Shown here piece by piece: positions 1 to 64,000 of a stretch of 64,000 nt of DNA (position 1 is its first letter; each line of letters starts with the position of its first letter). The translations under genes were made by a program, and so were the position numbers. Origin of the DNA: Pigmentiphaga aceris (GTDB lineage: Bacteria; Pseudomonadota; Gammaproteobacteria; Burkholderiales; Burkholderiaceae_B); contig NZ_CP043046.1 of NCBI RefSeq assembly GCF_008119665.1, forward strand, positions 5,022,001-5,086,000, given 5' to 3'. The notes beneath the pieces are model-generated. The model was not told where the DNA came from. It ran no database searches and saw nothing but the letters and a program-made list of their open reading frames with translations.

Positions 1-502
1 GTCCAAGGCTTACGCCATGACCGGCTGGCGTTTGGGTTACGCGGGTGGGCCGCGCTGGCTGATCGGCGCGCTGGAATTGCTGCAATCGCAAAGCACCAGC
101 AACCCCAGCTCGGTGACTCAGGTTGCTGCCGCCGCCGCGCTGGACGGTCCGCAGGAGTTCCTGGACACCTGGCGTGCCCGCCTGCGGGTTCGCCGCGACC
201 TGGCACTGGGCATTCTGGCCGACGCAGCCCCGCTGCTGACATTGCAGACGCCCGCCGCCGCGTTCTATCTGTATGCCGACTGCAGTGCCACCCTGGGCAT
301 GAAAACACCGCAAGGGGCGGTCATTTCAAGCGATATCGATCTGGCAACGTATCTGCTGGAACACGGTGGTGTGGCGGTTGTGCCCGGAACCGCGTTTGGC
401 CTCGCCCCATACATCCGTCTGGCCTATGCTTTGTCTGACACCGATCTGAAAGCGGCCTGCGAACAGATCGTTGCCGCGTGCAAGCGCCTCGTCCCCACCT
501 GA
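1..502 (+). CDS. Class I/II pyridoxal-phosphate aminotransferase, C-terminal part
   Basis: The reading frame is open to the left edge (first full codon at base 2), so only the last ~166 codons are present. The visible start SKAYAMTGWR is the PLP-lysine block of fold-type I aminotransferases: the Lys forms the Schiff base with PLP and the downstream GWRLGY segment holds the phosphate-binding Arg. The C-terminal small domain follows, with a substrate-carboxylate region around FGLAPYIRLAYA. The reaction is transamination of an amino acid to its 2-oxo acid; AspC/arylamino subfamilies look alike here, so no substrate is assigned. pxpB follows 113 bp downstream on the same strand. Family call is firm; specificity cannot be judged without the N-terminal half. 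Confidence 0.9.
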   Translation, partial: SKAYAMTGWRLGYAGGPRWLIGALELLQSQSTSNPSSVTQVAAAAALDGPQEFLDTWRARLRVRRDLALGILADAAPLLTLQTPAAAFYLYADCSATLGMKTPQGAVISSDIDLATYLLEHGGVAVVPGTAFGLAPYIRLAYALSDTDLKAACEQIVAACKRLVPT

Positions 503-615
503 AACGTCCAGACAGCACGTTCAACCCGGATGTTCAGCATCGGCGTGTCAGGCACTGTCACGCCACGGCCTACCCACAGATCAAGCAAGTACCGACAATC
601 ACCAAACGACAAGCC

Positions 616-1419
616 ATGGCCACCGCAACCCTAGTTCCCCACCTGACCTGGCGTATCGAGCCAGTCGGCGATCGCTGCCTGATCATCCGGCTGGGCGATC
701 GGGTGGATATCGATGTCAGCCAGACCGTGCATGCCGTTGCCGCCCAACTGATGCACAAGGCCCTGCCTGGCGTGATCGATGTCGTCCCGGCCTTCACCAC
801 GGTGGCGGTGCACTACCGCGCGGCTGCCCGGCCGGTCACCAGTGGGTCGGGCCATGTATCGGGCCATGTATCGGGCCATATATCGGGGCATGCATCTGGC
901 CATGCATCGGCCTACATCTCGCCCTACAAGCAACTGAAGCGCGACATCGACGCCTTGCTGTCAGCCGGTGTGCCCGCGCTGCCGCCATCGACGCGGGTCG
1001 TCGACATTCCCGCCTGTTATGGCGGCGAATTCGGCCCGGACCTGGAAGACGTGGCCACTCAATGCGGGCTGTCGGCAGACGAAGTCATCCGCCGCCACAG
1101 CCAGTCCCCGCTGATTCTGTACACCTTCTTCTTCGCCCCAGGCAACCCGTTCGCCGGCCCGGTCGACCCCAGCCTGCAGGTGCCGCGTCGACGCACGCCA
1201 CGCACACGCGTACCCGCCGGGTCGGTTGCGATTGCCAACGGTATCTCGTCCATTTACCAGAACGACTCGCCCGGTGGCTGGAACATCATCGCGCGTACGC
1301 CCTGGAACCTGTTCGACGCGCGCCAGAACCCGCCCACCCGTCTGCAACTGGGTGACCAGTTGCGCTTCGTGCCGATTTCGCGCGAACGCTTCGCCGAGCT
1401 GCTGGAGGCACGGTCATGA
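616..1419 (+). CDS. pxpB: 5-oxoprolinase subunit PxpB (KipI family), with internal repeat insertion
   Basis: 267 aa if started at the ATG at 616, where family homology begins (WRIEPVGDRCLIIRLGD); the frame is open further upstream to 478 but that stretch has no family character. PxpB/KipI partners with PxpC and PxpA to cleave 5-oxoproline to glutamate with ATP. The carboxyltransferase-type fold is visible through the conserved block ILYTFFFAPGNPFAG and the segment GSVAIANGISSIYQNDSPGGWNIIARTP. Oddity: after PAFTTVAVHY the protein carries about 25 extra residues of SGHV/SGHA repeats (about residues 76-101), encoded by 12-bp tandem units, inserted before the helix KQLKRDIDALL. The stop overlaps the pxpC start by 4 bp, so translation is probably coupled. 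No pxpA (LamB/YcsF) is adjacent. Confidence 0.9.
   Translation: MATATLVPHLTWRIEPVGDRCLIIRLGDRVDIDVSQTVHAVAAQLMHKALPGVIDVVPAFTTVAVHYRAAARPVTSGSGHVSGHVSGHISGHASGHASAYISPYKQLKRDIDALLSAGVPALPPSTRVVDIPACYGGEFGPDLEDVATQCGLSADEVIRRHSQSPLILYTFFFAPGNPFAGPVDPSLQVPRRRTPRTRVPAGSVAIANGISSIYQNDSPGGWNIIARTPWNLFDARQNPPTRLQLGDQLRFVPISRERFAELLEARS
847..918 (+). repeat. 12-bp tandem repeat inside pxpB
   Basis: Two exact copies of TCGGGCCATGTA (847-858, 859-870) are followed by three diverged copies (871-882, 883-894, 895-906) and a degenerate sixth (907-918). The unit is a multiple of three, so each copy adds four residues (SGHV, SGHI, SGHA) without breaking the frame. Copy number could vary between strains by slippage. 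Confidence 0.9.
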
Positions 1420-2483
1420 CCCATTTGATGCAAGTAGACCAGCCCGGCATGTTCTCGTTGGTGCAAGACCTGGGACGCTACGGCTGGCAGCGTTTCGGCG
1501 TGCCCGCCAACGGTGCCATGGACGAGCGCGCGCATCGCATCGCCAACGCCTTGGTCGGCAATGACGACGACGCGGCTACCCTGGAATGCACGCTTACCGG
1601 CCCCACCCTGCGCTTCACGCGCAACACTTTGATCGCCCTCAGTGGCGCAGACATGGCGGTCACTGCCGACGGCAAGCGGGTTCCCTTGAACCGTGCCGTG
1701 ATGCTGCGACGAGGTGCGGTTCTGGCCTTCAGTGAATGCCGCCAGGGCACACGCACATATCTGGCGGTGCGCGGTGGCATCGATACCGAATTGGTCATGG
1801 GCAGCCGCAGCACCTTCGTGCGCGGAGCCTATGGTGGCGTCGAAGGCCGTGCTTTGAAACGCGGCGACCGGGTACCGCTTGTCACGCCGCAGGAAGACCC
1901 GCTGCCGCTGGAACGCATGCTTGTGCAAAGCGGCCTGCCCTTTGTCGAAGCAGGTGTGGTCGAGCTGCCCGCGAGCGCGTCGGAACCTGCACCGCTGCGT
2001 TTCATGCGCGGCCCGCAATGGCGCAAATTTTCGATGGCCGCAAGACGGGCCTTCACGCGGGAAGCCTTTGTGATCTCGACCCAATCGGATCGCATGGGCT
2101 ATCGACTGGACGGCCCGGAACTGGACCTGAAACAGCCGCTTGAAATGATCTCGGAAGCGTGTGAATTCGGCACGGTTCAAGTCCCGCCCAGCGGCAGCCC
2201 GATCGTGTTGATGGCCGACCGGCAAAGCGCGGGTGGGTATCCGAAGATTGCGTATGTCATCAGCACCGATCTGCCCCTGCTGGCGCAGGCCAGGCCGGGT
2301 GATAGTCTGCACTTCACGCCCGTCACGCTGCGTCAGGCAGAACTTGCCCACGCTCAGGCAGAACAGGCATTTGCACGCTTTCGACAACAGGCGGCCGACG
2401 CCGCGCTGAGTCGTCCGCTGACGCCTGCACCGGCCGCCACACAAGCCGTGGATGACGCAAGCTTCGCCGCGCTGCCCGAATAA
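1416..2483 (+). CDS. pxpC: 5-oxoprolinase subunit PxpC (KipA family, biotin-dependent carboxyltransferase type)
   Basis: 355 aa, close to the usual length of stand-alone PxpC/KipA. The N-terminus (VDQPGMFSLVQDLGRYGWQRFGVPANGAMDE) is the family signature; further blocks are YLAVRGGIDTELVMGSRST and PSGSPIVLMADRQSAGGYPKIAYV. It forms the PxpABC 5-oxoprolinase with PxpB and PxpA in the cytoplasm. The start ATG overlaps the pxpB stop (ATGA), indicating one operon. A strong hairpin terminator follows 22 bp after the stop. pxpA is not in this window, so it must lie elsewhere or be absent. Confidence 0.92.
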   Translation: MTHLMQVDQPGMFSLVQDLGRYGWQRFGVPANGAMDERAHRIANALVGNDDDAATLECTLTGPTLRFTRNTLIALSGADMAVTADGKRVPLNRAVMLRRGAVLAFSECRQGTRTYLAVRGGIDTELVMGSRSTFVRGAYGGVEGRALKRGDRVPLVTPQEDPLPLERMLVQSGLPFVEAGVVELPASASEPAPLRFMRGPQWRKFSMAARRAFTREAFVISTQSDRMGYRLDGPELDLKQPLEMISEACEFGTVQVPPSGSPIVLMADRQSAGGYPKIAYVISTDLPLLAQARPGDSLHFTPVTLRQAELAHAQAEQAFARFRQQAADAALSRPLTPAPAATQAVDDASFAALPE

Positions 2484-2504
2484 CGCTGGCGTGCAACACC
2501 TGTC

Positions 2505-2538
2505 ACCGGTGCCGCGTGAATCGCGCACCGGTTTTTTT
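2505..2538 (+). terminator. Rho-independent terminator of pxpBC
   Basis: Stem ACCGGTGC (2505-2512) pairs with GCACCGGT (2525-2532), followed by seven T. It lies 22 bp after the pxpC stop and insulates it from the convergent gene ending at 2584. Confidence 0.85.
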
Positions 2539-2583
2539 CAAGGCGCAGGAAGCTATCTCACGCAGGCCACATCGATTTTCCAA

Positions 2584-4164
2584 TCAGGGCGCAGGTGCAG
2601 GCGCAGGAGTTCTGGGCCGCACCGGCGCAGCAGGTTTGGCGGGCGGCTTCGGCGGCGGCTTGGGTGCTTCGGGGTAGAAGCGCTGCGCCACTGCCTTTTG
2701 GTCAAACAAGGTAGTCAGCAGCCCACCGTTTTCGATCCGTGATGTGACCGCCAGGCCGCAACGCGACACATTGCCCGGCTTGTAGCCAAAGCGTCGCAGA
2801 TCCAGCGCCTTCTGCATGGCCTGGCGGAACGCCTGGTCGGTGCGCAAAATGCCCCGGACCCGGTCCAGATTTTCCGTTTTCAGCTGCGCGTCGCCAAAGC
2901 CCTGGCACCCCCCTGCCCGGCCCCAGGTCCACCCGCCTCCGCCGCTCAAAGTCTGCCCAGGCGGGCCATACTTGGCGATCAGGCGAGTGCGTACCGATTC
3001 CGTGGTGAAGCCGTTTTCCAAGGCAACCCAGCGCCGCACTGCGCTTACCGTGTCGCTGGTGGTCGGGTCGAAATACACCAGCACGATTTCGCGCGTGTCC
3101 TCGGACATGTAGACCTTGAGCGCGTCGTAGGCCACCGGCTGAGGGCCAACATCGCGCCCATTCTCACGGCGGAAAATCGTGCCCACCGACATATGCGCCT
3201 GCAAGATGGTGTCGACCTCGGCGGCTGGCATGCCCAGGGCTACACCAACGATGTCGAAGGTAGGTGCGGTAGGCGTCGTGGGTGGAACCACCACGGGGGC
3301 CTGCGCCAAGGGGAAGTCACTGGCCTGGTAGCTGGCAACAATGCGGCTGTCGGGATCGGTGATGGTCACGTGCACCAGACGCGCGGTCAGCACGCGTTTC
3401 GACGGCCCCTGCACGCCACCGTCCACGGTGAACACCACGTTGGCCGACATGCCCTTGCCTTCGTTGCGCTTGGCCGCTTCCAGTACGGCTTCCGCCGCAC
3501 TTTTTGGCAGGACAATGCCTTCGCTCGTGACACGACGATCCAGCGCGATCAACGTAGCGGCCGGAACTCCACCAGGCTGGTGGCGGATGGCTTCGATGAC
3601 ATCGAGAAAGGCGTCGTCCTTGGCATCGGTGCGCTGGTTGTCAGCCACGGAATAGATGGCCATCTTGCTGGCCTGCTCGGGCAAGCCCGTCACGGTGTTG
3701 GGGGCCGGCGCAGTCAGCAAGCTGAACACCTTGGGGCCGCCAACCAGCACCAGCTTGCCCGATGCCGCGTCGTACTGAAAAGGCGGCAAGGCGTGGCTGG
3801 CCACCAGCGTGCGTGGCGCGGCGGCAGCGCGTTTCAGCACCTCTTCCTTCAGAAAAGGGGCCAGCGCCTCGGCCACCTGGGGACCACGATTCTTGACCTG
3901 ATCCGCCGCGAACACCATGCGTTCCTGACGCGACGCGTCTGGGCGGGCAGCGTAGTGAGCCTGGGCCACCGCCAACTCGCTGCGGGTCACGGTCAGCCAG
4001 GTCTGTTCAGAAAGCAGGTTCGGAAAAAAGTGCAGGGAACTGAGCAGCACCGACCGATAGGTCAAGGGCGCAAGGCCGTCACCCTGCAACCATGCGGGCG
4101 ACGCGCCGAACACGGAAAAAGCGGAAGACATCAACAGCAAACACAAAATACCCGACGCGCGCAT
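2584..4164 (-). CDS. Unknown secreted protein with proline-rich tail
   Basis: 526 aa. The first 20 residues form a Sec signal peptide (hydrophobic LCLLLMSSAFSVF, then a likely cleavage near FGA|SP), so the protein is probably periplasmic or exported. I do not recognise a named domain. Residues about 290-370 contain a segment starting DIVGVALGMPAAEVDTIL, resembling the small beta-alpha repeats that begin G(V/M)xLGMxxxEV in several periplasmic proteins. A GGGGWTWG loop and two Cys (GGCQGF, SRCGLA) follow. The last ~25 residues are Pro/Ala/Lys-rich, like a wall- or membrane-spanning spacer. It is monocistronic between convergent and divergent neighbours. Confidence 0.75.
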   Translation of the reverse strand: MRASGILCLLLMSSAFSVFGASPAWLQGDGLAPLTYRSVLLSSLHFFPNLLSEQTWLTVTRSELAVAQAHYAARPDASRQERMVFAADQVKNRGPQVAEALAPFLKEEVLKRAAAAPRTLVASHALPPFQYDAASGKLVLVGGPKVFSLLTAPAPNTVTGLPEQASKMAIYSVADNQRTDAKDDAFLDVIEAIRHQPGGVPAATLIALDRRVTSEGIVLPKSAAEAVLEAAKRNEGKGMSANVVFTVDGGVQGPSKRVLTARLVHVTITDPDSRIVASYQASDFPLAQAPVVVPPTTPTAPTFDIVGVALGMPAAEVDTILQAHMSVGTIFRRENGRDVGPQPVAYDALKVYMSEDTREIVLVYFDPTTSDTVSAVRRWVALENGFTTESVRTRLIAKYGPPGQTLSGGGGWTWGRAGGCQGFGDAQLKTENLDRVRGILRTDQAFRQAMQKALDLRRFGYKPGNVSRCGLAVTSRIENGGLLTTLFDQKAVAQRFYPEAPKPPPKPPAKPAAPVRPRTPAPAPAP

Positions 4165-4369
4165 GGCTCAATTCTCTTGGTCGAGCGACAACGGGACAAT
4201 GCCAGTTCCAGTCTACGCACTCGAAAAAAGTCGAACACGCCTGTCGTCGCTGACAGGCAGCATACCCAATTGCACGCAACCCCCATGCGAGAACCCGCAG
4301 CCAAGCATTTAATTTATCTTTCCCCTCCTGTAACAGGCCTGCCTTGGAAGCACGATCCAGTGGCCGGAA

Positions 4370-5548
4370 ATGGCGGCAAACCTGGGCCACCAAGCTGCGG
4401 TGTTAAGCTTTTCCCCCTTCATGACCAGACTTCGCGTGCCGGCACCTACCGCCGTACGCGGTTGCACCTTGACCGGCCCGCTTACTCCCTTACCGCCTCG
4501 CCCTACCCGCATTCAGCGAACCAGCGCCTTCTGCAAACACTGGATTCTTCGTCTGGTCGCACTCGCCCAGCGTTATCCAGGCGTACTGGCGCTGTTCGGT
4601 TTTGTCTCCGGCCTGATCAGCTTCTTCACGGTTGACCGCCACGAAGGCTTTGCACGCGTGATCGCCGTGGTCATGCTGGTCAGCTGGCTGTGGCTGGTGG
4701 TGGAAAAGTCCGTCAATCGACGGGTGGCCGACCGCTTCGGGGTGGCCTTGCCCACGCCGGTGCTGCGTTACGTCACGCAGATGATCCACCAGGAAAGCCT
4801 GTTCTTCGTGCTGCCGTTTCTGTATGCGGCAACCACCTGGAACAGCGGTCAGGCGATCTTCACCGGTCTGCTGGGTGCCGCCGCAATCGTTGCCCTGGTC
4901 GACCCGCTGTATTACCGCTGGCTGGCGCGACACCACTGGGTGTTTCTGACGTATCACACGCTGACGCTGTTCGCGGTGCTGCTGACTGCGCCACCCTTGC
5001 TGTTCAACCTGCGTACCGGCGAAAGCTATCAGCTGGCGCTTGGTGTGGCCGTGGTGCTGGCCTTCCCGACCCTCGCCGGTCTGGTCACCTTGCAGACCTG
5101 GTGGCGGCGCCTGGCCGTGATCGGATTGATGGCGGTACTTGCCACCGGCGGCTGGTTTGCCCGCGCCTGGGTGCCGCCTGCCACGCTGCGTCTGAGCGAA
5201 GCTGCGTTGTCCTTGCAGCTGAATACGCGCAATCCCACGGCAGAAAAAAGGCTGAAGGAGGTGTCGGTCAGCCAGTTGCGCAGCAGCGGCCTGTACGCCT
5301 TCACGGCAGTCGCCGCGCCGCTGGGGCTGAAGGAACACATCTACCATGTGTGGCTTCATAACGGTCGCGAGGTAGACCGTATTCCGATCGACATTCGCGG
5401 CGGACGCAAGGAAGGCTATCGGGCCTGGACCCACAAGCGAAACTTCCCGCCGAATCCGGCCGGACGCTGGGAAGTGCGCGTGATCACCGACGCCGGTCAG
5501 ATGATCGGTGTGATGCGCTTCGATGCGCTGGCGGGGACTGAGCCTTGA
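4370..5548 (+). CDS. DUF5924/DUF2914-type integral membrane protein
   Basis: 392 aa from 4370, or 375 aa from the ATG at 4421; neither start has a good ribosome site and homology-like sequence begins only around residue 50. The middle of the protein holds about seven hydrophobic segments (e.g. YPGVLALFGFVSGLISFF, AVVMLVSWLWLVVE, LFFVLPFLYAATTW). The C-terminal ~110 residues form a soluble domain with HVWLHNGREVDRIPIDIRGG and AGRWEVRVITDAGQMIGVMRF, which matches my memory of the DUF2914 domain that ends DUF5924 proteins. The function of the family is not established. It is alone on this strand. Confidence 0.7.
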   Translation: MAANLGHQAAVLSFSPFMTRLRVPAPTAVRGCTLTGPLTPLPPRPTRIQRTSAFCKHWILRLVALAQRYPGVLALFGFVSGLISFFTVDRHEGFARVIAVVMLVSWLWLVVEKSVNRRVADRFGVALPTPVLRYVTQMIHQESLFFVLPFLYAATTWNSGQAIFTGLLGAAAIVALVDPLYYRWLARHHWVFLTYHTLTLFAVLLTAPPLLFNLRTGESYQLALGVAVVLAFPTLAGLVTLQTWWRRLAVIGLMAVLATGGWFARAWVPPATLRLSEAALSLQLNTRNPTAEKRLKEVSVSQLRSSGLYAFTAVAAPLGLKEHIYHVWLHNGREVDRIPIDIRGGRKEGYRAWTHKRNFPPNPAGRWEVRVITDAGQMIGVMRFDALAGTEP

Positions 5549-5647
5549 TGCGTTGACGCCCCACGACAGCAGTCATGAGGCGTCACTGAAACACCATCAA
5601 AGCAATCAGGCCCGGATCACGTTTCCCGTATCCCGACCCGGCGAATC

Positions 5648-6511
5648 TCAGTCGTGCGGAGCCGGCTTGCGCAGGCTAGACAGGGTAATCGCAAAGATGA
5701 TCAATGCTGCGCCAAGCAACATGCGCAACGTAGGTTCCTGCGCAAACAACCACCAGGCAGCCGCAATCGCATACACGGGTTCCAGGCTGATCACCAGGCC
5801 CGCTGCCCGCGCTGTCAGTACGCTCAGCGCAGACACGAACAAGTAGTGCGACAAGCCCGTGCACAGAATGCCAAGCAAGGCCATCCAGACCCAGTCGACT
5901 GCCCGCATGTCCCCGAACGAGGACAACGCGAACGGAACAACCAGCACCAACACCAGCAGGTTCTGCCAGAACGCGACTTGAACGGCATCGATACCCGCAG
6001 CAGCCCGTCGATTGATCAAGGCCAGCACGGCAAAAGTTGCCCCGGACAACAAGGCCCAGGCAAGCCCGATGGTGCCGGTATCAGACCAGTCGAACGCGGG
6101 CACCACCAGCACCAGACCAATCGTGACCAGGCCAAGCAACAGCAGTTCGCTTGCGCGCACGCGCTCGCGGAACACCACGATCTCGAACAAGGTAATGAAG
6201 GCTGGGAAGCTGGCAAAGCCAAGCGTGGCGATGGCAATGCCACCGACTTTCACTGCGTGGAAGAAGGTGGCCCAGTGCACCGCCAGCATGACACCGGCTG
6301 CCAGCAGCGCACGAGCATTGCCGGCATTCAGGCCACGTGTCAGCGACCTGCCGGTGAAGCCCGCAAAACCGGCCAGCGCCAGCAACGCAAACCCTGCGCG
6401 ACCTGCCGTCACGGCGGCGGCCGTCGCCTGAATCAACTCACCGAACACCCCCGTCAACCCAAACAGGACGGCGGAAACATGGATGGCGACCAGCGCCCGA
6501 TTGCGGTTCAT
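5648..6511 (-). CDS. EamA/DMT-family transporter
   Basis: 287 aa. The start at 6511 is preferred over 6565 because it carries an AAAGG ribosome site 4 bp upstream, begins just before the first helix (ALVAIHVSAVLFGLTGVFGE), and avoids a 44-bp overlap with nadX. There are ten predicted membrane helices in two EamA repeats; the second contains GILCTGLSHYLFVSALSVLTARAAGLVISLEPVYA, the characteristic C-terminal EamA motif. Members export amino acids and other small metabolites by an antiport-type mechanism. It follows nadX by 10 bp and is probably in the same transcript, which makes an aspartate- or NAD-related metabolite a plausible but unproven cargo. Confidence 0.85.
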   Translation of the reverse strand: MNRNRALVAIHVSAVLFGLTGVFGELIQATAAAVTAGRAGFALLALAGFAGFTGRSLTRGLNAGNARALLAAGVMLAVHWATFFHAVKVGGIAIATLGFASFPAFITLFEIVVFRERVRASELLLLGLVTIGLVLVVPAFDWSDTGTIGLAWALLSGATFAVLALINRRAAAGIDAVQVAFWQNLLVLVLVVPFALSSFGDMRAVDWVWMALLGILCTGLSHYLFVSALSVLTARAAGLVISLEPVYAIAAAWWLFAQEPTLRMLLGAALIIFAITLSSLRKPAPHD

Positions 6512-6521
6512 GCGGCCTTTG

Positions 6522-7316
6522 CTACGACGCGCGGCCCTGGAAGAAAGTCCTGACTTCGCTTGCAACGCTGAGCGAGGTCAGCAGCGAGGTCTTCGGGTTG
6601 TCCGGCGCGGGATTGTTTTCGAAGCGGAATTCTGCCACGCCGGCCGAGCTCTCGATGTACAACTCATGGGTATTTGCGCTGACCGCCGGATCGACCACCA
6701 CGCTGACCTGCGTGCGTGTCATGCCGATGCCGTTGAGCGCCACGGTTGCGGCAACATTCAGGTTCTTGGGATAACGCCGTGCCGCGCCGTCTGCACTGCC
6801 ATCGAACAGTACGTGTTCTTCTTCCAAGGTATCGGGATCGATATTGAGGGCCAGCAGTTCGTCATGCCAGGCGCTCGGCGGCTTGCGCGACACGTATCGC
6901 ACGCCCACCTCATCCAGATGCGCCACCGCGCGCAGGTAATCAAGCCCGCCCACCGCACCGGATGGCAAGCGTAACCACGTCTTGCCCCGCGCCGCAGCCT
7001 CGTGCAGGGAATCGGCAATCGTCGTATCGGCCAGTACCCCGACCGAACAGACCAGGGTAGGCAGTCCTGCTGCCAACAAGCCGGGCACGATCGCGGCAAC
7101 CGCAGCATGACCGGCACACTCGACCACCAGATCGGTTTCGAACGCCAGTGCCTCGGTCACCGACGTAACCCGGGTAACCGGACGCCCGGCGTCGACACGC
7201 GGTGAGCCATTGCCTCTGGCCCAGACTGCCCAACGGTAGCCCCCTTCTTCCTGGTCAAGCTGCGCAATCAGCGACTTGCCGATTGCGCCGTAACCGATCA
7301 CCAACACATTGCGCAT
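6522..7316 (-). CDS. nadX: Aspartate dehydrogenase NadX
   Basis: 264 aa, full length for the family. The N-terminal Rossmann motif GYGAIGKSL (residues 8-16) binds NAD(P); ECAGHAAV and VLADTTIADSLHEAA complete the nucleotide domain. The C-terminal DUF108-type catalytic domain has GAVGGLDYLRAVA, FDGSADGAARRYPKNLNVAATVAL and a late DP.VSANTHELYIES block. The enzyme oxidises L-aspartate to iminoaspartate, replacing aspartate oxidase NadB in NAD synthesis, or runs reductively. No nadA or nadC is adjacent, so a catabolic or PHA-linked role cannot be excluded. The gene is first of a probable two-gene operon with the EamA transporter. Confidence 0.88.
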   Translation of the reverse strand: MRNVLVIGYGAIGKSLIAQLDQEEGGYRWAVWARGNGSPRVDAGRPVTRVTSVTEALAFETDLVVECAGHAAVAAIVPGLLAAGLPTLVCSVGVLADTTIADSLHEAAARGKTWLRLPSGAVGGLDYLRAVAHLDEVGVRYVSRKPPSAWHDELLALNIDPDTLEEEHVLFDGSADGAARRYPKNLNVAATVALNGIGMTRTQVSVVVDPAVSANTHELYIESSAGVAEFRFENNPAPDNPKTSLLTSLSVASEVRTFFQGRAS

Positions 7317-7402
7317 GCTTGTCTCACCACCTTTGTACCGATGACACCAAGCATACTGAAGGGCAAGCGCGCGCAGGCATTGCGCGCGGCTTACTTGCTC
7401 AC

Positions 7403-7768
7403 TTACAACATACGTAGTTGCTCGACCTCGAATTCCAGCTTGCCGTTGAATTCCTTGTCGAGTTCACCGGTGATTTCCACTTCGCGTTTGTCATCGAAGG
7501 CCTGGCCCACCGGGAAACGCTTGGCCGAGATTTCGACGCTGATGCGGCCCGTGCCGTCGTCGAAGGTGTAGTTCTTGCCACCGTCGTGCGACACGATGCG
7601 ACCCTTCAGCGTCGCGTGCTGATCATCCTGCCCCTGGTCCACCAGTTGTTTGACACTCATGACCGGCACCGAGCTGGGGCCCTGGTACTGCGCCATCGCG
7701 CCAGTACTGGCAGAGACGAACAAAGCAAGCAGCGCGGCACGAGCGGTTTGGCGATTGATCAGGTTCAT
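7403..7768 (-). CDS. ygiW: YgiW/YdeI-family periplasmic OB-fold protein
   Basis: 121 aa with a clear signal peptide (residues 1-26, cleavage after AMA|QY). The mature part matches the bacterial OB-fold (BOF) family: VKQLVDQGQDDQHATLKGRIV, the core YTFDDGTGRISVEIS and EITGELDKEFNGKLEFEVEQL. E. coli YgiW is linked to peroxide and cationic peptide stress and sits beside qseBC. Here it lies 166 bp downstream of the kinase gene on the same strand but has its own leader with a CTTCA direct repeat (7871-7887) also found before the response-regulator gene, so it is probably a direct target of that regulator. Confidence 0.88.
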   Translation of the reverse strand: MNLINRQTARAALLALFVSASTGAMAQYQGPSSVPVMSVKQLVDQGQDDQHATLKGRIVSHDGGKNYTFDDGTGRISVEISAKRFPVGQAFDDKREVEITGELDKEFNGKLEFEVEQLRML

Positions 7769-7870
7769 GGTTGCTTCCTCTTTGAGTTATCAAGATGCGG
7801 TCCTGGAGCAAAGATCGTTCTTGCCGATCTCTGCGTGTGGACATCATGTAGAGGATTTGAACAAGCGAAG

Positions 7871-7887
7871 ATGAAGCAAACCTGAAG
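7871..7887 (-). promoter_or_regulatory. Candidate response-regulator site upstream of ygiW
   Basis: Read on the minus strand the site is CTTCAGGTTTGCTTCAT: two CTTCA half-sites 11 bp apart, the head-to-tail layout used by OmpR-family regulators. A near copy lies before the regulator gene (10221-10237). It is about 103 bp upstream of the ygiW start. Confidence 0.55.
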
Positions 7888-7933
7888 TCGGTGGGGGTAT
7901 GCAGAAATCTCTGTAAAAAACTTCTGCGAACAC

Positions 7934-9538
7934 TCAACGCACCGGCAAATCCACGCGCACCGACAGGCCTCGCCCATCCAGCCCGTCATCAAAAGACAGC
8001 TCGCCGCCATGCAGCACCACAATGCGTGCGACGATCGACAGCCCCAGGCCGCTTCCGGTTTCACCCGATCCAAGCACCCGGAAGAAGCGCTGCGTCAATC
8101 GCACCCGATCTTCCTTTGATACGCCCGGGCCATTGTCACGGACGGCGATACGCAGCCTGTGTGCGCGCGTCTCCACCTCGATACGCACCCGCCCACCTGT
8201 CGCTCCATAGCGCACAGCGTTGTCCACCAGATTGCGCAAGGCGCTGGCAAGCAAGGGCCGATTCGCACGAATCGTGAGCGCGTTCGATGTAGTGGGCAGC
8301 GCCACATTCAACATCATCGTCTTGGCCTGCGCCGCAGGTGTGCAAACTTGCACGACCTCATCCATCAAGCTTTGCAGATCCACGTCCTGCTTATCCAGCG
8401 TCTGCGGCTGTTGTGGGTCCAGACGCGCCAGCGCCAACAGGTTTTCCACCAACGACGTGCTGCGATCCACGTCGTCGCGCAGTACCTGCAAGGCAGTCTT
8501 CATGCTGTCAGGTGCCGCATCCCCCACAGGGTTTCCCGCAGCGTCGACAGGCCCTCGATACATGCGCTGCATCAACTGAATTTTCATGCGTAAAGCGGCA
8601 AGCGGCGTGCGCAACTCATGCGCCGCATCGGCCGTGAACCGGCGCTCTGCGTGCATGGCTTCAGCCAAGCGGCCAAACACAGCGTTCAAGGACAAAATGA
8701 TGGACTGCAGTTCACGCGCCTGGCCGGCATCAGGCACGGCACTCAGGTCATCCGGCGACTTGGTCTTGATGTGTTGCGCAATGCGTTCCAGCGGCTGTAA
8801 CAGGCTGCGGATCGCAAACCAATTCAACAGTCCCAGCAACAGCAGCAAGCCCAAGGCGGGCCACACCAGGTTCTCGGCCATCTCGGACAACAACTCGCTG
8901 CGGTCATCCCAGCGCTGGCCGATCTGCACCGCAAAACCTCGGTCCTCACTCTGGCGCACGTACACCCGCCACAGCTTGCCGTCGGCCCAGACGTTGTGAA
9001 AATCCTCGTCCTCATCGGGTTTGGCAACAAAGGGCAGCCGTGGCGCACGGTCCGCACGGCGCAGCATGGCACCTTCGTTCGAGATCAGCTGATAAGCCAG
9101 GCGCACCCGATGCCGCGACGGGTCCACCGCCGTGTCATCGTCCGCCAGCCGGCCATCACGCTGCAGCGAATCCCCCAACTGAATGGCAAGCCTCGCGCCC
9201 TCTTCCAACGCATCGTCGAACACGTCGCTGGTTTCATGCCAGGCCACACTGACCACCACCGCCAGACTGACCAGCCAGCACACGACGCTTGACCCAAGTG
9301 TGGTCAACAGCAAGCGACGGCGCAGGGAATAGGAGGCAGGTGACGCGGAGCCTGTCGGCGCGGAGGGCGTCGGGTCAGTGCTTGTAGATGCGGTGTGCGT
9401 GGACGCGGCTGTTGTGGTGCCAGCACGCATCGACGCAGCGTGGGTCGACGCCGAATCCCCGCCCACGCCGCCTTTCAGCCTTCTGCGTGACACGCGGTCA
9501 CGCCACCACGCCAGGCCCGGTATGCGAACGCGGCGCAT
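7934..9538 (-). CDS. QseC/PmrB-like sensor histidine kinase
   Basis: 534 aa. After an unusual low-complexity Ser/Thr/Ala N-terminus (residues 29-68) come TM1 (about 75-100), a ~125-residue periplasmic sensor region, TM2 (about 226-243), HAMP-like linker, HisKA with phospho-acceptor H307 in AAHELRTPLAAL, and HATPase with NLVDNAVRYG (N box), DNGPGV (G1) and GSGLGLSIV (G2). The kinase is in the inner membrane and phosphorylates the response regulator encoded directly upstream; the two frames are separated by only 3 bp. Family resemblance is to QseC (the RR-HK-ygiW set mirrors ygiW-qseBC of enterics), but the ligand is unknown. The extended N-terminus could be an over-called start; the homologous core begins near YSLRRRLLL. 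Confidence 0.9.
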   Translation of the reverse strand: MRRVRIPGLAWWRDRVSRRRLKGGVGGDSASTHAASMRAGTTTAASTHTASTSTDPTPSAPTGSASPASYSLRRRLLLTTLGSSVVCWLVSLAVVVSVAWHETSDVFDDALEEGARLAIQLGDSLQRDGRLADDDTAVDPSRHRVRLAYQLISNEGAMLRRADRAPRLPFVAKPDEDEDFHNVWADGKLWRVYVRQSEDRGFAVQIGQRWDDRSELLSEMAENLVWPALGLLLLLGLLNWFAIRSLLQPLERIAQHIKTKSPDDLSAVPDAGQARELQSIILSLNAVFGRLAEAMHAERRFTADAAHELRTPLAALRMKIQLMQRMYRGPVDAAGNPVGDAAPDSMKTALQVLRDDVDRSTSLVENLLALARLDPQQPQTLDKQDVDLQSLMDEVVQVCTPAAQAKTMMLNVALPTTSNALTIRANRPLLASALRNLVDNAVRYGATGGRVRIEVETRAHRLRIAVRDNGPGVSKEDRVRLTQRFFRVLGSGETGSGLGLSIVARIVVLHGGELSFDDGLDGRGLSVRVDLPVR

Positions 9539-9541
9539 CGT

Positions 9542-10198
9542 TCAGGCACCCAGGCTGTAACCCTGCCGCCGCGCCGTGGTGATCGTGTCGCCACCCAGCT
9601 TCTTGCGCAGGTTGTAGATGTGTACTTCGATGGTGTTGCTCTCTACTTCTTCGCCCCATCCATACAAGGCTTCTTCCAACTGCTCGCGCGACACGATGCG
9701 CCCCTTGTTCAGCAGCAGGGCATGCAGCACGGCGAACTCACGCGCGGTCAACACCACCGGCGCATCGTTCAGCGTCACGGTCTTGCCGGCCGGATCAAGC
9801 GCAATGCCGCCGTGACGCAGCCAGGACACCGACTGCCCAGCGCCCCGCCGCAGTGCAGCCCGAATGCGCGCCGACAACTCCTCCAGGTCGAAGGGTTTGA
9901 CCAGGTAATCATCGGCCCCCAGATCCAGACCCTGCACGCGGTCGGCCAGCGTGTCCCGCGCGGTGATCATCAGCACGGGTGTGGTCGCCTCGCGCGCACG
10001 CAGACTGGCAAGCAGTGTGTCGCCATCCAGCCCGGGCAGGCCGCGATCTAGCAACACGCACTGATAGGTCTGCGTGCGCAAGGCCGTGTCGGCCAAGTCA
10101 CCACGGCGCACCCAGTCGACGGCATAACCGTCGAGCTTCAGCCAGGATTCAATGGTCGCGCCCAAAGAGGCGTCGTCTTCAACTAGAAGGATTCGCAT
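9542..10198 (-). CDS. QseB-like OmpR-family response regulator
   Basis: 218 aa. Receiver domain residues 1-115 with acidic pair E7-D8-D9, phospho-acceptor D51 (VLLDRGLPG), T-loop MITARD and the lysine of DDYLVKPFDL. The C-terminal winged helix (about 125-218) has VLTAREFAVLHALL and the recognition region SNTIEVHIYNLRKKL. It is the cytoplasmic partner of the kinase at 7934-9538. A CTTCA direct-repeat site lies 23-39 bp upstream of its start, suggesting autoregulation. Confidence 0.92.
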   Translation of the reverse strand: MRILLVEDDASLGATIESWLKLDGYAVDWVRRGDLADTALRTQTYQCVLLDRGLPGLDGDTLLASLRAREATTPVLMITARDTLADRVQGLDLGADDYLVKPFDLEELSARIRAALRRGAGQSVSWLRHGGIALDPAGKTVTLNDAPVVLTAREFAVLHALLLNKGRIVSREQLEEALYGWGEEVESNTIEVHIYNLRKKLGGDTITTARRQGYSLGA

Positions 10199-10220
10199 CA
10201 GGCGAGGATATCAGCCGAGC

Positions 10221-10237
10221 ATGAAGCGAATCTGAGG
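10221..10237 (-). promoter_or_regulatory. Candidate autoregulatory site of the response regulator
   Basis: Minus-strand sequence CCTCAGATTCGCTTCAT, matching 13 of 17 positions of the site before ygiW (7871-7887), with CTCA and CTTCA half-sites in the same 11-bp phase. Confidence 0.5.
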
Positions 10238-10307
10238 ACCACGCGGTAGACCGCAAGAGGGTAATAAATTTCGGGCAAAACGAGATTGGCACGGCTGGGC
10301 CCCTACA

Positions 10308-10832
10308 TTGGCCGCGCCGCCATTCGTGGCACTATCAAAGACCAAGATGCAGGCGGCAATCGACCGATCACGAACACATTACGCAGAAAATCTGATGACG
10401 ACTGGAACAGAGAGATTCGCGGGCTGGCATGAAAACAAGCGTCTCGCTGTGTTGGCGGACTTCTATGAAGCTGCAAGCGCAGCGCCAGAGAGCGTGTCTG
10501 ATGCGGAATTCATCCAACACATCACGGCAGCCTTCTGGCCGACGAACTGCTGGGCCTTTGTCGAGCAGGCGTTTGCGATCATTGCCCCGGGTTGCTCAAT
10601 GCGACCTCACCTCGCGCGAGAACTCATCGCGCATCCCATCGAGGCGATGGTGGCCGGCGGACTCGAAGATGAGCGCCAAGTGATTGCGCAGGGAACGGCA
10701 CTCGCGAACCACGCAGCACCTTACGTTGCGCCGTCATTGGACGGCCGGCAGTGGCTGCTGACGAAATGGCCTCAGCTGGAAGCCGTGGCTATCGAGGTGT
10801 TTCGCGAAAAGTATGCGGAGGCGACGAACTGA
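10308..10832 (+). CDS. Unknown cytoplasmic protein
   Basis: Up to 174 aa; no recognisable domain. The start is uncertain: ATG codons at 10347 and 10395 are alternatives and none has a convincing ribosome site. The protein is soluble, with no signal peptide or membrane segment. A Trp- and Ala-rich helical composition (AFWPTNCWAFVEQAF, HPIEAMVAGGLEDERQV, DGRQWLLTKWPQLEAVA) makes it a believable folded protein, and codon use matches the neighbours. It lies between the response-regulator gene and a tRNA, transcribed away from the former. No function is proposed. Confidence 0.55.
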   Translation: MAAPPFVALSKTKMQAAIDRSRTHYAENLMTTGTERFAGWHENKRLAVLADFYEAASAAPESVSDAEFIQHITAAFWPTNCWAFVEQAFAIIAPGCSMRPHLARELIAHPIEAMVAGGLEDERQVIAQGTALANHAAPYVAPSLDGRQWLLTKWPQLEAVAIEVFREKYAEATN

Positions 10833-10928
10833 ACGAGGCCGATGGTTCAGCCTGGATAAATCGACAGGCTGTATGCGACAACTGGATATTGGACACTGTC
10901 TAATATTCAGTCCAATAACGCAGAAACG

Positions 10929-10955
10929 AAAAAGCCCCCACTTTCGTGGAGGCTT
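10929..10955 (-). terminator. Terminator of tRNA-Lys
   Basis: On the minus strand, AAGCCTCCAC and GTGGGGGCTT pair around a GAAA tetraloop and are followed by a T run. It lies 11 bp beyond the CCA end of the tRNA. Confidence 0.8.
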
Positions 10956-10966
10956 CTCGTGAATTC

Positions 10967-11042
10967 TGGTGGGTTGTGACAGGCTCGAACTGTCGACCTA
11001 CGGATTAAGAGTCCGCTGCTCTACCAACTGAGCTAACAACCC
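10967..11042 (-). tRNA. tRNA-Lys (anticodon CTT)
   Basis: 76 nt including an encoded 3' CCA. Acceptor GGGTTGT pairs with ACAACCC; the D loop contains AGCTCAGTTGGTAGAGC; the anticodon stem GCGGA/TCCGT encloses the loop CTCTTAA, giving anticodon CTT; the T arm contains GTTCGAG. The discriminator base is A. The gene stands alone with its own terminator. No integrase or duplicated 3' end is seen nearby, so it is not visibly an occupied integration site. Confidence 0.97.
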
Positions 11043-11518
11043 TTCGTCTTGCTTAGCGCTTGTTTCAGACTTGCGCTGTGTCCTAGATCTTTCTTTTTTC
11101 TTCGCCGCGTTTGTTTTGCATCGCCGAGACCAAGACTATACACAGTCTAAAAAATCCGTGCAAGTCGAATGGAAAATAATTTGATGAAAGCAGGCGAACA
11201 AGCTCCATCCGCCGCCCCCACTTATCAGAAGCCCGCTGACAAAAGACTGAGCACACCTTGAATTCAGGCCATCCCTGACGCCATCACTTGTAAGCATCAA
11301 CGACCAACCTGCCGGCGCATCTGCCTGAGACTCCCCTTGGCAGAGCCACAGAAACATTACCCAAGCACGCGTTTTCCCACGCTGCAGCGCAGCATCTTCA
11401 AAGTAACGTCACGTTACCCCTGCCCGTCCACCGCCGAGCAGTCCGACTGGCATAGTCGCCCTTCCCCTGCGACATCGCCCTGGCGTTGCCGCTCCGACGA
11501 CTCAGTGTTTGGACAGCC
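11043..11518. other. 476-bp intergenic region upstream of tRNA-Lys and APC permease
   Basis: No credible gene. On the minus strand an AGACT-N6-AGTCT dyad containing TATAGT (about 11132-11147) is the only promoter-like element toward the tRNA, weakly supported. The part from 11160 to 11518 holds the leader of the plus-strand permease and shows no clear hairpin or operator. Confidence 0.5.
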
Positions 11519-12928
11519 ATGCCCAATTCCTCTTCGTCCGCGACGGCCGCGGTGTCCTCACCTTCCACAGGCGCGTCACACGCTGCGTCTGGCTCGTCAT
11601 CCCAGACTTCCTCGCCTACTCCCCTGCTTTCTGTTCTGGATGTCATGGCCCTGATCGTCGGCATCGTGATCGGTGCAGGCATCTTCAGTGCACCAGCCAT
11701 GGTGGCGGGCGCATCCGGCAGCGTCGAAGTCATGATGTTCGCCTGGGTCGTCGGCGGCCTGATCTCGCTGGCCGGTGCACTTTGTTATGCGGAACTGGCA
11801 ACCACCTATCCGAATGCAGGCGGTGACTATCACTACCTGCGCATGGCGTTTGGCGAGAAAGTGTCTTTCCTGTTTGCCTGGGCTCGCCTGACGGTGATCC
11901 CCACCGGCTCGATAGCCTTGCTGGGTTATGTGTTCGGCGACTACTCAAGCCAGATCTACAGCTTCGGTCCAGGCTCTGCCGCCATCTACGCCACTTTGAT
12001 GATCGTGGTGCTGACGGCCTTGAACATCATTGGCCTGCGGTCCGGCAAACGTGTGCAGAACCTGCTTACGCTGATCGAGGTTGGCGGCGTGCTGTTCATC
12101 ATCGGTGCCGGCCTGTTGTTGACGCCGGCAACGGCCCCCGTGTCCGCCGTGGTAACACAAGCCGGCAGCGCGCCGCAGTGGGGATTGGTGCTGGTGTTCG
12201 TGATGCTGACCTATGGCGGCTGGAACGAGGCGGCCTATGTGTCGGCGGAAACCATCGGGGCCAAGCGCAACCTGCCGCGTGCCTTGTTCTGGAGCCTGGC
12301 GCTGATCACCACCGTTTATCTGCTGGTCAACATCGCCTATGTGAAGGTGTTGGGCCTGGCGGGCATGGCAGGTTCACAAGCCGTTGCCGCCGACGTGTTG
12401 CGCGCCGTGATGGGCCCGGCAGGCGCGCAGATCATCAGCGCACTGATTGCGGTGTCGGCGATCACCTCGGCCAACGCCACCATCCTCACCGCCGCGCGCA
12501 CGACCTACGCATTCGGACGTGACGAACCCATGTTCGCGTTCCTGGGCCGCTGGAATGCGCGCCATCATGCGCCTACCAATGCTTTGCTGGTTCAGGGCGT
12601 GATTGCGCTGGCGCTGGTGTGCCTGGGCGCACTGACGCGCAGCGGTTTCAAGACCATGGTCGAGTACACCGCGCCGGTGTTCTGGCTGTTCTTCCTGCTG
12701 ACCGGCATCTCGCTGTTTGTACTGCGCCGTCGCAATGCCGGCAAAGAACGCCCCTTCAGCGTGCCGCTGTATCCGCTGACGCCTTTGCTGTTCTGCGCCA
12801 CCAGCGCATGGCTCCTGTATTCCAGCGTGCAGTACACCGGCATCGGTGCACTGGTCGGCATTGCGGTGCTGGCTGTCGGTGCCCTGCTGTTGTTCTGGCG
12901 TCGCCAAGTTTCCACCCCCGCACCGTAA
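11519..12928 (+). CDS. APC-superfamily amino acid permease
   Basis: 469 aa from the ATG at 11519; an in-frame ATG at 11486 is also possible. A hydrophilic Ser/Thr-rich N-terminus of ~35 residues precedes about twelve helices. The first helix carries IVGIVIGAGIFSAPAMVAGASG, the glycine-rich substrate-contact motif of the APC family; ALCYAELATTYPNAGGDYHYL is the conserved cytoplasmic loop, and LTYGGWNEAAYVSAE lies in the helix-6 region. It imports an amino acid or related amine by proton symport or exchange; the substrate cannot be told. The following methyltransferase gene begins 28 bp downstream with its own ribosome site and may be cotranscribed. Confidence 0.87.
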   Translation: MPNSSSSATAAVSSPSTGASHAASGSSSQTSSPTPLLSVLDVMALIVGIVIGAGIFSAPAMVAGASGSVEVMMFAWVVGGLISLAGALCYAELATTYPNAGGDYHYLRMAFGEKVSFLFAWARLTVIPTGSIALLGYVFGDYSSQIYSFGPGSAAIYATLMIVVLTALNIIGLRSGKRVQNLLTLIEVGGVLFIIGAGLLLTPATAPVSAVVTQAGSAPQWGLVLVFVMLTYGGWNEAAYVSAETIGAKRNLPRALFWSLALITTVYLLVNIAYVKVLGLAGMAGSQAVAADVLRAVMGPAGAQIISALIAVSAITSANATILTAARTTYAFGRDEPMFAFLGRWNARHHAPTNALLVQGVIALALVCLGALTRSGFKTMVEYTAPVFWLFFLLTGISLFVLRRRNAGKERPFSVPLYPLTPLLFCATSAWLLYSSVQYTGIGALVGIAVLAVGALLLFWRRQVSTPAP

Positions 12929-12956
12929 GCCTTTCAATCGACCGCAGGAGCAGAGC

Positions 12957-13523
12957 GTGAGTCAATTCGTGAAGAAGATGCTTCCCTGGAAAACGGCCGT
13001 GCTGGGTCTGGGGCTGATGGCGTGCAGCGCAGCCTACGCCCAGCAATCCAGCCGCACGCCAGATGTGATCTATGTGCCGACGCCGCAACCCGTGGTCGAC
13101 GCCATGCTGAAGGTTGCCAAGGTCGGCCCCAATGATGTGCTGTACGACCTGGGGTCGGGCGATGGGCGTATTCCGGTCACTGCCGCGCAGCGCTTCGGAA
13201 TCCGTGCCGTCGGTATCGACATCGATCCGAAACGGATCGAAGAAGCCAATGCCAATGCGCAGCAAGCGGGCGTCACCGACAAGGTGAAATTCATTCAGGG
13301 CGATCTCTTCCAGCAGGATCTGTCGGAAGCCACGGTGGTCAGCCTGTACCTGCTGTCTACCTTGAACATGAAGCTGCGACCGACGCTGCTGAACCTGAAA
13401 CCTGGCACCCGTATCGTGTCACACGCCTTCGCGATGGGCGACTGGGTGCCCGACCAGACGCTTGATGTCGGCGGGCGCATGGTCTATTTCTGGACCGTGC
13501 CCGAGAAGAAACCAGGCAGCTAA
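12957..13523 (+). CDS. Class I SAM-dependent methyltransferase with an export signal
   Basis: 188 aa starting at GTG 12957, supported by AGGAG 7 bp upstream; the next ATG (12978) would shorten the basic N-region. Residues 1-28 look like a signal peptide (KK basic start, hydrophobic [15 protein letters not shown], cleavage after AYA), or a weak lipobox LMAC at Cys23. The mature part has the SAM motif [12 protein letters not shown] (63-72), an acidic end of strand 2 ([13 protein letters not shown]) and VKFIQGDLF. The family resembles small tRNA/protein-type methyltransferases, but the normal cytosolic cofactor makes an exported form puzzling. It may instead stay anchored with the domain inside. 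Substrate unknown. Confidence 0.8.
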
Positions 13524-13532
13524 CCCCAGCCC

Positions 13533-13558
13533 AACGGCCGAGCCAGCTCGGCCGTTTT
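13533..13558 (+). terminator. Terminator after the exported methyltransferase
   Basis: AACGGCCGAG (13533-13542) and CTCGGCCGTT (13547-13556) form a perfect 10-bp stem with a CCAG loop followed by TT. Confidence 0.82.
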
Positions 13559-13634
13559 CCTGTGCGCACGGCCAGGAATCTATAAGAGGCGTCCCCTGTA
13601 CGCCACGTCTGTCGGGCCGCAAACAGACGGAAAG

Positions 13635-13662
13635 TTGGCAGAAACCCAGGTTCTTCTACAAT
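13635..13662 (+). promoter_or_regulatory. Sigma-70 type promoter of fabA
   Basis: TTGGCA (13635-13640) and TACAAT (13657-13662) are separated by 16 bp, close to the -35/-10 consensus, and lie 100 bp before the fabA start. No FabR- or FadR-type site was recognised around it. Confidence 0.55.
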
Positions 13663-13761
13663 ACCGGTCCTCTTCCCCCACTCCGACTACAACCGGCGGC
13701 AGATGACGGCGGCGCACACCCATGTCTGGGATGCCGCGTCCCGGCACGCCAAGGACTCCAG

Positions 13762-14277
13762 ATGACCAAGAAGAACGCCTACTCCCGCGACGAACTGCTG
13801 GCCTGCGGCCGCGGCGAAATGTTCGGGGAAGGCAATGCCCAACTGCCGCTGCCGAACATGTTGATGATGGACCGCATCACCCACATCTCGGATACCGGCG
13901 GCAAGTACGGCAAGGGCGAAGTGATCGCCGAACTCGATATCCATCCCGACCTGTGGTTCTTCGGCTGCCACTTCCAGGGCGATCCGGTGATGCCGGGCTG
14001 CCTGGGCCTCGACGCCATGTGGCAACTGGTTGGCTTCTATCTGGGCTGGCAAGGCAATCCGGGCCGTGGCCGTGCGCTGGGTTCCAGCGAAGTGAAGTTC
14101 ACCGGCCAGGTGCTGCCGACCGCCAAGCTGGTGACCTATCACATCGACATCAAGCGCACGATCAACCGTTCGCTGGTGCTGGGCATCGGCGACGGCCGCA
14201 TGATGGTCGACGGCCGTGAGATCTACACCGCCGAAGGCCTGCGCGTGGGTCTGTTCACCTCGACCGACAGCTTCTGA
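13762..14277 (+). CDS. fabA: 3-hydroxydecanoyl-ACP dehydratase/isomerase FabA
   Basis: 171 aa, exactly the usual FabA length. The catalytic pair is present in the hot-dog fold: H70 in [19 protein letters not shown] and D84 in the same block, matching the E. coli numbering. FabA dehydrates 3-hydroxydecanoyl-ACP and isomerises trans-2 to cis-3-decenoyl-ACP, the branch point to unsaturated fatty acids. The start ATG at 13762 fits the family N-terminus ([22 protein letters not shown]). FabA normally works with FabB, often encoded next to it; here fabB is not adjacent, the next gene being an unrelated transporter. Confidence 0.96.
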
Positions 14278-14630
14278 TCGCTTGATCGGCAGGATCGCAT
14301 CGCCGCCAGGCGGTGCGCCTTGCAGCCGGTCGCCCGACCGGCTGCATGCTCCGTCGCCAGACGCGGCTTGTCCTGCACCCTGTTCTGCATACCACCGGTG
14401 AAGCATCACCGCGTGCGGCCGATATCGTCAGCCTACTGTTCGGCCCGTGGGCCAATCCTCCCCAGCATGGCAAGATGTGACGCGTAACGTGCTTGTGACG
14501 TGCTCGCAGCACATCCACGTCTGAGGTTTTTGCAGCACGTTTTTCAGCACGTTCGGCAAGACATCAAGCAAGACACTCACTCAGCACGTGCCGCCTTCCG
14601 TTCCCGCGCCCTATTCACCACAGGCCCGCC
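14278..14630. other. 353-bp intergenic region after fabA
   Basis: No credible gene. It contains a perfect 11-bp hairpin (14321-14331 with 14336-14346, GCCC loop) without a following T run, a possible fabA end. From about 14490 to 14590 the octamer CAGCACGT and partial copies recur, including a small GTGCT-cgc-AGCAC hairpin. Confidence 0.55.
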
Positions 14631-15941
14631 ATGCATGCTCCGGATTCTCCGCCACACCATCGGCTTGCTGCCCTGATCGGCGCGACCCCGCGTGAACTGC
14701 TGCCGGCCATTGCTGGCTTCGTGCTGTTCTTCTGCCTGTTCTGCGGCTACTTCATGCTGCGCCCCATCCGCGAAGCCATGGGCATCGCGGGCGGTGTCGA
14801 CAAGCTGCAATGGCTGTTTACCGCCACCTTTGTGGTCACGCTGCTGGTGGTGCCACTGCACGGCTGGCTGAGCGCGCACGTTCCGCGCAGGCGCTTCATC
14901 GACTGGGCCTACGGCTTTTTTGTGGTGAACCTGCTGGCGTTCGCGCTGGTGTTTGGCCTGGCGGGCGAATCGGTCTGGGCGGCGCGCATCTTCTACGTCT
15001 GGCTGTCGGTCTACAACCTGTTCGTGATGTCGGTGGCGTGGAGCCTGATGGCCGATGTCTTCGACCGTGAACAGGCCGAACGCCTGTTCGCCTTCATGGC
15101 GGCCGGTGCCAGCGTGGGCGGCCTGGTTGGCCCCGCCATCGGCGCGCTGCTGATCACGGTAGTCGGCCAACACGGCCTGCTGTTGCTTGCGGCGGTGTTG
15201 CTGGCAGCCGCCGTGGCGATCAAACACTACCTGATGGCCTGGCGCGAAGTGGGTGGTGCGGGCCGGCCAAACGCCCCGCGCCCATCGGAAGCCACCAGTC
15301 GCCCGATTGCCGGCAATCCCTTCGAAGGGGCCAAGCAGGTATTTTCATCCCCCTATCTATTGGGGGTCAGCGTATTCGTGATCCTGCTGGCCACCGTCAG
15401 CACCTTCCTGTATTTCGAGCAGGCACGTCTGGTGGCCGGCGTCTTCCCCGACCGCGCCGCGCAGATCCGGGTCTTCAGCCTGATCGACATCGCCGTGCAA
15501 AGCCTGTCGCTGATCGCCCAGGTGTTCATCACCGGCCGCGTGGCCCGCAAGCTGGGCGTGCGGGCCTTGCTGATGGGCGTACCGCTGATGATGGCCGTAG
15601 GTTTTGGTCTGCTGGCGCTGCTGCCGGGCTTCGCGGTGCTGGCGGGCGTGATGATCGTCCGCCGTGTCGGGGAATACGCATTCGTGCGGCCGGGCCGGGA
15701 AATGTTGTTTGCGCCCATGCCGCCCGTGCGCAAATACCAGGCAAAACAGTTCATCGACACCGTGGTCTACCGGGGTGGCGATGCGATCAGCGGCTGGGCC
15801 AAGACCGGCCTGGACGCGCTTGGCCAGGGTCCGGTACTGGTGGCGGTGATTGGCGTCGGATGCGCACTTGCGTGGGCGATCAGCGGTCATCTGTTGGGCC
15901 GCGCCCACGACACAGGCGGCACGGCGGGCGAACTGCGGTAA
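14631..15941 (+). CDS. MFS transporter resembling nucleotide (ADP/ATP) carriers
   Basis: 436 aa with about twelve membrane helices. The N-terminal FFCLFCGYFMLRPIREAMG and the second-half VRRVGEYAFVRPGREMLFAPMPPVRKYQAKQFIDTVVYRGGDA resemble the Npt1/Tlc-like MFS proteins common in proteobacteria; in these the KQ/R-rich loop before the last helices is conserved (KYQAKQFID, RGGDA). True nucleotide exchange is established only for intracellular bacteria and plastids, so a nucleotide substrate is not claimed here. The methyltransferase gene follows after 10 bp, suggesting cotranscription. Confidence 0.8.
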   Translation: MHAPDSPPHHRLAALIGATPRELLPAIAGFVLFFCLFCGYFMLRPIREAMGIAGGVDKLQWLFTATFVVTLLVVPLHGWLSAHVPRRRFIDWAYGFFVVNLLAFALVFGLAGESVWAARIFYVWLSVYNLFVMSVAWSLMADVFDREQAERLFAFMAAGASVGGLVGPAIGALLITVVGQHGLLLLAAVLLAAAVAIKHYLMAWREVGGAGRPNAPRPSEATSRPIAGNPFEGAKQVFSSPYLLGVSVFVILLATVSTFLYFEQARLVAGVFPDRAAQIRVFSLIDIAVQSLSLIAQVFITGRVARKLGVRALLMGVPLMMAVGFGLLALLPGFAVLAGVMIVRRVGEYAFVRPGREMLFAPMPPVRKYQAKQFIDTVVYRGGDAISGWAKTGLDALGQGPVLVAVIGVGCALAWAISGHLLGRAHDTGGTAGELR

Positions 15942-15951
15942 GGTGTCGCCC

Positions 15952-17088
15952 ATGTCTACCAATCCTGTAATTTCCTGGACCGAAGCCGAAGTTCTGCACG
16001 AAGCGCGCTGGCGCTCGGAGAACGGCAGTCCCCCCCCGAAGCGCGTGGTGATCGGCAACGATCAGACCAGCGCCGACGACGCATATCGCTGGGCCTGCGA
16101 GGGCACCGCCATCCTCTGGCGCGGCGATTATCAGAACGCCCGTCAGCTGTTGACGGCCATGTCGCGACGTGTCGAGCGCAAGCCGAGCAAGGCGAAAAAG
16201 CCGCTGCCCACGCCCATCGAAGCCTTCAACCAACACCGTCAGGCACAGGCGCAACGCGCCCGCACGCTGGGCATGTTGCTGTTGCCGGTCGATGCCGACC
16301 ATCAGCTGAATCTGCGCCGTGCCCCTGACATCCGCCAGGCCTGCATCGAAGCCTACGGCAAGGATGACAAGCCTTATGTGGTGTCGCTGCGCGAAATCCT
16401 GGGCCTGATCGGCGCGCATGAATGGCGCAAGAAAGGCGTGGTGATTCCGGCCATCGGCAACCGCGTGCATCCCCACTACGGCGTGTTCTCGCCGGTGCGT
16501 GGCGAATACCTGGAACTGGTCGGTGACCCGGAACTGCCCCTGCCGTCCACGGCACTGGCCTGGGATATCGGCACCGGTACCGGCGTGATCGCTGCCTTGC
16601 TGGCGCGTCGTGGCGTGAAAAAAGTGGTCGCCACCGACATCGACCCGCGTGCGATTGCCTGCGCCCGTGACAACGTGGCCCGCCTGGGTGTGGCCGACAG
16701 CGTCACCGTCGAACAGACCGACATGTTCCCGGAAGGCAAAGCCCCGCTGATCGTCTGCAACCCGCCCTGGCTGCCCGCACGTCCCAGCTCGCCCATTGAA
16801 GGCGCGATCTACGACCCGGAAAGCCGCATGTTGCTGGCCTACCTGAACGGTCTGGCGTCGCACCTGACGCAAGGCGGCGAAGGCTGGCTGATCCTGTCCG
16901 ATCTGGCCGAGCACCTGGGCCTGCGCACCCGTGCGTTCCTGATCAACGCCATTGAAGAAGCGGGCCTGTACATCAAGGCCTACATGCAAATGGCACCGGA
17001 ACACCCGAAGGCCAACGATCCGACCGATCCCTTGCATTCGGCGCGTGTCGCGGAAGTCACGACCCTGTATCGGCTGCGCGTGCGTTAA
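15952..17088 (+). CDS. HemK/PrmC-like class I methyltransferase
   Basis: 378 aa from the ATG at 15952, with AAGGTG 6 bp upstream. The N-terminal ~190 residues form a family-specific domain of unknown role. SAM motif I is WDIGTGTGVIAALLA, followed by VVATDIDPRAIACARDNV, and the catalytic motif is NPPW (LIVCNPPWLPARPSS), typical of N5-glutamine and N6-adenine methyltransferases that act on a planar amide or amine. The late block GGEGWLILSDLAEHLGL and HPKANDPTDPLHSARVAEVTTLYRL is also conserved in this subgroup. Neither prmA nor prfA is adjacent, so it is not the standard PrmC. Target unknown. Confidence 0.85.
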   Translation: MSTNPVISWTEAEVLHEARWRSENGSPPPKRVVIGNDQTSADDAYRWACEGTAILWRGDYQNARQLLTAMSRRVERKPSKAKKPLPTPIEAFNQHRQAQAQRARTLGMLLLPVDADHQLNLRRAPDIRQACIEAYGKDDKPYVVSLREILGLIGAHEWRKKGVVIPAIGNRVHPHYGVFSPVRGEYLELVGDPELPLPSTALAWDIGTGTGVIAALLARRGVKKVVATDIDPRAIACARDNVARLGVADSVTVEQTDMFPEGKAPLIVCNPPWLPARPSSPIEGAIYDPESRMLLAYLNGLASHLTQGGEGWLILSDLAEHLGLRTRAFLINAIEEAGLYIKAYMQMAPEHPKANDPTDPLHSARVAEVTTLYRLRVR

Positions 17089-17117
17089 GCCTCGGGCTTG
17101 TGCGATTGCTACATCGA

Positions 17118-17153
17118 TAGGCGTGCTCCTTTTGGGGCGCGCCTATTTTTTTT
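17118..17153 (+). terminator. Terminator after the HemK-like methyltransferase
   Basis: TAGGCGTGCTCC (17118-17129) pairs with GGGGCGCGCCTA (17134-17145) through two G-U pairs, TTTT loop, followed by eight T. Confidence 0.9.
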
Positions 17154-17325
17154 GCAGGTTGGACTTGCTGGAGCCGGCTCGCTGGTTTTGGCCAAGTCAG
17201 GTGCTTATGCCGTAAAAGTACTGGCTTTGCGTGGCCGGAATAATTTCTAATTGTCGAGTTACGCGCGCGGGCGCGTGTGCCTGTCCACAGGTGCAAGGCC
17301 GCGCGACTTTTCCTCAGGAAGCCCA

Positions 17326-17928
17326 ATGACGACGTCTGCCAATTCCCGCCAGTCCGAACACCCGATTTCCCCGATTTTCCTGGAGCGCTGGTCGCCGCGC
17401 GCCTTCACCGGTGAAAACATCCCGGAAGCCGAACTGCTGACCATCCTCGACGCCGCACGCTGGGCACCGTCGTCTTACAACTTCCAGCCGTGGCGCTTCC
17501 TGTATGCGCGCCGTGGCACGCCGAACTTTGAGCGTTATCTGGCGATCCTGAACGAGTTCAATCGCGGCTGGGGTCATACCGCGTCGGCCATCCTGATCAT
17601 CGCGTCGAAGAAGACTTCGCAGGCACCGGGCGCGGCGCAAGCCACCCCCAACCTCACGCACAGCCTGGACACCGGCGCTGCCTGGGGCTACCTGGCCCTG
17701 CAAGCCAGCCTGTCGGGCTGGCACGCACACGGCCTGGGCGGCTTCGACCGCGATCTGGCGCGCAGCGAACTGAACATCCCGGACGACTACACCGTTGAAG
17801 CCGCAGCCGTGATTGGCCGCCTGGGCGACAAGTCGCTGCTGCCGGAAGGCCTGCAAGGCGGCGAGACGCCTAGCCCGCGTCGCCCGCTGGCGCAGGTCGC
17901 GTTCGAAGGCAACTTCGTCGGCGAATAA
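17326..17928 (+). CDS. Nitroreductase-family FMN oxidoreductase
   Basis: 200 aa from the ATG at 17326, with AGGAA 6 bp upstream. The FMN-binding start RWSPRAFTGENIPEAEL and AARWAPSSYNFQPWRFLYA are signature blocks; the central region LDTGAAWGYLALQASLSGWHAHGLGGFD is the helix over the flavin, and IGRLGDKSLLPEGL closes the domain. Members are homodimeric NAD(P)H-dependent enzymes reducing nitro, quinone or ene substrates. The gene is monocistronic between two terminators. Substrate not inferable. Confidence 0.9.
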   Translation: MTTSANSRQSEHPISPIFLERWSPRAFTGENIPEAELLTILDAARWAPSSYNFQPWRFLYARRGTPNFERYLAILNEFNRGWGHTASAILIIASKKTSQAPGAAQATPNLTHSLDTGAAWGYLALQASLSGWHAHGLGGFDRDLARSELNIPDDYTVEAAAVIGRLGDKSLLPEGLQGGETPSPRRPLAQVAFEGNFVGE

Positions 17929-18063
17929 GAAGTAGTCGGCGAGGGTCGGTTCAGGCCTTGGCAGCCAAGCTCGGCAAAGCAGTCATCGACAGATCGTGGA
18001 TCGACACGCAGTCAATCCTCGATTCATCCAACAAGCTGCACTCGCCGAGATCGAACTGACGAC

Positions 18064-18107
18064 AAAACGCCTGGCGCGCCGCAATGCGGAGCCCAGGCGT
18101 TTTTTTT
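18064..18107. terminator. Bidirectional terminator
   Basis: AAAACGCCTGG (18064-18074) pairs with CCAGGCGTTTT (18093-18103); a T run follows on plus and the complementary A run on minus, so it can end both the nitroreductase and the minus-strand ABC operon ending at 18136. Confidence 0.85.
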
Positions 18108-18135
18108 GGCCGGCGTCTGTGTGCCAACCAAAACC

Positions 18136-18867
18136 TCAATGCGCCGTCGTCCCCAGAAACTGCTGCAACTCCGGCGTCTTGGGATTGGCAAAAATCTCTT
18201 CCGGCGGTCCGATCTCGTGCACCAGTCCCTGATGCATGAACACCACCCGGTCGCACACTTCACGCGCAAAGCGCATCTCGTGGGTGACCATGATCAGCGT
18301 CATGCCGGCTGCGGCCAATGAACGCACCACCGCCAGCACCTCGTTGACCAGCTCAGGGTCCAGCGCCGAGGTGATTTCATCGCACAGCAACGCAATCGGT
18401 TCCATCGCCAGCGCACGGGCAATGGCAACCCGCTGCTGCTGGCCGCCCGACAACTGATCCGGCCACGCATCGAATTTGTGGCCCAGGCCCACGCGTTCCA
18501 GCATCTCGCGCGCAAGCTTCTCGGCGTCGGCTTTAGAAGTGCCCTTCACCACCGTGGGCGACAGCATCACGTTGCGGCCAGCGGTCAGATGCGGGAACAG
18601 ATTAAACTGCTGGAAGATCATGCCGACCTTCAATCGCAGCAAGCGCAGCCGCATCTCGTCATCAGCCACCTGGGCATCGGCCACCATGATGGCACCACCG
18701 TCCAGTTGCTCCAGTCCGTTGATGCAGCGAAGCAGCGTGCTCTTGCCCGACCCGCTCTTGCCGATCAGTGCAATCACCTCGCCGGGTTCGATACGCAGCG
18801 TGATGCCCTTGAGCACTTCGTTGTCGCCGAACCGCTTGCGTACATCTTCAAGCGCGATGAGGGGCAT
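18136..18867 (-). CDS. Polar amino acid ABC transporter ATP-binding protein (GlnQ/HisP type)
   Basis: 243 aa. Walker A GKSGSGKST (about residues 36-44), Q-loop IFQQFNLFPH, signature LSGGQQQRVAIARA, Walker B LLCDEITSALDP and the switch His in MVTHEMRFAREVCD. DEITSALDP, with I in place of P, is seen in several PAAT-family ATPases. It energises import through the two permeases encoded upstream; its start overlaps the end of the preceding permease by 20 bp. Substrate specificity is carried by the binding protein at 20194-20973. Confidence 0.93.
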   Translation of the reverse strand: MPLIALEDVRKRFGDNEVLKGITLRIEPGEVIALIGKSGSGKSTLLRCINGLEQLDGGAIMVADAQVADDEMRLRLLRLKVGMIFQQFNLFPHLTAGRNVMLSPTVVKGTSKADAEKLAREMLERVGLGHKFDAWPDQLSGGQQQRVAIARALAMEPIALLCDEITSALDPELVNEVLAVVRSLAAAGMTLIMVTHEMRFAREVCDRVVFMHQGLVHEIGPPEEIFANPKTPELQQFLGTTAH

Positions 18868-19504
18868 TGAGTTTCCTTTCCAGCCGCAGGCTCAACCGCG
18901 ACAGCGGCCAGCACAGGGCGAAGTAAATAAGGGCGGCGATGCCGTAGACCACAAACGGGTTGAAGGTCGCATTAGTAATGATCGTGGCGGCCTTGGACAG
19001 CTCGGTGAAACCGATGATCGAGGTCACTGCCGTGCCCTTCACGATCTGCACCGCAAAGCCCACGGTCGGTGCCACCGCAATGCGTGCAGCCTGTGGCAAG
19101 ACCACATGACGCATCTGCTGCACATAGCCCATGGCCAGACTGGCCGACGATTCCCACTGACCGCGTGGAATGGCTTCCACGCAACCGCGCCAGATCTCGG
19201 ACAGAAAGGCCGCAGACCACAAGGTCAGCGTGGCACCGGCTGCCAGCCAGGCAGGCACTTCGACACCGACCAAGGACAGCCCGAAGAACGCCAGGAACAA
19301 CTGCATCAGCAAGGGCGTTCCCTGGAACAACTCGATATAGACCCAGGCGGCACGCCGCAGGCCGGCCAGCCGCGAGGTCCGGGCCATCAACACCAGCAGT
19401 CCCAGCACCCCGCCACCGACAAACGCCACCAGCGACAACACCACTGTCCACCGTGCCGTCAGCAGCAGTGCGCTGACGATGTCCCACAAGCTGAAGCTCA
19501 TCAT
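18848..19504 (-). CDS. Polar amino acid ABC transporter permease (HisM/GlnP type)
   Basis: 218 aa, with an N-terminal helix (LLTARWTVVLSLVAFVGGGVLGLLVLM) and the family block YIELFQGTPLLMQLFLAFFGL. The EAA loop is SEIWRGCVEAIPRGQWESSASLAMG, where it contacts the ATPase. It overlaps the next permease gene by 4 bp (ATGA), so the two subunits are probably translated in equal amounts as a heterodimeric channel. Confidence 0.93.
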   Translation of the reverse strand: MMSFSLWDIVSALLLTARWTVVLSLVAFVGGGVLGLLVLMARTSRLAGLRRAAWVYIELFQGTPLLMQLFLAFFGLSLVGVEVPAWLAAGATLTLWSAAFLSEIWRGCVEAIPRGQWESSASLAMGYVQQMRHVVLPQAARIAVAPTVGFAVQIVKGTAVTSIIGFTELSKAATIITNATFNPFVVYGIAALIYFALCWPLSRLSLRLERKLNAPHRA

Positions 19505-20169
19505 CGTGCGGGCCTCCCGAACCAGTGACGACCCAACATGCGCAGCAATTGACGCAGGATCAGCGCCAAGGCCAGGTAGGTCAGCGTCGCCACGATGTAG
19601 CTTTCAAAGGCGCGGAAATTACGCGACTGGATATAGGCCGCCGCGAAGCTCACGTCTTCAACCGAGATCTGCGAGCACACTGCCGACCCCAGCATCACGA
19701 TCACGATCTGCGAAGACAAGGCCGGCCAGATACGCGCCAGCGCAGGTTTCAGAATCACATGACGGAACACCTGGATGCGGCTCATGGCCAGACTGGCCCC
19801 TGCTTCGAATTGGCCGCGATGCGTGGCCACGATGCCCGCCCGGATGATCTCGCAACTGTAGGCACCCAGGTTCAGTGCCATCGCCAGGCAAGCCGCCTGC
19901 ATCTCGGTCAGCGACATGCCCAGCGCGGGCAGGCCGAAGAAGATGAAGAACAGCTGGATCAGGAACGGCGTGTTCCGAATCAACTCGACGTAGGCCGTGA
20001 CCGGCACGCGCAAGGCGCGCGGCCCCTGGGTGCGTGCCCAGGCGCACGCGATACCGACCGCGATGCCCGCCAGCGCACCAAAGACGATCAGTTCGGTCGT
20101 GACCACAATGCCTTTCAGCAGCACGGGCGTGTAATCGAAGACCGCCCCGAAATCGAATTTGTATGCCAT
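19501..20169 (-). CDS. Polar amino acid ABC transporter permease (second subunit)
   Basis: 222 aa of the same HisM/GlnP family: YVELIRNTPFLIQLFFIFFGL and the EAA loop CEIIRAGIVATHRGQFEAGASLAMS. It lies 24 bp after the binding-protein gene and overlaps the other permease by 4 bp. The region SSQIVIVMLGSAVCSQISVEDVS corresponds to the periplasmic-side helix pair of the family. Confidence 0.93.
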   Translation of the reverse strand: MAYKFDFGAVFDYTPVLLKGIVVTTELIVFGALAGIAVGIACAWARTQGPRALRVPVTAYVELIRNTPFLIQLFFIFFGLPALGMSLTEMQAACLAMALNLGAYSCEIIRAGIVATHRGQFEAGASLAMSRIQVFRHVILKPALARIWPALSSQIVIVMLGSAVCSQISVEDVSFAAAYIQSRNFRAFESYIVATLTYLALALILRQLLRMLGRHWFGRPAR

Positions 20170-20193
20170 CAGGCGTCGCTCGACAGGTGAAGA

Positions 20194-20973
20194 TCAGAGA
20201 TCGGCCGGCAGGCCCATGCCCAGCCACTTCTGCGAGATCGCAGACAACGAGCCGTCTTTCTTCGCGGTAGCCAGGATGTCGTTGACCTTGGCCATCAGCG
20301 CCGGTTCGTTCTTGTTCAAGCCGATGAAGCACGGCGAATTCTTGATCAGGAACTTGGTCTCCGGCTTCTTCGGCGGGTTACGCGCGAGGATAGCGGCGGC
20401 GATCACGTTGCCGGTGGCGATCAGTTCGGTCTGGCCCGACAGGAAGGCGCTGATGGTGCCGTTGTTGTCTTCGTAGCGCTTGATCGACGCGGTGGTCGGG
20501 GCAATCTTGCTCAGCTCAATGTCTTCGACCGAGCCACGGGTCACGCCCACGCTCTTGCCCGCGATGTCCTCGATCTTGGTAGCCTTGACGCTGGCCGGGC
20601 CGAACACGCCGTTGAAGAACGGTGCGTAGGCGTCGCTGAAGTCGATGACTTTCTCGCGCTCGGCATTCTTGCCCATGCTGGAGATGACCAGATCAACCTT
20701 GTTGGTCTGCAGGAAAGGCACGCGATTGGCGCTGCCCACCGGCACCAGTTCGACTTTCACGCCCAGCTTGCTGGCGATCAGGTTGGCGACGTCGATGTCA
20801 TAACCCACTGGCTTCAGATCCGGGCCGGCCGAACCGAAAGGCGGGAAATCCTGCGGCACGGCGATTTTGATGACGCCAGCTTTGGTCAGGTCTGCCAGCG
20901 CATCGGCGTGGGCCGGGCTGATCGCGACGGCGGCAAACAAGGCGGCAAACTTCAACAGGTTTCTGCGTTTCAT
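20194..20973 (-). CDS. Periplasmic amino acid-binding protein (SBP family 3)
   Basis: 259 aa. Signal peptide residues 1-23 (KRRNLLKFAALFAAVAISPAHA|DA). The mature protein has the family-3 opening IKIAVPQDFPPFG, the signature GYDIDVANLIASKLGVKVELVPV, and VGVTRGSVEDIEL at the hinge. A ligand-contact Arg is likely at the NRVPFLQ/SANR segment. It is the first gene of a four-gene importer operon and sits opposite a GntR gene and two M20 amidohydrolase genes, so the ligand is probably an N-acylated, carbamoylated or small amino-acid derivative. Confidence 0.92.
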   Translation of the reverse strand: MKRRNLLKFAALFAAVAISPAHADALADLTKAGVIKIAVPQDFPPFGSAGPDLKPVGYDIDVANLIASKLGVKVELVPVGSANRVPFLQTNKVDLVISSMGKNAEREKVIDFSDAYAPFFNGVFGPASVKATKIEDIAGKSVGVTRGSVEDIELSKIAPTTASIKRYEDNNGTISAFLSGQTELIATGNVIAAAILARNPPKKPETKFLIKNSPCFIGLNKNEPALMAKVNDILATAKKDGSLSAISQKWLGMGLPADL

Positions 20974-21233
20974 AAGACTCTCCGGCGCGCGGCGGCCGCA
21001 TGGTTAAGAATTGAACACCGATTTGGTATACAAAACTCTTTATGCAAAGCCTGTGCCAGACACGCCTGATCGGCGGCAGATACGCTTGCTTACTGGGAAT
21101 GCGTCGCGCTTGCGGGCTAGCCCGGGTCAAGCCGCCAGTGGTGAACTAGCCAAGATGGGGATCAAGACGCCTTCAAACGGTGCGCCAGTGCACCACTGCC
21201 GCGCATGGCCGAGCAGCCAGCGCGCGAACCCGA
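20974..21233. other. 260-bp leader of the amino-acid ABC operon
   Basis: Between the GntR gene stop and the binding-protein start. It contains the TTTGGTATACAAAA element at 21022-21035 described separately. No small gene is credible here. Confidence 0.6.
21022..21035. promoter_or_regulatory. Candidate GntR operator before the ABC operon
   Basis: TTTGGTATACAAAA is a near-perfect palindrome around GTATAC, the pattern bound by many FadR/FCD GntR regulators (TNGTATACNA). It lies 49 bp upstream of the binding-protein start. A related element is in the regulator's own promoter (21977-21990). Confidence 0.55.
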
Positions 21234-21941
21234 TCAGGTAAGCAGCGCTGCGACCAAGTCGCCGTCAGACCCCGACGTGTCCTCGGAAAAATCGAGAGCA
21301 CGTTCGACATGTTCCAAGTGCTCGATCATCAATTGACACGCCGTTTCCACATCGCCGCGCTTGGCGGCCTTCAGGAAAGCGTGGTGCTCGCCGGATGACT
21401 CTTCGGCATCCAGGGTGGACTGATACAGCGTGGTGATCACCGCACTGCGCGCGTACAGCTCACGCAGCATCTCAGTCAGCACCCCGTTGCCAACCACGTC
21501 TGCCAACAGCACGTGGAAGTCCACCAGCAGCCGGTTGCGCAGCTGCACATCCTGGCCCACCACGGCTTCCCGTTCCTGCTTCAAGTGGGCCTCGATGCGG
21601 CGATAGTCCGCAGGCTTTGCGCACGCCACAAACTCACGCGCCAAGGCCGTTTCCAGAATGCGACGCACCGCAAATACCTCACGTGCCTCGGCAGCGCTGG
21701 GCTTGCTGACAAACGCGCCCTTGTCAGGCACCGTGCGGATCAACTTGTCTTTGGACAACATCAGCAAGGCCGCACGGATCTTGGTGCGGCTGACGCCATA
21801 GGCGCGCGCAAGCGCTTCTTCGCGCAGACGCGTGCCGGGCGGCAGGCGGTGGGCGACGATGGCGGCAGCAATGTCGTGCGCGATCTGCTCGGCGCTGGGA
21901 TCGGCGGGGACAGGCTTCGAGGTGGCGGGATTCTTGCTCAT
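21234..21941 (-). CDS. GntR-family regulator (FadR/FCD subfamily)
   Basis: 235 aa from the ATG at 21941; the frame is open 11 codons further but the family N-terminus starts near SAEQIAHDIAAAIVAHRLPPGTRL. The winged helix is residues ~20-85, with recognition helix YGVSRTKIRAALLMLSKDKLI. The C-terminal all-helical FCD domain follows; its metal/ligand residues include the H of DFHVLLADVVGNGVL and the final EHHAFLKAAKRGDVETACQLMIEHLEHVE. It lies divergent to the amidohydrolase operon and downstream-facing to the ABC operon, and GTATAC-type sites are found before both. Confidence 0.92.
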   Translation of the reverse strand: MSKNPATSKPVPADPSAEQIAHDIAAAIVAHRLPPGTRLREEALARAYGVSRTKIRAALLMLSKDKLIRTVPDKGAFVSKPSAAEAREVFAVRRILETALAREFVACAKPADYRRIEAHLKQEREAVVGQDVQLRNRLLVDFHVLLADVVGNGVLTEMLRELYARSAVITTLYQSTLDAEESSGEHHAFLKAAKRGDVETACQLMIEHLEHVERALDFSEDTSGSDGDLVAALLT

Positions 21942-21976
21942 GGTGCCGCATAGTCTACCGAAATCTACGCACATTT

Positions 21977-21990
21977 ATTGCATACAAAAA
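21977..21990. promoter_or_regulatory. Candidate GntR operator between regulator and M20 operon
   Basis: ATTGCATACAAAAA shares ATACAAAA and the leading TTG with the site at 21022-21035. It is 36 bp from the GntR start and 112 bp before the M20 gene, so it could control both divergent promoters. Confidence 0.45.
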
Positions 21991-22101
21991 TTACATGCAT
22001 TAAAGTTGTTTCAGCGCTGCACAGCGTTACGGTGTTGTGCCAGCCCATTTCCTGCCGTCTTTGCCGCCCACCTGGCGCGCGCCTTTTTGCCCGGATTTTT
22101 C

Positions 22102-23385
22102 ATGCCCTCGCCCGTCAGTCTCGATTCGCTCATCACCGACTTCATCGACCGTGAACATCCCGCGCAGATCGCATTTCTGCAGGAACTGGTACGTGTGCCT
22201 TCCGACAACCCGGACGGCGATTGCGCACCTCATGCGGCGCGCGCAGAAGCACTGCTGAAGGAACTGGGCTTGCCGGTCGATGCGTATCCGGTACCGCAGG
22301 AACTGGTGCAGCAACACGGCATGCGTTCGGCCACCAACCTGATCGTGCGTCACCAGTTCGGCGAAGGCGGCCCGGTGATCGCGCTGAACGCCCACGGTGA
22401 CGTCGTGCCGCCCGGACGCGGCTGGACCTTCGATCCCTATGGCGGCGAAGTGGTCAACGATCCGCAGCATGGCCCGACCATGTATGGCCGTGGCGTGGCC
22501 GTATCCAAATCCGACTTTGCCACCTATACCTGGGCATTACGTGCTTTGCAGAACGCGGCCGATCAAGGCTTGGCGCTGAATGGCACCATCGAACTGCACC
22601 TGACGTATGACGAAGAAACCGGTGGCGAGATCGGCCCGAAATGGCTGTTGGACGAAGGTCTGAGCAACCCCGACTACGCCATCTCTGCCGGTTTTTCTTA
22701 CGGCATCACCGTGGCCCACAACGGCTGCCTGCACGCCGAAGTCACCGTGCACGGCAAACAGGCCCACGCCGCCATGCCGCATACCGGTGTAGATGCCCTG
22801 GAAGCCGCCACCCACATCCTGCGCGCGCTGTATGACTACCGTGGCGAACTGGCGCAACGCAAATCCGCAGTCACCGGCATCGACTGCCCGGGCTTGAACG
22901 TTGGTCTGATCAACGGCGGCATCAACACCAACGTCGTGCCCGACCAGGTGAGCTTCCGCGTAGACCGCCGGATGATCCCCGAAGAAATGGGCTCGGACGC
23001 CGAAGGTGATCTGCGCCGCGTGATCGAAGCAGCTGCTGCTACTCGTCCGGGAATTACCGTCGACGTGCGCCGCATCATGCAAGCCGAACCGCTGGTCGAA
23101 CTGCCGGGGGCTCACCGCCTGATCGAGCCTTTGCGCAAGCGCGCCAGCAGCGTGTTTGCCACCGATATTGCGGCGCATGGTGTGCCGCTCTACACCGACG
23201 CTCGTCACTACACGGCACGCGGCATTCCGACCGTGCTGTACGGTGCTGGCCCACGCACCCTGATCGAAGCTCGCGGCCACAACAGCGACGAAAACCTGCG
23301 CCTGGAAGACTTGCGCAAGGCCACCCACGTCGTGGCCCTGACCTTGGCCGATCTGCTGGTTGCCAAGCCGGCTGCGCAAGTCTGA
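22102..23385 (+). CDS. M20 family metallohydrolase (ArgE/DapE/aminoacylase type)
   Basis: 427 aa from the ATG at 22102. Metal-binding blocks of the M20 fold are seen: NAHGDVVPPGRGW (first His and Asp), GRGVAVSKSDFATYTWAL, and DEETGGEIGPKWLL with the catalytic/bridging Glu pair. A dimerisation lid domain follows (HNGCLHAEVTVHGKQAHAAMPHTGVDALEAA, conserved H in QAHAAMP). It hydrolyses an amide bond of an N-acyl or peptide-like substrate with two Zn or Co ions in the cytoplasm. The next gene starts 8 bp after the stop and encodes a second M20-type hydrolase, suggesting sequential hydrolysis steps on one imported compound. Confidence 0.9.
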   Translation: MPSPVSLDSLITDFIDREHPAQIAFLQELVRVPSDNPDGDCAPHAARAEALLKELGLPVDAYPVPQELVQQHGMRSATNLIVRHQFGEGGPVIALNAHGDVVPPGRGWTFDPYGGEVVNDPQHGPTMYGRGVAVSKSDFATYTWALRALQNAADQGLALNGTIELHLTYDEETGGEIGPKWLLDEGLSNPDYAISAGFSYGITVAHNGCLHAEVTVHGKQAHAAMPHTGVDALEAATHILRALYDYRGELAQRKSAVTGIDCPGLNVGLINGGINTNVVPDQVSFRVDRRMIPEEMGSDAEGDLRRVIEAAAATRPGITVDVRRIMQAEPLVELPGAHRLIEPLRKRASSVFATDIAAHGVPLYTDARHYTARGIPTVLYGAGPRTLIEARGHNSDENLRLEDLRKATHVVALTLADLLVAKPAAQV

Positions 23386-23393
23386 GCGACGCC

Positions 23394-24710
23394 ATGACAA
23401 CTACACAGAACCCTGTTTCGTGGAGCGAGGACGACTCCGCCTGGTGCGGCCTGCAAGTCATGGCCTGGGCCGATGACCTGGCGCGTCACACCGACCACCC
23501 CGAGCACCTCAGCTGCACCTACCTGACCCCTGCGCATCAGGCGGCTGCACAGACCTTGATGCAGTGGATGCGCGAGGCGGGATTCGACACCGTTCGCCAG
23601 GATGCGATTGGCAATCTGATTGCGCGTTATCGGGCGGCTGATGCTGGCAGCGTAGGTGGTGCGAGCAGCACAGACAACACGAACACCAGCAACCCCTGCA
23701 TCGTCGTCGGCAGCCATTACGACACCGTCCACAACGGCGGACGCTACGACGGCCGCCTGGGCATCCTGCTGCCGCTGGCCATCGTCAAACGCTTGCACGC
23801 ACGTGGCGAACGTCTGCCGGTCGACCTGGAACTCGTGGCCTTTTCCGAAGAAGAAGGGGTGCGTTACGGCGGCACCTTCCTGGGCTCGTCGGCCTATGCA
23901 GGCATCTTCGATCCGCGGCAACTGGACCGCGAAGACGCCAACGGCATCCCCATGCGTGCAGCCATTGCTGCAGCAGGCTTGGAAGTCGAGCAGATCGCAC
24001 AAGCCGCTGCCGATATCGCAAGCATGCAGCACTACTTCGAAGTCCACATCGAACAAGGCCCGGTACTGCTGGATCGAGGCCTGCCAGTCGGTGTGGTCAG
24101 CGCCATCGCCGGCAGCATCCGCCGCCGCATCACCCTCACCGGCCGCGCCAGCCATTCAGGCACCACGCCGATGGACATGCGCCTGGACGCCGCCTGCGCC
24201 GCTGCCGAAATCGTGTTGCTGGTGGAACAACGCTGCGCCAACATCCCAGGCCTGGTCGGCACCGTGGGGCAACTCACTGTCCCGAACGGATCGGTGAACG
24301 TCATCCCCGGCCGCTGCGTCTTCTCGCTGGACGTACGCGCCGACAACGACGCCACACGCGATGCAGCGCTGGCCGACATCGACACAGGCATTGCCGAGAT
24401 CCTGACGCGCCGGGGCATCACCGCCCAACAGGAAGAATTGATGCGCGTCCCCGCCGTGCCGTGCTCGCCCACACAGCGCGCCATGTGGCTGGATGCCATC
24501 GCCGCCACCGGCATCCCCGCTGTCGAGCTTCCTTCCGGAGCCGGTCACGACGCGATGATGATGGCCAATGTCGTGCCCGTGAGCATGCTGTTCGTGCGCT
24601 GTGGCAACGGCGGTATCAGCCACAATCCGCGCGAAATCGTCGACGTCGCAGACGTGACGATTGCAGCATCGGTAACCATGGAATTTCTGGCCAGATTGAC
24701 TGCAGATTGA
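23394..24710 (+). CDS. M20-type Zn-dependent amidase/carbamoylase (allantoate amidohydrolase family)
   Basis: 438 aa. Family blocks include SHYDTVHNGGRYDGRLGILLPL (metal His and Asp; family version GSHxDTVxxGGxxDG), FSEEEGVRYGGTFLGS (Glu pair), HFEVHIEQGPVLLD and a late SGAGHDAMMM. Members (allantoate amidohydrolase, N-carbamoyl-L-amino-acid hydrolase, beta-ureidopropionase, Zn hydrolase) cleave ureido or amide groups and release ammonia. A 15-residue Ser/Thr/Asn/Gly-rich insertion is present near residues 84-100. It is translationally close to the preceding M20 gene; together with the GntR regulator and importer it points to use of a carbamoyl- or acyl-amino acid as nitrogen source. Confidence 0.9.
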   Translation: MTTTQNPVSWSEDDSAWCGLQVMAWADDLARHTDHPEHLSCTYLTPAHQAAAQTLMQWMREAGFDTVRQDAIGNLIARYRAADAGSVGGASSTDNTNTSNPCIVVGSHYDTVHNGGRYDGRLGILLPLAIVKRLHARGERLPVDLELVAFSEEEGVRYGGTFLGSSAYAGIFDPRQLDREDANGIPMRAAIAAAGLEVEQIAQAAADIASMQHYFEVHIEQGPVLLDRGLPVGVVSAIAGSIRRRITLTGRASHSGTTPMDMRLDAACAAAEIVLLVEQRCANIPGLVGTVGQLTVPNGSVNVIPGRCVFSLDVRADNDATRDAALADIDTGIAEILTRRGITAQQEELMRVPAVPCSPTQRAMWLDAIAATGIPAVELPSGAGHDAMMMANVVPVSMLFVRCGNGGISHNPREIVDVADVTIAASVTMEFLARLTAD

Positions 24711-24822
24711 TCGTGCTTCCCATCACGAATTAGGCCAGGATGCGGCCAACTCGATAGCAATTATCGAATGGCGACCCAAGGTCCTTGCCCCTCCCCCAAC
24801 AGCATTCCAACGCTGAAACAAC

Positions 24823-24858
24823 AAAGGGCGACCCGCTGTAAAAGCCGAGTCGCCCTTT
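24823..24858 (-). terminator. Hairpin terminator between convergent operons
   Basis: AAAGGGCGAC (24823-24832) pairs with GTCGCCCTTT (24849-24858), 16-nt loop. On the minus strand it is followed by TTTGTTGTTT and lies 49 bp past the ABC ATPase stop; on plus it lies 113 bp past the carbamoylase stop. Confidence 0.6.
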
Positions 24859-24906
24859 AAACCACCGGAGTCGAGAACCCGCCTCGACCCCGCTTCACTA
24901 CACCTG

Positions 24907-25992
24907 TCAAGCCTTCGCCGGGAACACCCAGACCTGCTCGGCCGGCAGCTCAAGACGGTAACGTCCAGGCGCACGATTGACCTGTCCATAGGCCCGCAAG
25001 GCCAGACCTTGCGCCGGATCACCACCTTCGGTGCGGAACAGATATTCCCAACGGTCGCCCAGATACATGCTGGTCAACAAGGGCAGTTCCAGACCATTGC
25101 TGATCTCACCTTCGGTCAGACGAACCTGCTCGACCCGGACCACGGCAATCGCGTTGCTGCCGACTGAAATCCCGTCGCCCGCACGGCCACGCACAGACCA
25201 GCCCTGCCCTTCCACACGCGCCCAGCCGCCTTCGATCGACGTCACCTTGCCAGACAGACGATTGTTGCTGCCCATGAACTCGGCGCAGAAGAGCGTGGCC
25301 GGGCTGCCGTACATTTCCTGCGGCGTGCCCTGCTGTTCGATCTTGCCGTTGTTCAGCAACAGGATGCGATCGGAAATGGCCATGGCCTCGCCCTGATCGT
25401 GCGTCACCATCAGGGCCGACAGGCCCAGACGGATGATCAGTTCACGCAGGAAGGCGCGCGCTTCTTCACGCAGCTTGGCATCCAGGTTGGACAGCGGTTC
25501 GTCCAGCAACAGTACCGGCGGGTTGTAGACCAGCGCACGGCCGATGGCCACGCGCTGCTGCTGACCACCCGACAACTGGAACGGATGACGCTCGCCCAGG
25601 TGACCCAGGCCCAGCTGCTGCAACATCGACTGCACACGCTCGCGGATCTCGGCGGTGGGTACCTTGCGCAACTTCAGTGGGTACGCCACGTTGTCGAACA
25701 CCGTCTTGTGCGGCCACAACGCGTAGGACTGAAACACCAGGCCCAGGTTGCGCTCTTCGGCCAGCACCTCAGTACCGGCTGCACCGTCGAACACGGTGCG
25801 GTCACCGATGCGGATACGTCCCTGGCGAGCCGCTTCCAGCCCGGCCACGGCGCGCAACAAGGTGGTCTTGCCGCTGCCTGAAGGGCCGAGCAAGGAAACA
25901 ACCTCGCCGCGCTTCAGCTGCATCGACACGCCTTTCAGGACAGACACATCACCGTAGCTCAGGTGCAGGTCATCGACGGTAAGTTCAATCAT
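24907..25992 (-). CDS. ABC importer ATP-binding protein (PotA/FbpC/PhnT type, with TOBE domain)
   Basis: 361 aa. Walker A GPSGSGKTTLL, Q-loop VFQSYALWPHKTVFDN, signature LSGGQQQRVAIGRA, Walker B LLLDEPLSNLDAKLREEARAF and switch His MVTHDQGEAMAISD. Residues ~240-361 form a TOBE_2-type regulatory domain (FCAEFMGSNNRLSGKV). This architecture is shared by importers of Fe(III), spermidine/putrescine and 2-aminoethylphosphonate. Its start overlaps the permease stop by 8 bp. The importer follows a two-component system with a binding-protein-fused kinase. Confidence 0.92.
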   Translation of the reverse strand: MIELTVDDLHLSYGDVSVLKGVSMQLKRGEVVSLLGPSGSGKTTLLRAVAGLEAARQGRIRIGDRTVFDGAAGTEVLAEERNLGLVFQSYALWPHKTVFDNVAYPLKLRKVPTAEIRERVQSMLQQLGLGHLGERHPFQLSGGQQQRVAIGRALVYNPPVLLLDEPLSNLDAKLREEARAFLRELIIRLGLSALMVTHDQGEAMAISDRILLLNNGKIEQQGTPQEMYGSPATLFCAEFMGSNNRLSGKVTSIEGGWARVEGQGWSVRGRAGDGISVGSNAIAVVRVEQVRLTEGEISNGLELPLLTSMYLGDRWEYLFRTEGGDPAQGLALRAYGQVNRAPGRYRLELPAEQVWVFPAKA

Positions 25993-27754
25993 GAAGCTTC
26001 ACTCCGAAACGCAGTGCCAGCCCCAGGCCAAGCACGACGAATGCGATATTGATGAAAGACAGGGCAGCAACGATGTCGATCGCGCCCGAGGCCCACAAGG
26101 ACACCAGCATGGACCCGATGGTCTCGGTGCCGGGCGACAGCAGGTAGACGCCCGTTGAGTACTCACGCTCGAAAATCAGGAACATCAGCAGCAGTGCACC
26201 GACCAGGCCATGACGCGCCAGCGGCACGGTCACGTGACGGGTGACCTGACCACGATGGGCACCTGCGGTACGCGCAGCTTCTTCCAGCTCGGGACCGACC
26301 TGCAGCAACGTTGACGAGATGATGCGCAAGCCATACGCCATCCACACCACGGTGTAAGCAAGCCACACGCTGAATATGGTGGAACGGATGCTGCGTAGTG
26401 CGTCAACGAAGTGTTCCTGCAACCATGCGGAATACGGCAGCACCGACAACCAGCCGTCTTCCAGCGAGTTTTCCAGCAGCATCGGCACGAACAGGAATAC
26501 CCACAGGAATGCCAGACCGGCAAGCAGGCCGGGCACGGCACGCGGCACCAGCACGCTGTAGTCCAGGAAGCGGGTAATGCCGTCTGGCTTGCGATGCATG
26601 GCCAGGCCAATGAAGGTGTAGCAGACCACCGCCAGCGCACCGCCGACCACACCGATGGCGACCGAGTTCATGATGGCGCGCAGCAGGTTGGGCTGCGAGA
26701 ACACCGTGCGGAAGGCTTCCACCGACAACACATCGAACAGCGACACACCCATGCCCCAGTTGGACACGAAGGCACGCAGCAACACACCCAGCAAGGGCAC
26801 CACGATGGTGACTGCCAGCCACAGGCCGACCACGGCACCAGCCACCCAGCGCCACTTGCCCAGCGGCAGCGGACGCGAACGCGAGGCCTTGCCCTTGACG
26901 GTGACGAAGCGGTTGGCCGTGCGCATCAGACGACGCTGCAATGCCACCAGCGGAATCGTCATCGCGATCAGCACGACAGCAACTGCGGCCATCAGGTGAT
27001 ACGACGGAATGCCCAGTTTGTTGGTCAGCTTGTACAGGTAGGTGGCCAACACCAGATTGCCTTCCGGGTCACCCAGAACCAGCACCAGACCGAAGACTTC
27101 CAGGCCCAGGAAGAACAGCAGCACGGTGGCGTACAGCATGGCCGGACGCACCATCGGCAGGCTGACTGCGGTCATCACTTGCAGGGGTGAGGCACCCGCC
27201 ACACGTGCGGCTTCTTCTACGTCTGAACCCATGCTTCGCAGCGCGGACGAGATGTAAAGATACGCGTGTGGCACGTGCGTCAGCCCCGCGATGATCACGA
27301 TGCTGGGCAGGGAATAGATGTTCCAGGGAACGAAGCCCAACAGACTTTGTGCCCACGACGAGAAGAAGCCGACCGGGCCGGCTGCCACCACATAGCCGAA
27401 GCCAAGCACCATCGGCGACACGAACACCGGTACCAGAATCAGCGGTTCGATCCAGGTGCGTCCCGGCAGGTCGGTACGACTCATCAGGAAGGCCAGAATG
27501 CCTCCCAACGGGATCGAGAGCGCAGCCAGACCGAAGGCAACCAGGAAACCGGTCTTCAGTGCCTTGTAGAAATCGGGATCATCGAAGATGAAGCGGAACG
27601 CGTCCAGGCTGAACGACTTTGACGGCGCAAAGAACGGGGCCGACAAAAAGCTCTGGAAAACGATCAGCGACAGGGGGGCGTAGATCGCGATCACCGTGAG
27701 CAATACGACCACGCCGCGCGGCAGTGAGCGCCATCTCATTCTTAGTGAATGCAT
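25985..27754 (-). CDS. ABC importer permease, fused double-domain (FbpB/ThiP type)
   Basis: 589 aa from the ATG at 27754 (615 aa from the upstream ATG at 27832, whose extra residues are hydrophilic). Two binding-protein-dependent permease domains are fused, each with an EAA loop: EEAARVAGASPLQVMTAVSLP in the first half and EEAARTAGAHRGQVTRHVTVP in the second. This is the arrangement of Fe(III) and thiamine importers where one polypeptide makes the whole channel. About twelve helices. The ribosome site is weak. It is encoded between the binding protein and the ATPase. Confidence 0.9.
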   Translation of the reverse strand: MHSLRMRWRSLPRGVVVLLTVIAIYAPLSLIVFQSFLSAPFFAPSKSFSLDAFRFIFDDPDFYKALKTGFLVAFGLAALSIPLGGILAFLMSRTDLPGRTWIEPLILVPVFVSPMVLGFGYVVAAGPVGFFSSWAQSLLGFVPWNIYSLPSIVIIAGLTHVPHAYLYISSALRSMGSDVEEAARVAGASPLQVMTAVSLPMVRPAMLYATVLLFFLGLEVFGLVLVLGDPEGNLVLATYLYKLTNKLGIPSYHLMAAVAVVLIAMTIPLVALQRRLMRTANRFVTVKGKASRSRPLPLGKWRWVAGAVVGLWLAVTIVVPLLGVLLRAFVSNWGMGVSLFDVLSVEAFRTVFSQPNLLRAIMNSVAIGVVGGALAVVCYTFIGLAMHRKPDGITRFLDYSVLVPRAVPGLLAGLAFLWVFLFVPMLLENSLEDGWLSVLPYSAWLQEHFVDALRSIRSTIFSVWLAYTVVWMAYGLRIISSTLLQVGPELEEAARTAGAHRGQVTRHVTVPLARHGLVGALLLMFLIFEREYSTGVYLLSPGTETIGSMLVSLWASGAIDIVAALSFINIAFVVLGLGLALRFGVKLHD

Positions 27755-27968
27755 GGAAAGACGTCCATTTTTGAAAACCGCCCGGAGGCGAGGAATGACG
27801 GACTGATGCGACGCATCGGCCCGGCTTGCCAACTTGCTTTGATATCTTGCTTGCTTGTCGTGCTGTGCGACGTGCTTGCGACGTGCCTGGCGATCTGCTG
27901 ATCACCAACTTTTTTCTGGTGCGATTGCGGGCTGTCTGCCGCGCAATCGCACCCTTACTGCCTACCGC

Positions 27969-29069
27969 TTACTTGCCGGCAGCCGTGCGCCATTCCTTGA
28001 TGAAATCAAGACGCGGCTTTTGTTCCAGGTATTCCAGCAGCGATTCGTTGACCGGAATCGGCTTGAGCGCAGCGCCCAGCTTCTTGGTCATGCCGTCCAC
28101 GTCGTTGTCACCCGGAATGTCATCGCGGATCGAACCCAGGTCAGACTGGTTCGCCATGATGTCCTGACCCTTCTGCGACAGCAGGTAGTCCAGCCACAGA
28201 CGTGCGGCGTTCTTGTTGCGCGACTTCTTGCTGATGAAGGACACGCGCGACAGCACCAGGGTGTAGTCGGTGGGGTATGCCACACCAATCGACGGGTCGG
28301 TCTTGGCGCGGGTTTCGGCATACGAACCCAGGATGTTGTAGCCCAGCAGGTTTTCACCCGAGGACACACGTTCCATCATGGTGCCGGTGGACGACTGCAC
28401 CACCAGGCCAGCCTTGCCGGCTGCGGTCACGAACTCGGTGAAGCCCTTGTCGTTGCGCTTGTCCTGCACCGTCAGCATGAAGCCCACGGCCGACTTCTCG
28501 ATGTCGTAGCTGGTGACCTTGCCCTTGTACTTGTCGGTCTGCGTGGTCAGCAGCTTGGCGAACGCGGCGTGGGTAGTGGGCACGTCGGCAGCGGGCACCA
28601 GACGCTTGTTGTAGATGAAGACAGCCGGCTCGTAGGTCGTGCCGTAAGCGCTGTCCTTCCAGTTGGCCCAGGCCGGCAGCTTGGCCGATTCAGGCGACTT
28701 GTAGACCAGTGCATAGTCAACGGCCAGCTTCAGGGCCGAGTCCATCGAGGAACTCCAGACCACGTCGCCGCTGTTGCCACCGGCTGCCTGCTCGCTGATG
28801 TAGCGGTTGTACAGCTCGGTGCTGTTCATGTCGTTATATTCGACCTTGATATCCGGGTACATCGCCTCGAAGCCCTTGACGATGGGGCCGGCTGCCTTGG
28901 TATCGGTGGTCGAATAAATGGTGAGCTTGCCCTCTTTCTTCGCGGCGTCAATCACCTTCTGGTAATCGGCGGGATAGCCCGCAGGAACTTGTGCAAAAGC
29001 AGCGCTGGCGAACAGCGACAGGGCGGTGGCACAAGCGGCGGCCAGGCGAGTAGGGGTGCAGACAGTCAT
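27969..29069 (-). CDS. Periplasmic substrate-binding protein of the iron/polyamine-type importer
   Basis: 366 aa. Signal peptide residues 1-26, cleavage after AFA|QV. The opening KKEGKLTIYSTTD and the block GFEAMYPDIKVEYNDMNSTELYNRY are typical of SBP families containing FbpA, PhnS-like and phosphoglycerate-related proteins. The Tyr pair that binds ferric iron in FbpA is not evident, and no Fur-like box is present in the 99-bp leader, which argues against ferric iron as cargo. The protein is strongly similar along most of its length to residues ~570-890 of the kinase encoded immediately upstream (e.g. LPAWANWK / VPAWARWR, YNILGSYAE / YNVLGSYAL). Confidence 0.92.
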   Translation of the reverse strand: MTVCTPTRLAAACATALSLFASAAFAQVPAGYPADYQKVIDAAKKEGKLTIYSTTDTKAAGPIVKGFEAMYPDIKVEYNDMNSTELYNRYISEQAAGGNSGDVVWSSSMDSALKLAVDYALVYKSPESAKLPAWANWKDSAYGTTYEPAVFIYNKRLVPAADVPTTHAAFAKLLTTQTDKYKGKVTSYDIEKSAVGFMLTVQDKRNDKGFTEFVTAAGKAGLVVQSSTGTMMERVSSGENLLGYNILGSYAETRAKTDPSIGVAYPTDYTLVLSRVSFISKKSRNKNAARLWLDYLLSQKGQDIMANQSDLGSIRDDIPGDNDVDGMTKKLGAALKPIPVNESLLEYLEQKPRLDFIKEWRTAAGK

Positions 29070-29168
29070 GGCGATCTCCAGTGGGGATTCCTTGTGTGTC
29101 GATGCCCCGAAAGTGGGTGCTCGTCACACGTTGAAGCCATCTTAGGAATGCAAGCTGTCAGCGTCCTG

Positions 29169-31904
29169 TCACCGCGCCCGTTTCGCTGGATAACCCTGAG
29201 ACGCTTCTGGCGAATCGGTCACCAAACGCCGCCAGTTCTTCACAAAACGTGCGTGTCGCTGCTGATCCAGCCCCACCAGCAAGGCCGACCCGAACACGAT
29301 CGGCTGCACGATGCCGTGCGGTCCGGCCATCAACGATTCCGAGGTCCAACGCCCGCTCGTTCCGGGCACAATCGACCCCAGCGCAGCCGGGCCAGCCATG
29401 GTTTCCTGTCCGGCTGGCGACAGCAACCAATCGACAAACGCACGCCCCATCTCGGGCGTGGGTGCGGTTCGCAGGATCAGCGCCGAGCGCGACAGCACCG
29501 CCACGTAATCCTGCGGCATCGCCACCGCAATCGGTCGGCCAGCGGCTTCGCGCGCCAGCGCATACGAGCCCAGCACGTTGTAGGCAAGGTCAAGCTCGCC
29601 CGACTCGATCTCGTCAAGAATTGCGGCCGCGGTCGAGTGCAGATGCACGTGGGCGCGACCCAAGGCATTGGCCAAGCCCCAGAAGTTCGAGGACACCACG
29701 GCGTCCTGGCTCGCCAGCAGGTAGGCCAAGCCGCTCGTCGCAATGTCGTAGCTGCCCACCCGGTTGTCCAGCACAGGCAACTGGGTTTCCAGCAGGTTCA
29801 GCAGCGCCTGACGCGAATGCGGCACCGTGTCTGGCGTGAAGCGCTTGGGGTTGTAGACGATCACAATCGGTTCGAAGGTGAAGCCGAACACTTCCGTGCG
29901 CCAACGTGCCCACGCCGGGACGCCCTCGGCATGCCGTGACACATGCGGCAAGGCATAACCGTCATTGGCCAGGCGCACCTGCAAATCGATTGACGAGCTG
30001 ACCAAGACATCGACTGACGGCAGCTTGCCGGCAATCACCTCGCGGTACAGCTCGAAGCCGTTGAGTTCGCGATACACCACGGTCACGTCGGGCCAGCTAC
30101 GCTGGAACTGGCGCGCGATTTCCGTGAACACCACCGTGTCGGTGGGACCTGCGACCGACACGGTGCGATCGAGCAGGTTCTTTTGCGGTGCCGGGTAGAT
30201 CGTCACGTGGCCGGCTGCGGTCGGCCCGGTCACAGAAGACAGTTCGGACGACAAGGCCCCGGGGCCGCGCGCGGCAAGTCCGGCAGGTACTGTGGCCAGG
30301 GTGCCGTCTGCGGTGGTGGGCACTGCTGGTGCCCCAGGGGTTGCAGGTTTTGCCTGTGTATTGGTTGATGCATTAGTTGATGTATTGGTCGATGTATTGG
30401 CCTGCGCCTGCACCACCTGCGGCAGCGTCGTCCACACCATGATCGCCAGCGCCAACGCAGCAAACACACCCGTTTTTGCACGCCCGGCGGCAGCCGGTGC
30501 AGCCAACGGCAACATCACACTCACCACCAGCCCGCCACCGGCCCGCGCGCGCAAGGACAGGCTGCCGCCATGCGCGTCCACCACGTTTCGCACAATCGCC
30601 AGGCCCAAGCCCGACCCAGGCAGGCCCTGCGCGCTGCGACCGCGCTGGAAGCGCTCCAGCACCGTGTCTTTCTCGTCTTCCTGGATGCCCGGGCCACGGT
30701 CGGACACGCTCAACAGCACACGTCCGCCCGGCAGCGCTTGCGCCTCGATATCGACCTCACCATCGGGCGCGTACTGCAAGGCGTTGTCCACCAGATTGCG
30801 CAGCATTTCGCGCAAGGCCACCTTGTCGCCCCGGATGCGGGCGCGTCGAACCTGCGGCGCAATCGCAATGCGCAAACGCCGCTTGCCGTCCATGCCGATG
30901 CGACGACGTGTGTCATTGATGATCTCCGACACCCCAACCGCATCACGGGTCTGTGCGTCCAGCCGGTGTGTGATGGTGGCGTCCATCAACAACTGGTTGA
31001 TCAGCAGGCTGACATGCGAGGCATTGGCCAACACCCGCCCGGCACGCTCGCGCAGACGCACCGGATCGGTTTCTTCCGTCATCACTTCCGCTTGCGCGCG
31101 CAAGGATGCAAGCGGCGTGCGCACCTGGTGCGCAGCATCGGCAACCAGGTTCTGCAACACGGCCATCACCGCACGCAGGCGGCCCATGAAGCTGTCGAGT
31201 GCCTCGGTCAATTGCAGGACTTCGCGCGGCACGGGGGCTTTCAATGGTGCCAGGTCTCCCGGTGCCCGGCTGCGTAGTTCCTGTTCAATCAAGGACAGGG
31301 GCGCGAAGGCACGTTGAATGCCGAACCACAGCAGGCCAAGCGCTACCACCACGATGGCCAGCAGTGGCAAAGCGCTGCGCTGGAATATCTCGGCCGCCAG
31401 TTGGCGACGTGCGCCGCGCGTCTCGGCCACCCGGATCGTCACCCAGCCGATGGACGGACCCGTGGACAACAGACGACCCACGGTGGCGATGCGAACCTCA
31501 TCCCCGCGATAACGCATATTGGCGAACACAGGCACGGAGGAGTTGGCAGGGGCAAGCGTGGCCTCCAGGTCGCCATATCCGGTCACCAGCCCGCCCGAGG
31601 CATCACGCACGCTGTAGAACACGCGTTCGCTGTCACTCAGCATGCCAAGCGCGGCAATCGGCAGTTCCAGAGCAACACCGTCATCTTCGGTCTGCACGGC
31701 CCCTGCGATCGTCAGCGCCGACGCGGCAAGCAAGCGGTCAAAGGCCCGATCCGCGGCCTGGGTGGCATAACTTTCCAGGAATATTAGCAAGGCCAGCCCG
31801 CCGCCCACCAGCAGTGAAATCGCCAGTGAAAAGACCCGACCCCGAATCGACAAGGACTCGGCACGACGAAAAGCGGGTAGCGGGTTTTGCTCAGAGCGTT
31901 TCAT
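29169..31904 (-). CDS. Sensor histidine kinase fused to a C-terminal periplasmic substrate-binding domain
   Basis: 911 aa from ATG 31904 (920 from 31931). In 920 numbering: TM1 ~36-53, periplasmic loop, TM2 ~187-204, HAMP-like, HisKA with H268 in AAHQVRTPLASL (usual E replaced by Q), HATPase with N383 (NLVDNALQYAP), DRGPGI and GSGLGLAIV. Then comes a third hydrophobic segment (~487-506) ending in VVQAQA, a 12-bp-repeat linker (NTSTNTSTNASTNT), and a ~340-residue substrate-binding domain homologous to the importer's SBP. The kinase must be cytoplasmic, so segment three would return the chain to the periplasm or serve as an internal signal peptide cleaved at AQA. The response regulator overlaps upstream; the SBP gene is 99 bp downstream. 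A natural ligand-sensor for the importer is inferred. Confidence 0.93.
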   Translation of the reverse strand: MKRSEQNPLPAFRRAESLSIRGRVFSLAISLLVGGGLALLIFLESYATQAADRAFDRLLAASALTIAGAVQTEDDGVALELPIAALGMLSDSERVFYSVRDASGGLVTGYGDLEATLAPANSSVPVFANMRYRGDEVRIATVGRLLSTGPSIGWVTIRVAETRGARRQLAAEIFQRSALPLLAIVVVALGLLWFGIQRAFAPLSLIEQELRSRAPGDLAPLKAPVPREVLQLTEALDSFMGRLRAVMAVLQNLVADAAHQVRTPLASLRAQAEVMTEETDPVRLRERAGRVLANASHVSLLINQLLMDATITHRLDAQTRDAVGVSEIINDTRRRIGMDGKRRLRIAIAPQVRRARIRGDKVALREMLRNLVDNALQYAPDGEVDIEAQALPGGRVLLSVSDRGPGIQEDEKDTVLERFQRGRSAQGLPGSGLGLAIVRNVVDAHGGSLSLRARAGGGLVVSVMLPLAAPAAAGRAKTGVFAALALAIMVWTTLPQVVQAQANTSTNTSTNASTNTQAKPATPGAPAVPTTADGTLATVPAGLAARGPGALSSELSSVTGPTAAGHVTIYPAPQKNLLDRTVSVAGPTDTVVFTEIARQFQRSWPDVTVVYRELNGFELYREVIAGKLPSVDVLVSSSIDLQVRLANDGYALPHVSRHAEGVPAWARWRTEVFGFTFEPIVIVYNPKRFTPDTVPHSRQALLNLLETQLPVLDNRVGSYDIATSGLAYLLASQDAVVSSNFWGLANALGRAHVHLHSTAAAILDEIESGELDLAYNVLGSYALAREAAGRPIAVAMPQDYVAVLSRSALILRTAPTPEMGRAFVDWLLSPAGQETMAGPAALGSIVPGTSGRWTSESLMAGPHGIVQPIVFGSALLVGLDQQRHARFVKNWRRLVTDSPEASQGYPAKRAR
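30358..30405 (-). repeat. 12-bp tandem repeat in the kinase-SBP linker
   Basis: Four units with consensus GTATTGGTTGAT on plus (30358-30369, 30370-30381, 30382-30393, 30394-30405; the last diverged). On the coding strand each adds about four residues of the N/T/S/A linker. Confidence 0.8.
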
Positions 31905-32562
31905 GCGATCGCGCCTGATAGCCCACGCCACGCACCGTCACGATATCGATGGAACAGTCACCAAGTTTCTTGCGCAGGCGCGACACCAGCAACTCAAGCG
32001 CGTTGGTGGACACGTCTTCAACCTGGAACATCTGTGTCATCAGGCGCTCCTTGGCGACCGTCTGACCAATGTGCGCCAGCAACACTTCCAGCAGGCCGAA
32101 TTCGCGGCGTCCCAGATCAAGCAGCACTCCATCGACCGTGGCCGTGCGTCCGGCCAGATCGATGGCCAGGTTGCCGTATTGCACCGCACTGCTGCTTTGT
32201 CCGGCTGGCCGGCGCATCAGTGCACGCAAGCGGGCTTCCAGTTCACGCAGGTCGAAGGGTTTGACCAGGTAATCGTCGGCTCCCAGGTCGAGCATATCGA
32301 CCTTGTCTTCGATTTCCGCCCGCGCCGTCACCACCAGGACCGGGGTGTCCTGGCCCGATGCCCGCAGCGATCGCAGCACCGCAAAGCCGTCTTTGCCTGG
32401 CAGCATGATGTCGAGCACGATGGCATCCCAGGTGCCGTGCCGACTCCAGGAAATGGCCGCGTCGCCGTCGCGCACCCACTCGACCGAATGGCCCGCCAGA
32501 CGCAGTTTGCTCTCGACCGCATCGCCCAGATCAGCGTTGTCCTCTACCAACAATATGCGCAC
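31891..32562 (-). CDS. OmpR-family response regulator (TctD/PmrA-like)
   Basis: 223 aa. Receiver: acidic cluster E7-D8-N9 with D12, phospho-acceptor D51 (VLDIMLPGKDGF), T-loop VTARAEIEDK and K in DDYLVKPFDL. The winged helix (~125-220) has LGRREFGLLEVLL and VSTNALELLVSRLRKKL. The last codons overlap the kinase start, so regulator and kinase are translationally coupled. Likely activates the downstream ABC importer genes; no repeat element comparable to the ygiW site was found in the leaders here. Confidence 0.92.
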   Translation of the reverse strand: MRILLVEDNADLGDAVESKLRLAGHSVEWVRDGDAAISWSRHGTWDAIVLDIMLPGKDGFAVLRSLRASGQDTPVLVVTARAEIEDKVDMLDLGADDYLVKPFDLRELEARLRALMRRPAGQSSSAVQYGNLAIDLAGRTATVDGVLLDLGRREFGLLEVLLAHIGQTVAKERLMTQMFQVEDVSTNALELLVSRLRKKLGDCSIDIVTVRGVGYQARSHETL

Positions 32563-32710
32563 GCCAAGGTCCCCGGGGATGTGTTTCGCCGCATTCTAAT
32601 CCGCGCCTCGGCCCTTCGGTGCGTGGTCATGCGCGAGCGCATGGGATACATTGTGAAGTCGCCTCATCCTCTCCAGCGGCCCCCAACACCCGGCCGCGAC
32701 GCCCCCTCCC

Positions 32711-33706
32711 ATGTCTCGCTACCTGCCCGATCGCTTTACCGTTGCCATCATTCTCACGGTCATTCTGGCCAGCTTCCTGCCAGCATCCGGCAAGGGCGCG
32801 CAGATATTCGAAGTCATCACGAACGTCGCCGTCGGCGTACTGTTCTTCATGCACGGTGCCAAGCTGTCGCGCGAAGCGATCATTGCAGGGGTCACGCATT
32901 GGCGGCTGCACCTGGTGGTGTTCCTGTCCACCTTCGTTCTGTTCCCGGTGCTGGGCTTGACGCTCAAGCCCGTGCTGTCGTGGCTGATGACCCCGGAACT
33001 GTATGTGGGCATCCTGTTCCTGTGCGCGCTGCCCTCGACCGTACAGTCGTCAATTGCACTGACGGCAGTGGCGCGTGGCAACGTACCGGCCGCCGTCTGC
33101 AGTGCCTCGTTCTCCAGCCTGATCGGGATTTTCCTGACACCGGTGCTGGTCGGCATCTTTGTGGTGCCGCATGGTGGGCATATTTCCTTCGAGGCCGTCA
33201 CCAAGATCTTCGTGCAGTTGCTGCTGCCCTTCATCGTGGGCCACCTGATGCGTCCGCTGATCGGCAAATTCATCGACAAGCACAAGGCAACGCTCAAATA
33301 CGTGGACCAAAGCTCCATCCTGCTGGTGGTCTACACCGCCTTCAGCGCGGCTGTCATCGAAGGCCTGTGGCAGAACACGCCCGCCAGCACCCTGATCGGC
33401 GTGATCGTCGCCACCTCCATCCTGCTTGCCATTGCCCTGTTCATCACCTGGCAGACCGGCAAGCGCCTGGGCTTCTCGAAGGCGGACCAGATCACCATCC
33501 TGTTCTGCGGCTCCAAAAAGAGCCTGGCCACCGGAGCCCCGATGGCCAAGGTGCTGTTTGCCAGCTCGGCCGTTGGGGCCATCGTGCTGCCGGTGATGAT
33601 CTTTCACCAGGTCCAGCTGATGTTGTGCGCCATGATCGCGCAACACTACGCGCGCCGGCCGGAAGAAGACGCCAAGAAAATCATTGATGCCGCCGCCCAA
33701 CCTTGA
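32711..33706 (+). CDS. Bile acid:sodium symporter-like protein (SLC10A7 type)
   Basis: 331 aa with about ten membrane helices. Blocks LFFMHGAKLSREAIIAG, LCALPSTVQSSIALTAVARGNVPAA and CGSKKSLATGAPMA are typical of the SLC10A7/YfeH branch (PF13593); the S-x-S-S/A and GSKKSLATG segments correspond to the discontinuous-helix crossing and the sodium/substrate site. No physiological cargo has been established for bacterial members. The gene is alone, starting 148 bp from the divergent response regulator, and is followed by an M20 peptidase 119 bp downstream. Confidence 0.85.
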   Translation: MSRYLPDRFTVAIILTVILASFLPASGKGAQIFEVITNVAVGVLFFMHGAKLSREAIIAGVTHWRLHLVVFLSTFVLFPVLGLTLKPVLSWLMTPELYVGILFLCALPSTVQSSIALTAVARGNVPAAVCSASFSSLIGIFLTPVLVGIFVVPHGGHISFEAVTKIFVQLLLPFIVGHLMRPLIGKFIDKHKATLKYVDQSSILLVVYTAFSAAVIEGLWQNTPASTLIGVIVATSILLAIALFITWQTGKRLGFSKADQITILFCGSKKSLATGAPMAKVLFASSAVGAIVLPVMIFHQVQLMLCAMIAQHYARRPEEDAKKIIDAAAQP

Positions 33707-33825
33707 CGTAGCGCGCGGCTTCCCTTCTTCGCTTGCACCATGACTGACAGCGCGCAAGCCATCACGCGTTCAGTTTTCAGCCTCGGGGCGTGAGTCCAGC
33801 CCCACCGCCTTCCCGGAGTCTTGCC

Positions 33826-35271
33826 ATGAATCTGTCGGACATCACCCGCGTCATCGCCAATCGCTACGATGACGACATCATTCCTCGCCTGGTGGACTAC
33901 GTGAAGGTGCCAGCCAAGTCGCCCGCCTTCGACGCCAGTTGGGATGCGCACGGCCATCTGGGCCAGGTGATCACCACCGCCCTGGAATGGGCACGCGCGC
34001 AGGCAATCGAAGGCCTGACGGTCGAGATCGTCAACATCGAAGGCAAGACGCCCTGTCTGTTCTTTGACGTACCCGCCACCCACGGCCTGGGCAACGACCG
34101 CACGGTGCTGTTCTACGGCCACCTGGACAAACAACCCGAGATGACCGGCTGGGCCGAAGGCTTTGGCCCCTGGACGCCGCGCATCGAGGACAACAAGCTC
34201 TATGGTCGCGGTAGCGCCGACGACGGCTACGCGCTGTATGCCGCGCTGGCCGCCATTTCGGCCATCGACGGCCAAGGCACGGCGCGCCCGCGCTGCGTTG
34301 GCCTGATCGAAACCTGTGAAGAAAGCGGCAGCTTCGACCTGCCCGCGTACCTGGACCTGCTGGCACCGCGCCTGGGCGACGTGGCCCTGGTGGCCGGGCT
34401 GGATTCGGGCTGCGGCAACTACGAACAGCTGTGGGTGACGACCTCGTTGCGCGGCTTGATCGGCGGCACACTGAACGTCGAAATCCTGACCGAAGGCGTG
34501 CACTCCGGCAACGCCAGCGGACTGGTGCCCTCGTCCTTCCGCATTGCCCGCCAGTTGCTCAACCGCATCGACGACCCGGAATCCGGTCGCGTGCTGCTGC
34601 CCGAACTGCATGCCGACATTCCCGCAGAACGCCTGCAACAAGCCAACGTGGTCGGTGCCATTCTGGGCGATCAGGTGTGGAAACAATTCCCGTGGGTCGG
34701 CTGCTCGCACGGCCCCGAAGGCGAAGGCCATGCCTTCAGCCAACCCACCACCACCGACCCGGTCGAAGGCATTCTGGCCCGCACCTGGCGGCCGGCATTG
34801 TCAGTCACTGGCGCATCCGGTTTCCCCAGCATCGACTCGGCCGGCAATGTACTGCGCCCCAAGACCTCGCTGAAACTGAGCCTGCGCATTCCCCCCACCG
34901 TCGACGGCGAAAAGGCATCGTGGGCGCTGAAAAAAGTGCTGGAAACCCAGGCACCGTACAACGCAAAAGTCACCTTTGATGCCGATTGGGCCGCCACTGG
35001 CTGGAATGCACCCGAGACCGCCAACTGGCTGAAACGCGCAGCCGACCAATCATCGAACCAGGTGTTCGGCAAGGACGCAGCCTGGATGGGTGAAGGCGGC
35101 ACGATTCCCTTCATGAACATGCTGGGCGAGAAATTCCCCGACGCACAGTTCCTGATCACCGGTGTGCTCGGGCCGAAATCGAACGCCCACGGCCCGAATG
35201 AGTTCCTGCACTTGCCGTATGTGAAGAAACTGACGGCGGCAGTTGCGGGGATTGTGGCGCAGGTGCGCTGA
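33826..35271 (+). CDS. M20 family dipeptidase/carboxypeptidase (CNDP-like)
   Basis: 481 aa from ATG 33826; a GTG at 33790 would add 12 low-complexity residues. Metal ligands are in FYGHLDKQPEMTGW (H, D) and GRGSADDGYALYAALAAI; the Glu pair is in ETCEESGSFDLPAYLDLL; the lid domain begins near SLRGLIGGTLNVEI. The late block GEGGTIPFMNMLGEKFPDAQ and NAHGPNEFLHLPYV holds the second-site His. It hydrolyses dipeptides or related amides. The protein is distinct from the two M20 hydrolases at 22-24.7 kb. A strong terminator follows at 35372. Confidence 0.9.
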   Translation: MNLSDITRVIANRYDDDIIPRLVDYVKVPAKSPAFDASWDAHGHLGQVITTALEWARAQAIEGLTVEIVNIEGKTPCLFFDVPATHGLGNDRTVLFYGHLDKQPEMTGWAEGFGPWTPRIEDNKLYGRGSADDGYALYAALAAISAIDGQGTARPRCVGLIETCEESGSFDLPAYLDLLAPRLGDVALVAGLDSGCGNYEQLWVTTSLRGLIGGTLNVEILTEGVHSGNASGLVPSSFRIARQLLNRIDDPESGRVLLPELHADIPAERLQQANVVGAILGDQVWKQFPWVGCSHGPEGEGHAFSQPTTTDPVEGILARTWRPALSVTGASGFPSIDSAGNVLRPKTSLKLSLRIPPTVDGEKASWALKKVLETQAPYNAKVTFDADWAATGWNAPETANWLKRAADQSSNQVFGKDAAWMGEGGTIPFMNMLGEKFPDAQFLITGVLGPKSNAHGPNEFLHLPYVKKLTAAVAGIVAQVR

Positions 35272-35574
35272 GTATCTGAATTGTCCGGCATCGGCTCTGC
35301 AAAGGGCCACGCGACCAGCCCAGACAGCCGCACGACCAGCCGGCAGCGCCTGCAGTAAGCCGCACAAAAGGAAATGCCTCTTGGCTTTCACCAAGAGGCA
35401 TTTTTTACCAGCGAACGATCGGCTCATTCCCCGGCATTCGCCCAACGACGCCGTCCTCAGCGCCCCCACAAGCGCCCCCTTGAGGGCAGCGTCGTCGACT
35501 GCTGGCGAAACTTGCGGGTGGACCTGCCGACAGCAGACCCACCAACACGGCCTCGACTGGCGAGGCCGTAAAAA
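35272..35574. other. 303-bp intergenic region with two hairpins
   Basis: Between the convergent M20 peptidase and the molbindin gene. Besides the terminator at 35372-35406 it holds a second perfect 9-bp hairpin ACGGCCTCG/CGAGGCCGT (35547-35569) close to the molbindin stop, without a T run in the needed direction. No gene. Confidence 0.6.
35372..35406. terminator. Bidirectional terminator
   Basis: AAATGCCTCTTGG (35372-35384) pairs perfectly with CCAAGAGGCATTT (35391-35403) around a 6-nt loop, with T run on plus and A-rich start on the other side. Confidence 0.92.
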
Positions 35575-35790
35575 TCAGAACGTGGCGAGGGACACGTCGG
35601 TCGCTTTCACCAGGGCAACCACTTCCTTGCCCGGAACCAAGCCCAGTTCCTTCACGGAACGGGTGGTGATCACCGAGGTGACGATGCCGCTGGGTGTTTC
35701 CACATCGACTTCGGAGACCACCGGGCCTTCGATGACTTCCTTGATCCTGCCGCGGAACTGGTTGCGTACGTTGATGGCTGTGATGGTCAT
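35575..35790 (-). CDS. Molbindin (Mop-type TOBE domain protein)
   Basis: 71 aa from the ATG at 35790, which has AGGGA 7 bp upstream; the longer frame to 35844 adds non-homologous residues. The whole protein is one TOBE/Mop domain: TAINVRNQFRGRIKEVIEGPVVSEVDVETPSG, then the short conserved SVKELGLVPGKEVVALVKATDVSLA. Small molbindins form hexamers that store or buffer molybdate. No mod transporter or molybdoenzyme gene is nearby. A TTCATA-N6-TATGAA dyad lies 65 bp upstream. Confidence 0.9.
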   Translation of the reverse strand: MTITAINVRNQFRGRIKEVIEGPVVSEVDVETPSGIVTSVITTRSVKELGLVPGKEVVALVKATDVSLATF

Positions 35791-35854
35791 GCTGAATCCC
35801 TGGTAACGAGTACGGATAGTGGCGGCTTCTGAGCCGAAAAACAAAGTTAGTTAT

Positions 35855-35872
35855 TTCATAAGCAAGTATGAA
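35855..35872. promoter_or_regulatory. Dyad TTCATA-N6-TATGAA before the molbindin gene
   Basis: A perfect 6-bp inverted repeat with a 6-bp spacer in an AT-rich island, 65-82 bp upstream of the molbindin start. The spacing equals that of ModE operators (TATATA-N6-TATATA-like), so a molybdate-responsive site is plausible but the half-site deviates. Confidence 0.45.
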
Positions 35873-35915
35873 TTAGTTTATTGCCCGCATGAGGCGCATC
35901 GGCGGGCAAGCTGAC

Positions 35916-37430
35916 TCAATCTTCTGCTTTGCCGATGCCAAGGGCCTCTTCCACCGCCAAGGCAATGGTTTTCACGACCTCGACCCGCGCAAAGCGCTTG
36001 TCGTCTGACGCGATCAGTGCCCACGGGGCGGCATCGGTGTCGGTCTGGGCAAACATGTCGTTGGCGGCGCGCCTGTACGCGGTCCATTTGCGCCGGTTGC
36101 GCCAGTCATCCGACGTAATCTTGTAGCGTTTGAACGGCACCGACTCACGTTCACGGAAACGCACCAGTTGCTCTTCTTTGGTGATCGCCAGCCAGCACTT
36201 CACCACGATGGTGCCGTGTTCGACCAGTTGCGCCTCAAAATCACGAATCTCGTCGTAGGCGCGTTTCCATTCGGCCGGCTTGGCAAAGCCTTCCACCCGT
36301 TCGACCAGCACACGTCCATACCAGGACCGATCGAAGATCGCGATGCGGCCGGTGGTCGGCACGTCACGCCAGAAACGCCACAGGTAGGGCCGAGCCAGTG
36401 CTTCGGCGCTGGGGGCGGCGATTGCCATGATCCGCATCTGTCGCACGTCCAGCGCATGCGTCAGACGACGGATTGCGCCGCCCTTGCCCGCCGCGTCACT
36501 GCCCTCGAAGACCAGCGCCAGAGAGCGCGAGGCAAACGCCGGGTTGTGAACGGCGCGTGCCAGGCGACCCTGCCAATGCGCCAGCGCTGCCTCGTACTCC
36601 GCTTTGTCCAACTGCCTGTCGTAGTCCACCCCGTCGAAGCGATCTGGCGATGGGTCCAGCTTGGGTGTCGCACCCGTCGGTGGCAGATGCTTGCGTCGCA
36701 GCGCGTCGCGCACGGCGACGGCGGTCGCGTAGGTGCGCATCGACGTATCGGCGCTGGGGATGATGGTCCAGCGCGCATAGGGAAAGTCAGTAGCCTTGAC
36801 CACCGTGTCGGCGGCAGCACGCAGACGCTTGAATTTCTTGGCGACTTCGCGATCGGCATCCGATACGCGCCAGGCGGTGTCGGGGTGTGCTTCCAGTTCC
36901 TCGCAGCGCTGGCGCTGGGCATCGCGTGACAAGTGATACCAGAGCTTAACTAGCTGTACGCCCTCGCTGGCCAGCATGGCCTCGAAGCGGGCAATGTCCT
37001 CAGCCAGACTGGCCAGGCGTTTGGCGTTGGGTTTCTTGCGCGCGGCTTCCTTGAAGAAGTCCGTATACCAAGACCCGAACACGATACCCAGGCTGCCACG
37101 TGCAGGCAGTTCCGCCCAATAACGCCACATCGGTGGATGCCGCAGTTCATCTTCGGTCGGCGGCCCGAAGGCAAGCGTGCGAATGCCACGCGGGTCCATC
37201 CATTCGCTCAGCAGGTTGATGGCAGAGCCTTTGCCCGCGCCATCGATACCGGCCACGACCACCAGCACGGCGCGTTCGGCACGGTCACGCAGCAGTTCTT
37301 GTTGCGACAGCAGCGCGTTGCGCAGCTCCGGTTCCAGGCGCGCCAGCTCGGCGCGCGGCATCACAGGGTCCAACTCGGCATCGGCAAACACGGGGTTCTC
37401 CAGGCTGCGTTCAGGGTGTCGGCGTAGCAT
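35916..37430 (-). CDS. pap: Two-domain polyphosphate kinase 2 (polyphosphate:AMP phosphotransferase)
   Basis: 504 aa from the Met at 37430 (510 from 37448). Two tandem PPK2 domains, each with its own Walker A: GIDGAGKGSA near residue 61 and GSDAAGKGGAIRR near 305. The first has a degenerate lid (FGPPTEDELRHPPMWRYW) and lacks the usual DRSWYxR block, having FGSWYTDFF; the second has FDRSWYGRVLVERVEGF and KEEQLVRFRERESVPFKRYKITSDDWRNRRKW, so it is probably the catalytic one. Such double-domain enzymes (class II PPK2, PAP) convert AMP plus polyphosphate to ADP. Cytoplasmic. Gene is alone on its strand. Confidence 0.9.
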   Translation of the reverse strand: MLRRHPERSLENPVFADAELDPVMPRAELARLEPELRNALLSQQELLRDRAERAVLVVVAGIDGAGKGSAINLLSEWMDPRGIRTLAFGPPTEDELRHPPMWRYWAELPARGSLGIVFGSWYTDFFKEAARKKPNAKRLASLAEDIARFEAMLASEGVQLVKLWYHLSRDAQRQRCEELEAHPDTAWRVSDADREVAKKFKRLRAAADTVVKATDFPYARWTIIPSADTSMRTYATAVAVRDALRRKHLPPTGATPKLDPSPDRFDGVDYDRQLDKAEYEAALAHWQGRLARAVHNPAFASRSLALVFEGSDAAGKGGAIRRLTHALDVRQMRIMAIAAPSAEALARPYLWRFWRDVPTTGRIAIFDRSWYGRVLVERVEGFAKPAEWKRAYDEIRDFEAQLVEHGTIVVKCWLAITKEEQLVRFRERESVPFKRYKITSDDWRNRRKWTAYRRAANDMFAQTDTDAAPWALIASDDKRFARVEVVKTIALAVEEALGIGKAED

Positions 37431-37480
37431 AGGCGATCGAGCAGACAAGAACGCAGTCCTTCTGCTCCGCCATCTGTTAC

Positions 37481-37499
37481 GCTAATGAGTAGCATTCTC
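37481..37499 (+). promoter_or_regulatory. Candidate Fur box before fumC
   Basis: GCTAATGAGTAGCATTCTC matches 14 of 19 positions of the classical Fur consensus and lies 35-53 bp upstream of the fumC start. FumC is the iron-independent fumarase, and Fur-linked induction of fumC under iron limitation is well known in proteobacteria. Confidence 0.6.
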
Positions 37500-37533
37500 A
37501 AAAAATGACGAACCCGATCTGGAATCCGATCTC

Positions 37534-38928
<1,395 letters not shown>

Positions 38929-38953
38929 TCGGCGCAAGCTGAAGTGGCATGAC

Positions 38954-38981
38954 AAAAACGGCACTCGAGGGTGCCGTTTTT
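38954..38981. terminator. Terminator after fumC
   Basis: AAAAACGGCAC (38954-38964) pairs with GTGCCGTTTTT (38971-38981), 6-nt loop; works in both directions. Confidence 0.92.
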
Positions 38982-39078
38982 GATTGTGGAGAAGCGGGAT
39001 AAGTCACGCCTTGCCACCTGTGGAAAAGTCCTGATGGTTCAGGACTTTCCAAGAACAGATTTCTGACTCAGAAACCGA

Positions 39079-40491
39079 TCAGGCACCTGCAGTGCCCATG
39101 CCATAACGCGCTTGCAGATACGAGAACAGCGCACGCAAGCCTTGCGCTTCGCCGCCGCGCGGACGACCCGGCCGCGCAGCATCGTTCCAGGCGAACACGT
39201 CGATGTGCACCCAGGCAGCACCCGCCGGCGCGAAGCGTTCCAGATACAAGGCCGCGGTGATCGCGCCTGCATGACCACCGGTTGCGGCGTTGGTCATATC
39301 GGCAAAACTGGAATCCAGCATGCGGCGATACGGACGCCACAACGGCATGCGCCACAGCGGGTCGGAGGTCTCGTCAGCATGCTGCAACAGACCGGCGGCC
39401 GTGGCGTCGTCGTTCGAGAACAGCGCGGGCAACTCCGGTCCCAACGCAATGCGCGCGGCACCGGTCAGGGTTGCCATATCGATCACCAGTTCAGGCTTGT
39501 CGGCAGCAGCGTGCGTCAAGGCATCACCCAGAATCAGGCGACCTTCCGCATCGGTGTTGTGAATTTCCACCGACAGTCCGGCAGAGGTGCGCACGATGTC
39601 GCCCGGACGCATGGCGTCGCCGGAAATCGCGTTTTCCACAGCGGGCACCAACAGGCACAGGCGAACAGGCAACTTGGCCTGCATGACCAGGCGGGCCAGC
39701 GCGAGGGCGTGTGCCGCGCCGCCCATGTCCTTCTTCATCCAGCGCATGCCCTCGGGGCCTTTGATGTCCACGCCGCCGTTGTCGAAGCACACGCCTTTGC
39801 CGATCAAGGTCAGGCGCGGGGCATTCACATCGCCCCAGCGCAATTCGATGAGGCGCGGTGCGCGCGATGCGGCGCGACCCACGGTATGGATCATGTTGAA
39901 GCCAGCCGCGAGCAGCTCTTCACCTACCCATTCACGCACCACCGCATCGTGCTGGCTGCCCAGTGCACGCACGGCATCGGCCAATTCAGCAGGACCCATC
40001 TCGTTGGGCGGCATGTTCACCAGATCACGCACCTGGGAAATGGCAGCGACCAGGGATTCGACCCCGGCCTGCACATCGGCGTCGACCAGCAATTGTGCAG
40101 TTGGGCGCGGCGCCGACTTGAAGCGGTCAAAACGATAATGCGCCAGCGCCCAACCCAATGCCGCACTGCGCACGTCGGCAATCTCGCCACCCGCAACCAG
40201 GCGGTACTGACCGGCTGGCAGGCTTTCCGCCAGTGCTGCCAAGGTCCATACCGGGTCTGTCGGGTCAACGATTGCCACCACTGCACCCAGGCCGCCATCT
40301 GCTGCCGGCAGCAGCATGTGTCCGCTGGGACGGGCCGCAAAACCGCTGCTCGACAACCATGCGGCCTGAACGGCGGGCAGCTGCGATTGCAGCGCCACCA
40401 GGCCCGCAGGCGTGGTCGTGTGGATATCGAGGGTAGTCGGCGTGGCGGCTGAGATGAAGGGACTGGCGGAAATCGGGCTGGTGGGGGACAT
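39079..40491 (-). CDS. M17 leucyl aminopeptidase family protein
   Basis: 470 aa from the ATG at 40491; the frame is open to 40632 without family character. The metal/catalytic blocks are IGKGVCFDNGGVDIKGPEGMRWMKKDMGGAAHALALA (family GKGxxFDxGGxxxK...MxxDMGGAA) and NTDAEGRLILGDAL, which is the M17 signature. The N-terminal ~140 residues are less conserved than in PepA. It removes N-terminal amino acids from peptides in the cytoplasm, probably as a hexamer with Mn or Zn. Two residues differ from PepA's usual motif (FDNGG for FDSGG; GVDIKG), as in the PepB-like subgroup. Confidence 0.9.
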   Translation of the reverse strand: MSPTSPISASPFISAATPTTLDIHTTTPAGLVALQSQLPAVQAAWLSSSGFAARPSGHMLLPAADGGLGAVVAIVDPTDPVWTLAALAESLPAGQYRLVAGGEIADVRSAALGWALAHYRFDRFKSAPRPTAQLLVDADVQAGVESLVAAISQVRDLVNMPPNEMGPAELADAVRALGSQHDAVVREWVGEELLAAGFNMIHTVGRAASRAPRLIELRWGDVNAPRLTLIGKGVCFDNGGVDIKGPEGMRWMKKDMGGAAHALALARLVMQAKLPVRLCLLVPAVENAISGDAMRPGDIVRTSAGLSVEIHNTDAEGRLILGDALTHAAADKPELVIDMATLTGAARIALGPELPALFSNDDATAAGLLQHADETSDPLWRMPLWRPYRRMLDSSFADMTNAATGGHAGAITAALYLERFAPAGAAWVHIDVFAWNDAARPGRPRGGEAQGLRALFSYLQARYGMGTAGA

Positions 40492-40645
40492 GAGGGGGAG
40501 ATCCGAAAGCGCGCCGGACCAAGCCGGCGCGAAAACTGGGACAACAAAATATGTTGAAGCCGCTAGTTTGTCAGAAGCGGCGGTGCCTTGCCCGACGCCA
40601 CCTCGTGCAAGGACGAACGGCACCGCCCGCAAGCCTGCGCATCGT

Positions 40646-42094
40646 TCAGCGCTGATTCAGCTCCGCCCCAGCGTGGGCTGGCAACGTGCGGAAAGCCAGT
40701 GCAGACGACATGGTCAACACGGCGATCACCACGTAGCCCAATATCAGGTCATGACGCGAGAGCGTTTCTGCACCACGCCATGCCATGCTCAGATTGAGCG
40801 ACAAGGCCGCAATTCCCACCCCCAGGCTGATCGCCAGTTGCTGGGCAACCGACGCCAAGCCCGATGCCTGGCTCATGCGCTCGGGGGTGACATCCGCATA
40901 GGTCAACGTGTTGACCCCGGTGAGTTGCAAGGACCGCAAAAAACCCGCGATCAACAGCACCACCATGATGATCCAGTGCGCGCTCGATGCGCCGAAGAAG
41001 GCAATGGCCAACACCCCCAGCCCGCTCAACACGGCGTTGACCATCAATGTTCGGCGAAAACCGAACAGGCGGATGATCGGTGCCGCCGTGAACTTCATCA
41101 ACAGCGCACCTGCTGCCCCGGTGAAGCTCAGCAGACCTGCTTCGAGCGGCGTCATGCCGAACACCACTTGCAGCTGCATGGTCAGCAGGAAGGGCGTCGC
41201 CCCGATAGCCAGTCGCGACAGGTTTCCGCCCAGCGTCGATGCTGAAAACGTGTGGATGCGGAACAGGCTCAGATCAAGAATGGGGAAGGCGGTTCGTCGT
41301 GCATGCAGCAAGTACAGACCGCCCGACAACAGGCCCACGCCGATCAATGCCAACACGCCATACCAAGGCATCAGACCATGCCCGATGACGTCGAAACTCA
41401 AGACCAAGGTAGCAAGGCTCACCCCTGACAGCACCAGGCCCAGAACATCGAGCGGTCTTGGCTCGGGGCGTGACACTTCCGGCAGGTAACGCAACACCAG
41501 CACGATGCCGGCAATGCCAATCGGCAAGTTGATCAGAAACACCCAATGCCACGAGGCATAGGTAACCAGGAACCCACCAAAGGGCGGACCAAGCACAGGG
41601 CCGACCAGCGCAGGCACCGTCAGGAAAGACATGGCGCTCATCAACTGCGCCTTGGGCACGGAACGCAGCAACACGATGCGGCCCACCGGGACCATCAATG
41701 CGCCCGCAAACCCTTGCAGCACCCGGGCGGCAACCAGTTGCCAGAGTTCTTGCGAGATCCCGCATAACAAGGAGCTGAACGAGAACAGGCCAATGGCCCA
41801 TACGAAGACTCGGCGCGCACCCACGCGATCCGCTACCCAACCACTGAGCGGCACGAACACCGCCACCGCAAGCAGATAGGCTGTGATGGCAACGTTAAGT
41901 CGTACCGGCGCGACACCTAGGCTTGCCGCCATGGCAGGCAATGCGGTTGCGATAATGGTCGCATCCAGCATCTGCATGAACAGCGCACAGCCGATAATGA
42001 AGGGGATCAGACGTGGCCCGCGGCCAGAAGACGGGGCACTCACAGAAAAGTCCTTGTTGGAAATATCGCCGAGGGCATATGGCACCAGTGGCAT
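40646..42094 (-). CDS. DHA2-family (EmrB/MdtD-like) MFS exporter
   Basis: 482 aa with about fourteen helices. Motif A of the family is in LSGWVADRVGARRVFVWAIGLF, and the antiporter motif C in PALVGPVLGPPFGGFL. It has the proton-motive-force DHA2 layout ending in a hydrophilic tail. Substrates are typically hydrophobic drugs or bile-type compounds, but no gene here narrows that. No membrane-fusion partner is adjacent, unlike EmrAB. It is divergent from pagL. Confidence 0.85.
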   Translation of the reverse strand: MPLVPYALGDISNKDFSVSAPSSGRGPRLIPFIIGCALFMQMLDATIIATALPAMAASLGVAPVRLNVAITAYLLAVAVFVPLSGWVADRVGARRVFVWAIGLFSFSSLLCGISQELWQLVAARVLQGFAGALMVPVGRIVLLRSVPKAQLMSAMSFLTVPALVGPVLGPPFGGFLVTYASWHWVFLINLPIGIAGIVLVLRYLPEVSRPEPRPLDVLGLVLSGVSLATLVLSFDVIGHGLMPWYGVLALIGVGLLSGGLYLLHARRTAFPILDLSLFRIHTFSASTLGGNLSRLAIGATPFLLTMQLQVVFGMTPLEAGLLSFTGAAGALLMKFTAAPIIRLFGFRRTLMVNAVLSGLGVLAIAFFGASSAHWIIMVVLLIAGFLRSLQLTGVNTLTYADVTPERMSQASGLASVAQQLAISLGVGIAALSLNLSMAWRGAETLSRHDLILGYVVIAVLTMSSALAFRTLPAHAGAELNQR

Positions 42095-42183
42095 TAATGC
42101 TGCTTTAGTCTTACGCTAGTTGCCACGCAAGAAACCGCTGACCACAGGTCGCTGTAGATTCTGCCCATCATATCGAGGTTAAT

Positions 42184-42723
42184 GTGAAAAAAATGCTGCC
42201 GGCAGTCATGCTTGCCATCATGTCCGCTGTTGCTATTCCTGCCCTCGCACAAACCGCGCCTGCGTCCGCCATCGACAACAGCGCCTGGAGCCTGCAACTC
42301 GGTCACTATGACGACATCAGCCGCTTCACCTTGAACTACGAAACCGCCCCCGTCTGGCAGACCCGTTTTTCCAACGGTACCCGCATCACCTTGTCGGGTG
42401 AATTCGGTGGTTCCTACTGGCACACTTCGCGTGCCGGCCGCAGCTCACTGTTCCAACTGAGCGCCATCCCGCTGTTCCGCTACTGGGCGACCGACCGCTT
42501 CTATATTGAAGCGGGTATCGGTGCCACGGTGTTCGACAAACACGACATCGGTGGCAAGGAAATCTCGACCAACTTCCACTTTGGCGATCACCTTGGCGCG
42601 GGTTACCGCATTACCAACGACATCATGATCGGCTACCGTTATTCGCACTTCTCGAATGCCGGCATCAAGCGTCCGAATCCGGGCCTCGATATGCATCAAA
42701 TTGTGTTGAACAAGCGTTTCTGA
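42184..42723 (+). CDS. pagL: Lipid A 3-O-deacylase PagL
   Basis: 179 aa starting at GTG 42184, supported by GAGG 5 bp upstream (the ATG at 42193 would be 14 bp away and truncate the signal). Signal peptide residues 1-22 (cleavage IPALA|QT). The mature part is an eight-strand outer-membrane barrel, and the catalytic block near the C-terminus, IGYRYSHFSNAGIKRPNPGLD, contains the His and Ser of the PagL triad/dyad and the NPG segment. The enzyme removes the 3-position acyl chain from lipid A, changing immune recognition and envelope permeability. Monocistronic. Confidence 0.93.
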   Translation: MKKMLPAVMLAIMSAVAIPALAQTAPASAIDNSAWSLQLGHYDDISRFTLNYETAPVWQTRFSNGTRITLSGEFGGSYWHTSRAGRSSLFQLSAIPLFRYWATDRFYIEAGIGATVFDKHDIGGKEISTNFHFGDHLGAGYRITNDIMIGYRYSHFSNAGIKRPNPGLDMHQIVLNKRF

Positions 42724-42730
42724 ATAAGGT

Positions 42731-42775
42731 CTGAAAATATTCAGAATCAGCACGCGATTTGCTGAATATTTTCTG
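42731..42775. repeat. AT-rich imperfect inverted repeat after pagL
   Basis: CTGAAAATATTCAG (42731-42744) and CTGAATATTTTCTG (42762-42775) are reverse complements in 13 of 14 positions, loop 17 nt. It could end pagL or bind a regulator; it is not followed by a T run. Confidence 0.55.
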
Positions 42776-42979
42776 AATATCATTCGTCGGTATCTCGACT
42801 GACCCATACGGTCAGCACCGGGATACCGATGATTGCCATCGTCGCCGGTTTTGCAGGCGAGTTCCGAATGGCGTCTCAGCGATTTCCCGGACTGCCGCCC
42901 AGGCAAGTCGCCGGGTACAGTGTTCCCCCACATGCAGGCCCGCCACCCTTTGCGCCGGGCCGCGCCAAAGGGACGCCCA

Positions 42980-44134
42980 ATGAGTACATTAGAATTCCGC
43001 ACCGTACCCTCGGTACTGGTCGAAGCGGGTGTTACCGCACGTCTGGGGCAAGTGCTGCGCGAACGTTTTCCGCTGCAACGCCTGTGTCTGGTCACCGACC
43101 GCTTTCTGCATCGCAGCGGCCTGCTGGATGCAGCCCTGGTCAGCCTGCGCGCCAACGGCTGGACCGTACAGGTCATCGACGATGTGGTCGCCGATCCGCC
43201 GGATCACGTGGTGCTGGCTGCCGTCGAACAGGCACGCACGGCCGACACCGAAATCGTGGTCGGTCTGGGTGGTGGTTCTTCGATGGACGTCGCCAAACTG
43301 CTGGCCGTGTTGATCGGGTCCGATCAACCTTTGTCCGAGATGTACGGCATTGGCAATGTGCGCGGTACCCGCCTGCCGCTGGTGCAGATTCCCACAACGG
43401 CGGGTACAGGGTCGGAAGTCACGCCGATTTCCATCGTGACCACGGGCGAGACCACCAAGGCCGGTGTGGTTGCCCCGCAGTTGTACGCCGACCTGGCCAT
43501 TCTCGATGCAGACCTGACCGTCGGCCTGCCGCCGAAGATCACGGCCGCCACCGGCATCGACGCCATGGTGCACGCAATCGAGGCCTACACCAGCAAACAC
43601 AAGAAAAACCCCTTGTCCGACATGCTGGCCCTGAAGGCCTTGTCACTGCTGTCGAACAACATCCTGACAGCCTGCCGCGACGGCGACAACCGCCCCGCGC
43701 GCGAGGCCATGTTGCTGGGTGCCATGCTTGCGGGCCAAGCGTTTGCCAACGCGCCCGTGGCAGCGGTGCACGCGCTGGCCTACCCGATTGGCGGCATCTT
43801 CCATGTGCCCCACGGCTTGTCGAACTCGCTGGTGTTGTCACACGTGCTGCGCTTCAACGCGCCTGCTGCGGCAGGACTGTATGGCGAACTTGCCCAGATT
43901 CTTGTCCCGGGTGCGTCCGGCAGCGATGAAGCGCGTACCCAGGCCTTGATCGGCTATGTCGAACAGTTGGCGGTAGACACAGGCATCGAGCGCACCTTGC
44001 GTGAGGTCGGCGTGGCGCAGACGGATCTGCCCCGTCTGGCGCAAGACGCCATGAAACAAACCCGTCTGCTTGGCAACAACCCGCGCGAGGTCACTGAAGC
44101 GGATGCATTGAGCATCTACCAGGCAGCGTGGTGA
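42980..44134 (+). CDS. Iron-containing (group III) alcohol dehydrogenase
   Basis: 384 aa from ATG 42980, with AAGGGA 7 bp upstream. The N-terminal Rossmann-like domain has VVGLGGGSSMDVAKL; the metal-binding region has ATGIDAMVHAIEAYTS (Asp and His) and AVHALAYPIGGIFHVPHGLSNS (two His), the Fe-ADH signature. These enzymes oxidise primary alcohols or reduce aldehydes with NAD(P). The family also contains 1,3-propanediol and glycerol dehydrogenases and maleylacetate reductases, so specificity is open. A downstream FMN 2-hydroxyacid oxidase and PiuC share the strand but are not necessarily functionally related. Confidence 0.93.
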   Translation: MSTLEFRTVPSVLVEAGVTARLGQVLRERFPLQRLCLVTDRFLHRSGLLDAALVSLRANGWTVQVIDDVVADPPDHVVLAAVEQARTADTEIVVGLGGGSSMDVAKLLAVLIGSDQPLSEMYGIGNVRGTRLPLVQIPTTAGTGSEVTPISIVTTGETTKAGVVAPQLYADLAILDADLTVGLPPKITAATGIDAMVHAIEAYTSKHKKNPLSDMLALKALSLLSNNILTACRDGDNRPAREAMLLGAMLAGQAFANAPVAAVHALAYPIGGIFHVPHGLSNSLVLSHVLRFNAPAAAGLYGELAQILVPGASGSDEARTQALIGYVEQLAVDTGIERTLREVGVAQTDLPRLAQDAMKQTRLLGNNPREVTEADALSIYQAAW

Positions 44135-44496
44135 TAAAACTGAATTTAAGTTGAATATCCAGTTGAATGGAAGATTTGGTGGCACGCACATCAAGTATCG
44201 CTCCAGCGCCACAGCCGTCAGCGTTGATCACTGGTGGCAGCGCGACCTGCTTCGACCAACGCGTCGAGGACGACGCCAAGATGTTGAGCATGCCCTCGTC
44301 GTGGCGCTACGATGCCATGACACGCTACGATGTGACTCGTAATCTCAGCGTGTCCGGCGACACCCGGCAGTAAAGAAGCCCTTTGCGGCTTCTGCGCGGG
44401 CGCCCCTTCGGGGGCGTTTTCATTTGCCGTGGCATCTTAGCTTCGACCGGCTGCGTCCTCGCCGCGCAGGCCGTCAACCTATCAAAGGCCAACACC
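44135..44496. other. 362-bp region with hairpins between Fe-ADH and piuC
   Basis: No convincing gene; the 68-codon frame at 44167-44373 has no family character. It contains hairpin GAAGCC-N6-GGCTTC (44375-44392) and the terminator at 44401-44420, and then the short leader of piuC with an AAAGG ribosome site at 44484-44488. Confidence 0.55.
44401..44420 (+). terminator. Terminator before piuC
   Basis: CGCCCC-TTCG-GGGGCG (44401-44416) followed by TTTT; it ends the transcript of the alcohol dehydrogenase. Confidence 0.85.
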
Positions 44497-45177
44497 GTGC
44501 TGCTGAAAATTCCGGGTCTGCTTACCAACGAACAGGTACATCGTTGCCGAGAAGCCCTGGCACGCGCCAGCTGGGTCGATGGGCGCACCACCGCGGGGCA
44601 TGGCGCGGCCAGCGTCAAACAGAATCTGCAATTGGCGCTCAGCGACCCGATCGGCATCGAGGTCGGCAACCTGATCCTCGACGTGCTTGGCCGCTCACCG
44701 CTGTTCATGTCGGCGGCGCTGCCCTTGAAGGTCATGCCGCCGATGTTCAACCGCTATGAAGGTGGTGGCACCTACGGCAACCACGTCGACAACGCGATCC
44801 GTATGCTGCGCGGCACCGACCACCGGGTGCGCACCGACATTTCCACCACGGTCTTCCTGACCGACCCGGCCGACTACGACGGCGGTGAACTGGTCATCGA
44901 AGACACCTATGGTTCCCAGACCATCAAGCTGGCCGCAGGCGACATGGTGATGTATCCCGGCACCAGTGTGCACCGCGTCACGCCCGTGACACGCGGCTCG
45001 CGGATCTCGGCATTTTTCTGGACACAAAGCCTGATACGCGAAGACGCGCAACGGGCGCTGCTGTACGAACTGGACAACTCCATTCAGCAACTGGCTGTCG
45101 ATGTCCCGGGGCACCTTGAGATCACCCGCCTGACGGGCGTGTATCACAACCTGGTTCGTCGCTGGTCGATCACGTGA
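44497..45177 (+). CDS. piuC: Fe(II)/2-oxoglutarate-dependent hydroxylase PiuC/YbiX family
   Basis: 226 aa, the usual length, if started at GTG 44497 with AAAGG 9 bp upstream; the frame continues upstream without homology. The iron triad is H and D of YGNHVDNAI and H of SVHRVTPV, and the 2-oxoglutarate Arg is the R of RGSRISAFFWTQS. PiuC proteins accompany TonB siderophore receptors (PiuA) or act in iron homeostasis, often Fur-controlled, but no receptor is encoded nearby. The stop overlaps the start of the next gene (GTGA) by 4 bp. Confidence 0.92.
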   Translation: MLLKIPGLLTNEQVHRCREALARASWVDGRTTAGHGAASVKQNLQLALSDPIGIEVGNLILDVLGRSPLFMSAALPLKVMPPMFNRYEGGGTYGNHVDNAIRMLRGTDHRVRTDISTTVFLTDPADYDGGELVIEDTYGSQTIKLAAGDMVMYPGTSVHRVTPVTRGSRISAFFWTQSLIREDAQRALLYELDNSIQQLAVDVPGHLEITRLTGVYHNLVRRWSIT

Positions 45178-46289
45178 ACACTGCACCGCTTGCCCCGCTG
45201 ACCCAGATTCCACCGCAAATCGCTGCGATTGCCGACTACGAAAGCTACGCCCGCGAGCGCATGACCGACAGCGCCTGGGCCTACCTGAGCGGTGGTGCCG
45301 CCGATGAACTCACGCTGCGTGAAAACCGCGATGCGTTCGATCGTCTGCGTCTGCAGAACCGGGTGTTGGCTGACCTGAAAGGCGGCGGCACCAAGCTGAA
45401 CCTGTTCGGCTTGCAGCTGGATTACCCAATCGTGCTGGCCCCCGTTGCCTATCACCGGCTTGCCCACCCGCAGGGCGAACTGGCCAGCGTGCTGGGCGCA
45501 TCGGCAATCAAGGTGCCTATGGTGGTCAGCACCCAGGCCAGCATCGGGTTGGAGGACATCGCCCAGGCTGCGCAGACACCGCTGTGGTTCCAGCTGTATC
45601 TGCAGGCCGAGCGCAGCCATACCCTGAGCCTGGTGCGCCGTGCCGAAGCTGCGGGATATCGGGCGATTGTGCTGACGTTGGACGCGCCAGTGAACGGTGT
45701 GCGCAACCGGGAACAGCGTGCATCCTTCCAATTGCCGCCGGGCATCGACGCCCCCAACCTGCGCGATATTCCGTCGCCATCCTTGCCGCCAGCACGCGCA
45801 GGTGAAAGCGCCTTGTTCGGCAAAGGTGTGCTGGACACAGCCCCCACCTGGGACGACCTGGCATGGCTGCGCGCATCTACACGACTGCCCTTGATCGTCA
45901 AAGGCATCACCTCACCGCTCGATGCACTGCAAGCCATCGAGCATGGTGCAGATGGCATCGTGGTGTCCAACCATGGCGGTCGTGTGCTGGATGGGCAACC
46001 CGCGACCATCGATGCATTGCCAGCCGTCACGGCAGCGGTGGCAGGACGGGTGCCTTTGCTGCTGGATGGCGGCATTCGGCGCGGCACCGACATTCTGAAG
46101 GCGCTGGCGTTGGGTGCCACCGCCGTACTGATCGGACGGCCCTATGTCTACGGATTGGCTGCGGCAGGTCCGGTGGGTGTGGTGCATGTAGTGCACATGC
46201 TGCGTACTGAACTGGAAATCGCGATGGCGCTGACCGGATGCAAGACGCTGGCGGACATTACGCCGTCGGTGTTGTGGCAACGCGGCTAA
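45174..46289 (+). CDS. FMN-dependent alpha-hydroxy acid dehydrogenase/oxidase (LldD/lactate oxidase type)
   Basis: 371 aa starting at GTG 45174, overlapping piuC by 4 bp. Blocks include FDRLRLQNRVLAD, LDYPIVLAPVAYHRLAHPQGE, the conserved Lys of PLIVKGITSPLDAL and the catalytic His region GADGIVVSNHGGRVLDGQPATIDALP, with FMN-binding GGIRRGTDILKALALGATAVLIGRPYVYGLAAAG. It oxidises an L-2-hydroxy acid; soluble oxidase or quinone-linked is not distinguishable. Coupling to an iron-dependent oxygenase is unusual. Confidence 0.9.
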   Translation: MNTAPLAPLTQIPPQIAAIADYESYARERMTDSAWAYLSGGAADELTLRENRDAFDRLRLQNRVLADLKGGGTKLNLFGLQLDYPIVLAPVAYHRLAHPQGELASVLGASAIKVPMVVSTQASIGLEDIAQAAQTPLWFQLYLQAERSHTLSLVRRAEAAGYRAIVLTLDAPVNGVRNREQRASFQLPPGIDAPNLRDIPSPSLPPARAGESALFGKGVLDTAPTWDDLAWLRASTRLPLIVKGITSPLDALQAIEHGADGIVVSNHGGRVLDGQPATIDALPAVTAAVAGRVPLLLDGGIRRGTDILKALALGATAVLIGRPYVYGLAAAGPVGVVHVVHMLRTELEIAMALTGCKTLADITPSVLWQRG

Positions 46290-46315
46290 ATCAACACCCC
46301 ATCAGCAGAAATCGA

Positions 46316-46762
46316 TCAGCAGCACAGGCAGCGCAGACGAAGCCTGCCGCCACCACCGCCCAGGAAACCGCCACCGGGGTAGTCTTCATCGGATACGGGG
46401 GCAGACGAAAACAGCCCGATGCGATTGCCCTCGCAATCCTCGATTTCCGCCACGCAGCCGTACTCGCCCACGGCGGTTTCCTCGCGCCGCACCGCCCCGC
46501 CCTGCTGCGCCGCCCGAAACAATGTCAGCGGAATATCCGCGACATTCATGTAGATCCGCGCACCTGCCTGCCCCGGCACATAACGATCCCCCTGCACCAA
46601 AGCACCGCTGATCCCAGGTGACCCGTCAGCGTGCGGCAGCAATGCCATGTCCTTGCCCGGAATGCGCACGCGCTCGCACGTCTGCCCGAAAACCGTCGCG
46701 TAAAAATCCATGGCGCGCGCCATGTCCAAGACGGGGATTTCAAAGTAGGAAACGGGGTTCAT
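46316..46762 (-). CDS. VOC-superfamily (glyoxalase/bleomycin-resistance) protein with unusual tail
   Basis: 148 aa from the Met at 46762. The glyoxalase fold is visible as MNPVSYFEIPVLDMARAMDFYATVFG, ISGALVQGDRYVPG, YMNVADIPLTL and GCVAEIEDCEGNRIGLFS. The last ~28 residues (starting SAPVSDEDYPGGGFLGGGGG and ending LRLRCLCC) are not family-like, suggesting the ancestral stop was lost. It is clearly paralogous to the VOC protein at 53 kb. Function unknown; the metal-binding residues of glyoxalase I are incomplete. Confidence 0.85.
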   Translation of the reverse strand: MNPVSYFEIPVLDMARAMDFYATVFGQTCERVRIPGKDMALLPHADGSPGISGALVQGDRYVPGQAGARIYMNVADIPLTLFRAAQQGGAVRREETAVGEYGCVAEIEDCEGNRIGLFSSAPVSDEDYPGGGFLGGGGGRLRLRCLCC

Positions 46763-46911
46763 TGCTTGGTGCATCGGGTAAACAAGTCATACCTTAGCTG
46801 GAATGACGATGGTCGGAATAAGGATATGCGTTAGAAGTTAAGGCAAATATTGTCTTTCCCCAGCACCTTTCCTGCCACGTAGATTCTGCCCTTTTGCGCC
46901 GACCATGACTC

Positions 46912-48288
46912 ATGAGCACCCGACGCGAGCTGCGGCTCAATACCTTCCAGATGAGCACGCCCACCCATAACTGGGCAGGCATGTGGCGACATCCCGACGA
47001 CCGGGGCACCGAGTACAACCAGCTTGATTACTGGACATCGATGGCGCAGCTGGCCGAACGTGGCCTGCTCGATGCGATCTTCATCGCCGACGTTTTTGGC
47101 GTCTACGACGTGTATGGCGGCTCGGCCGATGCGGCACTGCGCAGCGGTGCCCAAGCCCCCTGCCTGGACCCAAGCATTGCTATTTCAGCCATGGCACACG
47201 CCACCCGGCATGTCGGCTTTGGCGTGACCGCCAACCTGACCTACGAACACCCGTTCCAGTTCGCCCGACGCTATTCCACCCTGGACCACTTCACGCGCGG
47301 CCGCGTTGGCTGGAACATCGTCACGGGGTACCTGAAAAGCGGCGCGAGCGGCATGGGACTGAACGACATCCGCAGCCACGACATTCGCTACGATGCCGCC
47401 GACGATTTCATGCAAGCCGTCTACAAGTTATGGGAAGCCAGCTGGGAAGACGGTGCGGTCGTGCGCGATCGCGCCAGCGGCATTTTCACGCATCCCGACA
47501 AAGTGCATGTGATCAAACACGACGGCCCGTACTACCAGGTCAATGCACGCCATCTTTCCGAACCATCGCCCCAGCGCACGCCCGTGCTGTATCAGGCCGG
47601 CACCTCGCAACGCGGCATTGCGTTCGCGGCACAACATGCAGAATGCGTGTTCATCAACGGCACCAGCAAAGGCTCGGTGGCACGCTCGGTAAAGACGCTG
47701 CGCGAACAAGCGGTCCGATACGGACGCAAGCCAGACGACATTGCCGCATTCCTGGGCTGCAACGTGGTGGTGGCCGCGTCACGCGGCGAGGCTCAAGACC
47801 TGCTGGAAGATTACCGCCGCTACCTTGACGTACAAGGACAGCTGTCGCTGGTCGCGGGGTGGACGGGCATCGACTTTGCCGACATTGCCTTGGACGACGC
47901 GGTGCAATTCGTCAAAAGCAATGCTGTGCAATCGACTGTCGAACACCTGACGATCAATGCGCCTCGCCCGTTCACCGTGCGCGAAGTTGCCGACTTCGGG
48001 GTGCCTGGCGCACGTGCGCCATTCATTCTCGGCACGCCTTCGGAAGTCGCTGACGAACTGATCTCGTGGGTGGATGAAACCGGCATCGACGGTTTCAATC
48101 TGGTGCGCATCGTGTCACCGGGTTCACTGCAGCGCTTTGTCGACATGGTGGTGCCCGAACTGCAATCGCGCGGAGCCTTCAAGACGCAATATCGGGAAGG
48201 CACGCTGCGCGAAAAGCTGTTCGGAGACGGCCCCTTGCTGAACGCTCGGCATCCGGGTGGGGCACTGCGGGGGAGCTTGCGCGGCTGA
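46912..48288 (+). CDS. NtaA/SnaA/DszA-type FMN-dependent LLM monooxygenase
   Basis: 458 aa, matching the length of this class. The opening RRELRLNTFQMSTPTHNWAGMWRHPDD and the TIM-barrel blocks IFIADVFGVYDVYGG, ARRYSTLDHFTRGRVGWNIVTGY and PVLYQAGTSQRGIAFAAQHAECVFING are typical of luciferase-like monooxygenases with reduced flavin (nitrilotriacetate, dibenzothiophene sulfone and pristinamycin steps). It needs a partner flavin reductase, not encoded here. The convergent SsuD- and SfnB/DszC-like genes suggest a sulfonate or sulfone substrate. Confidence 0.9.
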   Translation: MSTRRELRLNTFQMSTPTHNWAGMWRHPDDRGTEYNQLDYWTSMAQLAERGLLDAIFIADVFGVYDVYGGSADAALRSGAQAPCLDPSIAISAMAHATRHVGFGVTANLTYEHPFQFARRYSTLDHFTRGRVGWNIVTGYLKSGASGMGLNDIRSHDIRYDAADDFMQAVYKLWEASWEDGAVVRDRASGIFTHPDKVHVIKHDGPYYQVNARHLSEPSPQRTPVLYQAGTSQRGIAFAAQHAECVFINGTSKGSVARSVKTLREQAVRYGRKPDDIAAFLGCNVVVAASRGEAQDLLEDYRRYLDVQGQLSLVAGWTGIDFADIALDDAVQFVKSNAVQSTVEHLTINAPRPFTVREVADFGVPGARAPFILGTPSEVADELISWVDETGIDGFNLVRIVSPGSLQRFVDMVVPELQSRGAFKTQYREGTLREKLFGDGPLLNARHPGGALRGSLRG

Positions 48289-48300
48289 GGCAACGCGCAC

Positions 48301-48323
48301 GGACGCCTGTCACGCAGGCGTCC
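48301..48323. terminator. Convergent hairpin between the two monooxygenases
   Basis: GGACGCCTG (48301-48309) pairs with CAGGCGTCC (48315-48323), loop TCACG. It overlaps the end of the minus-strand gene and lacks a strong T run, so it is a weak terminator candidate. Confidence 0.4.
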
Positions 48324-49449
48324 ACAACCCCCGCTTGCGCAAGATGGCTCCCGCCCCCTCGGCAAACCAATACGCCTCTTCGATATGCGGTTGGCCCGAC
48401 AAGATGAAGTGGGTCAAGCCCAGCGCGTGGTACTCGGCGATGCGCTCGGCAACCTGCGCATGGCTGCCGACCAGCGCAGTGCCTGCGCCCCCACGCACCA
48501 GTCCATAACCCGCCCACAGGTTCGGCGAGATTTCCAGGTTGCGCGCGCTGCGGCCAACGGCATCAGCGCCGAGCTTGCTGACCAAGGCGGTCATGCGCTG
48601 CTGGCCCACGGATTCGGTCCGCGAAAACAGCGCCAGCGCTTCGCGCACCCGCTCGGGTGACACCGCAGACTGCAAACGTTCCGCTTGTTCCCAGGCCTGC
48701 GCTTCCGTATCGCGGCTGATGACGTGCAGTCGAATGCCGTATTCCAGACTGCGACCATGCTGTCGCGCCAAGCCCTGCACACGCTCAAAACGTTCGCCAA
48801 TCTGTCTCGGCGTCTCACCCCATGCCAGGTAGGTGTCGGCGTATTGCGCGGCCACTTGCTCGGCAGCCGGGCTTGCCCCACCGAAGAACACCGGCGGCGG
48901 TGCGTAGGGGGAAGCAAGCAGGTTTGCACCCTCGATTTGATAATGCTCACCTTGGAAGTCCACCGCCTTGCCTGACCCCGCACGCTCGCCCAATTGGCGG
49001 AACACCTGCAGAAATTCACCCGTGCGCGCGTATCGCTGCGCGTGGTCGGCATGGTCACCGAAGCGACGCTGCTCCACCGGATCGCCACCCGTCACGATGT
49101 TGATCAGCAGACGGCCTTCCGTCAGCCGCTGAAAGCTTGCGGCCTGATGAGCAGCCAGCGTTGGCGAAATGAAGCCAGGACGAAACGCCACCAGGAACTT
49201 CAGGCGGCGCGCGTGTTGCGACAACGCGGCCGTCGTGATCCATGCGTCTTCGCACCACGTGCCGGTGGGGGTCAGCGCAGCCTCGAACCCTAGCGTCTCT
49301 GCCGTGCCGGCTACCTGTTTCAGATAGTCCAACGTAGCTGGACGAAACGCCCCTGCCACGCCATCGATGCGATGCGAGTCATCACCGGAACCGACGATGT
49401 CGCGGCTGTCGCCATTGGTTGGCAGATACCAGTGCAGATGAATGCTCAT
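48310..49449 (-). CDS. SsuD-like FMNH2-dependent alkanesulfonate-type monooxygenase
   Basis: 379 aa. The opening HLHWYLPTNGDSRDIVGSG and LTPTGTWCEDAWITTAAL, VAFRPGFISPTLAAHQAAS, LINIVTGGDPVEQRRFGD and VFFGGASPAAEQVAAQYADTYLAWGETPRQIGERFERV are SsuD hallmarks, with the Arg/flap segment later. SsuD frees sulfite from alkanesulfonates using reduced FMN from SsuE. Neither SsuE nor the SsuABC importer is encoded here. It overlaps the acyl-CoA dehydrogenase-like gene by 4 bp, implying a shared transcript. Confidence 0.92.
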   Translation of the reverse strand: MSIHLHWYLPTNGDSRDIVGSGDDSHRIDGVAGAFRPATLDYLKQVAGTAETLGFEAALTPTGTWCEDAWITTAALSQHARRLKFLVAFRPGFISPTLAAHQAASFQRLTEGRLLINIVTGGDPVEQRRFGDHADHAQRYARTGEFLQVFRQLGERAGSGKAVDFQGEHYQIEGANLLASPYAPPPVFFGGASPAAEQVAAQYADTYLAWGETPRQIGERFERVQGLARQHGRSLEYGIRLHVISRDTEAQAWEQAERLQSAVSPERVREALALFSRTESVGQQRMTALVSKLGADAVGRSARNLEISPNLWAGYGLVRGGAGTALVGSHAQVAERIAEYHALGLTHFILSGQPHIEEAYWFAEGAGAILRKRGLWTPA

Positions 49450-50783
49450 GCCTGGACTCCCGCAACGCCGGGGGCGTGCTTGCTCGTGCTTGACTGATTT
49501 ACACCGGGCTGATGTACACCGGACTGATTTACGCCGGGCTCATTCACCCCCTGCGTTTTCGCACCCACCGCCCAATAGAACGATGGCGCAGTGCCGTTGA
49601 TTTCGTTGTCACCCACCAGTCTGGCTTTGTAGATGGTCGGGTTGTGCGACGTGAGCGTGCGTGCGTTGCGCCAGTGCCGGTCAAGCCGAATGTCTTCCAG
49701 CAGGGACGAGGCCCCACCCACATCGAAAAGCTTGCTTGCCGCGCCCACGACTACGTCGGCCAGCGCAATCTGCGCTTGTGCCGTTTCCAGTTCGACCCGC
49801 TGCAACAACGCGTCGTCGGCGCGACCATCACGTATGCGTGCGCGGTCAGCGTCACCCAGGCTGCGCGCCACTGCACGCACCAGCGCCGTTGCGGTGAACG
49901 AGGCCGACGACAACTGGCCGACCACCTGCTGCACCAGCGGATCGGTGGCAGCCGAGTCACCCGCGCCATGGCTGAAGGTTCGCTTGCGCGCCCGCACATA
50001 GGCGCTTGCATCACGCAAGATCGCGCGTGCAATGCCAGCCAGCGTGGCCAGATGCGTCAGCTGAAAAACTGCCGTCATCGGCGTGGCCGTATTGCGCGCG
50101 TAAGAGAACACTTGATCTGCCGGCACATGCACATCGGTGAAACGCGTCGTTCCCGATGCACTGGCCCGCTGCCCGAAACCGAACCAGTCATCCACCAGTT
50201 CCACGCCCGGCGCATTCGCCGCCACAATCGCAAAGCTCTGGTGATTCGGCGGCATCGGTTGGTCGCGCTTGGCGGCGACCTGAATCCAGTCTGCGTACAA
50301 GGAACCGGTGCTGTAGAACTTCTCACCGTTCAAGCGCCAGCCATCGTCGGTCTGGCTCAAGGTGGTTGACAGTTCACCCGGCGTGTTCTCGCCACGCTCT
50401 GTCGTGGCGTTGCCAAAGATGGCCCCCTCGGCAATCAGGCGAAGCCAGCGCGGGCGATGCTCGGCGGCGATTTCGACATTCAATCGTTCCACAAAACCGA
50501 AGTGTGAACGCAGAGCCTGGGGCAGATTGGAGTCAGCTTCACCAAGCTCGATGAACAGCTCGAACAAGTCTTCGATGGATGCACCAAAGCCGCCAAGTTC
50601 CACCGGTACACGCAACGCGCCGAAGCGGGCTTCGCGCAACCAGGCGATGGGTTCATACGCCAGCACACGCTCGTTGTCGCGTTGGGCTGCGCCCTGTGCA
50701 ATGCGGTCGAAGACCGGTCGGAAACGCGCAGCCAGCGCGTGGTAATCGGTGGGGTCGATTGAATCAGCGTGTTCGGTTGACAT
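49446..50783 (-). CDS. SfnB/DszC-type acyl-CoA dehydrogenase-fold monooxygenase
   Basis: 445 aa from the Met at 50783; 449 from 50795. The acyl-CoA dehydrogenase fold is shown by FGALRVPVELGGFGASIEDLFELFIELGEADSNLPQALRSHFGFVE, FGNATTERG, LNGEKFYSTGSLYADWIQVAA and VRARKRTF. The typical Glu catalytic base of acyl-CoA dehydrogenases is not evident, as in flavin monooxygenases of the SfnB/DszC class that act in sulfone/sulfoxide metabolism. The last ~30 residues are GVNQ/GVHQ repeats encoded by 15-bp units. First gene of an operon with the SsuD-like gene. Confidence 0.88.
   Translation of the reverse strand: MSTEHADSIDPTDYHALAARFRPVFDRIAQGAAQRDNERVLAYEPIAWLREARFGALRVPVELGGFGASIEDLFELFIELGEADSNLPQALRSHFGFVERLNVEIAAEHRPRWLRLIAEGAIFGNATTERGENTPGELSTTLSQTDDGWRLNGEKFYSTGSLYADWIQVAAKRDQPMPPNHQSFAIVAANAPGVELVDDWFGFGQRASASGTTRFTDVHVPADQVFSYARNTATPMTAVFQLTHLATLAGIARAILRDASAYVRARKRTFSHGAGDSAATDPLVQQVVGQLSSASFTATALVRAVARSLGDADRARIRDGRADDALLQRVELETAQAQIALADVVVGAASKLFDVGGASSLLEDIRLDRHWRNARTLTSHNPTIYKARLVGDNEINGTAPSFYWAVGAKTQGVNEPGVNQSGVHQPGVNQSSTSKHAPGVAGVQA
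49494..49553 (-). repeat. 15-bp tandem repeat at the end of the monooxygenase gene
   Basis: Four units on plus: CTGATTTACACCGGG, CTGATGTACACCGGA, CTGATTTACGCCGGG and CTCATTCACCCCCTG (49494-49553). Each encodes five residues of a P-G-V-N/H-Q-type tail, in frame. Confidence 0.88.
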
Positions 50784-51052
50784 GGGCCAGGTCAAATGTC
50801 GAACACGACATGGTAGAGAGCAGCCGGCCTCGGACCAACGATCATTTATGCATGACTAAATTCGGGCGCACGTGCAAAAGCATTCGTGGAATGCCGATGC
50901 AAAAAACCTGGCATTGCAATTCCAAGCCTTGCTTGAACAAGAAAAAATAGAGATCCAGCGGATCGAGCCGCCGACCTGATATCGCCTGCGTGCCATCGAC
51001 ATCGCTTGAGATGATCGGGCAGGATCAAACGGTACTGACCGACTATCTTGGA

Positions 51053-51170
51053 TCAGCCTGGCTGGACATTCAAAGCATCCTGCTCCGCCCCGGATGTGCG
51101 GATGGTCTGCCGTATCTGCCGCGCATCGCGCGCAGGCCGTACGCCGAAATGTCGCAGATATTCGCGGCTG
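51053..51170 (-). pseudogene. Remnant: C-terminal end of an AraC-family regulator
   Basis: Read on the minus strand the segment gives IFSREYLRHFGVRPARDARQI and then RQTIRTSGAEQDALNVQPG before a stop at 51053. That is the last part of an AraC DNA-binding domain (second HTH, FSREYxRxFGxxPxxD). The N-terminal ~250 residues are missing and nothing upstream restores them; at the other edge the coding strand meets an SDR fragment in the opposite direction. Too short to function. Confidence 0.65.
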
Positions 51171-51380
51171 AAGATTGCCCCGGGCACCATTGCCACCGAC
51201 GTTGGCGGCGGCGCAGTGCGCGACAACAACGACGTGAATGCGTATGTGGCACAAGACATTGCACTGGGACGCGTGGGCCAGCCAGACGACATCGGTGCTG
51301 CGGTCGCCGCGATTCTTTCCGATGACATGGCCTGGGCCAACGGCACGACCTTCGATATTTCCGGCGGACAGCTGCTGTAA
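51171..51380 (+). pseudogene. Remnant: C-terminal end of an SDR oxidoreductase
   Basis: The plus-strand frame gives IAPGTIATDVGGGAVRDNND, then VNAYVAQDIALGRVGQPDDIG and a classical SDR end (WANGTTFDISGGQLL, stop at 51380). The cofactor-binding and catalytic (S-Y-K) parts are absent. It starts immediately where the opposite-strand AraC remnant ends, so both N-termini and the divergent promoter seem to have been lost together. Confidence 0.75.
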
Positions 51381-51527
51381 GACGATCGAAAGGCAGCATC
51401 AGCGTGATGTTTTTCCTAACAACATTGTGCCGAGGTTCTAGGTATCGTTAGCCGGCACGGGGGTCATGCCGTCTTCGACATGGCACCCAGGATGCCCTTC
51501 CCTTCTGCCGCCCACGACATCTCGCCC

Positions 51528-52898
51528 ATGCAACTTCGCCACACCCTTCCCGCGCTTTTGATCTCTCTTGCATGGGCTGCGTCGCCCACCGTGGCACAGG
51601 CTGCGGGCATGAACTGCGCACGTGCAGCAACCGCGACGGAAAAGGCAATCTGTGCCGATCCTGAACTGCTTGAACGTGACGCCCGTCTGGCCGATACGTA
51701 TTCGCGCATGCTTGCCGCAGACGCGTCAAAATCTGCCGCGGTGCGCGATGCCCAACGCGCCTGGCTGCAGGTGCGCAATCGCTGCGGCGCGAACGCAAGC
51801 TGCCTGCGCAATGCCTACGACGAGCGCACGGCGACATTGATCGACCAGCATCGGCTTGCTGCGGCCTACCAGCCCGACGACACCGATCTTCAGGCTGCCG
51901 AGGAACTGAAGACCGCGATTGCCGAGCAGCTGAAAAAGAACCCGGAGTTTCCGCTGGAAAATGCCCTGAATGCGTTCCGCATTCCGGATGCCGACATGAC
52001 GGCATTTGCCAACGAGCCCGTGCCGAACAGCGACGATCCGGCAGAATTTCCGCGCAAGCGACCCAAGGGCGTCAACGAAGATGAATGGCGTGCACTGAAG
52101 GCCACCGACCTGGTGAGCGAAAGTGAGAACGGCAGTTCGCGTTATGCACTGATCGACCTGGATGGCGATGGCAAACGCGACCTGATCATCGACGACTACA
52201 TCGGCGGCACGGGGCTGTTCAACTACATCAGCACCCGTCGCAGAGACGGTGGCAAATTCGTTGACGGCACCTCGGTCTATTCATTGAACGGACGCGGTGC
52301 CAACCAGGACGGCACCTGGGTGCGACTGCAAGGACGCGTCTACGCAGCCTATCGCGTGGGCTACTACGGAGAAGACACGCTGTACCTGATGCGCGCATTG
52401 AAACCCGCAGGCAAGGTACCGGCCGTGACCGTGCACTACCGCTACAACCTGCAGGTTCCGAAGGTGCAGGTAAGCGATGACGGCAAGACACGCACGACGC
52501 TGGACGACAAGCTGCACAGCGCTTTGACGAAGGCCTTGCCCAAGGTCACGGTGGCCCAGGACCGTCAGCCGTCCATGCCAAAACGCGAGCCCATCTGCCC
52601 GATCCCGGCCAACACCAGCGAGGACGACCGCGACGCTTATTACGGGGCCGGCCCTGGGCACTACACCATCGAGATCGTCGCGGACTTCCCTGTGCAGAAA
52701 GATGGTGTCTGCCACATTGGTCGTCTGATCGATTGGTTCGGCGGCTACGACAACAAGGAAGGGCTGGCTGCGATGTATTCGGTCTCACGTCCAGGCGCGG
52801 CGGAAAACGATAGCAAGACCTACAACGTGACAGGAAAACGCACGGCCACCGATGTCTCCACGTCACTGAAAGCGGTAGAAGGCAACAACGGTATCTGA
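51528..52898 (+). CDS. Secreted protein with LprI-like N-terminal domain
   Basis: 456 aa from the ATG at 51528. Signal peptide residues 1-24 (cleavage near VAQA|AG). The following ~80 residues match the lysozyme-inhibitor LprI-type domain: a CxxA..TEKAICADPELLERDARLADTYSRML core with paired Cys and DAQRAWLQVRNRCGANASCLRNAYDERTATL. The rest (~110-456) is unassigned; it contains a DLDGDGKRDLIIDDYIGGTGLF segment resembling calcium-binding FG-GAP-like repeats. Periplasmic location is likely. The gene's last 353 bp are read antisense by the convergent VOC frame. Confidence 0.8.
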   Translation: MQLRHTLPALLISLAWAASPTVAQAAGMNCARAATATEKAICADPELLERDARLADTYSRMLAADASKSAAVRDAQRAWLQVRNRCGANASCLRNAYDERTATLIDQHRLAAAYQPDDTDLQAAEELKTAIAEQLKKNPEFPLENALNAFRIPDADMTAFANEPVPNSDDPAEFPRKRPKGVNEDEWRALKATDLVSESENGSSRYALIDLDGDGKRDLIIDDYIGGTGLFNYISTRRRDGGKFVDGTSVYSLNGRGANQDGTWVRLQGRVYAAYRVGYYGEDTLYLMRALKPAGKVPAVTVHYRYNLQVPKVQVSDDGKTRTTLDDKLHSALTKALPKVTVAQDRQPSMPKREPICPIPANTSEDDRDAYYGAGPGHYTIEIVADFPVQKDGVCHIGRLIDWFGGYDNKEGLAAMYSVSRPGAAENDSKTYNVTGKRTATDVSTSLKAVEGNNGI

Positions 52899-53310
52899 AG
52901 ACCGTGCTGAAGCAGGGTCGGGTGTCCAAGGGGCTGGCGTCCAGGGGCAAGGCAGCATAAAGCGCAATGCAGTTGCCTTCGCTATCCTGGATTTCTGCAA
53001 CGCAGGCGATGTTGCCCACTGCAGTTTCCGGGTACAGCACCGCGCCGCCAGCAGCAACGGCACGCGCGAGCACCGCCTGAATATCCGTCACTGTGAAGTA
53101 CACCCGCGCGCCAGCAGTGCCAGGCATATAGCTGTCGCCTTTGGCGAGCGCGCCGCTGATTCCGCTTGCGCCTTCGGCATTCGGAAACAAGGCCATGTCG
53201 TTGCCATCGATGTTCATCCGTTCGAACGTATGACCAAACACGGCCGTGTAGAAATCAACGGCGCGATCCAGGTCAGACACGGGGATTTCAAAGTAGGAAA
53301 CGGGATTCAT
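52546..53310 (-). CDS. VOC-superfamily protein with read-through tail antisense to the LprI-domain gene
   Basis: 254 aa from the Met at 53310. The first ~120 residues are a good VOC/glyoxalase domain (MNPVSYFEIPVSDLDRAVDFYTAVFG, ISGALAKGDSYMPG, VYFTVTDIQAVLARA, ACVAEIQDSEGNCIALYAA), paralogous to the protein at 46.3 kb. Beyond about residue 125 the frame is Arg/Cys/Ser-rich and runs antisense to the LprI-domain gene to a stop at 52546, 353 bp inside that gene. The family normally ends near residue 120-130, so a stop codon near 52930 appears lost and the real protein may carry an odd basic tail. Confidence 0.75.
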   Translation of the reverse strand: MNPVSYFEIPVSDLDRAVDFYTAVFGHTFERMNIDGNDMALFPNAEGASGISGALAKGDSYMPGTAGARVYFTVTDIQAVLARAVAAGGAVLYPETAVGNIACVAEIQDSEGNCIALYAALPLDASPLDTRPCFSTVFRYRCCLLPLSVTWRHRWPCVFLSRCRSCYRFPPRLDVRPNTSQPALPCCRSRRTNRSDDQCGRHHLSAQGSPRRSRWCSAQGRPRNKRRGRPRWCWPGSGRWARVLAWTADGPGPP

Positions 53311-53452
53311 CGAGACCATCGACAATGGAAGAAACGGGCTGGCAAGACACGCTGTATTTTGCCATTGCCCCGCACGGGCCAGCATTGCTTCCCAGCATCC
53401 TAAGGATAGTCAACCCAGGCAGCACCCGTCGCAGAATGCGACGGCCGAACGA

Positions 53453-54214
53453 TCACGCCACGGGAATCGGATTCTCGACCAACATCTGGTTGAACTGATT
53501 CACCAGCGCATGTTCGTTTTCACCCGGATTGGCACGCATGGGCAACACCGCATCGACCACGACTTCGGTGGTGGCCGACACAAGCTTGTCCATGGTCTGA
53601 GCAATGAACTGGTCCAGCGGCATGGCACGCGAATCACCGCTCTTGTGCACCAAGTCGGTGTCTACCCAGGGCGGTGCAATTTCAAGCACCCGCACACTGG
53701 TGTCACGCAGCGCGAAGCGTTGCGACAAGGTGTACGAATGGATCGCGGCCTTGGTTGCCGAGTACAACGCGGTAGCAGCCAGCGGCACGAAGGCCAGCAC
53801 CGAGCTGTTGTTGATGAGGGTGGCCTGCGGCTGACGCTTCAGGTGTTCGATGAACGCGGCACTGACGCGCACCGGTCCCAGCAGATTGGTATTGACCAGC
53901 TTGATCGCCTGCTTGTCGTCGAGCGCACCTGCGGCATCGTCGAAGGGCATGATGCCCGCGTTATTGATGACCACGTTCAGCCCTGGGTACTTGGCAATCA
54001 GCGCGTCGGCCGCACCACGGATGCTGGCAGCGTCGCTGATGTCCAGCACGATGCTGTCCATGCCGGGATTGGCACTTGCCACCTCGTCCAGCAAGGCCTT
54101 GCGGCGGCCCGCGATGATGACCTGGTTGCCCAGGCGATGAAAAGCTTCTGCCAGGCCGCGGCCGATGCCGGACGCGCCGCCGGTGATGAGAATCGTGTTG
54201 TTGGTGAGTTGCAT
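53453..54214 (-). CDS. SDR oxidoreductase, DltE-like
   Basis: 253 aa from the ATG at 54214. Cofactor motif TGGASGIGRGLAEAF, then NNAGIMP, the catalytic Ser/Tyr/Lys in INNSSVLAFVPLAATALYSATKAA, and APPWVDTDL. The sequence fits the DltE/YdfG-like classical SDR group (NTILITGGxSGIG start). NAD(P)H-dependent reduction of a small carbonyl or oxidation of an alcohol is expected; no substrate. It is preceded by a second SDR gene and a GlxA-type regulator that is divergent, so the pair may be its regulated operon. Confidence 0.9.
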   Translation of the reverse strand: MQLTNNTILITGGASGIGRGLAEAFHRLGNQVIIAGRRKALLDEVASANPGMDSIVLDISDAASIRGAADALIAKYPGLNVVINNAGIMPFDDAAGALDDKQAIKLVNTNLLGPVRVSAAFIEHLKRQPQATLINNSSVLAFVPLAATALYSATKAAIHSYTLSQRFALRDTSVRVLEIAPPWVDTDLVHKSGDSRAMPLDQFIAQTMDKLVSATTEVVVDAVLPMRANPGENEHALVNQFNQMLVENPIPVA

Positions 54215-54235
54215 GATGTGCGTCCTGAATGTGGA

Positions 54236-54265
54236 TGAGCGGAAGGTCAGTGAGCGGAAGGTCAG
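54236..54265 (-). repeat. 15-bp exact direct repeat between the SDR genes
   Basis: TGAGCGGAAGGTCAG occurs twice back to back (54236-54250, 54251-54265) across the end of the upstream SDR gene and its spacer. It is the same unit length as the repeat in the monooxygenase gene at 49.5 kb. Confidence 0.88.
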
Positions 54266-55062
54266 ACAGCGGCGCGGTAGCGCGGGGCCGGGACGTCGCG
54301 AGAAAGATTCGGAGCCATGGCCAGACGAGCGGCCTCGAAGGCATCCCACTGCTCGCCCTGGTGCAGCGACGGGATCGTCACGACCTCACCTTGGTCGAAG
54401 CCGGCCAGCGCCGCATCGACCAGGTCGGTGGCACGCATCACGATCTCGGTCGGCAGGTTTTCAACCGGCAGGCCGCCGGTGGCCCAGAAGTCGGTGGCGG
54501 TGGCACCGGGCAACACGGCTTGCACACGAACGCCCTTGCTGCCCAGTTCGTGATGCAGCGACTGGCTGAAGGCCAGCATGAAGGCCTTGCTGCCGCCATA
54601 CACGCCGTTCAGCGTTTCCGGCGAGATGCTGACGATCGACGAGATGTTGATGATCGCGCCATGTCCACGTGCCACGAGGGCGGGTGCGGCGGCATACACC
54701 AGGCGCATTGGGGCCGTGACATTCAGGTCAACCATTCGGCCCATGGCAGCCACGTCGCTTTGCAGCAGCGGGGTGTGGATGCCCACGCCGGCGTTGTTCA
54801 CCAACAAGGTGATGCTGGCGTCTTGCTGCAACTTCTGTTCGACCAGAGCCAGGCCATCGGCGGCCAGCAGGTCGGCAGCCAGCACCTCGACCGAGCGGCC
54901 GGTCCGGTTGCTGATATCGCGGGCCAGCGCGTTGAGTTTCTCGCGATCACGGGCCACCAGGATCAGGTCGTAGCCGCGAGCGGCCAGGCGGTCTGCATAA
55001 ACGGCACCGATGCCCGACGATGCGCCAGTGATCAGTGCGGTACCCAAAGTGCTGTGTGTCAT
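54262..55062 (-). CDS. SDR oxidoreductase (short-chain, DltE/YqjQ-like)
   Basis: 266 aa from the ATG at 55062, with GGAG 9 bp upstream. Cofactor motif TGASSGIGAVYADRLA, NNAGVGIHTPL, catalytic Ser/Tyr/Lys in INISSIVSISPETLNGVYGGSKAFMLAFSQSLHHELGSKGVRVQAVLPGATATDFW. It is the first gene after the divergent GlxA regulator, then the second SDR gene 47 bp further. Likely NADP-dependent, acting on an aldehyde, ketone or lipid-like acyl substrate. Confidence 0.9.
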   Translation of the reverse strand: MTHSTLGTALITGASSGIGAVYADRLAARGYDLILVARDREKLNALARDISNRTGRSVEVLAADLLAADGLALVEQKLQQDASITLLVNNAGVGIHTPLLQSDVAAMGRMVDLNVTAPMRLVYAAAPALVARGHGAIINISSIVSISPETLNGVYGGSKAFMLAFSQSLHHELGSKGVRVQAVLPGATATDFWATGGLPVENLPTEIVMRATDLVDAALAGFDQGEVVTIPSLHQGEQWDAFEAARLAMAPNLSRDVPAPRYRAAV

Positions 55063-55134
55063 GTCTGCTGCTCCGTTGCGAATGTGTTTGTTGTGTTGTG
55101 CTGCGATGGAGTGAATCTTGAAGCAACGCGACAA

Positions 55135-55170
55135 TGTCTCAAATGACGTTTATAGTCATGTTTTAAGACA
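55135..55170. promoter_or_regulatory. Dyad operator between SDR operon and GlxA regulator
   Basis: TGTCT-N4-TGAC (55135-55147) is mirrored by GTCA-N7-AGACA (55155-55170). Both half-sites TGTCT and TGAC recur in inverted order with unequal spacers. It is 73 bp from the SDR start and 20 bp from the regulator start, a suitable place for divergent autoregulation. Confidence 0.5.
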
Positions 55171-55189
55171 TACCCATACAAGGCCCGCT

Positions 55190-56137
55190 ATGCACCGCAT
55201 CGGCTACGTGCTCGCAGATGGTTTTCAAGTCATGGCGCTGGGCTCACAAGCCGTTTTCGAGTTCGCCAACCTGGTGGTGGGCGAGCCCTGGTACGGCGTG
55301 CAGAACTACTCGGCAAACGGTGGCGAGGTTCGCTCCTCGTTGGGCCTGACAGTTGGCACACGGCAGCTCACGTCGCGCAGCAGCGCCGACACCTGGTTGG
55401 TAGGCGGAGTGCTGGACCCCGTCAACGTGCTGCCCAGCAAAGCAGTGGTGGACTTTGTGCGACGTGTGGCATCCAAGGCTCGCCGCGTGGGCGGGCTGTG
55501 CACAGGCGGCTTCGTACTGGCGGCGGCCGGCCTGCTCGACGGCCGTCGTGCCACCACCCACTGGTCCTACGCCGACGCCATGCAGCGACGCCATCCGGAC
55601 ATCCAGGTGGAGTCCGATCGCATCTTCATCACCGACGGCGCGGTATGGACCTCGGCGGGCATGACGGCAGGGCTGGACCTGGCACTGGGCATGGTCGAGA
55701 AAGATCTGGGGGCAGAGGTTGCCCGCTCGGTGGCACACCGACTGGTGATGAATCAACGTCGGGCAGGCGGCCAGTCTCAACACTCGGAAATGCTCAAGCT
55801 CGCGCCCAAGTCGGACCGCATCCAGCAGGCGCTGGACTACGCCCGACAACATCTGGCCGAGGATCTGAGCGTCGAACAACTGGCCGAACGGGTGCACCTG
55901 AGCCCGCGCCAGTTCAGCCGTGTGTTCACGGCTGAAACCGGTCAATCGCCGGCGAAGGCGATCGAGGCGCTACGCCTGGAAGCCGCGCGCAACATGATCG
56001 AACAAAGCCGGCATTCGCTTGAAACGATCGCCCAGGAAACCGGTTTTCGTGACCGCCGTCATCTGCGCGAGGCTTTCATTCGTGGTTTTGGCCGCGCGCC
56101 ACAACTGATGCGTCGTGACGCGCGGCCAAGTGCCTGA
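55190..56137 (+). CDS. GlxA-type transcriptional regulator (DJ-1/PfpI plus AraC HTH)
   Basis: 315 aa from the ATG at 55190, with AGG 6 bp upstream. The N-terminal DJ-1/PfpI-like domain (about 1-170) carries the nucleophile-elbow-like block GLCTGGFVLAAAGLLDGRRATTHW. The C-terminal AraC domain (about 215-310) has LAERVHLSPRQFSRVFTAETGQSPAKAIEALRLEAAR and ETGFRDRRHLREAFIRGFGRAP. GlxA regulators sense small amides, quaternary amines or amino acids through the DJ-1 domain without protease activity. It is divergent from two SDR genes across a dyad operator. Confidence 0.92.
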   Translation: MHRIGYVLADGFQVMALGSQAVFEFANLVVGEPWYGVQNYSANGGEVRSSLGLTVGTRQLTSRSSADTWLVGGVLDPVNVLPSKAVVDFVRRVASKARRVGGLCTGGFVLAAAGLLDGRRATTHWSYADAMQRRHPDIQVESDRIFITDGAVWTSAGMTAGLDLALGMVEKDLGAEVARSVAHRLVMNQRRAGGQSQHSEMLKLAPKSDRIQQALDYARQHLAEDLSVEQLAERVHLSPRQFSRVFTAETGQSPAKAIEALRLEAARNMIEQSRHSLETIAQETGFRDRRHLREAFIRGFGRAPQLMRRDARPSA

Positions 56138-56263
56138 TGTCGTCACCGACATAGTTAGCCTGAACGTGATCACGCTGCGGAGGTGGCCGAGCCCGATCTT
56201 TGCCTGAAGCGGGTGTATGCGTGATTCTGTTCGCCCACACACCCGCTCAGACAACACCCGCTT

Positions 56264-58363
56264 TTATTGGCTTGGCCCTGTCATGGACCGAAGCGTCGCA
56301 TTGCCGCCCACGGCACCCGGCACTGGTCTGCGAGGGCCGTAACTGCGCACTTGTGCACCCAGTTCGAACGCTCCGATGTCGGGAGCCTTGCCGACAAAAC
56401 CGTCGTTGATGGTCGGCAACACCACGCCCGCATCCACCAGGCTGGAATTCGCCGCCGGCCGGAAGTCGTAATCTTCCGGCAGATACAGATGCTGGATGTC
56501 GGCACCAACCGGGGCCGACACATGCACCAGATCGGCATAGCTAGCGGCAACGCTGTGCCGCTCCTGGCCAGTGGCAGCACGCAATGCGTCCAGCGTCTTG
56601 AAGCGTCGTGCGGTCAGCGGGGTGACCCAGTCCATGCCGATCTCGAAGGGCGGCGTGTTCCACTCGAAGGCGTGCGGTGCCGAGGCATTCACGCCAAAGG
56701 CGTTGTGGTCGGAATTGGAGTAGTTGGTATAGCTGCTGACACGCATCAGCGGCGTAGTGGCACTGGCACCCAAGATCAGGTTGTTGGCGATGAACTGGTT
56801 CGGCGCATTCATTTCCACTTCGCCGACGAAGGTGTTCTGGTAGAGCAGCACGTTGGCGGCGGTCCTTACTTTCATCACGCCTTCGCTGGTGGTGTTGTAG
56901 ACCAGGTTGCGGAAGAAATACACCGGGCCGCCAATCAGTGGCGTGGCGCTCAGTGCGCCGCTGATGCTGTTGAAGCAGCGGTTGTCGAACACCCGGATAT
57001 TGTGCGCGCCACCATCGGCCTCGATGCAGTTGTCACCCATGTTGAAGATGTCGTTGCCGTAGAAATCGATCGACACCGGCACGCGGTCGCGCTTCTCCAG
57101 ACCCTTGTCATCGACGTCGGGATCGCCGTAGGTTGCCACGTCGATGGCGTCATGCCAGTTGGCCACATAGTTGTGCGCCACCACGTGCCCTTGGCCATAC
57201 AGTTTCACGCCGTATTCCGAGCCCTCGGGGCCACCTAGCTTTTCTGGGAAGCCAGGCAGATTCGACCAGTCTTTGCCACGCCAGCCCATCATCTTTGCCG
57301 GGTCATGACGCCCGACGATGCTGTTGTCGGCGATGTAGAAATCCTTGGACCCCGACCATTCGGCCTGCACACCGCGCCCGATGTCGTACAGGCGTGAGTG
57401 CTTCAAGGTGAAGCCGCTGGCCCCGGCAATGTTCTTGTAGCCCAGCAGGAACACCAGGTTGGCATTGCGGAAAGTGATGCCCTCGAAGTAGTTGTAGTTC
57501 GCGGCCATCAGGTTGAAGAAGGTCTGCGCGCCGTTGCCGTCGAAGATCACCTCGCCATCGCCTGCCCCCTTGATGACGATGGGCTTTTCCGCTGTGCCAC
57601 TGGCGGTCAGGTAATAGGTGCCGTCGAACAGCGTGCTCAGCGCGTTGTAGCCGGGGTGCGGCAAGCCGTTCAGGTAACGCACGCGGTCGGACTGGTAGAC
57701 ACCGGCATGGACCAGGATGGTGTCGCCCGGCTGCACGCGAGCCGGGTAGGTGCCCTGGAAGTCCGAGCTGGCGGCCCCGTGGTAATAGGCCTCCATCAGT
57801 CCCGTGAAGGCAGGTTCCTGCTTCTCACCGGTCCAGCCGATGGGATACACGTGATAGACCTTGCCACCAGCCGCAGGCATAGGCTCGGGCCGTGTACGCA
57901 CGTTCACTGTCTGTATGCGCGCGCCATCTACCCCTTCGGGGTCCGACAGGGTCAGGCGCACTTGGTAGGCCGTATCAGGTTCAAGATCAAGCACGCTGCC
58001 GGCGAACATGTTCGGGCTGGTGTAGTTGTTCGGATCGGGATGGAAATCGGCCTTGGGCGGAATCAGGTTGCCGATCTTCTCGCCTTGCAGGCGGACCAGG
58101 GGCAGCGCTTTGCGCCAAGCATCGCTGCCGGCCTTGCGATAGTCCACCGCCACCGAGGCATTGCGATTGGCGTCGCCCTTGATGCGCCACTCCAAGCCGA
58201 TCGACTTCAGTGTGGGCGGTTCAACCCACAGGTCCTGACCCGACACGCGATCGACAGCAGCGCCGCCCGATGCCTTCACGGGCTTGGCAATCGCCCCGTG
58301 ACTGATTGCCAGCGTGCCCAAGACCCCCGCCATGCAAGCCAGTTTCCATCCGCTCGTTTTCAT
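56264..58363 (-). CDS. Secreted parallel beta-helix protein (polysaccharide-lyase-like)
   Basis: 699 aa. Signal peptide residues 1-26 (cleavage AIA|KP). A fibronectin-III-like N-terminal region of about 120 residues ends in PDTAYQVRLTLSDPEGV, then a beta-helix with rungs such as YFEGITFRNANLVFLLG, GFTLKHSRLYDIGRGVQAEW, HVVAHNYVANWHDAIDVATYGD, IRVFDNRCFNSISGA and NVLLYQNTFVGEVEM. It resembles polysaccharide lyase family 6-like or right-handed helix enzymes on uronic acid polymers; catalytic residues are not certain, so a binding-only role is possible. The gene is alone, minus strand, with its leader facing the dehydrogenase operon. Confidence 0.8.
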   Translation of the reverse strand: MKTSGWKLACMAGVLGTLAISHGAIAKPVKASGGAAVDRVSGQDLWVEPPTLKSIGLEWRIKGDANRNASVAVDYRKAGSDAWRKALPLVRLQGEKIGNLIPPKADFHPDPNNYTSPNMFAGSVLDLEPDTAYQVRLTLSDPEGVDGARIQTVNVRTRPEPMPAAGGKVYHVYPIGWTGEKQEPAFTGLMEAYYHGAASSDFQGTYPARVQPGDTILVHAGVYQSDRVRYLNGLPHPGYNALSTLFDGTYYLTASGTAEKPIVIKGAGDGEVIFDGNGAQTFFNLMAANYNYFEGITFRNANLVFLLGYKNIAGASGFTLKHSRLYDIGRGVQAEWSGSKDFYIADNSIVGRHDPAKMMGWRGKDWSNLPGFPEKLGGPEGSEYGVKLYGQGHVVAHNYVANWHDAIDVATYGDPDVDDKGLEKRDRVPVSIDFYGNDIFNMGDNCIEADGGAHNIRVFDNRCFNSISGALSATPLIGGPVYFFRNLVYNTTSEGVMKVRTAANVLLYQNTFVGEVEMNAPNQFIANNLILGASATTPLMRVSSYTNYSNSDHNAFGVNASAPHAFEWNTPPFEIGMDWVTPLTARRFKTLDALRAATGQERHSVAASYADLVHVSAPVGADIQHLYLPEDYDFRPAANSSLVDAGVVLPTINDGFVGKAPDIGAFELGAQVRSYGPRRPVPGAVGGNATLRSMTGPSQ

Positions 58364-58811
58364 ATTTATCCGTAGATTCCAATAATGAGGCTAACGCTTG
58401 CATCGATAAGACGCTGATTTCAGGCAGTTATCACCTTCCATACAAACAGCTGAACAATATCGAAGCGCACAGTGCTTTATTCAAACCCTGCTGGATAAAC
58501 AGCACAAGCCTCGATCGGCGATCTATCTCTTTTGGGCGGGTATCTGCCTACTTGATTATTGGAAAATTCAGGAAGCAGTCAACTGAGCCATATATAGTTT
58601 TCCCTAACACGTATATCTCGCGCAAAAACTGAGCAGGATCAAATCGTTCGCATTAAAAATGCAGCGATATTTTCCTCGCCCTTTATCGCCTGCGCTTTGC
58701 TCCGCTGAGGATCGGCCTGTCTTGCCGACGGATGCGATCAGTTGTCATTCCCTTCTGCATTTGATCCCCAGCGCCGCGCACCATTTCCACCCATTTACTG
58801 GTTGCCTGTCC
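58364..58811. other. 448-bp divergent leader, AT-richer than surroundings
   Basis: Between the beta-helix gene and the dehydrogenase operon. It is visibly AT-rich compared with its flanks, contains CCATATATAG (about 58589-58598) and a GCATT-AAA-AATGC mini-dyad (58650-58662). Short frames inside it show no family. It probably holds both divergent promoters. Confidence 0.55.
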
Positions 58812-60239
58812 ATGTGGAAGTCCAAACGGAAGATTCTCGAATATTCCTGTCTGTTGTTTGCGGTATTGCTAAGCCCGTTGGCCAATGCGGCATCGCCAGC
58901 ACAACCGTCACCCGACGACCAGCAGCGGATATTGAGCGGAAAGTACATTTCCACCGCTGCGGACTGCGTGGCCTGTCATACCGCCAAGGGTGGTGCACCC
59001 TACGCCGGGGGATATCCGATTGAATCCCCGATGGGCGTGATCTGGTCGACCAACATTACCCCGTCGAAGCAATACGGTATTGGCAGCTATACCAAAGAAG
59101 AGTTTGCGCGCGCTGTACGGGAAGGCGTGGCCAAGGACGGCCACCATCTGTATCCGGCCATGCCATATACCTCTTATGGCCAGATGACCGATCAGGACAT
59201 CAGCGCGTTATACGACTATTTCATGACGCAGGTAAAACCTGTGGATGTCGCACCGACCCAGCAGACGAAACTGCCGTTCCCGTTCAGCGTTCGCACGTCG
59301 ATGGCCGGTTGGAATGCCATTTACAGCAATGCCAAACCGTTTGTGTCCAATCCACAGGATTCGGAACTGATCAATCGCGGTAATTATCTGGTGAATGCAT
59401 TGGCCCACTGCGCCGAATGCCATACACCACGTACCTTATTGATGGGTGAAGACAAGTCGAATCCGTTTGCAGGTGCGGCACTCGGTGCCTGGTTCGCGCC
59501 AAACATCAGTTCGCACAAGGCTGCCGGTATCGGCGGCTGGGCCGACGCAGAGCTGTACGCCTATTTGCGCACCGGCCACGTGGCCGGCAAGGCGCAGGCC
59601 GCCGGCCCAATGGCCGAAGCGGTGGAACACAGCCTGCAATACCTGACCGACGGCGACTTGAACGCCATCGTGGCCTACCTGAAGCAGACCAAACCGCTGG
59701 CGGTTGGCGACCAGCAGGCGCGCTACACCTTTGGCCAGGCGGCGTCTACCGAGACTGCCATGCGCGGTAATGCGGTGCTCAACGTCGATCCGGGCTGGAA
59801 GGTGTATTCGGCCACCTGCGCGGCTTGCCATGGCACCAAGGGCGAGGGCACGAAGTCCTACCCGTCCCTGTTCAACAACACCACCACGGGTGCGTTCACG
59901 CCCGACAACCTGATCGCCACCATTCTGTATGGCGTGCATCGCAAGATCGACGGCAAGGACGACATCGAGATGCCCGGCTTTGGCCCGCAGGCGTCCTACA
60001 CCGAACGCCTGAGCGATCAGCAGATCGCCGACGTGAGCAACTATGTATTGACCAGCTTCGGTAACCCGCAGCAGAAGGTCACGCCCAAACAGATTGAAGT
60101 GGCCCGCCAAGGCGGCCCGGAATCGCCTCTGGTGGCTGCAGCCCGGATCGGTGTACCCGCAGCAGTGATCGTCCTGGTGCTGATCGTGCTCGCTATCTTG
60201 GTGTCCCGTCGCCGACGCTCGAACAACAAGGCAATGTGA
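58812..60239 (+). CDS. Triheme cytochrome c subunit of a membrane dehydrogenase (GADH/FDH subunit II type)
   Basis: 475 aa from the ATG at 58812; the frame opens earlier without a signal peptide. Signal peptide about residues 1-26 (cleavage NAA|SP). Three CxxCH heme sites: CVACH (~53), CAECH (~203), CAACH (~338), and a C-terminal helix PAAVIVLVLIVLAILV followed by a basic tail. It passes electrons from the FAD subunit to ubiquinone. The start of the small-subunit gene overlaps its stop, so they are translated together. Confidence 0.92.
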   Translation: MWKSKRKILEYSCLLFAVLLSPLANAASPAQPSPDDQQRILSGKYISTAADCVACHTAKGGAPYAGGYPIESPMGVIWSTNITPSKQYGIGSYTKEEFARAVREGVAKDGHHLYPAMPYTSYGQMTDQDISALYDYFMTQVKPVDVAPTQQTKLPFPFSVRTSMAGWNAIYSNAKPFVSNPQDSELINRGNYLVNALAHCAECHTPRTLLMGEDKSNPFAGAALGAWFAPNISSHKAAGIGGWADAELYAYLRTGHVAGKAQAAGPMAEAVEHSLQYLTDGDLNAIVAYLKQTKPLAVGDQQARYTFGQAASTETAMRGNAVLNVDPGWKVYSATCAACHGTKGEGTKSYPSLFNNTTTGAFTPDNLIATILYGVHRKIDGKDDIEMPGFGPQASYTERLSDQQIADVSNYVLTSFGNPQQKVTPKQIEVARQGGPESPLVAAARIGVPAAVIVLVLIVLAILVSRRRRSNNKAM

Positions 60240-60805
60240 TGAATCATCTTGAACAAGACATGCCGGTCGACCCGGTGCAAGACCCGCAGCGTCGCCTGCT
60301 GGTCAAAGGCAGCATCACCTGGGGCGTCGTGGCTGCATTTGCGCCGATGCCCGTCATGCAGGCCATCGCAGCCGCGCCGGCAACTTCCGCCGATGTACCC
60401 GCAGCAGTAGCGGCGTTCCAGAAGGCATCGAGCTTCCTGACGTCGAAGTCAGTGAACGCCACGATGGCAACACGGGCCTACGAAGCGTTGAAAAAGCGCA
60501 TGCCCGATATCGACAAGACGGTCGCGTCGATCAACACCCTGGTGGCAGACAAGCAACTTGCCCACATGGACGCCTACCTGGGTTTGCAAGACGTGGACAA
60601 AGGCCTGGACAAGCAGGCCAAAGACATCGTCCGTGCGATGTACCTGGGTGTGGTGGGTGACGACGAAAAAGCCGAGCTGTTCGCCTACGAAGAGGCGTTC
60701 ATGTACGACCCCACGCGTGACGTGCTGGTGGTGCCGACCTACGGACGTGGCCCGGACAGCTGGGGTCCCAAGCCGGTTGAGTCAATTGTGATGGTTGAAA
60801 AGTAA
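60239..60805 (+). CDS. Small subunit of membrane-bound sugar/polyol dehydrogenase
   Basis: 188 aa from the ATG at 60239, overlapping the cytochrome stop by 1 bp (TGATG). A hydrophobic N-terminal stretch (about residues 26-44, KGSITWGVVAAFAPMPVMQAIAAA) may be a Sec/Tat-like signal with RRLL before it, a partial twin-arginine motif. The C-terminal region contains YLGVVGDDEKAELFAYEEAFMYDPTRDV and GPDSWGPKPVES, features of the D-sorbitol dehydrogenase small subunit (PF12318-like) group. It helps assembly and export of the FAD subunit. Confidence 0.82.
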   Translation: MNHLEQDMPVDPVQDPQRRLLVKGSITWGVVAAFAPMPVMQAIAAAPATSADVPAAVAAFQKASSFLTSKSVNATMATRAYEALKKRMPDIDKTVASINTLVADKQLAHMDAYLGLQDVDKGLDKQAKDIVRAMYLGVVGDDEKAELFAYEEAFMYDPTRDVLVVPTYGRGPDSWGPKPVESIVMVEK

Positions 60806-62430
60806 TGGCATACGACACAGACGTACTGGTAATTGGTTCCGGCGTGATGGGTGCGCTGATTGCAGCGCGCATGGCCAAGGCGGGCAAGTCCGTCACGATT
60901 CTTGAAGCCGGCCCGCGTGTGACCCGCGCCGAGATCGTCGAGGTCTTCCGCAACGCCCCGGTCAAGCTGTCGCTGACCAACATCAAGCTGCAAGGCGCGG
61001 GCTCGCCCTTCCCCAACCCGCCGCACATTCCGTCGACCTACGGCGACTATCTGCAGCAGACCGGCCCCGTGTCCTACCCCACCAAATACCTGCGGGTAGT
61101 TGGCGGTACCACCTGGCACTTCGGCTCGGCCCTGTGGCGCATGATCCCGAACGACTTCAAGATCGCCACCTTGTACGGTCACGGCCGCGACTGGCCCATG
61201 ACTTATGAGGAACTGGAACCCTACTACTGCGAAGCCGAAGAAGAACTGGGCGTATCCGGCATGGACGGCCAGGACGAAAGCGGTCATGGTGGCGAGGCAT
61301 CGCCGCCGCGCTCCAAGCCCTTCCCCATGAAAGGCTTGCCGATCCCTTACTTCCAGCAGCGCTTGGCCGAACAGTTGCTGGTCGGTGGCTACAACCCGAT
61401 CTACGAACCCAACGGTCGTGCGACTGCGGCGTACAAGGATCGCCCGCTGTGCTCGGGCAACAACAACTGCAACCCGGTCTGTCCCAGCGGTGCCAAGTAC
61501 GACGGCACCCGCCACGTGGATGAAGCAGAACGTCATGGCGCACGCGTGTTCGACAACGCCGTGGTCTACAAGATCGAGGCCGACGACCAGGGCAAGATCA
61601 CCGCCGTGCGCTACAAGTCGCCGGACGGCACCGACCACCGCATGACCGCCCGCTATTTCGTGCTGGCGGCCTACGGCATCGAAAGCCCGAAACTGCTGTT
61701 GATGTCGACCTCGGAGAAGTATCCGAACGGCATCGCCAACTCGTCGGACCAGGTCGGCCGCAACCTGATGGGCCACACCGGCATCGCCATGAATGTGATG
61801 GCATCCGAGAACCTGTGGCCCGGCCAGGGACCGACCGAACTGCTGGTCTACATGAACTACCGCGACGGCGAGTTCCGCAAGGACATCCCCAGCTACAAGA
61901 CCAAGCTGCGCAACACCGTGGCCAGCTCGGGCATCGCTGCCGGTCTGATGGACAAGGGCATCTACGGCTCGAAGCTCGATGCGGAAATTCGTCGGCAGGC
62001 CGCACGTTCACTGAATTTCGCGGTGGACTTCGAGACCGATCCGCTGCCGCAGAATCGCGTCACGCCCAGCAAGACCAAGAAAGATGCGCTGGGCATTCCG
62101 TTGCCGGAAATCTACTACAGCGTGAACGACTACTGGAAGGCCGGCCGTGACTTTGCGGTCAAGGACCTGACCAAGATGGCGAGCCTGATCAACGGTCAGA
62201 TCCAGAAGATGGACACCAACCCGCAGGATCGCCAGCACATCATGGGCACGACCATCATGGGTGCCGATCCGAAGACCTCGGTGGTGGACAAGGACGGCCG
62301 TGCGCACGACCATCCGAACCTGTTCATGGTGGGCACCAACATCATGCCGGCCATGGGCTGTGTGAACCCGACGCTGACGGGCGCTGCGGTCACCTTGCGT
62401 ACCGCAGCGGTGATGCTCAAGGAAGTCTGA
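60805..62430 (+). CDS. GMC-type FAD dehydrogenase catalytic subunit with probable [3Fe-4S] cysteines
   Basis: 541 aa. FAD-binding motif VLVIGSGVMGALIA (7-20) and TILEAGPRVTR; VVGGTTWHFGSA is a GMC hallmark. C216, C222 and C226 lie in LCSGNNNCNPVCPSG, the CxxxxxCxxxC spacing that binds the [3Fe-4S] cluster in FAD glucose dehydrogenases of Burkholderia. The C-terminal catalytic His pair region is ADPKTSVVDKDGRAHDHPNLFMVGTNIMPAMGCVNPTLT. It oxidises a sugar, polyol or aldonate in the periplasm and gives electrons to the cytochrome. Overlap of 1 bp with the small-subunit gene (TAATG). Confidence 0.92.
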   Translation: MAYDTDVLVIGSGVMGALIAARMAKAGKSVTILEAGPRVTRAEIVEVFRNAPVKLSLTNIKLQGAGSPFPNPPHIPSTYGDYLQQTGPVSYPTKYLRVVGGTTWHFGSALWRMIPNDFKIATLYGHGRDWPMTYEELEPYYCEAEEELGVSGMDGQDESGHGGEASPPRSKPFPMKGLPIPYFQQRLAEQLLVGGYNPIYEPNGRATAAYKDRPLCSGNNNCNPVCPSGAKYDGTRHVDEAERHGARVFDNAVVYKIEADDQGKITAVRYKSPDGTDHRMTARYFVLAAYGIESPKLLLMSTSEKYPNGIANSSDQVGRNLMGHTGIAMNVMASENLWPGQGPTELLVYMNYRDGEFRKDIPSYKTKLRNTVASSGIAAGLMDKGIYGSKLDAEIRRQAARSLNFAVDFETDPLPQNRVTPSKTKKDALGIPLPEIYYSVNDYWKAGRDFAVKDLTKMASLINGQIQKMDTNPQDRQHIMGTTIMGADPKTSVVDKDGRAHDHPNLFMVGTNIMPAMGCVNPTLTGAAVTLRTAAVMLKEV

Positions 62431-62450
62431 GCGTCACCAGATGTTGAGAG

Positions 62451-62491
62451 AACGCCCCCGGTTCGGAAGATTCCGCACCGGGGGCGTTTTT
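62451..62491. terminator. Terminator after the dehydrogenase operon
   Basis: AACGCCCCCGGT (62451-62462) pairs with ACCGGGGGCGTT (62477-62488), 14-nt loop, followed by TTT; bidirectional. Confidence 0.92.
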
Positions 62492-62507
62492 CATCTGACG
62501 CCGCAGT

Positions 62508-62972
62508 TCAGCGAGACTGCACTCGCAGACGCGCACCCGGGCGAAGCTGGAACGCCGGGACCGTGCGCCCGGTAAGCCGTACACCATTCGTATCCCAGAT
62601 CATCATCTGCACCGGGAAGGATTCGTTGCGGGTCATGTTGTCGATGACCGCGACCAGCTGGGTGGCGGCACCATCGATGTACGGATTCCACGCATAGACC
62701 CCGTACTGCCCGTACCAGACAACCGGCGCATCGGCAGTGAGCTGCGGAGACTGGCACAGCACGATGCCACGCTGCGCCAGCACACGCAGCGCACCCACGG
62801 GAACGCCACGCAGCATCGGCATGCTCACGTCCTTGCTGTAGTCGGGGCATACGCTGGCGCTATAGGCGTCGGCATTCTCACGTACTTCCAGATCGGATTG
62901 CGCCATCGCGGGCACAGCCGCGCCAAGCGCCATCACGCAGGCCGCAGTGCCCAGTAAAAAGCGGTGTTTCAT
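62508..62972 (-). CDS. Small periplasmic protein of unknown function
   Basis: 154 aa with a clear signal peptide (residues 1-24, cleavage AMA|QS). The mature part has two Cys (SVCPDYSKD and VLCQSPQL) that could form a disulfide, an aromatic stretch (VVWYGQYGVYAWNPY) and a final all-beta-looking region (RNESFPVQMMIWDTNGVRLTG). I do not recognise the family. It is on the opposite strand of the dehydrogenase operon, ending convergently at the shared terminator. Confidence 0.8.
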   Translation of the reverse strand: MKHRFLLGTAACVMALGAAVPAMAQSDLEVRENADAYSASVCPDYSKDVSMPMLRGVPVGALRVLAQRGIVLCQSPQLTADAPVVWYGQYGVYAWNPYIDGAATQLVAVIDNMTRNESFPVQMMIWDTNGVRLTGRTVPAFQLRPGARLRVQSR

Positions 62973-63053
62973 CGTTCGTTCTCCTGTGCTTGGAATGCGT
63001 TCTGCATATCTGTCCTGCTCATCCGCGCTGCCCAGCCATTGCAGGGCGCGTCG

Positions 63054-63953
63054 TCATTGCTTGTCTGCCTTCTTGCGGCCTTCTGTACCTTCCTTGCCTT
63101 TCATTCCATCCGGCATCAACGCACGTCGAATTTCCGGCTCGGCAAACTCAGCGTAATCCACCGGCAATTTGCCTGCTTTGTCGCGAATGGTCCGGTCTGC
63201 CCCACGCGCCACCAGCAGGTCGACATCAGCCGGGAACACGGCCCGGTCTGCCGCCAGATGCAAGGGCGTGCGTCCCTGGTCATCCAGCACGTTGATGGGA
63301 ATGCCCAAGCCCAGCAGTCGGTCCATGAAAGCCACTTCCTCGGGGAAGATGGTTCGGGGTGGCGACTGCGACATCCGGTGGTGCAGCAAGGTCATGCCAC
63401 CCGGGGCTTTTTCCAGCGGGTCCAATCCTTTCGACATCATCAGATCGAACGGTTCTATACGGCTGCAGAAGAACAGCGAATTCAAGCCGTCGGCGCTGCG
63501 AATCAGCGGGTCGGCCCCGACTTCCAACAAGGCCAGTACCGTTTCCATCGAGGTGTAACCTGCCGTCAACAACGCCCCTTGCAGGGGGGTGTAACCGTAC
63601 TCACCCGCTTCTCGGCCCCGCGATACCGCCAGCATATTCACGTCTGCGCCATGCGCTGCGAACAAACGGATCAACTCGGCAGAACGCGCATAGTGCAGCA
63701 CCGTATAGCCGGCACTGTCCTGCGCATGGATGTCCGCCCCGTAGCGCAGCAGATACTCTGCGGCAACCATGTCGGCGCGCATCAGAATGGTCGTGCTGTT
63801 GTCCCAGCGCGCATCGGGCTCGGCACCTGCCTTCAACAAGGCGTCCAGCATGCCCTCGTAGGTGGCGGGGCTGGCGTAACGATCCGTCAGATGCTTGATT
63901 TCGGATGCGCGCATTTCTTCGCGCATCTGGATCATGTCCGCGCTGGAAAGCAC
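63054..63953 (-). CDS. Ankyrin-repeat protein, 5' end uncertain
   Basis: 299 aa from GTG 63953, but the frame remains open to the window edge. Ankyrin-type repeats are visible as GYTPLQGALLTAGYTSMETVLALLEVGADPLIRSADG, GMTLLHHRMSQSPP and QGRTPLHLAADRAVFPADVDLLVARGADRTIRDKAGKLPVDYA. The last ~15 residues are Lys/Glu-rich. A well-placed AGGAG and ATG (63973) exist in a different frame that stops after 13 codons, hinting at a frameshift or a start outside the window. Repeat proteins of this kind bind partners rather than catalyse; no role is proposed. Confidence 0.75.
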   Translation of the reverse strand: MLSSADMIQMREEMRASEIKHLTDRYASPATYEGMLDALLKAGAEPDARWDNSTTILMRADMVAAEYLLRYGADIHAQDSAGYTVLHYARSAELIRLFAAHGADVNMLAVSRGREAGEYGYTPLQGALLTAGYTSMETVLALLEVGADPLIRSADGLNSLFFCSRIEPFDLMMSKGLDPLEKAPGGMTLLHHRMSQSPPRTIFPEEVAFMDRLLGLGIPINVLDDQGRTPLHLAADRAVFPADVDLLVARGADRTIRDKAGKLPVDYAEFAEPEIRRALMPDGMKGKEGTEGRKKADKQ

Positions 63954-64000
63954 TTTGGATTGAGAACGGGCATCTGATCTCTCCTGCTCGGCACGGATGC

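Follow-up and report, generated by a model that had tools for sequence, protein, structure and literature searches.

Gene and domain organization of the locus

The organization of the locus was analyzed in a stretch of 64,000 nucleotides of Pigmentiphaga aceris, hereafter called the window, which corresponds to C1:5022001-5086000 of a single-contig genome of 6,165,255 bases. The gene under study (29169..31904, on the reverse strand, as are all features of the operon given below) encodes a histidine kinase and a solute-binding protein (SBP) domain in one chain of 911 residues counted from an ATG; a GTG at 31931 is also possible as start and gives 920 residues. An ORF check found the frame unbroken from GTG 31931 or ATG 31904 to the stop at 29169, and the break that had been feared at residues ~480 to ~570 is absent. 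Pfam matches succeed one another along this single chain in the order 2CSK_N (3.5e-34), HisKA (3.2e-10), HATPase_c (7.5e-26) and SBP_bac_11 (5.7e-17). Pfam coordinates refer to the GTG version and lie nine residues above the 911-residue numbering used here.

The chain begins with a first transmembrane segment (TM1, residues ~24-45, 31770..31835) and, beyond the 2CSK_N sensor domain matched by Pfam (residues 37-173, 31386..31796; 46-182 in the 920-residue version), a second one (TM2, residues ~178-198, 31311..31373), both placed from sequence and hydrophobicity. HisKA (residues 251-312, 30969..31154), with H259 as phospho-acceptor, and HATPase_c (residues 359-468, 30501..30830) were delimited by Pfam and alignment. 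They are followed by a third hydrophobic segment (residues 475-500, 30405..30482), read from a site rule and the alignment as a putative internal signal peptide with a predicted cut after A500, by a linker (residues 501-565, 30210..30404) that the structure model predicts to be disordered to 564, and by the solute-binding domain (residues 566-911, 29172..30209), recognized by Pfam, by the model and by its structural relatives. The linker opens right after the predicted cut, at 30339-30404, with a short N/S/T-rich repeat that has no counterpart in the other proteins compared. The structure model of the full-length protein (pLDDT 59.3, pTM 0.36) is too poor for placing the SBP.

A full-length alignment was made of 40 of the 120 listed fused proteins described below. 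H259, N370, N374, D402, G404, G406, G430, G432 and G434 are invariant in these 40 proteins, the window's included. As judged from its sequence, the kinase half is a TctE-like class I sensor kinase with a 2CSK_N domain and intact catalytic residues. Compared with the NCBIfam kinase equivalogs (best 25 of 79), it scores 134.2 of 314 for PmrB and 134.2 of 475 for QseC, so that the curated cut-offs are not reached. The first-pass annotation had proposed a kinase, a third hydrophobic segment and a full SBP joined in one frame, and the uninterrupted 911-residue frame and the order of the Pfam matches bear this out. Its layout of the kinase holds for TM1, the sensor (2CSK_N), TM2, HisKA and HATPase_c; the HAMP label is unconfirmed, since HAMP is missing from the eight Pfam families returned for the window proteins.

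The start of the kinase gene is overlapped over 14 bases by the gene of an OmpR-type response regulator (31891..32562; Response_reg and Trans_reg_C by Pfam), whose top NCBIfam match is TctD, with 195.3 of 337 bits, below the curated cut-off. Downstream, 99 bases past the stop of the kinase::SBP gene, starts the gene of the importer's own solute-binding protein (27969..29069, 366 residues, identified by Pfam), followed by those of an ABC permease whose single chain has two BPD_transp_1 stretches (25985..27832) and of an ABC ATPase (24907..25992), both assigned by Pfam and NCBIfam. A promoter scan of 28900-33000 found none, with 0.6 expected, and in the same interval five terminator-like sites were counted against 3.0 expected. 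The locus shows no sign of foreign DNA, because its GC content (0.630 at 28001-32000) falls inside the range of the window (0.590-0.644). An SBF-like transporter gene (PF13593, 32711-33706, forward strand) adjoins the regulator in divergent orientation; homologues are likewise found upstream of the regulator in L194, L221 and L229, three Inquilinus-like loci, and none was seen at 100 bits in the listed Achromobacter-type loci.

Distribution of the fusion

In a whole-protein search, 842 of 8000 scored candidates matched with E no higher than 1e-3. PF02518 (HATPase_c) and PF13531 (SBP_bac_11) are both present in all of the best 120 of these 842, among which Achromobacter accounts for most of the names given and the nearest proteins are metagenome-derived (83-89% identical). 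The fused proteins are annotated at their source either as 'extracellular solute-binding protein' or as 'sensor histidine kinase', and either annotation conceals one half of the protein.

Of 268 family genomes, 78 have a match with E no higher than 1e-70. These belong to 12 of 43 genera, and in some the match is to a kinase alone. The rule 'kinase and SBP in one frame' is passed by 71 loci from 53 family genomes, reduced to 51 rows by removal of near-copies and to 50 after one repeat (L041 repeats L025) was taken out; these 50 rows, one per genome, span ten genera including the window's own. A scan of named genomes, which used two kinase peptide patterns and is thus not a census, gave 56 fused loci out of 75, in Achromobacter, Bordetella, Alcaligenes, Castellaniella, Pollutimonas and relatives; the other 19 comprise two Bartonella loci, two split loci, two loci truncated by the end of a contig and 13 with a weak kinase match. 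The 56 fused loci also include those of Alphaproteobacteria, namely Labrys, Inquilinus, Aureimonas and a Pseudoxanthobacter MAG. One member of the Inquilinus group is a record titled Mycobacterium sp. KBS0706, probably mislabelled to judge from this placement. The succession of HATPase_c and SBP in one protein, which the first-pass annotation had proposed to look for in other genomes, is therefore found in ten genera of the family and in Alphaproteobacteria. A class-level search of 369 genomes at 1e-90 matched the window's own genome alone. At phylum level (398 genomes, 1e-70) six genomes match: the window's own; G434, where the genes are split; and four from family f63, in all of which the SBP has its own frame next to the kinase.

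Presence of the fusion is patchy: none of the ten other listed genomes of the window's genus matches at E up to 1e-70, though the metagenome proteins mentioned above are so close. Broken frames were observed in the same operon, affecting the SBP and permease in L078, the permease in L093 and the importer SBP in L097.

The neighbourhood was examined in 39 fused family loci with long flanks (L079-L085, L088-L112, L116-L122). Regulator and importer-type SBP are adjacent in 39/39, the permease in 38/39 and the ATPase in 37/39, the missing ones corresponding to ends of the stretch. The 11 alphaproteobacterial fused loci all have the regulator adjacent, yet importer genes were seen in none of them at 100 bits or more. 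Going by gene neighbourhood, the tie to this importer thus belongs to the window's family and not to the whole fusion family.

Split relatives and evolutionary history

In seven loci of the order, regulator, kinase and SBP are separate neighbouring genes: four in the window's family (L086, L113, L114, L115) and three in another family (L068, L069, L071). No importer genes were seen at 100 bits beside these seven loci. Two genomes (G025 and G038) carry a fused operon besides the split one. The SBP leaders of the four family loci are Sec-like by eye, as are the short leaders of the four f63 genomes; those of the three loci of the other family carry, again by eye, a Tat-like arginine pair and differ in this from the Sec-like leaders of closer relatives. 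Two MAG loci are also split; the SBP has a long hydrophobic N-terminus in L232 and a lipobox in L233. These leader labels rest on inspection, because the automatic site rule marks only 5 of the 13 typed split leaders, one of them (L233) after the lipobox. In Bartonella (L228 and L230) the order is regulator, separate SBP, kinase, with the importer genes running the opposite way, and the N-terminus of the SBP is anchor-like and devoid of a cut site. From the two anchor-like Bartonella N-termini and the lipobox of L233, membrane-held receptors do occur.

First trees were built with 28 fused rows, and later ones with 15 family rows and 9 of the 11 alphaproteobacterial rows; the SBP alignment consists of 21 pieces. 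The SBP tree sets the receptors of fused (28) and split (7) systems apart, as one group, from importer SBPs (28) and from the SBPs of divergently arranged systems (13), with an SH-aLRT of 99; the fused receptors form a cluster of their own (SH-aLRT 98). The kinase tree agrees (99 and 99). When Alphaproteobacteria are included and the tree is rooted on the divergent systems, the two Bartonella kinases share one branch with 24 fused kinases (SH-aLRT 96; bootstrap 98 and SH-aLRT 94 in a second run) and stand beside Aureimonas at 92/88. A topology in which the 24 fused kinases form a clade that excludes Bartonella is not rejected (p-AU 0.195). The simplest account of these trees, in which several forks are weak, would be that adjacent genes fused once, together with the leader, and that the chain perhaps came apart later in Bartonella.

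The junction between kinase and solute-binding domain

The stretch from HATPase_c to the SBP is variable in length and in letters: a fixed SBP column lies 22 to 90 residues beyond the predicted cut, with a median of 31 (49 rows). Over the 117 residues from 468 to 584, just two are invariant in the 40 aligned proteins, R475 and A500. They correspond in position to the positive charge and the -1 Ala of a signal peptide, and stand 25 residues apart on either side of a hydrophobic core and a proline-rich tail, as in a Sec signal peptide.

A strict rule for signal-peptidase-like sites, drawn up after the junctions had been inspected, marks a site in 48 of the 50 junctions, whereas among the TM1 segments of these proteins, which face the same way in the membrane, it marks 3 of 50 (49/51 against 3/51 in an earlier count that included the repeat L041). 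Without the demand for Pro or Gly these figures become 50/50 and 28/50, and shuffled junction regions satisfy the rule in a mean of 18.6 cases of 48. For the alphaproteobacterial proteins, where the junction alone was counted, the site is found in 10 of 11 rows by the strict rule and in 11 of 11 by the relaxed one, which in 4 of these rows is satisfied on the HATPase side too; their SBP starts a few residues past the site. A cleavage-site matrix trained on 14 TctC leaders (of 25 TctC matches) separates weakly: median scores are 4.7 (junctions), 0.9 (TM1 of these same proteins) and 2.4 (TM1 of other kinases; 20 taken, of which 4 gave no TM1 by the criterion used), compared with 8.7 in leave-one-out scoring of the training set and 7.3 for importer-type SBPs. 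The window's own junction scores 4.1, and TM1 maxima reach 6.7 and 7.7. The junction accordingly has the features of a signal-peptidase-I substrate, with a positive n-region, a hydrophobic core and small-x-Ala before the cut, and is weak by the trained matrix. Taken together, the third hydrophobic segment looks like an internal signal peptide, and the chain is likely to be cut at the junction.

The main alternative is an uncut chain, in which the third segment would be a true transmembrane helix and the SBP, still joined to it in the periplasm, would sense in cis or within the kinase dimer. An uncharged run of at least 18 residues is present in 26 of 48 junctions, long enough to stay as an anchor; the frame has been kept fused in ten genera and in Alphaproteobacteria, and the signalling SBPs of some relatives look membrane-held, as seen above for L228, L230 and L233. 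However, an uncut chain leaves the conserved small-x-Ala site and the invariant A500 without evident use, the two anchor-like Bartonella N-termini lack the site, and 11 split loci have Sec- or Tat-like leaders by eye (L086, L113-L115, L068, L069, L071, L248-L251). We consider this alternative unlikely. A cut precursor is probable in preference to a tether acting in cis because the junction keeps a signal resembling those of export and cleavage and because relatives encode the receptor separately; on the same grounds, sensing in cis by a joined SBP, as the first-pass annotation had it, is not supported in that form.

The solute-binding domain and its possible ligand

Among solved structures, the closest relatives that sequence and model comparison give for the SBP domain are the metal-citrate-binding protein MctA (PDB 7f6e to 7f6u), the closest one with a named ligand, and 3c9h. 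The MctA proteins are stand-alone SBPs, about 30% identical to the kinase's domain. Six MctA residues are mutated in PDB entries, and their role in ligand binding is taken from the entry titles; four of the six are kept in the kinase's SBP and five in the importer SBP, and the D28 column holds S in 4 of 9 split receptors. A search of the open-access literature found no paper on the PDB 7f6 entries. A citrate-like ligand can be put forward tentatively. Another assignment was rejected: the NCBIfam model for 2-aminoethylphosphonate SBPs gives 26.7 of 392.75 bits for the importer SBP and 10.6 for the kinase's, far below the cut-off. Ferric-iron binding of the FbpA kind is less probable; in the VIA-align structure comparison the Z scores of that group are lower by about ten units than those of 3c9h and MctA.

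The importer SBP and the kinase's SBP share 33.6% identity (112/333 columns). This makes it plausible that the kinase's SBP senses the importer's ligand or a close one; the first-pass annotation, which had it sense the importer's ligand, may be right for this locus, but the 11 alphaproteobacterial fused loci, where no importer genes were seen, do not fit such a statement. The kinase's SBP evolves faster, with a mean identity of 0.605 against 0.741 for the importer's over 351 genome pairs.

The SBP part could also be a second transport receptor, made along with the kinase for equal dosage, the kinase sensing by other means such as the importer's own SBP. Adjacency of the importer in all 39 long-flank loci of the family agrees with this, as does the identity of 54 of the 76 columns that both SBP groups conserve. 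It is nevertheless improbable: the SBP stays with the kinase where no importer genes are seen (the 11 alphaproteobacterial fused loci and the seven split ones), and the SBPs of fused and split systems group apart from those of importers. The kinase-side SBP is probably an SBP dedicated to signalling.

Comparison with known systems

By its gene content, the locus is a variant of the SBP-kinase-regulator three-component systems, with genes that are fused here and side by side in the split relatives. In CuaDSR of Ruminiclostridium cellulolyticum, a lipoprotein SBP for cellobiose binds the outer domain of the kinase in a two-hybrid test; as in the window, the signalling SBP is distinct from that of the importer, and kinase and regulator adjoin an ABC importer, but CuaDSR consists of three separate genes and its SBP is a lipoprotein (PMC10384115). 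In the BctC-BctE pair of Bordetella pertussis, the citrate-loaded SBP is described as acting on the periplasmic domain of the kinase and raising transporter expression; BctC differs from the window SBP in being a separate protein of the TctC family that serves a tripartite transporter (PMC9602780). The sensor protein PgtC, the kinase PgtB and the regulator PgtA of Salmonella jointly switch on a transporter, again as separate proteins and for another substrate, 3-phosphoglycerate (PMC11077982). The likeness to Pgt noted in the first-pass annotation thus extends to the shared logic, but not to the separate proteins nor to the window regulator, a Response_reg and Trans_reg_C protein that matches TctD best. 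The PgtABC regulator is of the NtrC type, and the class of its regulator sets the window system apart from PgtABC.

BvgS and EvgS do combine binding-protein-like domains and a kinase in one chain, but in the periplasmic region ahead of the kinase, whereas the window SBP comes after HATPase_c and the N-terminal sensor is 2CSK_N (PMC8534201). A survey of Azospirillum counts SBP_bac_1 among the input domains of classic kinases and gives no position for it; it follows that kinase-SBP chains have been counted before (PMC4618731). When titles and abstracts of the open-access literature were searched, no description came up of a kinase that carries an SBP after its ATPase domain or that has an internal leader. 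SBP-informed kinases and chains with binding-protein domains ahead of the kinase are already known; within the literature searched, the SBP behind the ATPase domain appears to be what is new. A precedent for one gene giving two membrane or periplasmic products via an internal signal sequence is the FbcH cytochrome b/c1 precursor of Bradyrhizobium, which differs from the window gene in that its products are respiratory and not signalling proteins.

Proposed mechanism

The best explanation of the locus, to which we assign a probability of about 0.55, is that the gene encodes the precursor of a three-component sensor, cut into a membrane kinase and a free SBP. The third segment would enter the Sec machinery and the SBP would be carried to the periplasm; signal peptidase I would then cut after A500, which would release the SBP while the kinase stays in the membrane, and receptor and kinase would thus be made 1:1. 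The loaded SBP would dock on the 2CSK_N domain and alter the kinase activity, and the regulator would change the expression of the importer. The candidate ligand is citrate, a metal-citrate complex or a similar small carboxylate.

The SBP might also, or only, be produced from an internal start ahead of the leader, the fused chain being a by-product. There is an in-frame ATG at residue 464, as well as several GTG and TTG codons before the leader, but no ribosome-site-like sequence was flagged up to residue 500 and the sole flagged start is at residue 528, which makes such an origin very improbable. An assembly join or frame error, in favour of which nothing was found, is ruled out by the recurrence of the fusion in 53 family genomes and 56 of the 75 loci of named genomes, across ten family genera and in Alphaproteobacteria.

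The reading of the gene as encoding a cleavable polyprotein can be extended to its history, and for this whole the chances seem to us evenly balanced: an internal signal peptide after the ATPase domain would export the receptor and signal peptidase would free it, so that each kinase would be born with one soluble receptor of its own; the fusion would have arisen, perhaps once, from neighbouring genes with the leader kept, and may have split again in Bartonella with the receptor ahead of the kinase.

If true, this would add a way of fixing the receptor-to-kinase ratio in SBP-dependent signalling. It also raises the question whether a histidine kinase can be the front half of a signal-peptidase substrate. 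Gene neighbourhood alone is reported to have misled the pairing of SBPs and kinases in Pseudomonas aeruginosa (PMC11113362); a natural fusion tells which SBP pairs with which kinase.
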